From the NCBI GenBank assembly GCA_028709585.1, contig JAQVWS010000004.1:1-46086 (forward strand): a stretch of 46,086 nt of DNA, written 5' to 3'. Origin of the DNA: Syntrophomonas sp. Lineage in GTDB: Bacteria; Bacillota; Syntrophomonadia; Syntrophomonadales; Syntrophomonadaceae. Positions 1-46,086 of this stretch are shown one piece after another (the stretch's first letter is position 1; each line of letters opens with the position of its first letter). A program made the translations under genes and the position numbers. The notes beneath the pieces are model-generated. The model was given only the letters and a program-made list of their open reading frames with translations, made no database searches and was not told the origin of the DNA.

Positions 1-1
1 G

Positions 2-976
2 GCAGACTTTCGGCGTGATCAAATGGTACTGGTATCGTACCTTTGTCTGGGGGCAAATCTAAAAGATAGCAATTCTACCCTGCTCCAAAAACTGGTAGAG
101 GAAGATAGAACCGTTTCTCCTCTCCAAGCAGAATCATCAGGATTATACCAGCCCCAGCCGGGTACAAACCAGGAATCAATTATTGTCCCTGCCATCAGTG
201 AAAGCAATAATAGATTTCAGGTTAGTAATAAGGATGAATTAACCCTGGCCTTGAGCGCAGCCATGATGAAGCTAAAAATGGAATTCATAGTGGATTTGCA
301 TGAATACTCCGGTGATATCCTGCCAGATTTTGAATCGGCTGTAAATGGGGCAATCGATCTTATTAATCAAAATACAGGCATCAAAGACCTGTTAAGCCAA
401 TGGCAGTATTCCGGCACCTCACAAAGTCTGAACATTAAAATGCAATACCGCTATAGCAACGCAAGTCTTGCTCAAGAACTAGTTCAGAATGAAAACGTAC
501 GGGACAAAGTAAAAGAAATAGTTGCTGATATTATTAAACCTGGTATGACCGATTATGATAAGGAGAAAGGTCTGCATGATTATATTGTCAACAATAGCCA
601 ATACGACTATAAGAACCTTTTAAATAACACTATTCCCAAGCATTCTTATTCTCCCTATGGCATCTTGGTTCTGGGCCGCGGGGTATGTCAGGGCTATGCC
701 GAATCTTTTGCCTTATTATGCCAGGAAGCCGGCCTGGAATGTCAGGTCGTCACCGGCGAGGCGTATAGCTTCGGACAGTGGAGCAGCCACGCCTGGAATA
801 TAGTTAAAATCGACGGGATTAATTATCACGTAGATGTTACTTTTGATGATCCCATAACCGATAACGAAACCTCTGTATTAAACCACAATTATTTTAATTT
901 AACTGATGATCAGTTAGCCGAAGATCACAAATGGGAAAGGTCAGCCTATCCGGTGTGCTCAGGAGCTGATATTTAG
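2..976 (+). CDS. Transglutaminase-like domain protein, 5' end truncated by window edge
   Basis: ORF 23..976; frame is open back to position 2. Motif GVCQGYAESFALLCQEAGL...SSHAWNIVKIDG.NYHVDVTFDDP is the transglutaminase-like Cys/His/Asp core. Confidence 0.8.
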   Translation, partial: ADFRRDQMVLVSYLCLGANLKDSNSTLLQKLVEEDRTVSPLQAESSGLYQPQPGTNQESIIVPAISESNNRFQVSNKDELTLALSAAMMKLKMEFIVDLHEYSGDILPDFESAVNGAIDLINQNTGIKDLLSQWQYSGTSQSLNIKMQYRYSNASLAQELVQNENVRDKVKEIVADIIKPGMTDYDKEKGLHDYIVNNSQYDYKNLLNNTIPKHSYSPYGILVLGRGVCQGYAESFALLCQEAGLECQVVTGEAYSFGQWSSHAWNIVKIDGINYHVDVTFDDPITDNETSVLNHNYFNLTDDQLAEDHKWERSAYPVCSGADI

Positions 977-991
977 CTTACTAACTAAGAG

Positions 992-1031
992 AGGGCTGTA
1001 CTGATACCTATATAGTATCGATACAGCCCTT
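992..1031. terminator. Inverted repeat between convergent genes, likely bidirectional terminator
   Basis: agggctgtactgatac...gtatcgatacagccct stem between the stop codons of the transglutaminase gene (+) and floxA (-). Confidence 0.65.
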
Positions 1032-1063
1032 CACATTCTATGTGTATAGCTAGTGTGTGCCCT

Positions 1064-1918
1064 CTACCACTCTGGCGGCAGATCCCGCAACTGTTTCAGA
1101 TAATAGACCGGTCCATCCAGACAGATGAATTCGCTGCCGATATTACAGCGCCCGCATTTGCCTATTCCGCATTTCATACGCATTTCCAGGGTGGTAATTA
1201 CCTGATCATCATTGTAGCCCATCTTTTCCAGGGACTGAAGGACGAACTTAATCATAATCGGCGGGCCGCAGACCACAGCTATGGCGCCTGCAGGAGCGGG
1301 ATTTATCTCTTCCAGATAAGACGGTACAAATCCCACATGCCCATCCCATTCTGCTTCAGCATTATCAATGGTAACAAACACCTCTGTATTGGGTTCTTGG
1401 GGCCACAGCTCGAACAGTTCTTCTTTGAAACAAAGATCAGCCTTACTGCGGCTACCGTAAATTATCGTAATCTTGCCATAGTCCTGCCGGTTTTTGAAGC
1501 AATATTTAATAAAGGAACGCAAAGGGGCCAGCCCAATGCCTCCGGCGATAAAAACCATGTCTTTGCCTTTGCAGTCATTAACCGGAAATCCATTGCCATA
1601 TGGGCCTCTGACTCCAATTTTTTGTCCTATTTCAATCTGATGGAGTTCATCGGTTAAGAGCCCCACGCGTTTAATGGCAAATTCCAGGTATTCCTGGTTC
1701 TCTTGCCAGGTACAGGATATCATGGCTTCTCCAATCGGCAGGTGGGATACCATTCCACACTGGCCGGGAGCCACCTGGAAAGGAACTCCATTGCCATCTG
1801 GATTTTTGACGAAAAAACTTTTCACATCCGGGGTACGGTCAATAATATCAATTACCTCAACAATATTTGGCACCAGCGGTTTTTCACTGCAGGTACATTT
1901 GTGATCCTTATCAGGCAT
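1064..1918 (-). CDS. floxA: FAD/NAD(P)-binding iron-sulfur oxidoreductase subunit, FloxA-like (AsrB/HydG family)
   Basis: GVRGPYGNGFPV, FIAGGIGLAPLRSFI, CGPPIMIKFV and C-terminal CGIGKCGRCN 2Fe-2S motif; position at the end of an hdr operon. Confidence 0.75.
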   Translation of the reverse strand: MPDKDHKCTCSEKPLVPNIVEVIDIIDRTPDVKSFFVKNPDGNGVPFQVAPGQCGMVSHLPIGEAMISCTWQENQEYLEFAIKRVGLLTDELHQIEIGQKIGVRGPYGNGFPVNDCKGKDMVFIAGGIGLAPLRSFIKYCFKNRQDYGKITIIYGSRSKADLCFKEELFELWPQEPNTEVFVTIDNAEAEWDGHVGFVPSYLEEINPAPAGAIAVVCGPPIMIKFVLQSLEKMGYNDDQVITTLEMRMKCGIGKCGRCNIGSEFICLDGPVYYLKQLRDLPPEW

Positions 1919-2936
1919 TTATCTCTGCCTCCTTTACTGCATCGATAATCCTTACGATGTTAATATCTGTCGGGCAGACGATCATACATCTTCCGCAGCC
2001 GGTACATAAGGGAGTTCCGTATCTTTCCTTAAAGAACTGCAGTTTATGCAGAAATCTTTGGCGGAAACGTTCTTTGCTGGCTCCGCGAGGATTGCCGCCA
2101 CCGGCCTCCCGTGAATATTCTTCAAACATGCAGGAGTCCCAGGTGCGGAAACGATAGCCTTGTTCTCCCCACATTTTGACCTGAATATCAAAACAGTAAC
2201 AGGAAGGGCAAACATAGGTACACATGCCGCAGTTGACACAGGGCTCAGCCAATTTGTCCCATAAGGGGTGGTCAAACATATCTTTTAGTTTTTCAGCTAC
2301 CCCGCTGTAATCAACATTCTGGATGAAGGGTTTTATAGCCGGCAATTTTACTTCTTTCTCTTCCAGTATATCTGCCAGCAATGCTGTTACAGCTTCGCCC
2401 TTGTCACTTTTTACTTCCCAGCCATAACCATCTCCCACATCGTGAAGAATTACGTCGGCACCTGCCGGTTCCACACAATTAACCTCCATAGCGTTGCAAA
2501 AGCAGTTGGGTCCTGGTTCATAACAGGCATTAGCTATAATGGTATTGGCACTTCGGCGTGCTTTATAAAGGCTGTCTTCATAGCCTTTAGTCAAAAAGGC
2601 CAGATCCATAGCCATAATGCCTTTGACATCACAGCCCCGGGCCCCAAAAATAATATTGGCGCTGGTATCTTCATAAGTCTTGTCAATATTTACTTCCACA
2701 CCCTGGCTTGCAATGCCGTAAATTCTCTCAGTCTGAGGAAATACAGCATTCTTGGGGGACTGATAAACGTTCAGGGCCTCCAGCATTAGTTCATCCTGGC
2801 CTTCTTCAAAGCTCTTCCAGGTAAAATATCCACTTTGCTTGCCCTTTTGCATAGGCACAAAAACTTCCGCAGAATCACTTAGTTTATTTAAAGCTGTTGA
2901 CAGTTTGTCTTTGCTTAAAACCTTCACATTTCTCAC
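1911..2936 (-). CDS. floxB: 4Fe-4S dicluster protein, FloxB-like (AsrA family)
   Basis: CVNCGMCTYVCPSCYCFD and CTGCGRCMIVCPTDINI motifs; overlaps floxA start. Confidence 0.75.
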   Translation of the reverse strand: MRNVKVLSKDKLSTALNKLSDSAEVFVPMQKGKQSGYFTWKSFEEGQDELMLEALNVYQSPKNAVFPQTERIYGIASQGVEVNIDKTYEDTSANIIFGARGCDVKGIMAMDLAFLTKGYEDSLYKARRSANTIIANACYEPGPNCFCNAMEVNCVEPAGADVILHDVGDGYGWEVKSDKGEAVTALLADILEEKEVKLPAIKPFIQNVDYSGVAEKLKDMFDHPLWDKLAEPCVNCGMCTYVCPSCYCFDIQVKMWGEQGYRFRTWDSCMFEEYSREAGGGNPRGASKERFRQRFLHKLQFFKERYGTPLCTGCGRCMIVCPTDINIVRIIDAVKEAEINA

Positions 2937-2939
2937 CCC

Positions 2940-3845
2940 CTATAAAAAGTCGTCCGGGTCGTTTTCACGGTACACGCTTAGTGGGGGTTTGGAACCTTCC
3001 ACATATTGCATGCCTGCTTCAGGCCCGCCATATAATAAGCCGACATCTTGAATTAGTTTCTTGTTTAAGAGCATTAAAGGAATATTCACCGGACAAACAC
3101 GCTCACACTCTCCGCATTCTATGCAGCGTCCGGCCATATGGGCGTGTTTAACCAGATGATACATCATGTTGTCACTGGTACTGTTTTCGCGTCCTACCCA
3201 TTGTGGTTTCATCTCATCAAAAATACATGTCCGGCAGTCACAGGCAACACATACCTGGCGGCATGCATAACAACGAATACAGGAGGAAATAGTATCTTCC
3301 CAGAATTTATAACGCTCATCAGCGGACATCTGTTCCAGCTCTTTGACTTTGGCAAAGCGATCGCCCTGTTGTCTAGGAGTTTGCTCGGTTCCGACCAATT
3401 CATCATATATCACCGGATTGGGTTGAATACAGTCCAGACACTTCCAGGCCAGTCCTTCCTCTTCCTTGCGGCTAAATCCGCCATAATTCCTGGCAGCAGC
3501 CAACGGGTCTTTCAATCCCGGACAGGGAATACCTACTATATAGAGCCGGTCTCTTTTAATCTGCAAATCCTCCAGAAGCCTTACAATCCCGCGGGAATCG
3601 CAGCCTTTAACCGCAATGCCTATTCTTTCTTGGCTGTCTCTGAATTTCAACAGAGAATTAGAGACGTTATAGATGCTGTATTCATTAAATACAATATTCT
3701 TAACATCTTCCGCGCTCCTAGCCACATAGGAATTGGTGTGAAACTCGTGTTCGCCCTGCTGGGCCCAGGCTAAAAATATGTCAATCTTGTCTTCTGCAAA
3801 AAGCCTGGCTGCTATTTCTTGTATTTTCTTGGTTATTTCTTTCAT
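2940..3845 (-). CDS. floxC: 4Fe-4S protein, FloxC-like (FrhB/HdrC-like ferredoxin domain)
   Basis: CIRCYACRQVCVACDCRTC and CIECGECERVCPVNIP motifs; operon position between floxB and mvhD/floxD. Confidence 0.7.
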   Translation of the reverse strand: MKEITKKIQEIAARLFAEDKIDIFLAWAQQGEHEFHTNSYVARSAEDVKNIVFNEYSIYNVSNSLLKFRDSQERIGIAVKGCDSRGIVRLLEDLQIKRDRLYIVGIPCPGLKDPLAAARNYGGFSRKEEEGLAWKCLDCIQPNPVIYDELVGTEQTPRQQGDRFAKVKELEQMSADERYKFWEDTISSCIRCYACRQVCVACDCRTCIFDEMKPQWVGRENSTSDNMMYHLVKHAHMAGRCIECGECERVCPVNIPLMLLNKKLIQDVGLLYGGPEAGMQYVEGSKPPLSVYRENDPDDFL

Positions 3846-4276
3846 CGCGCATCCCTCAGCTTTCTGTTGGGTCCGAGCTTTTTGATGTCCGACACTACTT
3901 TACCCATTGTTTCTTGAAACTTTATACCTTCAGCACCCGATATCCAGGAAACCTGATATCTCTCTGGCTCAATACCGATAAATTCCATCAAGCCTTTCAT
4001 AACTGTATGCCGACGGCGTTGATAGTAATTGCCACTACCATAGTGGCAGTCACCAGGGTGTCACCCGGAGAGAAGCACACCATCTACCCCGCGGTTGAAA
4101 GCTCTTAAAACCAACATGGGATCCATTCGCCCTGAACAGGGAGTTCGAATAATGCGTATATCTGCTGCATATTCCAAATGGTTTAAGCCCGCCAAGTCTG
4201 CTGCTGCATAGGAACACCAATTGCAAGCAAAAACAATGATTTTAGGTTCCCAGCCAGCTTGTATATCTATAGACAT
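3842..4276 (-). CDS. mvhD: MvhD/FloxD-type 2Fe-2S electron-transfer subunit, predicted selenoprotein (TGA at 4063-4061 read as Sec)
   Basis: ORF 4061..4276 ends ...GVDGVLLSG-TGA; frame continues HPGDCHYGSGNYYQRRRHTVMKGLMEFIGIEPERYQVSWISGAEGIKFQETMGKVVSDIKKLGPNRKLRDAR to TGA at 3844-3842, overlapping the floxC ATG (ATGA). The family motif is GCHPGDCHY. SECIS-like hairpin directly downstream of the TGA. Confidence 0.9.
4033..4051 (-). promoter_or_regulatory. Predicted bacterial SECIS element of mvhD
   Basis: mRNA after UGA: CACCCUGGUGAC-UGCCACUA-UGG-UAGUGGCA; 8-bp perfect stem, 3-nt loop with G at second position, loop starts 21 nt after UGA. Confidence 0.8.
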
Positions 4277-6258
4277 AATGCATCCACCTCCGCAACAAGT
4301 TGGTCATTGCTAAATCCCTTCAGGTTCAGCGCCAAAGTCCGGCAAGCCGGCAAACAAGCACCGCATCCCTGACAAAGACTGCTGTTTACTTCTGCCACCT
4401 GGCGGGTAAAGGGTCCATGTCCGTGCCCGCCGCGTTCTTTAATCTCTACCAGGGAAAGAGCATTATAGGGACAAATCGGCACACACAGACCACAGCCGGA
4501 ACACTTGCTAATATCCACTTCGGATGTCATAGGTTCGGTGGCCAGTTCGGTCTTGGAGAACAAGCCTAACACCTTTACTGCAGCACCGCTTGCCTGGGCG
4601 ACGGTATCAGGAATATCTTTGGGTCCCTGACAGGTTCCGGCCAGGTAAACACCAGCCGCAAAGGTTTCCACCGGCTGTAATTTGGGATGGGCTTCCTGGA
4701 ACCAACCGTCTTTGTCCACTGAGAAACCTATTTTTTTCGCCAGTTCCGCTGCTCCAGTTGATGGTACCATGGCAGTAGCCAGGACTACCATATCTGCTTC
4801 AACTTCGAGTTGTCTTCCCAATAGAGTATCTTCAGATTTTAAAATCAGTTTGTTTCCTTGTGGATATATCTTGCTCACCCGGCCGCGAATATATTTAGCA
4901 CCGGCATTCAGTGCCCGCTGATAAAATTCCTCGTAGTTCTTGCCAGCGGTCCGCACATCCATATAGAAGACATAAGCTTCACTGTCTTCAATCTTGGTTT
5001 TGACCTGATAGGCGTGCTTGGCCGTATACATACAACAGGCCCGGGAGCAGTAGCTTTTGCCTTTGGTGTCATCTCTGGAACCCACACACTTGATAAAAGC
5101 GATGTTCTTAGGCTCGCTGCCATCAGAAGGCCGTATAATCTTTCCGCCCGTAGGACCACCGGCTGAAATCAGCCGTTCAAACTCCAATCCGCTAATAACA
5201 TCGGGGTATTTTCCATAACCGTATTCCCCATAGGCACTTTTCCAGTCAAACTGGTCATAACCGGTGGCCATAACTATAGCCCCGATTTCAATTTCCTTGA
5301 ATACTGCCATGTCCTTAAAGTTGATAGAATCTGTAGGGCAGACTTTTTCACATATGCCACATTTATCCTTGGTCAACTTTAAACAGTTTTCGGCATCTAT
5401 ATAGGGCTTACCTGGAACAGCCTGGGGAAATAGTTTGTGAATAGCCGTTCTCTTGCCCATACCAAAGTCAAATTCATCTGCCAGTTTCTTGGTTGGGCAT
5501 TTTTCCATACAGGTTCCACAACCGGTACAGGCATCCCAATCAACATATTTAGGTTTTTGTTTTACAGTTACTTTGAAGTTGCCAATGTATCCGCTTACCT
5601 GGGTAACTTCTGAATAGGTCATTAATTCAATGTTAGGGTGCTGCGCCGCAGCAACCATCTTGGGGGTGCCAATTCAGGCTGCGCAGTCCATAGTGGGAAA
5701 GGTTTTGTCCAGTTGGGTCATCTTCCCGCCAATGGAGGCCTCTCGTTCCACAATAACAACCTGCTGCCCGCCCTCGGCAATATCCAGGGCAGCCTGCATT
5801 CCGGCAATACCGCCTCCAATTACCATCGCTTTCTTGGTAATGGGAACTGTTGCTGCTTGCAGTGGTCTGTTGCGTAAGGCTTTAGCTACCGCCATGCGCA
5901 CCAGAGACTGAGCTTTACGGGTAGCTTGTTCGCGGTCATGGGTAACCCAGGAGTTCTGCTCACGAATATTGACCATTTCCATCATATAAGCATTGAGTCC
6001 GCCTGTTGCCGTAGCTTTGCGGAAAGTATTTTCATGCATGCGCGGTGAACAGGATGCTACAACAACCTGCTCCAGATTCTGTTCCTGAATAGCGTTTCTG
6101 ATAAGTTCCTGACCAGGATCTGAACACATATATTTATAATTGGTGGCATAAACAACGCCGGGCAGTGTTTTTGCGTATTCAGCTACTCTTTCGGTATCAA
6201 CTGTAGCAGCGATATTAGTTCCACATTCGCATACAAATACGCCAACTCTTTTTTTCAT
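4267..6258 (-). CDS. hdrA: Heterodisulfide reductase subunit A (HdrA), predicted selenoprotein (TGA at 5676-5674 read as Sec), about 663 aa
   Basis: ORFs 5674..6258 and 4267..5658 are in the same frame, separated by one TGA: ...KTFPTMDCAA-U-IGTPKMVAAAQHPNIELMTYSEV...; canonical HdrA has Cys here (DCxAC-I-xTPKMVE). Rossmann motif VIGGGIAGMQAALDIAEGG and ferredoxin motifs CTGCGTCMEKCP, CGICEKVCP, CSGCGLCVPICP, CQGCGACLPAC. Confidence 0.93.
5636..5659 (-). promoter_or_regulatory. Predicted bacterial SECIS element of hdrA
   Basis: mRNA after UGA: AUUGGCACCCCCAAGAU-GGU-UGCUGC-GGC-GCAGCA-CCC; 6-bp perfect stem with GGC loop starting 27 nt after UGA, extendable by GG/CC across a bulge or mismatch. 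Confidence 0.75.
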
Positions 6259-6338
6259 CTACTCCGTCTCCCTCCCCTGTGAAATAACCCTTTATCTTAA
6301 GGACACCCTAGTGTTTCCTGCTGGCAACAATATATTGC

Positions 6339-7556
6339 TTAATCCTGACATTCGCCCTGCCTTTTCAGCTCTTGCTGCACAAAAGCTGCTGCAGCCTTCT
6401 GGGCTAATTCCATGTCTTTAGCCATTAAATGAGCCAGCTTGCCGATGCGCTTATCATCCAGGATAGACGCCAGGACACCTGCCTGAGCAGGATCAGCCAC
6501 TAATTTGGCTGCCATCTTGTCAGGATTCTTCGTCAAAGCAGCTACAAAGCCAGCTACTTTCTTGGGATCTGGCTCGTCTGCAGCGCCACCAGTTTTAACC
6601 GCTTTTTCTTTAGCGCCAGCGCCTTTAGCCTTAGCTTTGGCAGCAGCTTCCTGGGCGGCCTTTTCTGCCGCAGCTTTAGCTTCGGCAGCTCTTATCTTAA
6701 CCGTATCCAGATACTTACCGGCTTCCACAAAGTGTTTGTCTATCCCGACTGTTTTCGGTGCGTCCCCGCAGGCAATGGCAACCAGTTGAGTTATATAATA
6801 TATCGGTATATTAAATTTTGTTTTATAGGCTCTTTCGGCTGCTTTTTGACGCATATCCAGGTTCATCATGCATAACGGACAGGCAGTGACAATGCACTCG
6901 GCCCCTGCGGCCTGGGCGTTTAACAGCACCTCATAAATCATCTTGGTTCCCACATCCGGCCTTGAAGTCGCTAAAGATGCCCCGCAGCATTCCGTTTTAT
7001 AAGGCCAATCAATAGCCTGGGCTCCCAGGGCTTGTATCACTTGATCCATGCTCTGGGGCTCTTCCGTATCATCAAATCCGGTATGCTCTCTGGGTCTTAC
7101 CAGCAGACAGCCATAGTAACAGGCAGCTTTCATGCCGGCTAAAGAGTTTACTACCTTTTCCCGAATCTTTTCCAGCCCAATCTTATTAGCTAATAAGTCA
7201 GGTATGGATACGGTCTCTTGTCTGGCATCATAAGGCATTTCAATAATAGCCTCAATTTTTTCCTTTAGTTTACGGTCATGACGCATGGCATGCTCGGTAG
7301 TCCGAAATCTGTTATAGCAGGCTGCGCAAGGGGCTAGAATATCAAGTCCGCTCTTCTCTGCGATGGCCAGGTTGCGAGCCGGTAACGCAAGGGAAAGGAG
7401 CTTGTTGGTGTTATGCCCCGAGGTAGCCCCGCAGCAATTCCAATCCTCAATTTCTTCCAGCTCTATCCCCAGTATAGCTGCAGTCCGACGGGTTGATAGA
7501 CCATATTCCAACCCGCTGCCATCCAAAGAACAACCCGGATAATAGGCTAGTTTCAT
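6339..7556 (-). CDS. hdrB: Heterodisulfide reductase subunit B (HdrB) with Ala/Lys-rich C-terminal extension
   Basis: CCG-domain motifs (WNCCGATSGH, CAACYNRF, CYYGCLLVRP, TECCGAS, CPLCMMNL); residues after about 285 are not typical of HdrB. Confidence 0.88.
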   Translation of the reverse strand: MKLAYYPGCSLDGSGLEYGLSTRRTAAILGIELEEIEDWNCCGATSGHNTNKLLSLALPARNLAIAEKSGLDILAPCAACYNRFRTTEHAMRHDRKLKEKIEAIIEMPYDARQETVSIPDLLANKIGLEKIREKVVNSLAGMKAACYYGCLLVRPREHTGFDDTEEPQSMDQVIQALGAQAIDWPYKTECCGASLATSRPDVGTKMIYEVLLNAQAAGAECIVTACPLCMMNLDMRQKAAERAYKTKFNIPIYYITQLVAIACGDAPKTVGIDKHFVEAGKYLDTVKIRAAEAKAAAEKAAQEAAAKAKAKGAGAKEKAVKTGGAADEPDPKKVAGFVAALTKNPDKMAAKLVADPAQAGVLASILDDKRIGKLAHLMAKDMELAQKAAAAFVQQELKRQGECQD

Positions 7557-7558
7557 AT

Positions 7559-8128
7559 CTACTCACCCCCCTTTTCCTGTGAACGCTCAAATATTTTTCT
7601 AACCGCATCACGGCCTTTTATTCTCTCCGGCAGTATCCCCAATTTACCTTTCAGGTACATGGGCAATCCCAATTCTGAATCTTTCGTAAACTGCTTGGTG
7701 GCAGTATTATACTGTAATGTCAATCCGGCCTCATAAGTTCTGCCAAACCACTTTACCCCATTTAAGAAAGCCTTATTAAAAGCGGCTACCTTTTTATCAG
7801 TAATCCGGTTCTGCGCAAGAGCCTCCCTGCGAACTGCATCCATCAGGGCAGCAATGTCTACTCCGCGTGGACAGCGGGAAGAACAGGTTTCACAACTGGC
7901 GCATATCCAAACGCTCTCCGCATTCAAAGCCTCATCAACAAATCCCAGTTGTAATAGTCTAATAACCTGACGCGGAGGGTAATCCATGGCAAAAGCTGCC
8001 GGACAACCCGCGGTACACTTTCCGCATTGATAACATAGATTAATGCTTGTACCTGCTTCCTTTTCTAATCTGGATATTAAAGCCTTCTGTCTATCACCGG
8101 TGGGAGATAGTTTTACGGCATTCGCCAA
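7559..8128 (-). CDS. hdrC: Heterodisulfide reductase subunit C (HdrC)
   Basis: CYQCGKCTAGCPAAFAMDYPPRQVIRLLQLG and CASCETCSSRCPRGVDIAALMDA motifs; adjacent to hdrB. Confidence 0.88.
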   Translation of the reverse strand: MANAVKLSPTGDRQKALISRLEKEAGTSINLCYQCGKCTAGCPAAFAMDYPPRQVIRLLQLGFVDEALNAESVWICASCETCSSRCPRGVDIAALMDAVRREALAQNRITDKKVAAFNKAFLNGVKWFGRTYEAGLTLQYNTATKQFTKDSELGLPMYLKGKLGILPERIKGRDAVRKIFERSQEKGGE

Positions 8129-8655
8129 ATTCCTCGCCCCTTTCCTCGACTTAAGAGTTAATAAAAAATTGCCTTACGACAATATTGAACTCGAATTAGT
8201 TGAAAATTCTTATAATTATATCATATAAAGTCTTTTTTAGACCAGGGAAATTTCTATATAAGATTTCCGCTATTCTTCTTGTAACGTTGCAAGATATATG
8301 CCAGACCGCAACTTCTCCTTATTTATTTTGCGGTTCATCTTGTGTATCTTCGGTTCATTTATAATTATAATCCTATTTTCGCTATATTACAATAATTCCG
8401 TTATTAAATAATTCAGTAATTTATCCGGATTAATACAGTTTTAATAAGAAATAACTCTTATGGGTTATAATAATAATAGGTTGCTATTGTGCTTTAAAAC
8501 GATTAAATAAATATTAAGTGTTGCAAAATGTTACTTTACTGTATGCAACACTGTTCCTTTTTGGGTCAGCAAGATAAAATCGGAACCTTCGGGTGGATTA
8601 TCGAACCCCATATAGTTCCGCCAATATCCAGCTTTGATAGAGTTGATATTTTTTC

Positions 8656-9372
8656 CTAAACATCTGTCATTGTTTCATCTGCTGAACGATCTGCATCATT
8701 TTCTTTAGATTTATCTTGAGACCGGGCAGCCATCTTTTGCCACCATTTACCGTGCCGACGAATTACATAATCCTGGTCAATTTTGCCGGTGAACATACTT
8801 GCCACCAAAGGCCGGTTGTCTTTGATAATAAAGGCCAACAGATGCACAATAATGGATAATAGCAAAATTACCGTAAAAAGATTATGAATCTGGGCCAGCC
8901 AGAATACACTGCTGGTAGATAAATATACCCCCGGCATATTCTTATATACTTTCAGTATACCGGTAATTATTAGTGCCAATATTGAAACCGCAGTTACCGC
9001 AAAGGCCAGCCTTTGTTCGGCTAAATACTTATCATTCTCAGGCTCCGGGGCCAAGCCTGCCATGGAAGCAAATATCTGCACCGACTCCTTTATATCTCCT
9101 CGGCGAGGCAAAATATCGTACCTCTTGCTATATAAAAGATAGGTTATATAATAAGCGCTGATAAAAATCAAAACTATAGCTGCAACATAATGGATATTCA
9201 AGGTTATCAGGAAATTGCTGGACCATCCCAAACCAGGCAGCTGGTCTATAAAATATCTTTTATAAATTGGCATTTGTCCAAAACCGGTAAACAGTAATAT
9301 AAAAATTGAGATTGCAACGGTCCAATGAATAAAGCGCACCAGTATATTGTGACGCTTAATCTTCATGGTCAT
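8656..9372 (-). CDS. Cytochrome b561/FdnI-like membrane subunit
   Basis: HNILVRFIHWTVAISIFILLFTGFG start with conserved His residues, several TM segments; overlaps the FeS gene by 17 bp. Confidence 0.75.
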   Translation of the reverse strand: MTMKIKRHNILVRFIHWTVAISIFILLFTGFGQMPIYKRYFIDQLPGLGWSSNFLITLNIHYVAAIVLIFISAYYITYLLYSKRYDILPRRGDIKESVQIFASMAGLAPEPENDKYLAEQRLAFAVTAVSILALIITGILKVYKNMPGVYLSTSSVFWLAQIHNLFTVILLLSIIVHLLAFIIKDNRPLVASMFTGKIDQDYVIRRHGKWWQKMAARSQDKSKENDADRSADETMTDV

Positions 9373-10354
9373 CGTCTCCCTTCATTATTTGATAGGTGCT
9401 GATTGCAGCGGCCAAAATTCCTGCTGCCGGCGCCATAAGGAATCCACCCAGCATTTTATCCGGCATATTTAAAGGATTTTCCATATTAACAGCCATATTA
9501 ATCCTGCCTGGCTGGCCGTCTATATCCTGAGCCAGGATAGCCTTATTGATTACCTCAAATGGTATTTTGGAGATGTAGAAATTTGATGTCCCACCGTTTT
9601 CAACATCACCATATATATAGCCATTATTTTCCTTAGCCCAGTTTTTAGCATATTGGCGCAGCTCTGCCTTATCGCCAAATTTAATTGCCCCCTGAGGACA
9701 CGATGATACACAGGCCGGCTGACCGCCGTCAGCAATTAGGTCATGGCACATATCACATTTGTACATTACTCCCCCGCCTGCATAATCAGGCGCCACTTGC
9801 AGATAAAGGCCTACCCCGGCTTGGCGCTGCGGTATATGCCAGGGGCAAACATCGCGGCATTTTCCGCCCCCAAAGCAACCGTTGGGATTTATAACCACCG
9901 GCCCTTCGGGCAACTTATCATTTACGCCAAAAGGACACAGTGTCGAACAGGGCGGATTGTCACAATGCATGCACTTGCGCGGAATATGAATCTTTACTTC
10001 TTCTCCGTTATGGACAAATTCCAGATGCTGTACATATGTCCAATTATACGGGGTTAGCCGGTCATTTAGATCTCTTTTATGCGACCAGTCCTCAAACTTT
10101 TTCTGCGGCCAATAGTTTTTTATAGGCTGCTGGGGCTCAGGGTATTTGGGCATATTTTTAACCCGGCACCCGGCCACACATGCAGGGGTATCCAAATGCG
10201 GACATCCGTTGCATTTAGTTAAATCATGAAGCATTGCATAATTTTCTGACGACAAGGTCTGGGCTGCAGCTTTCCCGGCACCGCTTAATATGCTGGCGGC
10301 AGCAGCCCCAGAAACAGCGGTTCTTATTAAAAATGATCTTCTTGTGATTGCCAT
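9356..10354 (-). CDS. Tat-exported 4Fe-4S ferredoxin subunit (FdnH/DmsB-like) with C-terminal membrane anchor
   Basis: Twin-arginine TRRSFLIRTAVSGAAAASIL; CMHCDNPPCSTLCPFG, CRDVCPW, CDMCHDLIADGGQPACVSSCPQGAI motifs; hydrophobic C-terminal segment. Confidence 0.8.
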   Translation of the reverse strand: MAITRRSFLIRTAVSGAAAASILSGAGKAAAQTLSSENYAMLHDLTKCNGCPHLDTPACVAGCRVKNMPKYPEPQQPIKNYWPQKKFEDWSHKRDLNDRLTPYNWTYVQHLEFVHNGEEVKIHIPRKCMHCDNPPCSTLCPFGVNDKLPEGPVVINPNGCFGGGKCRDVCPWHIPQRQAGVGLYLQVAPDYAGGGVMYKCDMCHDLIADGGQPACVSSCPQGAIKFGDKAELRQYAKNWAKENNGYIYGDVENGGTSNFYISKIPFEVINKAILAQDIDGQPGRINMAVNMENPLNMPDKMLGGFLMAPAAGILAAAISTYQIMKGDDDHED

Positions 10355-10507
10355 ACTATACCTCCTAATAAATATACCCCCTATGGGTATTTTATATCTC
10401 TATTTTATACATTCGTATAGATTTTGGCAATAACAAATATTTTTCTTCTGTAACTATCATAGGATAAATAAACATAATAAAATAAATTTTCGGGTAATCC
10501 TAACCGT

Positions 10508-10533
10508 AAAAAAGAGGGGTTGTCCCCTCTTTT
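10508..10533 (-). terminator. Rho-independent terminator of feoB
   Basis: Minus strand AAAAGAGGGGACAACCCCTCTTTTTT. Confidence 0.85.
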
Positions 10534-10556
10534 AAGCAACTTCAAAATGCCGTTGT

Positions 10557-12728
10557 TTATGCCCATCCCAATAATCGTACGGTTTGAGCTACCACAAAAC
10601 AAAGTATTATACCGGTCATGGTTGGTACTATAAAAGCCACCAACGGCCATTTCTTGCTTTGGGTCTCTTTGCAGATAGTTAGTAAAGTTGTTCCGCAGGG
10701 AAAATGATTAAGGAAGAAGAGCATAGTACATAATGCTGTCAACCAGGTCCATTCATGGGAAACAAACAACTCTCGCAATGATTCCAGACTGTTTATTTCG
10801 ATTAGCTGACCGGTAGACATATACGCCATTATTAGAATGGGAATAACAATCTCATTGGCTGGAAATCCTAATATAAAGGCAATCAGTATAAATCCATCCA
10901 ATCCCAGATAACGAGCGAACGGGTCTAAAACATTAGCTCCATATTGTATGATGCTTATCTCATTGTCGCCCATGAAAACATTAGCCATTATCCAGATAAT
11001 TAAACCAGCCGGAGCCGCTACCATAACCGCCCGGCCAAGAACAAATAAGGTACGGTCATATAGGGAGCGCACTATGATCCTCCCTATTTGTGGCTTTCTA
11101 TAGGGAGGCAATTCCAAAGTAAATGAGGAAGGCATTCCCTTTAGAATGGTATGGGATAGAAGTTTTGAAACCGTTAATGTTATAACTATTCCCAGAACTA
11201 TTAAGGCTACAATGGTTAAAACCGCCAGCACAGACTGGTACTGGCCTGCTGATCCAGCGATAAATATCATGGCCAGGGCAATTAAGGCTGGAAAGCGTCC
11301 GTTACAGGGCACAAAATTATTGGTTATCGTGGCAATCAGGCGCTCCCGAGGGGAGTCAATAATTCGGCAGGCAATCACGCCGGCTGCATTACAACCGAGT
11401 CCCATGCACATGGTCAAGGCCTGTTTCCCATGAGCGCAAGCCTTCTTAAAGAAGTTATCCAGATTAAAAGCAACCCGGGGCAGGTATCCCAGATCTTCTA
11501 AAATGGTGAATAGCGGGAAAAATATAGCCATGGGCGGCAACATTACTGCTATAACCCAGGCCAGGGTTCGATAAACACCCAGAACCAGTGCTCCATGCAA
11601 CCAATTCGGGCAATTAACCCACAGGCAAAAATCGGTTAATTTTTCCTCAAACCAGAATAAACCTATGGTCAGCGCTTGGGAAGGATAATTTGCCCCCTCA
11701 ATCGTAATCCACAATATCAAGCCCAATAAGCTTATCATAATAGGTATGCCAAAAAGCCTGGATGTCAGGATATTATCAATTTGGCGGTCCTGTTGATTGT
11801 ACGATTGTTTTGCATATGATATAGTTGCAGCACTAATCTCTTCAGCATTTTTTAAAATCTCTAATACCATGCTATCGCACAATTCATCTTTGCCAATATT
11901 ATTCTGCACCAGATATTGCTCCAACTGGGTTAAGGTATGTAATATATCTTTTTCCGAACAGATATCCTTTGCCAGGTATTTGCCTACCACCTCCAGGAAT
12001 GGGTCTTGATTCTCTAATAACCTTAAAGATATCCATCTGCTTATAAACTTGTCTTTTATGCATAGACTAATAACTGGTTCAATTTTACTTACCAGATCTT
12101 CAATTAAACTATTATAATGCACCTTTAGGGGCTTAGTTGTTATTTTACCGCTGGCTACATCTTGTATGGTATCCTGCAGCTCATTCAGACCCACCCCCGT
12201 CCTGGCACTGGTTCCTATGACTGGGACTCCCAGCAGCGAGGAAAGGCGCTGTAAATCAATATGAATACCTTTCCTTCCGGCCTCATCCAACAGGTTTACA
12301 CATACCACTACTTTATCAGTAATCTCCATAATCTGCAGAACCAGGTTGAGATTTCTTTCCAGAGTTGTTGCATCGGCAACCACAACCGTTGCTTGTGGTC
12401 TGCCAAAACAGATAAAATCTCTGGCAATCTCCTCTTCGGGTGAATTAGCTGCTAATGAATAGGTGCCCGGCAGATCAATTAAATTATAATTATTACCTTT
12501 ATGGTTATACCTCCCCTGGGCATTGGCTACGGTTTTGCCCGGCCAATTTCCGGTATGCTGATTTAATCCGGTCAGACTGTTAAAGATGGTGCTTTTACCG
12601 GTATTGGGATTCCCGGCGAGGGCAATTACCAAACCATCGACACAATTTTGATACATGAGAGACGTCTCCTTAACCGAACCAATTGCTGATTTAGAGTGGA
12701 AATCCATTAATTGTACCGCCTTATTCAT
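10557..12728 (-). CDS. feoB: Ferrous iron transport protein B
   Basis: GNPNTGKSTIFNSLTG, DLPGTYSL G-motifs, multiple TM helices, FVPCNGRFPAL. Confidence 0.95.
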   Translation of the reverse strand: MNKAVQLMDFHSKSAIGSVKETSLMYQNCVDGLVIALAGNPNTGKSTIFNSLTGLNQHTGNWPGKTVANAQGRYNHKGNNYNLIDLPGTYSLAANSPEEEIARDFICFGRPQATVVVADATTLERNLNLVLQIMEITDKVVVCVNLLDEAGRKGIHIDLQRLSSLLGVPVIGTSARTGVGLNELQDTIQDVASGKITTKPLKVHYNSLIEDLVSKIEPVISLCIKDKFISRWISLRLLENQDPFLEVVGKYLAKDICSEKDILHTLTQLEQYLVQNNIGKDELCDSMVLEILKNAEEISAATISYAKQSYNQQDRQIDNILTSRLFGIPIMISLLGLILWITIEGANYPSQALTIGLFWFEEKLTDFCLWVNCPNWLHGALVLGVYRTLAWVIAVMLPPMAIFFPLFTILEDLGYLPRVAFNLDNFFKKACAHGKQALTMCMGLGCNAAGVIACRIIDSPRERLIATITNNFVPCNGRFPALIALAMIFIAGSAGQYQSVLAVLTIVALIVLGIVITLTVSKLLSHTILKGMPSSFTLELPPYRKPQIGRIIVRSLYDRTLFVLGRAVMVAAPAGLIIWIMANVFMGDNEISIIQYGANVLDPFARYLGLDGFILIAFILGFPANEIVIPILIMAYMSTGQLIEINSLESLRELFVSHEWTWLTALCTMLFFLNHFPCGTTLLTICKETQSKKWPLVAFIVPTMTGIILCFVVAQTVRLLGWA

Positions 12729-12969
12729 CTGTTGCTAGATATTCTACCAGTATTTGTGATGCTGACTCTGAACGAAGCGCGATGACCACTCCCCGTAATT
12801 CATAGGCAATCGGATCACCGCAGGGGCTTTTTTGTAATGACTTAATTTTTGTATTATAAACAAGCCCCAAATCCATCATTCTTCTTCTTTCATTACCCTG
12901 AGCGGTTAGTTTTTTGACTATTCCTGAACTGCCGGGTGAAAGCTGGTGTAATGGAATTAGACTACCCAT
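12721..12969 (-). CDS. feoA: Ferrous iron transport protein A
   Basis: FeoA/SH3-like sequence LTAQGNERRRMMDLGLV..., upstream of feoB. Confidence 0.9.
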   Translation of the reverse strand: MGSLIPLHQLSPGSSGIVKKLTAQGNERRRMMDLGLVYNTKIKSLQKSPCGDPIAYELRGVVIALRSESASQILVEYLATDE

Positions 12970-13151
12970 AAATTTTTGCCTCCATAAAATAATGCCTCAT
13001 AGCTTGAATATTAATAAAGAGTTATTTTAATCTTACGACCTATATTATGTCTGGAATAATCCTTTTGTTACTACTATGAATATAATCGCATCACAATTAA
13101 CTGACTGTAAGTAAGTCATAATTTCGATAATAAATAAGGCAATATGTAATT

Positions 13152-13187
13152 AAAAAAACGAAGGACTTCACATGAAGTCCCTCGTTA
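13152..13187 (-). terminator. Rho-independent terminator
   Basis: Minus strand CGAGGGACTTCATGTGAAGTCCTTCGTTTTTTT. Confidence 0.85.
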
Positions 13188-13209
13188 TGATATTTAACTT
13201 TTAATTGAT

Positions 13210-13926
13210 TTAATTCCGGGAACTCCTGTCCGGAGCTTTAATCTCTATCTTTTTACCAAAATCAGAGAACTCCGCCAGGATTTCCAGACTCGTCTTTTCA
13301 TTGCGCTTGTTGGTAGCAGTCAAAACTGCCTTTCTTATGATATCGTTATGATAATCAATCCAAATATGGTATTCAAAATCTTTCCACAGATTCTCCAGCA
13401 ACTGGCTTTCCATCGAAGGTCTGCATTTTACCGTCAAACATTCAGTGCCAGCTATTTTTTCAAATCCAACCTTCTCTACTTGCTCAACATTATTAAATCT
13501 GAAATTAGACAGGGGATTTAATTCTGATATCAAAATATCTTCTGAATTTGTGGTACCACTTTCAATCACCAGCCATTTTTTTGACAGAGAATCATAATTA
13601 TAGATGGTTCTGTCAATATAGTAAATATCAACTGGTGTGTTAACCATCTCCCCCTTTATATGAGTATTGCCATTACTTTTTTCCCCTTCTACCTGGCTTA
13701 TCACCTCCTTTCGCTCATCGACCGTAAACCCAGAATGCAGAATGTATCTAAAACTATCACAAGCCATCATGTTATTTAAGGCTATCTGCAGTTCCATACC
13801 CGGTTCAAGCTTGATCTTCTCATAGAATCGATTTATGGTATTAAAGCCGATCAATAAGAGAATGGCCATTAATACGCCCATTAATAATATTACTACTATC
13901 CATCGGGTTCTATTTATCCCCTTCAC
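13210..13926 (-). CDS. Membrane-anchored LolA/LppX-like protein of unknown function
   Basis: N-terminal TM segment followed by a beta-rich sequence resembling LolA-like folds; no decisive motif. Confidence 0.5.
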   Translation of the reverse strand: MKGINRTRWIVVILLMGVLMAILLLIGFNTINRFYEKIKLEPGMELQIALNNMMACDSFRYILHSGFTVDERKEVISQVEGEKSNGNTHIKGEMVNTPVDIYYIDRTIYNYDSLSKKWLVIESGTTNSEDILISELNPLSNFRFNNVEQVEKVGFEKIAGTECLTVKCRPSMESQLLENLWKDFEYHIWIDYHNDIIRKAVLTATNKRNEKTSLEILAEFSDFGKKIEIKAPDRSSRN

Positions 13927-14100
13927 CCCTCACCCCAGCAAGATTATGCCTAAAAGTATTGCAATATACTGTCAACTCAATTCGTAATATATTGTATTAG
14001 TGCATTTTTTAATATATACCGAAATGAAGGTCAGAATATTATTCCATAAATAACATGCGAGCCCGTCTCGGTGGCAAAACTGCGCCAAGTTACATAATCG

Positions 14101-14145
14101 AAAAAAGATGCCGCCCAATAGTTTAGTAAACTAATGAACGGCATC
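14101..14145 (-). terminator. Terminator of groESL
   Basis: Minus strand GATGCCGTTCATTAGTTTACTAAACTATTGGGCGGCATCTTTTTT. Confidence 0.75.
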
Positions 14146-14238
14146 TCAATATTTTTTTAAAGCAATATCAGCAAATATATTAATATCGCTTTGTTTTATT
14201 AGTCACGGTAGGTTTATAGCGGGCAAGAGGCGTTATTA

Positions 14239-15894
<1,656 letters not shown>

Positions 15895-15918
15895 CTATGT
15901 ACCCTCCTTAATTAATTA

Positions 15919-16209
15919 TTAGATTATTTTCGCCAGGATATCTCTCTCACTGAGAATGAGAACGGTTTCACTGTCTAACTTAAACTCCATACCTCCATAT
16001 TTCGAAAAAATAATCTTATCTCCTACAGCAACATCTAAGGCAACTCTTTCACCCTTATCATTTAATGCTCCAGGACCCACTGCCATAACTTCAGCTTCCT
16101 GAGGTTTTTCTTTGGCTGTGTCAGGTACAAAAAGCCCGCTTTTAGTTTTGGCTTCAGCCGTTTCGATTACTTTTACTACCACTCGATCTCCTAATGGTTG
16201 AATCTTCAC
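15919..16209 (-). CDS. groES: Co-chaperonin GroES (GTG start at 16209)
   Basis: [16 protein letters not shown]...; RBS AAGGAGG precedes GTG. The track start at 16242 lies inside the CIRCE operator and is probably wrong. Confidence 0.95.
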
Positions 16210-16235
16210 AGGTATGCCTCCTTTATTATTTGTTG

Positions 16236-16262
16236 TTAGCACTCGACGTTTGCGAGTGCTAA
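16236..16262. promoter_or_regulatory. CIRCE element (HrcA operator)
   Basis: TTAGCACTC-N9-GAGTGCTAA, perfect match to consensus, upstream of groES. Confidence 0.98.
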
Positions 16263-16430
16263 CATTTATTTATTATATTAGGCAAGATTAGCCAAGTACA
16301 CAAATCACAATTTCGGCTAAATCCGCCTAATATTTTCGATTATTATTATTCTCCTGACTTTTTCCTTTTATACCTTCCGATTACTAACTATTTCAAAAAA
16401 ACGTATTCAGCCGGTATCATTGCCTGTTTT

Positions 16431-16922
16431 CTAATTTTGTCCGCATTCGGTGCTGGAACCCTTGATTATATCCAGTCCGTGGCTTAATGCAGGCAAAATA
16501 GCCTCGATAGACTCCCTAACACCTTTAACGCTGCCAGGCAGATTAATTATCAGGGTTTTCCCTCTTATACCTGCCGCTGCCCTTGACAGCATAGCTTTCG
16601 GTGTCTTATTCAATCCATAGTAACGAATAGCCTCCGGAATACCAGGAGTCATCCGCTGGATTACCTTAAGAGTAGCTTCCGGAGTAACGTCACGGCTGGA
16701 AAAACCGGTTCCCCCTGATGTAAAGACAATATCCAACTTAAGTTGGTCACAGGCATGGATCAATTTCTCGATAATTATCTCTTCCTGATCAGGAATAATC
16801 TCATAATATTCAAACTCAAACCCATGCTCCACCAACATGGTCTGAATCTGCTTCCCGCTAATATCTTCCCGTTCTCCCCGGGAACCCTTATCGCTCATTA
16901 TTAATATGCCGGTTTTGTACAT
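16431..16922 (-). CDS. MogA/MoaB-family molybdenum cofactor protein
   Basis: FTSGGTGFSSRDVTPEAT, LSRAAAGIRGKTLIINLPGSVKGV motifs. Confidence 0.9.
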   Translation of the reverse strand: MYKTGILIMSDKGSRGEREDISGKQIQTMLVEHGFEFEYYEIIPDQEEIIIEKLIHACDQLKLDIVFTSGGTGFSSRDVTPEATLKVIQRMTPGIPEAIRYYGLNKTPKAMLSRAAAGIRGKTLIINLPGSVKGVRESIEAILPALSHGLDIIKGSSTECGQN

Positions 16923-17362
16923 TAATTTAACACCTCAACTAAATCACCTTTTTTTATGTCTCCTCCCTTTAGCACCTGGCAGAAAAGACCTTCATAGGGC
17001 AACAGAGTAACCCCAAAAGTCCTGGTAACTACGCTGGGGTGATCTTCCTTGCCTACCTGAGTTACCTCCAACACTGTATCCATACCGATTTTCAGTTTAC
17101 CGCCCACACCTACTCTGCTGAGATCAATATCTTCAATAAGTAAATTTTCTGCAAACTGACCTGGTTTAATGTCCATTTTCTTTTCCCGGTTTACTTTAAC
17201 CACGCTGGCCCAATTCAAACAGGTAACCTGGCGGCCCCAATCACCGCCATGACCGTCATTCTCAATTCCAAAGCCAGCTATTACCCTGGCTTTCTCAACT
17301 TCCTCTTTTAACTGCCCCCGCTCAGGGCTTATACAAATTGAATGCAGTTTACCCTTTTTCAA
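16922..17362 (-). CDS. MOSC domain protein
   Basis: GQFAENLLIEDIDLS, MOSC-type sequence within a Moco gene cluster. Confidence 0.88.
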   Translation of the reverse strand: MKKGKLHSICISPERGQLKEEVEKARVIAGFGIENDGHGGDWGRQVTCLNWASVVKVNREKKMDIKPGQFAENLLIEDIDLSRVGVGGKLKIGMDTVLEVTQVGKEDHPSVVTRTFGVTLLPYEGLFCQVLKGGDIKKGDLVEVLN

Positions 17363-17854
17363 CTAGTCTGCCTCCTTGTTGTCTGCTCTATTCAATTGCC
17401 CGCTTTTTCCGCCGGATTTTTCCAACAGCTGTATATTGGTTATCTCCATCCACCTGTCTATAGCTTTGCACATATCATAAACGGTCAGGGCAGCCACCGT
17501 AACCGCAGTAATTGCCTCCATTTCCACCCCGGTCTTGCCGCTGGTCTTAACCTGGGAATGGATAATTAAGGATTTGTCAGCCTCATCAAAGGTGAATTCA
17601 ATATCTATCCCGTTTAACATGAGAGGATGACACATAGGTATCAGGGCGGGCGTTTGTTTGGCTCCCATTATACCTGCTACCTGGGCTACAGCTAATACGT
17701 CTCCCTTTTTAATGTTCCCCTCCCGAATAGTATGCAGGGTTTCAGCCTGCATACGAACAATGGCTTGAGCCCTGGCAAATCTTGTAGTATCCCGTTTGTC
17801 ACTTATATCCACCATTCGCGCGTAGCCCTGCTCGTTTATATGACTGAGGTTCAT
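17363..17854 (-). CDS. moaC: Cyclic pyranopterin monophosphate synthase
   Basis: AQVAGIMGAKQTPALIPMCHPL, KTGVEMEAITAVTVAALTVYDMCKA. Confidence 0.96.
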   Translation of the reverse strand: MNLSHINEQGYARMVDISDKRDTTRFARAQAIVRMQAETLHTIREGNIKKGDVLAVAQVAGIMGAKQTPALIPMCHPLMLNGIDIEFTFDEADKSLIIHSQVKTSGKTGVEMEAITAVTVAALTVYDMCKAIDRWMEITNIQLLEKSGGKSGQLNRADNKEAD

Positions 17855-17857
17855 TGG

Positions 17858-18844
17858 CTAACCCCCTATTTGATACATCTTACGATGATTTTCATTACCC
17901 CAACCAGTATTCATATAGTGTTTGTCAGGTTTGTTATTAATAGTGCTGCTAAAGATCCGGCCGAGTTCTTCATCACTAGCCCCATTTCGCATGGCCAGCA
18001 TCAGATCGCTTTCGGTTTTATCATATAGACAGCCCCGCAGTTTTCCCTCAGCAGTCATACGAATGCGGTTACATTCTCCGCAAAAATGATTGCTCATCGG
18101 ACTTATAAAACCTACTGAACCCCTACCGCCTTCCAGTTCGTAATATTTGGCCGGGCCACTGCCTTTGATTGTCCTGCCTTCCACTAGCTTATATCTCTTT
18201 TTAATTATGCTCATGGCTTCACTGCTGTTTACTATATTGCCACGATTCCAGAATTTTAAGTCACCGATAGGCATAAATTCAATAAATCTGATATGCAGCG
18301 GTTTATTGTAAGCCAGATCCGCAAAATCCATTATTTCATTATCATTAAATCCCTTTATCATAACGGTGTTTATTTTCACCGGGTCCATCTTAAGTTCCAA
18401 TGCCCTGTTGATAGCCATCATGGCATCTTCCAATTTTCCCTGGCGGGTTATATAGTGGTATTTCTCCGCAACCATGGTGTCCAAGCTAAAATTAACCCGA
18501 TCCAATCCAGCAGCCCTTAGTTCTTCTGCCATATCATAGAATAATGACCCATTGGTAGTCACCGCAATATCATCTATTTCCGGTATGGCACGAATATAAC
18601 TGATTAATTGGCAGACGTTTCTTCTTATTAACGGCTCTCCGCCGGTGAGCCTGACCTTCCGAATACCCAACCGGGCAGCAATACTTACCAAACGGGCAAT
18701 TTCCTCAAATGTCAGGATTCGATTGTGGCCCAGCCTTTCTACGCCCTCCAGAGGCATGCAGTAACGGCAACGCAAATTACAACGATCAGTTATGGAAATA
18801 CGCAAGTAGTTTATATTTCTGCCCATAGTATCAAACAAATTCAT
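17858..18844 (-). CDS. moaA: GTP 3',8-cyclase (radical SAM)
   Basis: CNLRCRYCMP, VRLTGGEPLIRR, FCGECNRIRMTAEGKLRGCL. Confidence 0.97.
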   Translation of the reverse strand: MNLFDTMGRNINYLRISITDRCNLRCRYCMPLEGVERLGHNRILTFEEIARLVSIAARLGIRKVRLTGGEPLIRRNVCQLISYIRAIPEIDDIAVTTNGSLFYDMAEELRAAGLDRVNFSLDTMVAEKYHYITRQGKLEDAMMAINRALELKMDPVKINTVMIKGFNDNEIMDFADLAYNKPLHIRFIEFMPIGDLKFWNRGNIVNSSEAMSIIKKRYKLVEGRTIKGSGPAKYYELEGGRGSVGFISPMSNHFCGECNRIRMTAEGKLRGCLYDKTESDLMLAMRNGASDEELGRIFSSTINNKPDKHYMNTGWGNENHRKMYQIGG

Positions 18845-18886
18845 CGCCCTCCTTTACCTTGCTTTGAACGGGCTTGTCTTTTAGGC

Positions 18887-19063
18887 CTATTTAAAGCACC
18901 CTAATTCACAGGCATATATCTTAATCTTAGCCTTTTCACAGGCTTGTCCAACTACCAGGGGACTAATACCCAATTTCTCTGCTAGCCCGCGAGCTTTGCT
19001 GCAGCTAATTTTTCCATCGGGAGCCAATTCTTTCAGTTTATCCACTAATTCCTTCTCTTCCAT
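18887..19063 (-). CDS. Small conserved-looking protein (58 aa) leading the Moco operon
   Basis: ATG at 19063 with RBS GGAGG; MEEKELVDKLKELAPDGKISCSKARGLAEKLGISPLVVGQACEKAKIKIYACELGCFK. The track start at 19117 reads through a terminator hairpin. Confidence 0.7.
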   Translation of the reverse strand: MEEKELVDKLKELAPDGKISCSKARGLAEKLGISPLVVGQACEKAKIKIYACELGCFK

Positions 19064-19077
19064 CAGAATACACCTCC

Positions 19078-19106
19078 AAAAAAATAAACGCCCACATAAG
19101 GGCGCT
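19078..19106 (-). terminator. Intrinsic terminator in the leader of the Moco operon
   Basis: Minus strand GCGCCC-TTATGT-GGGCGT-TTATTTTTTT, directly before the RBS of the 58-aa ORF. Confidence 0.75.
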
Positions 19107-19119
19107 GGTAAACTCAATT

Positions 19120-19222
19120 ATCTACTCGCTCTCCTTTCCAATGGGAGGCGTAACGGTTTCCTGTTACACCCTATCGTTCAGCGGCCATAGTAAATAACCT
19201 TAGGTCAACTGAATCGGAGTAT
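19120..19222 (-). ncRNA. Candidate Moco (molybdenum/tungsten cofactor) riboswitch
   Basis: Minus strand UACUCCGAUUCAG...CUGAACGAUAGGGUGUAACAGGAAACCGUUACGCCUCCCAUUGGAAAGGAGAGCGAGUA. Terminal UACUC/GAGUA helix, UUCAG/CUGAA helix, GUAAC/GUUAC helix; located before moaA operon and followed by a terminator. Confidence 0.55.
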
Positions 19223-19302
19223 ATTTCATTTTAGGATTAAATTATACAATAAATCCATAGTCATAACAATAAACAATATGACTCTGCCAATTTATACATT
19301 AA

Positions 19303-19881
19303 TCAAAAGAAATCCCAATTAAACGCCAGCTCTGATTTCTCTGTAATGATCCAGTGCACTGGCACATCTCCCGAATGGGGCATTATATCATCAACAACCT
19401 GAAACTCATAACAAACCCCGCATATGAAGGTACTAGCTGGCAAAAGTGGAAGGAATCGATCATAATAACCTTTGCCATAACCCAGGCGATAGCCGTGAGC
19501 ATCAAAAACCAGGCCCGGAACCAGTACCACATCTATATCAGCGTTGGAGCACGGTGGGCCACTGGGTTCCTGAATGCCAAAAACCCCGGGGCGGGTTGCT
19601 CGCCAATCGTCAACCTCAACCGCTTCAAGTTCATCGTTGTCCTTTATTCGGGGCAGCAATATTTTTTTACCCAATCCCTGCTGAGCCTCCAGGAAAGGAC
19701 GCAGCTCCACTTCATTCCGGATAGCAGCAAAGCCCATTATGCGTTTGGAATTGATTACCGGTTCCAATTCACTTAACCGAGATGCAATTAAAGCACTGTA
19801 ATCCTTAACCTGAATTACCGTCATATCTTTCCGGAGCGCGCTCATTTTATTTCTTAGTTCCTGTCTTGCTGTATCTGTCAT
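19303..19881 (-). CDS. 5-formyltetrahydrofolate cyclo-ligase
   Basis: LVPGLVFDAHGYRLGYGKGYYDRFL motif. Confidence 0.95.
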   Translation of the reverse strand: MTDTARQELRNKMSALRKDMTVIQVKDYSALIASRLSELEPVINSKRIMGFAAIRNEVELRPFLEAQQGLGKKILLPRIKDNDELEAVEVDDWRATRPGVFGIQEPSGPPCSNADIDVVLVPGLVFDAHGYRLGYGKGYYDRFLPLLPASTFICGVCYEFQVVDDIMPHSGDVPVHWIITEKSELAFNWDFF

Positions 19882-20642
19882 TACTCTCTCCTTCTTGCTG
19901 CATCAGAACTGCGCCAGATGTACAAAACAATCCCGACTGCCAGGATTACAAGTGAATAAACCTGGGCTGCGGACAATGAGCCGTAAAAAACCCAATTTTC
20001 TCTGAAAAATTCTATAAAAAAACGATAAGCAGAATAACCCAGCAGGTAATAGATGAATATTTGACCGTTAAACCTGCGGCGGGGATAGTACCAAAGCAAC
20101 ACCCCAAACAGCACGCAATTAATGGCTGAACTGTATAACTGGGTGGGATGCCGGCTAAGCTCATCCAATAGGGGAAAAACTATGGCCAACGATGATTCAC
20201 TCACCTTACCATAGCAACACCCATTGAGAAAACATCCTATCCTAACCAGTGCATACCCCAGAGCCAGAAAGGGAGCAAAGATATCCGCCATTTTCCAAAA
20301 GGATAATCCCTGTCTGTAAATATAAATAATAAAGGCCAAAATACTGGCAGTAAAACCTCCATACCAAACCAGTCCGCTAAAACCTCCATTGGTAAAACTA
20401 AAGAATATACCCGGATGGCCCAGGAATTCTTGCCACTCAAACATAGCAATATAAGCCAAACGCGAACCAAGTAACCCTGTTAATACCAATATAATAACCA
20501 TATCCAGGACCTTTTCGGGATCGTAGCCTTCTTTTTTAAATATTTGTCCAATTCCCACAATGGCGACAATAACGGCCAAAGCCAGCATAAATCCCCATGA
20601 ATGGACTTTTATCCTGCCCAGGTCTATCAAAACCGGATGCAC
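19881..20642 (-). CDS. lgt: Prolipoprotein diacylglyceryl transferase (probable GTG start at 20642)
   Basis: VHSWGFMLALA, RIGCFLNGCCYGK, HPTQLYSS motifs; GGAAGG RBS before GTG. Confidence 0.93.
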   Translation of the reverse strand: MHPVLIDLGRIKVHSWGFMLALAVIVAIVGIGQIFKKEGYDPEKVLDMVIILVLTGLLGSRLAYIAMFEWQEFLGHPGIFFSFTNGGFSGLVWYGGFTASILAFIIYIYRQGLSFWKMADIFAPFLALGYALVRIGCFLNGCCYGKVSESSLAIVFPLLDELSRHPTQLYSSAINCVLFGVLLWYYPRRRFNGQIFIYYLLGYSAYRFFIEFFRENWVFYGSLSAAQVYSLVILAVGIVLYIWRSSDAARRRE

Positions 20643-20789
20643 CCTTATCAATCCTTCCCTAAATTTTTTCCACAAGAGAATTTAGTCCAAATTACGGCAG
20701 TTGTAGGTAATCAATTATATGTTCTTGGCTTTTTAATGTCTGGAGCCAGCACTATTACTTATCAACAGACTTATGCACATTTTCCACAA

Positions 20790-21809
20790 TCATTTAATCA
20801 AGGAATACTGGCTGGGTTGTGCATTAATATTTAATGGCGCAAAATCGCCATTTACATAGTCGTGATAGGCTTTTCCGGCAATCATGGCGGCATTATCTGT
20901 ACACAGCAGAAAAGAGGGGACAAAAAGGTTTAATTGTCGCTGGCGGGCGCTCTCTTCCAACCTAGTTCTAAGGTCCTGGTTGGCTGCTACTCCTCCAGCC
21001 AGCAAAATAGTTCCAACTTTATACTTCTGGGCTGCCCGGATCGTCTTCTCCACTAGAACCTCTACTAAAGCCGCCTGGAACTCTGCGGCCAGATCTTCAA
21101 CCTTATAATTACCTTGCTTCTCAGCTTTCTTCCAGGAGTTCATCGCCGCTGTTTTGAGTCCGCTAAAACTGAACTCAAAATCATTTCTATCCAAAAACAC
21201 CCGAGGAAGTTTAAATAACCCTGCTTGACCCTGTTGCGCCGCTTTTTGAATAGCCGGTCCCCCTGGATAGCCCAGGCCCAAAAATCTGGCGATTTTGTCA
21301 AAAGCCTCGCCTGCTGCATCGTCCTTAGTAGCACCGATTAGTTCATAATCATTTATCCCTCGCATATAAAGCAGGCTGGTATGACCACCGGATACCACCA
21401 GGCATATGGCAGGAAACTCTATATCATTGTGCTGCAAAAAATTAGCATATATATGTCCCTGGAGATGATTTACCGCAATCAACGGCCGATTCAAACCATA
21501 AGCAAAAGCCTTGGCAAATGATAAACCAACCAGCAAAGCGCCCACCAGACCCGGCATAGTAGTTACAGCCACCGCATCAATATCCTGATGTGACAACCCT
21601 GCTTCAGTAAAAGCATTATTGACTACTGTCGCAATATTCTCAATATGTTTGCGCGACGCCACCTCAGGAACCACCCCTCCGAATTGCTGGTGGATGGAAA
21701 TCTGCGAATTAATAACGTTGGCAAGTATTTCTTTCCCATTCTTTACAATAGCCGCGGCTGTTTCATCACATGAGGTTTCAATACCTAAAATATATACATC
21801 TTTCATCAT
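20790..21809 (-). CDS. tsaD: tRNA N6-adenosine threonylcarbamoyltransferase
   Basis: ILGIETSCDETAAAIV, VNHLQGHIYANFL, LVVSGGHTSLLY, LLAGGVAANQDLR. Confidence 0.98.
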   Translation of the reverse strand: MMKDVYILGIETSCDETAAAIVKNGKEILANVINSQISIHQQFGGVVPEVASRKHIENIATVVNNAFTEAGLSHQDIDAVAVTTMPGLVGALLVGLSFAKAFAYGLNRPLIAVNHLQGHIYANFLQHNDIEFPAICLVVSGGHTSLLYMRGINDYELIGATKDDAAGEAFDKIARFLGLGYPGGPAIQKAAQQGQAGLFKLPRVFLDRNDFEFSFSGLKTAAMNSWKKAEKQGNYKVEDLAAEFQAALVEVLVEKTIRAAQKYKVGTILLAGGVAANQDLRTRLEESARQRQLNLFVPSFLLCTDNAAMIAGKAYHDYVNGDFAPLNINAQPSQYSLIK

Positions 21810-21853
21810 ATCTGACCTGCTTCCATTTTATGAGATAATAACTCCCCTAATGA

Positions 21854-22303
21854 TTATAGAAATTTGATCATAATCAGAGCATCTTCCTGATTGTCACTAT
21901 AATAATTTTTTCTGATATTCGCAGGAAAAAAACCTAAACCCTGGTACAAAGCTATGGCAGCTAAATTGGACGGTCTTACTTCCAGCAGTATTCGCTCTGC
22001 ATTTTTAGCCCGGGCTATTTTTTCCTCTTCCAGCATCAATCTTCTTCCCATTCCCTGACAGCGGAATTTCTTGCCTACGGCCACATTGGTAATATGAGAC
22101 TCCTCAAACACCGTCCACATACCTGCGTAAGCCGCTACATCTCCTGCGGAATCACAGACAAAGTAATCGGCATATTGGTTCTTCAGCTCGGCCTCGTATG
22201 ATTGACGCGACCATGGCAGGGTAAATGCTTCTTTTTCGATGATCATTACCTGATCCAAATCCTGCTCGGTCATCTTTCTAATCAGACCGTTGCATTTCAG
22301 CAA
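21854..22303 (-). CDS. rimI: Ribosomal protein alanine N-acetyltransferase (GNAT)
   Basis: GNAT fold motif VGKKFRCQGMGRRLMLEEE; between tsaB and tsaD. Confidence 0.92.
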   Translation of the reverse strand: MLKCNGLIRKMTEQDLDQVMIIEKEAFTLPWSRQSYEAELKNQYADYFVCDSAGDVAAYAGMWTVFEESHITNVAVGKKFRCQGMGRRLMLEEEKIARAKNAERILLEVRPSNLAAIALYQGLGFFPANIRKNYYSDNQEDALIMIKFL

Positions 22304-23020
22304 CTATAACGCCTCTTTTCCTAATCTGGTTTCTGCTTCAGACAGCCGGATATAGCTGGGGCGCAACGTAATAATATCATCAAAATCCTGTTGGCATACT
22401 CGTTTTATGGCCAAACTCCCCAGAGCTGAGGCTCGTATTGGCATTAAATGCGGCGGAGCCGTAACCATCTTGTCCCCGAAGCTGTCAATAAATAGATCTT
22501 TATAGGGATAATAACCATCACCCAGTAACACTATCCTCTGCCTGCCAAGTTCATGCGCTTTTTCCAAAGCCATCGCGATAAATTCCTGGGGCGAGCAAGC
22601 CATTTCTTCGCTCAACCTATGTGGATAAAAGTCACGGTTATCATATAGGGCCGTGTATACTTCCTGTTTGCGGGCATTAAACAGAGGACAAACCAGGGCA
22701 TCACTGAAAACAATATTATGAGCCAGTACGTCCAATGAAGATATACCTACTACTGGGATTTTCGCCGCCAGGCTCAGACCCTTTACTGCCGCCAGGCCAA
22801 TACGCAACCCCGTAAAAGAACCGGGTCCAATTGTAATTGCCAGCGCGTTTACATCTTGAATAGACTTGTCACAATCGCGCAATAGTTTATCAACCATAGG
22901 CATAAGGGTTTCAGAATGGGTCTTTTTGTAGTTTACAAATTCCTCCCGCATAAGGTTTTCTGCTTCTAAAAGAGCTACCCCAGCAACTGGAGTAGCGCTA
23001 TCAATCGCCAATATCAACAA
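22304..23020 (-). CDS. tsaB: t6A biosynthesis protein TsaB
   Basis: LAIDSATPVAGVALL, TIGPGSFTGLRIGLAAVKGL. Confidence 0.95.
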   Translation of the reverse strand: MLILAIDSATPVAGVALLEAENLMREEFVNYKKTHSETLMPMVDKLLRDCDKSIQDVNALAITIGPGSFTGLRIGLAAVKGLSLAAKIPVVGISSLDVLAHNIVFSDALVCPLFNARKQEVYTALYDNRDFYPHRLSEEMACSPQEFIAMALEKAHELGRQRIVLLGDGYYPYKDLFIDSFGDKMVTAPPHLMPIRASALGSLAIKRVCQQDFDDIITLRPSYIRLSEAETRLGKEAL

Positions 23021-23483
23021 TTTGCCTCAACCTCTCCAGCTTTTCCTGATATTTTCTACCCTGCGCATATATCTGCACCTGTCGCGCACCTTCATAATCA
23101 TCTGCAGGCAATGTTATCTCCAGGTTTAATGCTTCCCGCGGCAGCACCTTGCCGCCTACCTGCGGCCATTCAATCAAAGATATGCCCCCGCATTCCAGAT
23201 AGTCCTCCAAGCCCAGATCAGCAAGATCATGGCTTTGCAACCGGTAAAAATCAAAATGATAAATAGGTGGAGTGCTGTCATATACATTCATAATGGTAAA
23301 GGTTGGACTGGTAACCCTGTGTTTATATCCCAAAGCTTGAGCTATTCCTCTTACCAGTACAGTTTTGCCAACCCCCAGCTCCCCTAGCAAATACACCACA
23401 TCATCTTCACCAAGTATAGCAGCCAGGCATCGACCCAGTTTCAGCATGTCCTCCTCGCTGTTAACCGTAATATGCATTATCAC
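23001..23483 (-). CDS. tsaE: t6A biosynthesis ATPase TsaE
   Basis: LLGELGVGKTVLVRGIAQALG, SPTFTIMNVY, HFDFYRL, LIEWP. Confidence 0.96.
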   Translation of the reverse strand: MIMHITVNSEEDMLKLGRCLAAILGEDDVVYLLGELGVGKTVLVRGIAQALGYKHRVTSPTFTIMNVYDSTPPIYHFDFYRLQSHDLADLGLEDYLECGGISLIEWPQVGGKVLPREALNLEITLPADDYEGARQVQIYAQGRKYQEKLERLRQIVDIGD

Positions 23484-23486
23484 ACC

Positions 23487-24182
23487 TCATATGTTGTCTT
23501 TTAAACTTTTATATTCATCCCGAATGAGTTTGAAATCCTCCCAGGTGGGGCGTTTGTAGCCCTCATTACGCAAGAGGGCAGCCGGATGATAGCTGGCTAT
23601 TATCTTGATTCCGTTGCGTATAAACCATTTACCCCGGGTTTTGCTAATTTTGGCCTTGGGGTCAATTACTGTCTGGCAGGCCAGAGAACCCAAACAGACA
23701 ATAATCTTAGGCTTAATAATGCTGATTTGTAATTCCAGCAATTTTCGACATTCTTTCACCTCATCTGGATTGGGTAGCCTGTTTCCAGGCGGACGGCATT
23801 TGACAACATTGGTTATGTAAGATTCCGGGCGATTAAATTCTGATGCAACTAATATTTTGTTAAGCAGTTGACCGGCCCGGCCTACAAATGGCAATCCTTG
23901 CCGATCCTCATCCTGCCCCGGCCCCTCACCAATAAACATAATATCAGCGTGGATATCGCCATCACCGATAACCACCTGCTGGCAAGTACCCCTCAAGCGG
24001 CAACGTTCGCATTTCTTTATCAGCTCATCCAGTTCCTGATAGTCTTTAATATTATTTATACTGTCTTCCGTCTTAATTCCCGGCAAAAAAGGCAAATCCA
24101 CTTCCATATACTTCCCGGCAGGCTGTGATTTGCTGCCCGGCTCTGCCAAATTGCCAAATAGGCGGGGTTGTTCATTAGACAT
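23487..24182 (-). CDS. Type-4/5 uracil-DNA glycosylase
   Basis: [55 protein letters not shown]; clustered cysteines [10 protein letters not shown]. Confidence 0.93.
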
Positions 24183-24217
24183 TCTTTCCCCTCCCGCTTC
24201 ATCTTAATCATCCCTAA

Positions 24218-24303
24218 TACAAAACCAACCGCCTTAAAGGTGGCGTGTTTATAGAAATATTATTGTCACTCCTTTAAACACACGCCGAATAGGCGGTTTT
24301 GTA
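24218..24303. repeat. 86-bp imperfect palindrome with TACAAAACC/GGTTTTGTA ends
   Basis: TACAAAACCaaCCGCC..GGCGTGTTTA...TAAACACACGCC..GGCGGTTTTGTA between the chitinase-like gene and the UDG gene. Confidence 0.7.
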
Positions 24304-24362
24304 CATTATATCCCAATTACTAATATTATGTAAATTTAAAGGATCATAAGGCCTTTTAACAG

Positions 24363-25742
24363 TTAATCAGCCCGGTTCTTTTCTAAAACAGTATAAAGGT
24401 CTTTAAAGCCGTTGCCAATCCTCCAGAAGCTGATCCCGCCCAGGTTATTGTCTCTGGCTACACTCCACTTGGCCTTCAGGCTCTGTTCATTTTCCAGCCA
24501 AATCTCATGTTTTATGCCTTGCTTGTCGGTGTATGTATAATATGGACTCATGCTCTTTTTATCAAAATGCTCACTTATTGCATAGTCATTTCTTATATTA
24601 TTAAGTTTTTCCCAGGTCACCGTGGTGGTTGTCAGGCCCGTTCCCCAGTTATAGCCATAGGTAGCCATCCCCAGCAGCAGTTTTGAGGCTGGGATACGAG
24701 CCTCAACAGTCATATAATCAACCACTTTTTCAACCCACCACAAAGGTGCTATCGGCCCCGGGTCAGTATTTTTGTAGCTGTAATCATAGGACATCACCAC
24801 CATTTTATCCACTATCCCCCCGATAGCCCGGTAATCATAAGCGGTAGGCCATTTATCATCAACTGTCCGGGCAAAGACGGCCACTGATAATATTTTCTCG
24901 TGGCCTAGCCGCTCTCTTAGTTCTTTTAAAAATGTCGTAAATAAATCTTTGTCACTGGCAGCAATAAATTCAAAATCAATATTTACCCCATCATATTTAT
25001 TTTTGTGAACTTCATCATAAATATTATTAATTAATTTTGCCCTTCTCTGAGGGTCGGATAGCAGACTATGTAAGCCGGTCTTATCCATAAAGACAACGCT
25101 GGCATGGGTTTTTTTGCCTTGACTTTTAATATAATTCAGCACCTTATCGTAATTATCCGGGTATTCATAAAAAAGGTTGCCATCCCCATCGGTTTCAAAC
25201 CAACGCAAAGCAATATCCGTGAATAAATCTACATTGTTCTGCAGTTCTGGAAATCCTCCCCAGTAATAATAAGCAAATACGGCCGGTTTATTATTCACAG
25301 TCTTATTTATAAAATTAATGCTGACTTCGTTTAAATCACTGTTCCAGTTCACCACTCCGCCTAAATTTTCAGCCAGAAATCTCAGCGGCAGATAAGTTCG
25401 ATTTTTATACACATAGGGAGCAACATCCAGGTATGTTAGCGTTCCATTAACATTTACCTTACGGTCGCCGATTAAAAACTCAAATTTCTTCTCCCGGCAG
25501 GAAACCGTTACCTTGCCGCTACCGGCCTCCCAGTTAACAATACCCAGCAAGGCTTCATCCTCAATCACAAAACGCAAGGGAACCATAGTCCGCTGGTTTA
25601 CGATTTGACAGGGCGGATCGAAAGTCTTTTTTTGCTCATCAATCTTAATAGATGGCCCCCCGGAAGCTACGTTGGCCTCGGCCGGAATGAACAAAAATGC
25701 CAATAAAAATATAAATGCTATAACCCCAAGTACTTTTTTCAA
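24363..25742 (-). CDS. Secreted glycoside hydrolase family 18 protein with copper-amine-oxidase-N (stalk) domain
   Basis: Signal peptide; two VPLRFV/LPLRFLAE repeats; YDGVNIDFEF catalytic-like GH18 motif. Confidence 0.88.
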   Translation of the reverse strand: MKKVLGVIAFIFLLAFLFIPAEANVASGGPSIKIDEQKKTFDPPCQIVNQRTMVPLRFVIEDEALLGIVNWEAGSGKVTVSCREKKFEFLIGDRKVNVNGTLTYLDVAPYVYKNRTYLPLRFLAENLGGVVNWNSDLNEVSINFINKTVNNKPAVFAYYYWGGFPELQNNVDLFTDIALRWFETDGDGNLFYEYPDNYDKVLNYIKSQGKKTHASVVFMDKTGLHSLLSDPQRRAKLINNIYDEVHKNKYDGVNIDFEFIAASDKDLFTTFLKELRERLGHEKILSVAVFARTVDDKWPTAYDYRAIGGIVDKMVVMSYDYSYKNTDPGPIAPLWWVEKVVDYMTVEARIPASKLLLGMATYGYNWGTGLTTTTVTWEKLNNIRNDYAISEHFDKKSMSPYYTYTDKQGIKHEIWLENEQSLKAKWSVARDNNLGGISFWRIGNGFKDLYTVLEKNRAD

Positions 25743-25832
25743 ATTCCCAACTCCCCAACTAATTAATTACATTATTACTAACTAATTTCTAATTAAGTTG
25801 GAAAATTCCTTGAGGTAAATAATAGCAATAAA

Positions 25833-25895
25833 AAGCAGAGGGACATCATTTTTACTTACTTACCATATTATCCGCAGTAAACTGCCCTCTGCTAT
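25833..25895 (-). terminator. Hairpin after small ORF
   Basis: AGCAGAGGG ... CCCTCTGCT inverted repeat with T-rich 3' side on the minus strand. Confidence 0.5.
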
Positions 25896-25903
25896 TTCTG
25901 ATT

Positions 25904-26080
25904 TTAATTGGTATATTTTTTTTGTGGGAATAACAAATCAAGGTCATCGGCAGGAACATGAACAATATTATCCTGGTTTACTACCGCCAGGATTACCATC
26001 TCTTCCCCACTGTATTCTTCTTTATATGAGCCTATAACACATATAGTCATCATGTTGCCATTCATATAGACTATAAACAT
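25904..26080 (-). CDS. Small hypothetical protein
   Basis: MFIVYMNGNMMTICVIGSYKEEYSGEEMVILAVV..., RBS AAAGGGG before ATG at 26080. Confidence 0.55.
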   Translation of the reverse strand: MFIVYMNGNMMTICVIGSYKEEYSGEEMVILAVVNQDNIVHVPADDLDLLFPQKKYTN

Positions 26081-26087
26081 ATCCCCT

Positions 26088-27233
26088 TTATCCAACGCTA
26101 TCCCCCCATATATTACCATCCACCAGGACTACCTCCGCCTGCGAACGGAAATCAAACGGGTGTCCGTTAAAAATTACCAGATCAGCGCGTTTTCCTGGTT
26201 TTATTGAACCCAGTTCATGGTTAACCTTCAATAGCTGGGCTGGTATACTGGTAATGGCTTGCAGAGCCATTTCTTCAGTCAAGCCTTCACGCACTGCTAA
26301 AGCTGCACATACTCGCAGATGTTCAATAGGAATTACCGGATGGTCGGTTATAAAACAGAATTTTACTCCCCTGGCCGCTAACAGCGCAGCGTTTTTAAAA
26401 GCAACTTCCTTCATCTCTACCTTAGCACGGGTGGTTAATAAAGGTCCCAGAAATACAGCCACATCTCTTTTTACCAGTTCATCCGCTACTAATAATGCCT
26501 CCGTACCATGCTGGAGCAACATATCAATATTAAATTCATCCTTAATACGCAGCGCAGTTAGTATATCATCCGCCCGGTGTACATGGAGCAGTAACGGCAT
26601 TTCCTGGCGCAAGACTTTAAATATCGGGTAGTTCCTGTATTCCTCGCTGGCTTTAATGTCATCTTTATCCATTAGGCTGCGGGCTACCGAAAAAGATTCT
26701 CTTAATATACTGGCACTGGCCATCCTGGTTTTAGGGGTTTTTTTCTGACCTCCATATACCCTTTTAGGGTTCTCTCCTAAAGCCGCCTTAAGACCCCAGG
26801 GATTTCGGTAAACCATGTTTCCCATACTGGAAGCCAGATTTTTCAAAAAAACTGCCTGACCGCCTAATATGTTGGCGCTCCCGGGCATACACATAGTTCG
26901 GGTTACACCGCCCCGCAGGGCATCAGCAAAAGCCAAATCTACAAAGTTTATCCCATCAACGGCTTGCAGATAGGGGGTAACAGGATCGCTGGTTTCATTC
27001 ACATCGTCTCCCTCTACCCTATAAATTTCTTCTTCCAGGCCAATATGGGTATGAGCATCGATAAAGCCCGGACATATATATTTACCCCAGGCATCGATAA
27101 TCTTACTGCCGGGTGGGATAAAAAGGTCTTTGCCCACCTGATGGATAAATTCTCCTTCAACCAATATTACTCCGTTATCAATAATTCCGGATTCATCCAT
27201 GGTAATTATCTTACCGCCTTTGATAGCTAGCAT
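26088..27233 (-). CDS. Amidohydrolase (imidazolonepropionase-like)
   Basis: CPGFIDAHTHIGLEE, LLHVHRADD, FITDHPVIPI, GSIKPGKRADLVIFNGHPF. Confidence 0.93.
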   Translation of the reverse strand: MLAIKGGKIITMDESGIIDNGVILVEGEFIHQVGKDLFIPPGSKIIDAWGKYICPGFIDAHTHIGLEEEIYRVEGDDVNETSDPVTPYLQAVDGINFVDLAFADALRGGVTRTMCMPGSANILGGQAVFLKNLASSMGNMVYRNPWGLKAALGENPKRVYGGQKKTPKTRMASASILRESFSVARSLMDKDDIKASEEYRNYPIFKVLRQEMPLLLHVHRADDILTALRIKDEFNIDMLLQHGTEALLVADELVKRDVAVFLGPLLTTRAKVEMKEVAFKNAALLAARGVKFCFITDHPVIPIEHLRVCAALAVREGLTEEMALQAITSIPAQLLKVNHELGSIKPGKRADLVIFNGHPFDFRSQAEVVLVDGNIWGDSVG

Positions 27234-27308
27234 TAAAGAGTACCTCCCCCATAATTTATGAATTCATTGTTGATACTGTTCTGCTATAAGACTGCCATTA
27301 TATCCCGT

Positions 27309-28013
27309 TTATAAATGGGGGCAGATCTGTGCGGCTGCAATAAATGCAGCAAATAAACGCGCTGAATATTGGTCCTGTAAACATTCGGGATGCCATTGTA
27401 CTCCTAAATAAAAAGGATGTCCCGGGCTCTCAATAGCTTCCACCGTACCTTCCGCAGCCATGGCAGTAATTACTACACTCCGTCCCGGCTTTTTAACTGC
27501 CTGGTGATGAAAACTGTTCACTCGAATATGTTCATTATTCATTATTCTGCGTAGTTGGCAGCTTGGTTCTATAAATATATCATGAAATGGATATGACTTG
27601 GGAGCCTTTTGCCTATGACTCATTGCACTATTAATATCCTGAACCAGGCTTCCTCCCAGAGCTACATTTATAGCCTGACAGCCACGGCAGATCCCCAATA
27701 CTGCTTTATGGTTCTGAAAGGCCTGATTGGCCAGTTTAAGTTCGAACTCATCCCGAACCGGTTCTATTTCCCCTAATCTGGGCTCAGGAAGTTCTCCCCA
27801 GTATACAGGGTCAAAGTCTCCTCCTCCCGTGAACAGAAATCCCTGACAAACTGCAAAATAGTCTTTCATAGCCGTATCGTCAGCTGTGGATGGTAAAATA
27901 ACAGCAATACCTCCTGCATCTGCAATTGAATTCACATAATAATCCTTCAGAGAAAATGTCCTGTTTTCGGCTGAATAATTTCCTGTTATACCAATAATAG
28001 GCCTCATCACCAA
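27309..28013 (-). CDS. Gamma-glutamyl-gamma-aminobutyrate hydrolase family (peptidase C26)
   Basis: GGGDFDPVYWGE, VLGICRGCQAINVALGGSLVQDI, GVQWHPE. Confidence 0.94.
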   Translation of the reverse strand: MVMRPIIGITGNYSAENRTFSLKDYYVNSIADAGGIAVILPSTADDTAMKDYFAVCQGFLFTGGGDFDPVYWGELPEPRLGEIEPVRDEFELKLANQAFQNHKAVLGICRGCQAINVALGGSLVQDINSAMSHRQKAPKSYPFHDIFIEPSCQLRRIMNNEHIRVNSFHHQAVKKPGRSVVITAMAAEGTVEAIESPGHPFYLGVQWHPECLQDQYSARLFAAFIAAAQICPHL

Positions 28014-28025
28014 CCCCCTCCCTTT

Positions 28026-28064
28026 AAAAAAGCAGGTTCTTTTTATATAGAACCTGCTCTGTCA
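28026..28064 (-). terminator. Rho-independent terminator of the toxin gene
   Basis: Minus strand AGAGCAGGTTCTATATAAAAAGAACCTGCTTTTTT. Confidence 0.8.
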
Positions 28065-28082
28065 TATTTGCCAATATGTATT

Positions 28083-28430
28083 TTATATCTCAGTTAACTC
28101 CAGGCTGATTGCTAAGGCCTGGTCGACCTTTGCCATCAATTCTTCCTTTAGAACGGCTATTCTTTGTTTAAGCCGGGTCTTATCGATAGTTCTTATCTGT
28201 TCAGTCAATATAACTGAGTCACGTTCCATTCCATACGTGTTGGCTTTTAATTCTACATGGGTGGGTAGTTTAGCTTTATTAATCTGCGAGGTTATTGCCA
28301 ATACAATCGTGGTAGGACTATACTGGTTGCCAATATTGTTTTGCACCACCAAAACCGGCCGTATTCCGCCTTGTTCTGAACCTACAACCGGATTTAGCTG
28401 GGCAAAATAAATCTCGCCTCGTTTAATCAT
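28083..28430 (-). CDS. ndoA: MazF/EndoA-type mRNA interferase
   Basis: [42 protein letters not shown]. Confidence 0.96.
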
Positions 28431-28438
28431 ATATTAAA

Positions 28439-28723
28439 TCACTCCAGCGGTTTATATTCTTGCCATACTAAAACCTCTTCTTCAATACCCATACTCTCAG
28501 TGGCGATAGTTAGATTAATAGGTGCCATTTCCAGATAACCTTTTTTCATCTGCTCAGTCCTTATTTCTCTTTTTCTTTTTTCAAGATAGAATTTTATCGC
28601 ATCGCGCACGATCTCACTGCGGTTTCGTTTATCCAAAACTGTAATACTGTCAACTTCTGACAGGAGTATCTCGGAAATAGATACAATAATCCTTTTAGAG
28701 GCAGGCAATACGAGCACCCCCAT
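28439..28723 (-). CDS. ndoAI: CopG/RHH antitoxin (EndoAI-like)
   Basis: RIIVSISEILLSEVD...RNRSEIVRDAIKFYLEKRKR ribbon-helix-helix, directly upstream of ndoA. Confidence 0.9.
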   Translation of the reverse strand: MGVLVLPASKRIIVSISEILLSEVDSITVLDKRNRSEIVRDAIKFYLEKRKREIRTEQMKKGYLEMAPINLTIATESMGIEEEVLVWQEYKPLE

Positions 28724-28801
28724 AATAAATATATAGAAATCATATATCTATTATATAGACAAGACCCATCGCTCGCAAATCCATTTATTACTTACAAAGT
28801 T

Positions 28802-29926
28802 TTATTTTAAGTAAATTCTATCTACTCGACTGCTGGGAGCGCAGATAATCTCATAATTAATGGTTCCAATGGCATTGGCCAGGTCATCAGCCGTTACTCC
28901 ATCTTCCGGCCTTCCAAACATGATTATTTCATCACCTACTCGTACATCTTCTATGGCGCTGACATCAAACATGCACTGATCCATACAAACAGCCCCAATT
29001 AACGGAACCCTTTTCCCTTTGACGCAAGCCCAGCCTCTGTTGGAAAGAAGCCGGTTATAGCCATCGGCATAGCCTATAGCAACAGTTGCAACTTTGATCT
29101 CCTGCTGGCTGATAAAAGTACGGCCATAACTCACCGATTGACCGGCAGAAATTGTTTTCAGATAACTAATCGTGCTTTTAAGACGCATGGCGGGGATAAG
29201 TTTTAGTTTATCCTGATTAACATGAGCCGAGGGGTATAAACCGTAGGTTATTATACCGCTTCTTACCATATCAAAATGTGATTCCGGCATATCAATGATG
29301 GCAGCACTATTGGCAATATGCTTAATTGGAAAATCAATCCCTGCTTCCGCTAACTGGCTAATATAGCTTTTGAATATTTCCACCTGCTGCTTGGCAAAAC
29401 TCTTATCATCATGATCTGCGGTAGCTAGATGGCTAAGGATTCCCTGAAGTACAATCCCCGGCATACGACTTATTACTTTAATCGACTCCAATGACGAATC
29501 GTTCGGGGTAAAACCTATTCTTCCCATCCCGGTATCAATCTTTATATGCAGCCGGGCAGTATGGTTTAATCTTGCAGCCGCTTGCGATAAAACTTCGGCT
29601 GTATCCAGGCTAAAAACCGTAACTTCAATATCATTTTCCACCATAGTAGCAGCACATTCTACAGGCATATACCCTAACAGCAATATATTAGCATTAATGC
29701 CTGCTTCCCGCAGGGTGACAGCTTCATCCGGAGTAGCCACTCCCAGATAGCTGACCCCCTCTTGCTGGCAAACCTCTGCTATCTCTAACATCCCATTACC
29801 ATATGCGTTGGATTTTACTACTGCCATCAACTTAGTCGACGGAGAAACCAGGCGCCTTATCTCCGCTATATTATTTCGTATTGCCCTTAAGTCTATTTCT
29901 GCCCAGCTTATAATGCAATTATCCAT
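28802..29926 (-). CDS. alr: Alanine racemase
   Basis: LMAVVKSNAYGNG, HIKIDTGMGRIGF, PLIGAVCMDQCMFDVS. Confidence 0.98.
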   Translation of the reverse strand: MDNCIISWAEIDLRAIRNNIAEIRRLVSPSTKLMAVVKSNAYGNGMLEIAEVCQQEGVSYLGVATPDEAVTLREAGINANILLLGYMPVECAATMVENDIEVTVFSLDTAEVLSQAAARLNHTARLHIKIDTGMGRIGFTPNDSSLESIKVISRMPGIVLQGILSHLATADHDDKSFAKQQVEIFKSYISQLAEAGIDFPIKHIANSAAIIDMPESHFDMVRSGIITYGLYPSAHVNQDKLKLIPAMRLKSTISYLKTISAGQSVSYGRTFISQQEIKVATVAIGYADGYNRLLSNRGWACVKGKRVPLIGAVCMDQCMFDVSAIEDVRVGDEIIMFGRPEDGVTADDLANAIGTINYEIICAPSSRVDRIYLK

Positions 29927-30398
29927 TTGTTTTAACCAGCGATTTTAAGATATCATTACGAGAAATGATTCCGATCAGTTTCCCATGCCTAACAACCGGA
30001 ACCCGATTGATTTCATTTTTTTGCATAATCTCCACAACTTCGCTCACCGGAGCATCCTCTTCTATGGTTATTACTTTCTTGGTCATGGCGTCTTTTACTT
30101 CTAAAGCCGTATATTTTTTAAGATTATTATTAAATCGTATGGGATTCTCCAAAAAAATAATACTGTCAAATAATGTGAGATAGAAAGGTACTTTCAGCTC
30201 GTTAGCCCTCACCATCAGATCCTTTTCAGAAATAACCCCCAATACACGACGATCTTCATCTACTACCGGTATTCCGCTAATCTTATTTTCTACCAATAAC
30301 TGAGATGCTTTTTCGACTTTGTCATTGGCCTTGACCGTTATGACATCTTTTGTCATAATATCCTTTGCTAACATTTCCATCCTTCTTCCTAGTAACAT
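29919..30398 (-). CDS. CBS domain protein
   Basis: Two CBS repeats: DIMTKDVITVKAND..., DAMTKKVITIEEDAPVSEVVEIM.... Confidence 0.93.
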   Translation of the reverse strand: MLLGRRMEMLAKDIMTKDVITVKANDKVEKASQLLVENKISGIPVVDEDRRVLGVISEKDLMVRANELKVPFYLTLFDSIIFLENPIRFNNNLKKYTALEVKDAMTKKVITIEEDAPVSEVVEIMQKNEINRVPVVRHGKLIGIISRNDILKSLVKTNG

Positions 30399-30503
30399 AT
30401 TTTATATTTTTTCGCAGTTTAGTGATAGTACGCAATATACAGATAACGCTTACATAACCCAGGGGGGGCTACGATCATGACCGGGGACGGTTGGTCAGGA
30501 TTT

Positions 30504-32060
30504 TTATTGGCTTATTTCGAATTCTCGTAAAACAGTTGGCAGATTATTAAGCAAATCGCTGGCTACCAATCCTCTTTGTCCGCATATTTCCGCCGCCCGG
30601 TCACCGGCGCGGCCATGAACATAAACACCGGCCACCGCAGAGCTTCCCGCTTTAAAACCCTGGGCTAAAAAGCCAAGTATAATGCCGCTGAGAACATCAC
30701 CACTACCAGCTGTTGCCATACCAGGATTACCACTTATATTAACAAATACTTGTCCGGTTGGATAGGCGACTACGGTTTTATTTCCTTTCAGAACGACAGT
30801 AACCCCCCATTCCTCAGCATACCTGCGGGCAGTTGCAAGACGATTTTGCTGGATTTCTGCAATTGTCAAGCCGGTTAAACGAGACATCTCACCTGGATGA
30901 GGAGTTATTACCACCGGAACCTTACAGTCTTTCAGAATTCCTGCTTCACCTGCTAATGCATTTAGTCCGTCCGCGTCAATCACCAGGGGAACTTCTGAGT
31001 TATTCAACAGCCAGCTTATTATTGCCTTAGCGTCCTGATATTTAGACATCCCCGGGCCAATAGCGCATACCGATACTGTGCCCAATAGATTTTGGATGGC
31101 TGGAATAGCCTGGGAAGAAATGGCGGCATAGCTTGTTTCCGGCAGGGGACGGCTCATAACTTCCAATACTGAAGCCTCAAGTACCGGCACTAATGATTCT
31201 GGCAGTGCGGCAGTTACCAATCCTGCTCCGCTTCGTAAAGCTGCGCAGGCAGTCATAATTACCGCCCCGGTCATGCCAACAGAACCACCAATCACCAGAG
31301 CGTGACCATAATTTCCTTTATGGGACTCGGATACGCGAGGTTTGAATAGCTCTTTAATCATGCCTTCATCAATCAGGTTCAGGTTGTACCTGTCATCTAT
31401 TAACAATGGCTGAGGTATGGAGATATCAGCAACCGTTAAAGTCCCCACGTAATTCCGTCCCGGTTCCAATAGCAGACCCAGTTTGGGAAGTGCAAAGGTT
31501 ACTGTGTGATCGGCTTTTATTGCTGCCCCGTTAATCTTGCCGGTATTGGCCTCTACCCCCGAAGGAATGTCAACTGATAACACTGATGCTTGACTCCAAT
31601 TTACCATTTGAACTATTCGGGCTTCAAAATCATTCATACTGCCTTTAAAACCAATCCCATATATCGCATCGATAATGAGATCAGCTGACAAAAGAGCAAT
31701 CATCAGACGATCGAAGTCTGGCTCTTTATTTAGCAGAAATATATTTCCATTCATCTTGCCCAGGATATTATAATTAATATAAGCATCAGGAGTTAGATTC
31801 CCGGGATCTCCTAACAGGAAAGTATCCACCCGGGCCCCGCTATTAATGAGATGACGGCCTAAGACCAGTCCATCGCCTCCATTGTTGCCTTTTCCCGCTA
31901 ATATAACTATCTTGGCATCGCGCAGTTCGCTAATCAAACCTTCAATAGTTTCTAAGACGCGTAAGCCGGCGTTTTCCATAAGTATCAATCCAGGTATTAA
32001 ATATTCATCTGTAGTTCGCTTATCTATCTCTTTCATCTGTTCTGCCGTAAGCAGTTTCAT
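30504..32060 (-). CDS. nnr: Bifunctional NAD(P)H-hydrate epimerase/dehydratase
   Basis: VLAGKGNNGGDGLVLGRHL (epimerase) and VITPHPGEMSRL, NPGMATAGSGDVLSGII (dehydratase). Confidence 0.97.
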   Translation of the reverse strand: MKLLTAEQMKEIDKRTTDEYLIPGLILMENAGLRVLETIEGLISELRDAKIVILAGKGNNGGDGLVLGRHLINSGARVDTFLLGDPGNLTPDAYINYNILGKMNGNIFLLNKEPDFDRLMIALLSADLIIDAIYGIGFKGSMNDFEARIVQMVNWSQASVLSVDIPSGVEANTGKINGAAIKADHTVTFALPKLGLLLEPGRNYVGTLTVADISIPQPLLIDDRYNLNLIDEGMIKELFKPRVSESHKGNYGHALVIGGSVGMTGAVIMTACAALRSGAGLVTAALPESLVPVLEASVLEVMSRPLPETSYAAISSQAIPAIQNLLGTVSVCAIGPGMSKYQDAKAIISWLLNNSEVPLVIDADGLNALAGEAGILKDCKVPVVITPHPGEMSRLTGLTIAEIQQNRLATARRYAEEWGVTVVLKGNKTVVAYPTGQVFVNISGNPGMATAGSGDVLSGIILGFLAQGFKAGSSAVAGVYVHGRAGDRAAEICGQRGLVASDLLNNLPTVLREFEISQ

Positions 32061-32064
32061 TTTA

Positions 32065-32433
32065 TCACCCCTTATTGGCAATAACCACTGCTATTGCCTG
32101 TTCTTGGCTATGAGCAAGACTTATAGAAAATTCGTCTATTTTGGCTTCCTGAGCCTTAGATTTGGCACCTTCATGTAAAATAAGCTGCGGTTTCCCTTCG
32201 CTATCCACCACAACCTCAGTGTCATGAAATCGTATGCCTTTTATAAAAACCTTATCCAACTTGCGTAATGCTTCCCTGGCTGCAAATCTTACCGCCAGAG
32301 AAGGATAGGGGTCTTTCTTCCCCATACAATACTCTATTTCCTGCTGAGTAAATACTCGTTGCAAAAACCTGGGCGTTCTATTTATTACATTCTTTAATCT
32401 GGCGATATCAATAATATCAATTCCGATAAGCAA
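32065..32433 (-). CDS. acpS: Holo-ACP synthase (probable TTG start at 32433)
   Basis: LLIGIDIIDIARLKNVI...RFAAREALRK; AGGAGG RBS precedes TTG. Confidence 0.95.
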   Translation of the reverse strand: MLIGIDIIDIARLKNVINRTPRFLQRVFTQQEIEYCMGKKDPYPSLAVRFAAREALRKLDKVFIKGIRFHDTEVVVDSEGKPQLILHEGAKSKAQEAKIDEFSISLAHSQEQAIAVVIANKG

Positions 32434-32603
32434 AAAACCCCTCCTGACTTCAAACTCCTGGCTGGAGTATAACAAAGCCCCAAGAATACAGAAGCCCATG
32501 AAATAAGCCATTCTCGGACAGTGTTTTTTCGGCAGTGCAAATCATGCACTATACAATTAGTATTGTATCCTATGAAAACAATACTATGTCGAAAAAAAAC
32601 CAG

Positions 32604-32628
32604 CAAAAAATGAAACTGATGTTTCATG
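32604..32628 (-). terminator. Terminator of cheW
   Basis: Minus strand TGAAACATCAGTTTCATTTTTTG. Confidence 0.65.
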
Positions 32629-32659
32629 AGCCGCAAAAATTTTTAAGGCTGCATAAGGG

Positions 32660-33139
32660 TTAGTTAACTTTGGCACCAACGCTCAAAAGCTCGCTCCTTT
32701 CCCCTTCGCTTAAAATCTTGTTCATATCCAGCAGAATCAACAGACGATCCTCTAATTTACCTACTCCGGTCAAATATTCGGAGGTGATCCCACCTGCCAG
32801 CGCAGGCGGAGGTTCAATGCTATTCATAGACAAACGCAATACTTCGCTGACTTCATCTACCATAATTCCAACTGTTTGTCCTTCTACATCAACAACCACA
32901 CTGCGGCTTTCGCTGCTTAATATTGAGGAAGTCATGTCGAATCTTTTTTTAATGTCAATTATCGGGATAATCTTGCCCCGTAAATTTATAATACCCTCAA
33001 CGAAATCCGGTGCCTGCGGCAATCTGGTAGGTGTGGTAACAGGTATTATCTCGATTACCTGAGTAATGGGCACTCCATATTCACATATAGTGTCGCCAGT
33101 CTTTAGTTTAAATACCACTAATTGAATCTCATCGGCCAT
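32660..33139 (-). CDS. cheW: CheW chemotaxis adaptor
   Basis: FEGIINLRGKIIPIIDIKKRF-type CheW core, GIMVDEVSEVLRL. Confidence 0.94.
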   Translation of the reverse strand: MADEIQLVVFKLKTGDTICEYGVPITQVIEIIPVTTPTRLPQAPDFVEGIINLRGKIIPIIDIKKRFDMTSSILSSESRSVVVDVEGQTVGIMVDEVSEVLRLSMNSIEPPPALAGGITSEYLTGVGKLEDRLLILLDMNKILSEGERSELLSVGAKVN

Positions 33140-33269
33140 ATTATTCCCTCCCCTTATTTCTCAATTTTCCAATAAAACGATCAATTTGGTACAGTATGTT
33201 AATTAATATATTCTATGTCAAACCTTATTTTCCTTCTATTATCTATATTCATAATTTTTATGACAAATA

Positions 33270-33848
33270 TTACAGAACTATAACTTTGCCCGCATGCAGC
33301 ATTTCTTCAGATATGGTATACATATTACTTACCACTCCCACCTGCAGTTTATCTACCACACCGTAAAAATCCAAACAGGTTCCGCAAGAAAGGATCTGCA
33401 CCCCATTGTTCTCCAGTATTTTTATATGTTCAATCAGATCAGATCCGGCCGTTGTAAGCAATACGCCGCTATTAAGGAATATGATGCTCTTAATTTCGCC
33501 AATCATTTGGGTAAGGGTATACACAAAACTCTTCATCAAAATGCTGCCCAATTTATCATCGCCTTGCCCCAGAACATTGCTCTTTATTAATATTACCGTA
33601 CTGCCGTTTAAGCTCTCTTTCTCCGGAAGAATATCGTCTTTGGTAATGCTTATGTAGAAATTGCCATCCTGCTCTTCAATCATGCTTTCCAGGCTTAGAG
33701 ACTTTACCATCCTGGAAACATTCTCCAGCGCTATTCTGTTATCAACGATCGTGATTACTTCGTTAACATCATTACTATCTAAAGCTTTTTTAGTCATTAC
33801 TACTGGTTCCGGGCAAGCTAACCCCCGGGCATCAATAGTTTTTTTCAC
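33270..33848 (-). CDS. yedF: YedF-like selenium metabolism protein (SirA/TusA domain + DsrE-like domain)
   Basis: N-terminal IDARGLACPEPVVMTKKAL (SirA/TusA) plus C-terminal DsrE-like region with CGTCLDFYGV; about 192 aa architecture of the TIGR03527 family. Confidence 0.85.
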   Translation of the reverse strand: MKKTIDARGLACPEPVVMTKKALDSNDVNEVITIVDNRIALENVSRMVKSLSLESMIEEQDGNFYISITKDDILPEKESLNGSTVILIKSNVLGQGDDKLGSILMKSFVYTLTQMIGEIKSIIFLNSGVLLTTAGSDLIEHIKILENNGVQILSCGTCLDFYGVVDKLQVGVVSNMYTISEEMLHAGKVIVL

Positions 33849-33992
33849 CTAATCATCAACTCCTTTTTGGAATTAACTTTTTTTATATTTTACCATAATT
33901 AAGCATCAGCCGGTATATTTGAGGAAGCTGGCCTGATATTTTGTACACCAGGCGATATAATCTCCCGGCAGTATGGTTCCAGCCATATTCAT

Positions 33993-34028
33993 AAAAACAC
34001 CGTGCTTTATATTTTGTGAGCACGGTGG
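33993..34028 (-). terminator. Rho-independent terminator of L,D-transpeptidase gene
   Basis: Minus strand CACCGTGCTCACAAAATATAAAGCACGGTGTTTTTAT. Confidence 0.75.
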
Positions 34029-34095
34029 CATAGCTTAACATATCTCATTCAGAGATGTCATCCCGCAACGGGCTACAAATGTAGGATTTGTTGGC

Positions 34096-35046
34096 TTACT
34101 TAATCATGCCCAAGCTTCTGTAAGTTTCAGCATCAGCTTGACCGGTAGGATTAAGCCCGTGCCACATCTGATAATATTTTACCGCCAGTTCGGTCATAGC
34201 TCCATATCTTCCATCAGCGTTGTCAAATATTATACCTTTTTCTTTAAGCCGGCTCTGCAGATAAACCACCTCTTGCCCATACGCTTTCCTCTGCAGAGTG
34301 CGTCCTTTAAAATTGCGGGGGAATATCTGCCCGTTTTCAACGATTTTAACCGGCGTGCCTGCAGGGATCAACGGATATAATGCCTCAACATCCTTATTTC
34401 TCATCCTGATACATCCATGGGACACTGAATACCCAATTGAACCAGGCTTATTGGTGCCATGAATCCCATATATGCCCCATGGTACATTTAAACCCATCCA
34501 ACGGGTACCGAAACCATTTCCCCAGTTAAGCGACTTTTGAACAACCTTCCATTCGCCTAGAGGCGATGGGGTTGAGCTTTTACCTACTCCTACCGGATAT
34601 TTCCTGATCTGCTGCCCGTCAGCAAAAACAGTTAAACTATGCTTGACCACATCTATTTCAATACTTATCTTTTGGGGTGTTGCTTCTGGCTGGGTTAAAC
34701 AAGGCTCCTCGGATTCATCATTAATTAGTTTTTCCCATACTTCCTGTGTGACCCTGCCGTCAATCGGCATATTGTTGGCTAACTGAAATAGACGGATTAT
34801 ATCACTGGTAGACTGACTATATACCCCATTCGGCTCTATTTCATAACCGCTATCTCGTAATAGGGCCTGTAACATCCAGACGCTCTCTCCCTGCAGGTTG
34901 GGGCTTTTTAAATATAACACCGGAAAATTTGTTTGATCTATTCTCTCTATATAACCAGCATCCTGAGCCTGGGTAGAACATAGCGGAACAATTGTAAAGA
35001 AAAACATGGTTATAAATATTAACGAGTATTTAACAGCGCCTTGCAA
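34096..35046 (-). CDS. L,D-transpeptidase (YkuD) with two peptidoglycan-binding domains
   Basis: YGIHGTNKPGSIGYSVSHGCIRMRNKDVEALY; PG_binding_1-like repeats at both ends; signal peptide. Confidence 0.95.
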   Translation of the reverse strand: MQGAVKYSLIFITMFFFTIVPLCSTQAQDAGYIERIDQTNFPVLYLKSPNLQGESVWMLQALLRDSGYEIEPNGVYSQSTSDIIRLFQLANNMPIDGRVTQEVWEKLINDESEEPCLTQPEATPQKISIEIDVVKHSLTVFADGQQIRKYPVGVGKSSTPSPLGEWKVVQKSLNWGNGFGTRWMGLNVPWGIYGIHGTNKPGSIGYSVSHGCIRMRNKDVEALYPLIPAGTPVKIVENGQIFPRNFKGRTLQRKAYGQEVVYLQSRLKEKGIIFDNADGRYGAMTELAVKYYQMWHGLNPTGQADAETYRSLGMIK

Positions 35047-35144
35047 TGCGCGACCTCCTTCTTAGTTTTTTAATTCAGTCTGTAAATATAATGCCCAAAA
35101 AACATTTAATAAGTCGTTATGGGCTTTCGGTTTAAATATTTTAA

Positions 35145-36950
35145 TCAATTATTGAGGATAATCCGTTGTCCGGCTTGTTTATAATAAAGGGCTGCCAGCA
35201 GCCAGAAAGAATACGCAGTTGGATTCTCCCTTATAGCCCCGGCAAACAGCAGCAATTGCTCCCGGCCTTTCTCTTCCAGCTCCCTATTACCAGTCATTCT
35301 CGCCAACCGCAAAAAGTTTAGACAAGCAACTGCATTATCCGAAGGCATGGCCCCATCATAGTAAACCTTGGGACGAGTCAATAGTACTTCACTGTCAGCA
35401 CCATAGAGAAACAATCCTCCTGTTTTTTCATCCCAAAAATACTTTAACAAATCCTGGTTGAGTTCCTGAGCCATCTCCAAGAACCGTTTTTCTGAACCGG
35501 CTTCATATAATTCAAGCAACCCCCATATAAAATATGCATAATCTGCGGCATAAGCCGGGAAATCGGCTTCGCCATTTCGATATCTGGCCAGAAGCCTGCC
35601 ATCTTCCCGCCGCAACTTTTGCCATATAAAATCCGCAGCCTGCTCAGCTGATTGCAAATACCGTCCATCATTCATGATTTGGTATGCTTTAGACATAGCA
35701 GCTATCACCAGGCCATTCCATGCGCATAAGATTTTATCATCCTTCAAGGGCTTAACTCTTTTTTCCCTGTTAACATAGAGCTGCTGCCTTTCCGCTTCAA
35801 ATTCTCTGCCGGCATTATCAAACTTTTGATTCTTAAGCAGGTTGGGAATATTTTTGCCTTCAAAATTACCGGTTGCAGTTATATCATACATTTCGCAATA
35901 GGCTGCTCCGCGTGAACCAAGAATGGCCATTACGTCATCCTGGCTCCAGGTATAAAACCTTCCTTCCTCCCCTTCCGAATCAGCATCTTCAGCCGAATAA
36001 AATCCGCTTTCGGAGGAGATCATATCCCGCAACAAGTAATTAAATATCTCTCCTGCTACCCTGCTATATAAACTTATCCCCGTCACCCGATATGATTCTG
36101 CATAAGCCATCGCCAAAAGCGCGTTATCATAGAGCATTTTCTCAAAATGAGGAACTAGCCACTTTCTGTCGGTTGAATAGCGAGCAAATCCAAAGCCGAT
36201 ATGATCATAAATACCTCCCCTATACATACTGGTTAGGGTTTTTTCTACCATTTGCAAAGCCCGGGGCTCTTTAAATAATTCATAGTATTTAATCAGGAAA
36301 AGCAAGGTGTGGGGTACAGGAAACTTCGGAGCTAGTCCAAAACCTCCGTAAATATTATCAAAATTCCTCTCAAATTGATTGAAAGCCTGGACAAAGACCT
36401 CTTCCGAAATCTGAGCGCCAATATTAAACTCAGGCATTCTTTTCATCAGGCTGCTAAGCTCTTCGCCAGCACTTAAGGCTGTATCCCGCTGATTTTTCCA
36501 TAACTCTGACAATCGCGGCAGTAATTCTATAAGCCCTGGCATTCCTCTCTGGCTGCGCGGCGGCAAATATGTAGCCGCATAAAAAGGCTCTCGTTTTGGA
36601 GTCATAATAATCGTCAGCGGCCATCCTCCGCTGCCGGTCAGAGTTTGACAGGCCTCCATATAAATATGATCAATATCCGGCCTTTCCTCCCGGTCAACTT
36701 TAATGCACACATAATCTTGATTCAACAATTTGGCTACTTCTATATTTTCGAATGATTCTCTTTCCATTACATGACACCAGTGACAGGTGGAATAGCCGAT
36801 TGACAGAAAGATAGGCTTGTCTTCCGCTTTGGCTTTGGCAAATGCTTCTTCTCCCCAGGGGAACCAATCTACGGGGTTGTGAGCATGTTGAAGTAGGTAC
36901 GGGGATTTTTCCTTGGCTAGTCTATTGGTTACTTTTGATTTAGTAGTCAT
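35145..36950 (-). CDS. Thioredoxin-domain protein of the YyaL/SSP411 family (probable ATG start at 36950)
   Basis: [44 protein letters not shown]. The track start at 37031 lies in a terminator. Confidence 0.95.
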
Positions 36951-37003
36951 GGACAACCACTCCTTGAAAAAAGTTATATAGAAATATTCTAGCCAAAATA
37001 AAA

Positions 37004-37026
37004 GAAAAAAACCCAGCTTAGCTGGG
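37004..37026 (-). terminator. Leader terminator upstream of the YyaL-family gene
   Basis: Minus strand CCCAGCTAAGCTGGGTTTTTTT. Confidence 0.8.
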
Positions 37027-37029
37027 ATC

Positions 37030-37075
37030 AAAATAAAAGATCGCTTCTATCGTACCACCCTATTTATTGAAGCTG
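37030..37075 (-). promoter_or_regulatory. T-box-like antitermination sequence, possibly truncated
   Basis: Minus strand AATAGGGTGGTACGATAGAAGCGATC resembles the T-box AGGGUGGNACCGCG, directly before a terminator. No room for a normal Stem I. Confidence 0.4.
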
Positions 37076-37191
37076 GAGCAGAAAGGTGTAAAATAACTTT
37101 TTTCTTGCAGGATTCTGGGATTTACTGGCGAAATTTATACGATAAGGATATAGGACGTTAGAGAAATATTTTATAGGAAGGATGAGCATAT

Positions 37192-38913
37192 TTGAGTAAC
37201 TTTCTCAACTTATTGGAACGAAGTGCCAGAAAAATCAATGTACGCCTGCGCTTAGTTTTGGTATTCACCCTAATTGTGATTGTAGTTACCGGGCTGATGG
37301 GATTTTATGCTACTTCAGTCATGTCGGAAAAGATAATAATTTCAGCTCAGGAAAAGCTGAAATCAGATCTAGCTATGGGGCGGCAAATGCTGGATCAATA
37401 TTATCCCGGCGATTGGAAACTTGTAAATGGAGCCTTGTATAAAGGCTTTACTCTGATGGAAAACAACAATGATGTGGTTGATTTAATCGGTGATTTGACC
37501 GGCGATACAGTCACCATTTTTAAAGGCGATACACGGGTTTCCACCAATGTAAAGAAGGATAGTCAACGACAGACTGGCACCCAGGCATCAGCCGAAGTTA
37601 TACAGACCGTGTTAAAAAAAAGTGAAACATATATCGGACGGGCTAATGTGGTAGGAACCTGGAACGAAACGGCTTACGAACCAATTAAAGACCCCAGCGG
37701 ACAGGTAATTGGCATCTGGTATGTGGGAGTGCCGGCCACTCCTTATGACAACATAGTCAGTAATTTTCGTGCTAACATGATACTATATACCGGGCTTGGA
37801 ATACTCCTGGGCTTCCTGGGTGCCTTGCTGCTATCCTACTCGGTTCATAAACCATTGGAAAGAATCACCCAATCAATAGCTCTTTCCAGTGAAGGCGATC
37901 TTACCTCTGTTATCCCCCAGCAGGCCAAAGATGAATTAGGGCAGCTGGCTAGTCATATTAATGTTATGATCGCCAGAATGTCAGAATTAATTGGCAACAC
38001 CAAAAGCCTGATCATAAATGTCAGCCAATCAACTTCCGAGCTGCTTACCCGTTCAGAGATAAGTGCTTCACTAATGAAGGATATGACCTTCCAGTCTGAA
38101 GAAATGAGCGCTACTGCCGCTGATCAAGCTCAGCTAACCGGCAATTCCAGATTGGTTATCTCAGAGATGTCGGTAGCTATTCAGCAATTGGCTGGAAATG
38201 CTCAAGAAGTTGCCTCTTCTGCATTAACCGCAACTGATAAGGCCAAAGATGGGGAAAGCCAGGTAGAAAAGGCCATTAGTCAGATTAGTATAATTAGTGA
38301 TACTGTCAACTCTACAGCTATGGTTATAGAAGGATTAGGAATTAAGTCTCAGGAAATTGGTCAGATAGTAGACCTTATTACCAATATTGCTAACCAAACC
38401 AATCTCTTAGCTTTAAACGCAGCTATTGAAGCAGCCCGAGCAGGCGAACAAGGACGGGGATTTGCTGTAGTGGCCGAAGAAGTTCGAAAATTGGCTGAAG
38501 AATCAGGTGAAGCTGCCAACCGTATTGCTGATCTGGTCAAAGAAGTTCAAAGTGAAGCTGATAGCGCAGTAAAAGCTATGCAAGCCGGCACCAAGGAGGT
38601 GGCCATGGGTACTAAGGTGGTAGGCAATGCTGGACAGGCCTTCGAATATATAATTGCAGCTATCAATACTGTTAACGAGCAGATTCAAGAAGTTAGCGCT
38701 GCCAGTGAAGAGATGGCAGCCAGTGCTGAAACTGCCATTCAATCTATTGAACAAACCAACCTTACCGCAGACAAAAATGCAGCTGTTGCTAAAAAGATCA
38801 GCTCCCTGGCCCGAGAACAGCTGTCCGGTCTGGAAGAAACCGGAGCATCCATTGATCGTTTGACGATTGTTATTGAAGACCTTAAGAAAGCAATAGCTTA
38901 TTTTAAAGTATAA
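37192..38913 (+). CDS. Methyl-accepting chemotaxis protein (Cache-like sensor, HAMP, signaling domain; TTG start)
   Basis: TM1/TM2, [53 protein letters not shown]. Confidence 0.97.
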
Positions 38914-39001
38914 TAGCATTTAAAGAAGCATGGTGGGGTGAGAGATACTAACCCGTTACCCCAGGATAATAGGAGTATTTAGAGGGCTTATTAATTACAT
39001 A

Positions 39002-39035
39002 GTCAGGGTGCCGATTTTTCGGCACCCTGATTTAT
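39002..39035 (+). terminator. Rho-independent terminator after the MCP gene
   Basis: TCAGGGTGCCGATTTTTCGGCACCCTGATTTATTT. Confidence 0.8.
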
Positions 39036-39173
39036 TTCTTGAAAAAGCATTTATTTCTTGAAATTATTAATAAAAGGTTCATAATAGACTAAAATTATAA
39101 TTGAAATTACAAGACTATTATTTTGGTATTGCAGTTAACATCTTTTTGATTTGAAATACTTAGGGGGATAAGG

Positions 39174-39830
39174 ATGAAAGAGAAACAGTTTGCGGTAATC
39201 GGTATGGGACGATTTGGAGAAAGCCTTGCCAGGGAGCTGACTCGTATGGGACATGAAGTCCTGGCGATAGATCTTGACGAGGAAAGGGTCAACTACGCAG
39301 TTGAATACGCGACTCATGCGGTTCAGGCAGACACTATGGATGAACAGGTGTTAAAAAATCTGGGCATCGGTAACTTTGATGCAGTGATTGTTGCCATTGG
39401 CGAAAATATTCAATCTAATATTTTGACTACGATAATTGCAAAAGAGTTAGGAGCCAAAAAGGTTATAGCCAAAGCAAAAAATGCTATGCACGGTAAAGTC
39501 TTAGACAAAATCGGCGCGGACATAGTAGTATACCCGGAACGGGATATGGCTCTTAAACTGGCTCGTTCTTTGGTTTCCCATAATTTCGTAGAACAGATTA
39601 ATCTTTCAACCAACTACAGCATTATTGAGATTTTTACCCCACAATTATTTGTGAATAAGAATTTAGCCGATATTAACCTGCGTAATATGCTTAGAGTCAC
39701 GGTTCTGGCTATAAGGAGCGGGGAAAATATCCTGGTTGCCCCAGGTCCCCAAGAATATTTGCGCCAGGGAGATATTCTGATAGCACTGGGTCATAATGAT
39801 GATCTGCAAAAGCTGAATGAGCTTGAATAA
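39174..39830 (+). CDS. KtrA/TrkA-type K+ uptake regulatory subunit
   Basis: FAVIGMGRFGESLARELTRMGHEVLAIDLDEE (RCK_N), C-terminal TrkA_C. Confidence 0.95.
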   Translation: MKEKQFAVIGMGRFGESLARELTRMGHEVLAIDLDEERVNYAVEYATHAVQADTMDEQVLKNLGIGNFDAVIVAIGENIQSNILTTIIAKELGAKKVIAKAKNAMHGKVLDKIGADIVVYPERDMALKLARSLVSHNFVEQINLSTNYSIIEIFTPQLFVNKNLADINLRNMLRVTVLAIRSGENILVAPGPQEYLRQGDILIALGHNDDLQKLNELE

Positions 39831-39854
39831 TCAAAGAATAATGAGGTCTATATA

Positions 39855-41174
39855 ATGTTCAAGCAACAACTTACTCCTCCACAATTACTGGCTATAAGCT
39901 TTATTAGTGTAATTCTAATTGGCAGCTTGTTGCTTTACACCCCCTGGTCCGTCCAAAATGGTCAGGCGCATTATATGACCGCGCTATTTACTGCCGCTTC
40001 CGCAACATGCGTAACCGGGTTGACCCTGGTTGATACGGCCACCTATTGGACCAGCTTCGGACAGGTAGTAATAATCCTATTGGCTCAAATTGGGGGACTG
40101 GGGGTTATGTCCTTCGCAACCTTTTTCGCTTTATTATTTGGCTGGAAAATTCACTTCCGGCAACGGCTGATAATGCAGCAGGCCCTTAACCAATCTGCTG
40201 TAGGAGGCATTGTAAAGATATTTCGGTACCTGCTGATCATTTCCTTTGCAATTGAAACCATTGCCGCAATTATTCTGACTATTCACTGGATGCCCTTGCT
40301 TGGATTTAAAAAAGCATTGTGGTTTGGAATTTTTCATTCCATATCTGCCTTTAATAATGCCGGATTTGATTTGTTCGCTAATTCAATTAGTTTAAACAGT
40401 TTTACTACCGATGTGACGGTTAATCTGGTAATTACCACCCTTATAATTATCGGCGGGCTGGGCTTTGTGGTGTTACATGAAATTTTCCATTATAAAAATA
40501 AAACCTCTTTATCACTGCATACCCGAGTAGTATTGATTACTACCGCAATATTGATTATTGTGGGCACAATTATCCTATTGTTAAGTGAATACAGTCATGC
40601 ACTCAGGGAGCTGCCGTTGGGCGGCAAACTTCTGGCCTCCTATTTTCAGACCGTGTCCGGACGTACGGCCGGCTTTACCACTATTGATATTAACTCCCTG
40701 TTTACATCCTCTCAGTTAGTCATCCTGGTACTTATGTTTATCGGCGGCTCTCCCGGTTCTACCAGCGGCGGCATTAAGACCTCCACCTTAGCCTTGTTAT
40801 GGATTGCTATCATAAGCCAATTGCGAGGTAAAAAGGATAATGAAATATTTAGGCGTCGAATCCCTGACAGCGATATGCTCCATGCTTTTGTCATCACCAT
40901 AATATATGGCTTTACTCTTATATTTTTAACCTTTTTGGTGTTTCTTTTCCACCAGGGTAATGCCACTGCAATACTTTTCGAGGTTGTCTCAGCCTTGGGG
41001 ACGGTTGGCCTAAGCTTGGGGTTTACCAATGAAATGACCATACCTTCCCAGATAATTATAATCATAGCTATGATTTTGGGGCGGGTTGGCCCTCTCACCA
41101 TTGGATTTGCCCTGGCCCATAAACGCAAACAACCTGAAATCCATTATCCTAAAGGCAAGATTCTAATTGGCTAG
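39855..41174 (+). CDS. KtrB/TrkH-type K+ transporter
   Basis: ATCVTGLTLVDT, SAFNNAGFDLF, SGRTAGFTTID, GGSPGSTSGGIKT filter loops. Confidence 0.96.
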   Translation: MFKQQLTPPQLLAISFISVILIGSLLLYTPWSVQNGQAHYMTALFTAASATCVTGLTLVDTATYWTSFGQVVIILLAQIGGLGVMSFATFFALLFGWKIHFRQRLIMQQALNQSAVGGIVKIFRYLLIISFAIETIAAIILTIHWMPLLGFKKALWFGIFHSISAFNNAGFDLFANSISLNSFTTDVTVNLVITTLIIIGGLGFVVLHEIFHYKNKTSLSLHTRVVLITTAILIIVGTIILLLSEYSHALRELPLGGKLLASYFQTVSGRTAGFTTIDINSLFTSSQLVILVLMFIGGSPGSTSGGIKTSTLALLWIAIISQLRGKKDNEIFRRRIPDSDMLHAFVITIIYGFTLIFLTFLVFLFHQGNATAILFEVVSALGTVGLSLGFTNEMTIPSQIIIIIAMILGRVGPLTIGFALAHKRKQPEIHYPKGKILIG

Positions 41175-41275
41175 CATATTATTATCTCATTTTAAATTTA
41201 ATAGCCGTATATTTTCCTTATTATTTGCCATTCTATTAAATGTAGTAAAAAATATTTAGGGAAGGAGTTAATGCG

Positions 41276-41458
41276 GTGAGTATAAGTCAACTAGAACTGC
41301 AAAACCTCAGACACCTGATAGGTTCCCATGCAACCGCTGAAAAGAAACTTAATTTCTATGCGAGTCAATGCCAGGATGCTCAGGTGAGGCAAATGTTTGA
41401 GCAATCCGCTCAATCTGCTAGCGATACCCGCAATAAATTATTGTCATTTTTAGGATAA
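41276..41458 (+). CDS. Small protein, possible spore coat component
   Basis: 60 aa helical protein immediately upstream of a CotF-like gene. Confidence 0.6.
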   Translation: MSISQLELQNLRHLIGSHATAEKKLNFYASQCQDAQVRQMFEQSAQSASDTRNKLLSFLG

Positions 41459-41471
41459 GGGAGGTAAAATA

Positions 41472-41732
41472 GTGGCCAACATGCAAATGCAAGAAAAAGA
41501 AATGGTCAATGATATTCTGGCAATGATTAATGGCAGCCTAAGCGGATATGCCAGTGTTATCAGCCAAACATCCAACAACCAGCTGCGTCAGACCATTCAG
41601 CAGATTAGAAATTCCGATGAACAGTTTCAGTATCAGCTTTACCAGTTGGCAGAACAAAAAGGGTTTTATCAACCGGCGGCACAAGCTCCTCAAACTGATA
41701 TTAAAAACGTCAAATCCCAGGTTAGTCAATAA
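41472..41732 (+). CDS. CotF-like spore coat protein
   Basis: EKEMVNDILAMINGSLSGYASVISQTSNNQLRQTIQQIRNSDEQFQYQLYQLAEQKGFYQPA. Confidence 0.75.
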   Translation: MANMQMQEKEMVNDILAMINGSLSGYASVISQTSNNQLRQTIQQIRNSDEQFQYQLYQLAEQKGFYQPAAQAPQTDIKNVKSQVSQ

Positions 41733-41760
41733 GGTACCCGCAGCCTATACATTAAATTAT

Positions 41761-41797
41761 AAAGCCAGGAATTGTTTTGGCAATTCCTGGCTTTTTG
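41761..41797 (+). terminator. Rho-independent terminator
   Basis: AAAGCCAGGAATTGTTTTGGCAATTCCTGGCTTTTTG. Confidence 0.85.
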
Positions 41798-41847
41798 TGC
41801 GAATTATTTTTCCTAAAGGGTTCAAAAATATTGATTTAACTCAAAGT

Positions 41848-43437
41848 TTAATTTGCCTGCCGGCTAGCACCACGGCGGTTGGAAGATATCCTGGGCCGCT
41901 TGTTAGCTCTTAAACTATTTTCAAACTGGTTGAAGGCGGTATAAACCTGATCTACGAAAACCATCGGCACCTCCACCAGGGTGCTGTTACCTTGAATCTC
42001 AATGTCTCCAACCTGGCGTGGAGAAATCCCCGTGTGAGAGGTAAGAAATTCCACCAGTCTCTTGGGATATAGACCCTGCATTTTCCCTACGGGAAGCTCA
42101 ACATGAGCAGTGGTATGGTCCTGATGACTGTTTTCTACAGCAGCTGTTTCCAGTTGAGGCGCATCAAAGGCAATAAGCCTCAAAGCCGCGCTCAATAAAT
42201 ACTGGGCATCGTAGCTCTCCAGAAGTTCGCCTGCCATATCTTGATAAATGCCCTGCTCCTGGTCAGCACTTTCAATCAATCTGCTTATCAGCGTCTCCTG
42301 ACGGCGTTCAATAGCATCTTTTAGCGAGGGCAACATCTGACGCTTAATTCTAGTGCCAATATATTTTTCAACAATTTTTAATTGCCGAATTTGTTTGGGT
42401 TCAACCAAAGTGATTGCAACCCCATCCCTTCCTGCACGTCCGGTCCGGCCAATGCGATGAACATAGCTATCTGGATCTTCCGGCATATCATAGTTGAAAA
42501 CATGGGTTACCATCTCTACATCCAAACCACGGGCAGCCAAGTCCGTAGCCACCAGTATACCTACGTTACCGTTACGAAAGCGCTCCATAACATGATCTCT
42601 TTCACGCTGGGACATATCCCCATGCAGAGAGTCAGCCGCATAACCCCGGCCGTTTAAAACCCTCGTCAATGAATCGGCACCTTTTTTAGTACGGCAGAAT
42701 ATCAAGCTCACCTGGGGCTGACTTACATCAATTATCCGGCAAATCGTCTCCACCTTTTGCCTGGGGTTTACTTCATAGTAAAACTGCTCGGTTAACGATA
42801 CTGTTAATTCATTAGACTCTATAGTAATCAATACCGGGTCTTTCATAAATGACCTTCCCAGTTCTCGAATATCCGCTACCAGGGTAGCAGAGAATAAAAA
42901 AGTTTGCCTGTCTTCCGAACATTGCGAAAGAATTCTCTCTATATCCGGGAAAAAACCCATATCCAACATTTCATCCGCTTCATCCAATACTACGAAATCA
43001 AGGTTTGATATATCTATTGTTCCACGGTTAAGATGATCAATAAATCTTCCCGGGGTTCCCACTATTATTTCCGGTTTTCTCCTTAATCCCCGCAGTTGTA
43101 TCTCTATCGATTGACCACCGTACACCGGCAGAGTATTTATATTCAATCCCTGACCCAAAAAGGCAATTTCCTCAGCTACTTGAACTGCCAGTTCTCGGGT
43201 GGGGCATAGCGCTATCGCCTGTAAGCCCAGGCCGGGTTTTATTTTATTTAGAATGGGAATGCCAAAAGCTGCGGTTTTGCCAGTACCCGTTTTAGCCTGA
43301 CCCATAATATCACGTCCTGCCAGTCCGTGCGGAATTGCTTCAACTTGTATAGGGGTGGGAATTTCAAATCCTTTTTTTTCTATCATCTTCAACAGTTGGG
43401 GCTTCAAGCTCATCTCATTAAATGTCTGGGTGTGCAA
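41848..43437 (-). CDS. DEAD-box RNA helicase with C-terminal DbpA/RBD-like domain
   Basis: AKTGTGKTAAFGIP, PTRELAVQ, VLDEADEMLDMGF, SAT, HRIGRTGRAGRDG. Confidence 0.97.
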   Translation of the reverse strand: MHTQTFNEMSLKPQLLKMIEKKGFEIPTPIQVEAIPHGLAGRDIMGQAKTGTGKTAAFGIPILNKIKPGLGLQAIALCPTRELAVQVAEEIAFLGQGLNINTLPVYGGQSIEIQLRGLRRKPEIIVGTPGRFIDHLNRGTIDISNLDFVVLDEADEMLDMGFFPDIERILSQCSEDRQTFLFSATLVADIRELGRSFMKDPVLITIESNELTVSLTEQFYYEVNPRQKVETICRIIDVSQPQVSLIFCRTKKGADSLTRVLNGRGYAADSLHGDMSQRERDHVMERFRNGNVGILVATDLAARGLDVEMVTHVFNYDMPEDPDSYVHRIGRTGRAGRDGVAITLVEPKQIRQLKIVEKYIGTRIKRQMLPSLKDAIERRQETLISRLIESADQEQGIYQDMAGELLESYDAQYLLSAALRLIAFDAPQLETAAVENSHQDHTTAHVELPVGKMQGLYPKRLVEFLTSHTGISPRQVGDIEIQGNSTLVEVPMVFVDQVYTAFNQFENSLRANKRPRISSNRRGASRQAN

Positions 43438-43539
43438 TTACGTTCCTCCTTATTAAACTGTAACCAAAATAAAAATATTATAAAACTCATTCGTACATAT
43501 GCAGTTTTATTAGTATAACACATTATAGGACAGTTCCAT

Positions 43540-43576
43540 AAATAAAATGGACACTTCCGTAGTAGGAAATGTCCAA
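43540..43576 (-). terminator. Terminator of the degV-like gene
   Basis: Minus strand GGACATTTCCTACTACGGAAGTGTCCATTTTATTT. Confidence 0.7.
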
Positions 43577-43607
43577 ACGGTGAATAATATAATCCTTAAA
43601 ACTCTTA

Positions 43608-44468
43608 TTATTTATTAGCCAAAAAGAAGACGCAATAAGTGCCCGCACCTACATGGGCCCCAATAACAGACCCTATCTCTGATATGACAAAGTTAGATGA
43701 GCTGAATTTTTCTTCCACCAGACGCTTAACTTCCATTGCCCCCTCCAGATCTTGAGAATAGCTGATGCCTATGGTTTGGTTTTTTAAATCATAGCCCCTC
43801 AGTTCCATTATATCTAAAAATCGTTTTTGGGCCTTTTTTAAGCCGTGTACTTTTTCCAAGGGTATTATTTTCCCATCTACTACTTGTAATATCAATTGGA
43901 TATTAAGCAAATCACCAATCATTGCCGCGGCAGGGTTAATTCTCCCACCCCGCTTCAGCATTTGTAAATTGCCTACGATAAAAATATATTGCATCCGCCT
44001 GATGTTATCATTAATGCCCGCTATAACTTCATCTTTGCTCTTATTAGCGGCTATTGATTCAGCCGCCCGCAGCACCGTCAGCCCATATCCCACTGAAGCG
44101 CCCTGGGAATCAATAACTGTTATCCTTTCTCTATTGACTATATCTCTGGCTATACAAGCAGATTGATAGGTTCCGCTCAAACCTGATGAGAAGGTAATGT
44201 ATATGATCTCAGCATCACTGCCTTGCATCACCTTTTCAAACTCCATCTGCATACTCGCTATATTCACCTGGGAAGTGGTAGCAACTACCCCTGGCTCCTC
44301 CATAATTTTATAAAACTCAGGGGGACTAATCGTCAAACGACCCAAATAAGTCTTATCCTTAATGGTTGTAGTCATATAGAAAAGCCTAACGCCATATTTG
44401 TCTAAAACCTCTTTATCCAAATCACAGCCGTTATCAGCATATAATATGATTCTCCCCACTACTGCCAA
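43608..44468 (-). CDS. DegV family fatty-acid-binding protein
   Basis: ADNGCDLDKEVLDKYGVRLFYMTTTI, ATTSQVN, ITFSSGLSGTYQSA, LKRGGRI. Confidence 0.94.
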   Translation of the reverse strand: MAVVGRIILYADNGCDLDKEVLDKYGVRLFYMTTTIKDKTYLGRLTISPPEFYKIMEEPGVVATTSQVNIASMQMEFEKVMQGSDAEIIYITFSSGLSGTYQSACIARDIVNRERITVIDSQGASVGYGLTVLRAAESIAANKSKDEVIAGINDNIRRMQYIFIVGNLQMLKRGGRINPAAAMIGDLLNIQLILQVVDGKIIPLEKVHGLKKAQKRFLDIMELRGYDLKNQTIGISYSQDLEGAMEVKRLVEEKFSSSNFVISEIGSVIGAHVGAGTYCVFFLANK

Positions 44469-44716
44469 CTCCTCAACACTATTAATAAAACAGATATAAA
44501 TACCAATATTGAATTTTACTATTTATGCTGCTTTTACACAAGCAACATCCCTCAACAATACTTTATGCTGGAAGTTAACCTTTTTACTAGCTTATTATCG
44601 TGCAGCAGCATATATGACCGATCAATGTTATATTAATTGTCTGGCTTTACTTCTTTTTTAAAAAAGTATAGCATAAACGGAATAAAGTTCTTACTTCCCG
44701 AAAAGAAGGCAACACT

Positions 44717-45904
44717 ATGAATGATATTAAAAAGGCTTTGGGTATGCCCCTGGTTCTGTTCGCAGCCGCCAGCTTATTGATGGGCCTATATGCCGGGCTT
44801 TATGACCCATCCTTTAATAATTATATTGCCCAAACCTACAATGTAAGCCCCCTTGCCCGCGGAGCATTGGAGTTTCCCCGGGAATTCCCAGGATTTTTAG
44901 TAGTATTTGTATTTACCGCCCTTACTTTCATTACTGATACCAGGATAGCTGCCCTATCAGCTCTCCTGGTGGGACTTGGCTTATGGGGGCAAGGCTTCCT
45001 TTCGCACAATCTTACTACGGTTGTAATATGGATGATAGTTTGGAGCATCGGTTCACATTTATATTTAGCTGTTGCACCTTCTATCGGCTTGCGACTGGCG
45101 ATTGAGGGACAAGAGGGACGCCGTTTAGGACAACTGGGGTTTTTGGAATCCGCGGGAGCATTAGTAGGAATGTTGATCGTTTACTGGGGTGCTTCAAGGT
45201 TTCATTTTTCTTTTGGGGTAATTTTTGGTATAGCCGGCAGTTTTGCCTTGTTAGCCGCCTTATGTCTTTATCGTATAAAGCCTCAGCCTTTGGCAGGCGG
45301 TGCTCGCCGCCTGGTTTTCAAGCGAAAATACTGGCTTTTCTACGCGTTAAGTATTGTTTGGGGAGCCCGCAAGCAAATTTTCCTTACCTTTGCCCCCTGG
45401 GTGCTCATAAGGCTTTTTGACTGTGGAATAGAAACCTTTGCTTTACTGGGCTTTATAGGAACTGTTTTAAGTCTGGGGTTCAGACCCCTGTTAGGAAGGG
45501 CTATTGATGCCTGGGGTGAGAGAGTAATAATCGCCGCCGAATCCATAGCCTTGATTATTATGAGTATATTGTACGGATTTTCTCCGAGCTGGTTTTCTAA
45601 AGAGGTTGCTCTCAATATTATTATGGCTTGCTTTGTTGCAGACCAGCTGCTTTTCGCGGTAAGGATGGCACGTACAACCTATCTCAATCGTATTACCGAG
45701 TCTCCGGAAGACCTTACCCCTACTCTTTCGATGGGAATATCTCTTGACCATGGGGTTTCCATGCTGATTCCAATAGGCGGGGGCTTACTCTGGACACATT
45801 ATGGTTTCGTGCCTGTCTTCATTGCCTCCGGCATCCTGGCGCTGTTAACCCTTTGCCTGTCCTGGTTCATACCGTCCCGCGAAAAAATACGGGGTCAAAT
45901 ATAA
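44717..45904 (+). CDS. Major facilitator superfamily transporter
   Basis: About 12 hydrophobic segments, MFS-like loops (EGQEGRRLGQLGFLES, GRAIDAWGER). Confidence 0.85.
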   Translation: MNDIKKALGMPLVLFAAASLLMGLYAGLYDPSFNNYIAQTYNVSPLARGALEFPREFPGFLVVFVFTALTFITDTRIAALSALLVGLGLWGQGFLSHNLTTVVIWMIVWSIGSHLYLAVAPSIGLRLAIEGQEGRRLGQLGFLESAGALVGMLIVYWGASRFHFSFGVIFGIAGSFALLAALCLYRIKPQPLAGGARRLVFKRKYWLFYALSIVWGARKQIFLTFAPWVLIRLFDCGIETFALLGFIGTVLSLGFRPLLGRAIDAWGERVIIAAESIALIIMSILYGFSPSWFSKEVALNIIMACFVADQLLFAVRMARTTYLNRITESPEDLTPTLSMGISLDHGVSMLIPIGGGLLWTHYGFVPVFIASGILALLTLCLSWFIPSREKIRGQI

Positions 45905-46086
45905 AGGCAAAAGCCGAATACTCCTTATATAACACACTTAATAGTTCTGTATACTTTTCTCTTAGCGTAAAATTACTTTGGGACAAATAGGATAAAAAAT
46001 AAATAAGAGAATCTCCCCTTTGATAAAATAGGAATTGCAAGAAACCAATCATCAAAGAAAAGGAGAAACTCTTATGGAACTTATTA

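Follow-up and report, generated by a model that had tools for sequence, protein, structure and literature searches.

An in-frame UGA, very probably read as selenocysteine, in mvhD/flxD of a Syntrophomonas hdrCBA-flxDCBA operon

Standard gene calling at the mvhD/flxD locus of a Syntrophomonas sp. gave a 71-aa stub closed by TGA, directly downstream of hdrA, within the 46,086-nucleotide stretch of DNA analysed here (the window). This raised the question of whether that TGA ends a short protein or encodes a residue of a longer one. Our comparison of the locus with its relatives indicated that mvhD/flxD is almost certainly a selenoprotein gene of the hdrCBA-flxDCBA operon, in which the UGA would be decoded as selenocysteine (Sec) with the help of a downstream stem-loop.

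Gene model of mvhD/flxD and its operon

The features of the operon, with the evidence for each, were as follows.

7559..8128, minus strand: hdrC (TIGR03290, E 2e-23)
6339..7556, minus strand: hdrB, with two CCG domains and a C-terminal extension
4267..6258, minus strand: hdrA, 663 codons with an internal UGA (HdrA2 NF040770, E 2e-246 when read through)
5674..5676, minus strand: predicted UGA Sec codon of hdrA (MDCAAU motif; TGA or Cys codons in motif-bearing relatives)
3842..4276, minus strand: mvhD/flxD (frhD family), 144 codons with predicted Sec at codon 72, replacing the 71-aa stub
4061..4063, minus strand: predicted UGA Sec codon of mvhD, at the Cys72 position of GCHPGDCHY
2940..3845, minus strand: flxC-like Fe-S protein, its start codon overlapping the mvhD stop
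1911..2936, minus strand: flxB-like (AsrA/HydB family) Fe-S protein, from profile matches and conserved neighbourhood
1064..1918, minus strand: flxA-like FAD/NAD(P)-binding electron-transfer subunit, from profile matches and conserved neighbourhood

The 5′ half of mvhD, the open reading frame 4276..4061, ended in ...GVLLSG-TGA, and the same frame continued past this codon as HPGDCHYGSGNYYQRRRHTVMKGLMEFIGIEPERYQ...KLRDAR to a TGA stop at 3844..3842, which overlaps the ATG (3845) of the flxC-like gene; the read-through peptide across the site is GVLLSG-U-HPGDCHYGSGNYY. Extension of the coding sequence to 3842 yielded a full-length FlpD/MvhD protein that matched Pfam FlpD PF02662 over the entire profile (positions 1-123 of 123; E 9e-50; 168 bits against a gathering cut-off of 22.3 bits), and its closest relative showed 93% identity, matched over residues 1-146. 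All five conserved Cys/Sec positions of the family (CxxC, CSG, and [C/U]HPGDC) were present as C18, C21, C47, U72, and C77, with U72 taking the place of one of the five conserved cysteines. The product could also be aligned over residues 8-140 with chain D of structure 5ODC (E 3e-46), where the Sec codon fell on the Cys within the GCHLGDCHY stretch. An earlier note on this DNA, made from the sequence, had described a frame that stops at GVLLSG-TGA, continues beyond it, and overlaps the next gene, with the TGA at the Cys of GCHPGDCHY; our coordinates and translation agreed with the former, and translation together with the family alignment bore out the latter.

The genes are tightly packed, with several overlaps, in the order hdrC-hdrB-hdrA(Sec)-flxD(Sec)-flxC-flxB-flxA, and the FlxABCD-HdrABC set is complete: hdrABC, the NAD(P)H flavoprotein gene flxA, flxB, flxC, and the MvhD-like flxD. 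This arrangement was kept in 34-35 of the 35 Sec loci with enough flanking sequence, and flxC lay beside mvhD in 35/35 Sec loci over 7 kb. No hydrogenase large or small subunit (mvhA/mvhG), as the Mvh-HdrABC type would require, was found among the seven operon proteins at 1064-8128. In the HdrB-like protein, about 120 Ala/Lys-rich residues follow the CCG domains as a C-terminal extension (6339-6700, minus strand).

The Sec-site codon and the downstream hairpin across relatives

Homologous regions were collected from 60 related whole genomes and a named genome collection and translated in six frames with TGA left open. At exactly the mvhD Sec site, the codon was TGA in 68, TGC in 26, and TGT in 24 of the 118 homologous stretches, with no other codon observed, and TGA appeared in no other column of the MvhD family alignment. 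These 118 stretches contain some same-locus duplicates, and the distinct set comprised 51 TGA and 45 Cys genes. The nearest named relatives belonged to Syntrophomonas and Syntrophomonadaceae, with identities from 93% down to about 65%. TGA forms were found in S. zehnderi, S. wolfei subsp. methylbutyratica, Thermosyntropha lipolytica, Peptococcaceae, and an Ammonifex, among others, and Cys forms in Chloroflexota, Latescibacterota, Thermodesulfobacteriota, archaea, and others. In a tree of 93 MvhD proteins, about five Sec/Cys changes were needed, an approximate figure drawn from few alignment columns.

Two predicted structures lie downstream of the mvhD TGA.

4030..4048, minus strand: apical SECIS hairpin of mvhD, 8 bp with loop UGG, from folding and comparison of relatives
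4023..4055, minus strand: extended predicted stem around this hairpin, its outer 6 bp varying in relatives

The hairpin reads TGCCACTA-TGG-TAGTGGCA at 4048..4030 (+15..+33), and its loop begins 21 nt after the TGA; the perfect 8-bp hairpin with a loop at +21 nt claimed in the earlier note was thus correct in both sequence and position. Folded on its own, it was mildly unusual (z = -2.0; 8/200 shuffles were equally good), and this single-sequence score is not our main evidence. The comparison of relatives was far sharper: all eight pairs (8/8) were complete in 50/51 distinct TGA genes and in 0/45 Cys genes, the latter retaining 4 to 7 of the 8 pairs despite a nearly identical encoded peptide, and random synonymous recoding of the TGA forms produced 8/8 pairs in 2% of cases. 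Consistent with this, synonymous codon diversity in TGA genes was 0.047 at hairpin codons +5..+11, the lowest 7-codon window of the analysed region, compared with 0.558 elsewhere, and the lowest value for any single codon outside the hairpin was 0.117. In Cys genes, there was no dip (0.582 at the hairpin codons vs 0.629 elsewhere). Third positions are thus fixed only in genes whose UGA must be decoded, and the 8-bp hairpin is, judged by this comparison, a bacterial SECIS. The outer stem was dropped from the conserved SECIS core because its pairing varies among relatives, and an Rfam scan of positions 1-13000 of the window returned nothing at the gathering threshold.

The only TGA-form mvhD with a broken hairpin (1/51) was found at locus L042 (1468..1908, TGA at 1678; the same locus as L081), where 6/8 pairs were formed and GTG stood in place of GSG. 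Its hdrA carries Cys, and its MvhD clusters in the tree with two Cys revertants (L039 and L080). This locus could represent an intermediate between Sec and Cys, the use of another SECIS, or an assembly error.

The earlier note had called mvhD a second tandem selenoprotein gene, and this description holds, since hdrA, immediately upstream, is also a Sec gene with a constrained hairpin of its own. Motif-bearing relatives of hdrA comprised 49 distinct Sec and 18 Cys forms; synonymous variation in the codons after the hdrA UGA was lost in the Sec forms only, and the constrained hairpin, GGUUGCUGCGGCGCAGCA (minus strand), lies within about 45 nt after the UGA. A few HdrA-profile matches with non-Cys codons at this site were set aside, as they lacked the HdrA motif (e.g., PDGKDPQKLL). 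Among loci where both genes were readable, 47 were Sec/Sec, 23 were Cys/Cys, and three were genuine mixtures: L039 combined a Cys MvhD with a Sec HdrA, and L042 and L100 (the Ammonifex locus) combined a Sec MvhD with a Cys HdrA. A fourth listed mixture, L063, involved a paralogue and hence was not counted. The mixed loci, together with the changes in the tree, show that each selenoprotein can switch between Sec and Cys independently, though rarely.

Selenocysteine machinery and other readings of the UGA

The source genome (genus Syntrophomonas) possesses the Sec machinery, whose absence would, according to the earlier note, have refuted the selenoprotein reading. Matches to selA (571 bits), selB (368 bits), tRNA-Sec with anticodon UCA (70 bits), and selD all exceeded their curated cut-offs, and selA, selB, and tRNA-Sec are clustered in a stretch of about 9 kb on a single contig. 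The selD gene (L128; contig C142:15529-16452, minus strand) has one internal TGA, and selenophosphate synthetase is likely to be a selenoprotein itself. Across 61 related genomes, selB exceeded the cut-off in nearly all of those with TGA-form FlpD. In one 92% complete draft with a TGA-form mvhD (G015), neither selB nor tRNA-Sec was found above the cut-off, a gap most likely due to assembly because its congener G033 has both; tRNA-Sec was also missing in a few other drafts (G006 and G043).

Three other readings of the UGA were weighed against decoding as Sec. Programmed leaky termination, in which a functional 71-aa N-terminal fragment would be made alongside the selenoprotein under selenium scarcity, seems very improbable. 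Termination at Sec UGA codons generally competes with SelB, and the genome offers no Cys paralogue of MvhD as a fallback (a FlpD profile search returned one match only), both of which are compatible with such a fragment. However, the fragment would stop short of Cys positions 72 and 77, and with three of the five conserved positions it could not hold the complete Cys set of the family, and we found no sequence sign of a separate role for it.

The frame would be open under any code that reads TGA as a residue, but decoding as another amino acid (e.g., Trp or Cys) through an altered code or a suppressor tRNA is extremely improbable: the only other codons found at the site encode Cys, the genome encodes a complete Sec system with tRNA-Sec(UCA), the SECIS hairpin accompanies the codon, and TGA terminates genes in the usual way at other places in the window, such as 23489 and the 3′ end of mvhD. 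In-frame TGA junctions were listed across the window where at least 60 aa lay on both sides, and, besides hdrA and mvhD, there were three, one on the minus and two on the plus strand. The former (23487-23489) was rejected as a Sec codon, being an ordinary stop between uracil-DNA glycosylase-like and TsaE-like genes (assigned by eye); the latter were at 5164, antisense to hdrA, and at 24684.

Finally, a true stop arising from mutation or sequencing error, which would make mvhD a pseudogene or a truncated 71-aa protein, accords with the stub from standard gene calling and with an ATG at 4000 where the downstream product could in principle restart, but it is scarcely credible given that the same TGA recurs in 68/118 homologous stretches across several families, that mvhD is intact and conserved downstream of it, and that the hairpin is under synonymous constraint only where TGA is present.

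Proposed function and comparison with known systems

Under the favoured reading as a selenoprotein gene, the stem-loop just 3′ of the mvhD UGA would recruit SelB with Sec-tRNA(UCA), and Sec would, on comparative grounds, be inserted in place of a Cys that is invariant in the family. MvhD/ElpC binds a [2Fe-2S] cluster and hands electrons to HdrA (PMC12350162). By family membership, the 144-residue FlxD may likewise carry a [2Fe-2S] centre joining the electron-input module to HdrA, and the input module here would be the NADH-oxidising FlxABC rather than a [NiFe] hydrogenase. Most likely, flavin-based bifurcation or confurcation lets the complex couple NADH and ferredoxin to a disulfide or another acceptor, and Sec probably tunes or protects an Fe-S/thiol site. 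The locus probably encodes an NADH-linked, electron-bifurcating or -confurcating Hdr complex with two selenoprotein subunits. It is conceivable, although we consider it rather unlikely, that the Sec residues of HdrA and FlxD, located at or next to the Fe-S centres that flank the flavin, jointly shift the potentials of the relay and so permit confurcation near thermodynamic equilibrium in syntrophs, in which case the near-perfect Sec/Sec and Cys/Cys pairing would reflect functional coupling and not shared descent.

The novelty implied in the earlier note for a Sec-containing MvhD did not survive comparison with the literature. Zhang et al. 2006 had already reported FrhD and HdrA selenoproteins in Clostridia, including Syntrophomonas wolfei, Carboxydothermus hydrogenoformans, Desulfotomaculum reducens, and Moorella thermoacetica (PMC1794560), and reviews treat FrhD/MvhD as one of the standard selenoprotein families and hdrA as its partner in the operon (PMC13188914, PMC2933860, PMC11227280). 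The Sec mvhD described here is therefore an already known selenoprotein, correctly found again in a further species of Syntrophomonas. What our analysis adds is the corrected gene model, the demonstration of synonymous constraint, and a natural Sec/Cys series. With hdrA and flxD split at their Sec codons, as standard gene calling would do, the complex would seem to be broken at its core in draft genomes of butyrate-oxidising syntrophs, a major group. The natural series sets about 50 Sec forms of one small protein, in which the hairpin is frozen, against about 45 Cys forms, in which it is free, and should be useful for SECIS models and for understanding the role of Sec at an Fe-S relay.

The locus shares with the set of Zhang et al. 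2006 the genus, the two selenoprotein families, the bacterial Sec system, and membership of the Clostridia; it differs in species, and the available text of that paper treats families per organism and does not describe the flxABC operon (PMC1794560). In Syntrophomonas BUT1, a floxABCD-hdrABC cluster has been described and proposed to connect NADH, ferredoxin, and a disulfide acceptor (PMC6687939), where FlxABCD-HdrABC is cited as the NADH dehydrogenase/heterodisulfide reductase of Ramos et al. 2015. The gene set of our operon is the same, with hdrCBA, an MvhD-like FlxD and, after it, Fe-S and NAD(P)/FAD subunits; however, the available sections of that account make no mention of Sec in HdrA or FlxD (PMC6687939). 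As in VhuD/HdrA of Methanococcales and Asgard archaea, hdrA adjoins frhD/vhuD and both carry Sec, but the archaeal SECIS is located in an untranslated region, and is common to both genes in Asgard, whereas here each UGA has its own putative in-frame bacterial SECIS (PMC2933860, PMC11227280). The partner of archaeal VhuD is a [NiFe] hydrogenase, in contrast to the predicted NADH module of our operon, and MvhD of the Mvh-HdrABC structure 5ODC has Cys instead of Sec and likewise a hydrogenase partner.
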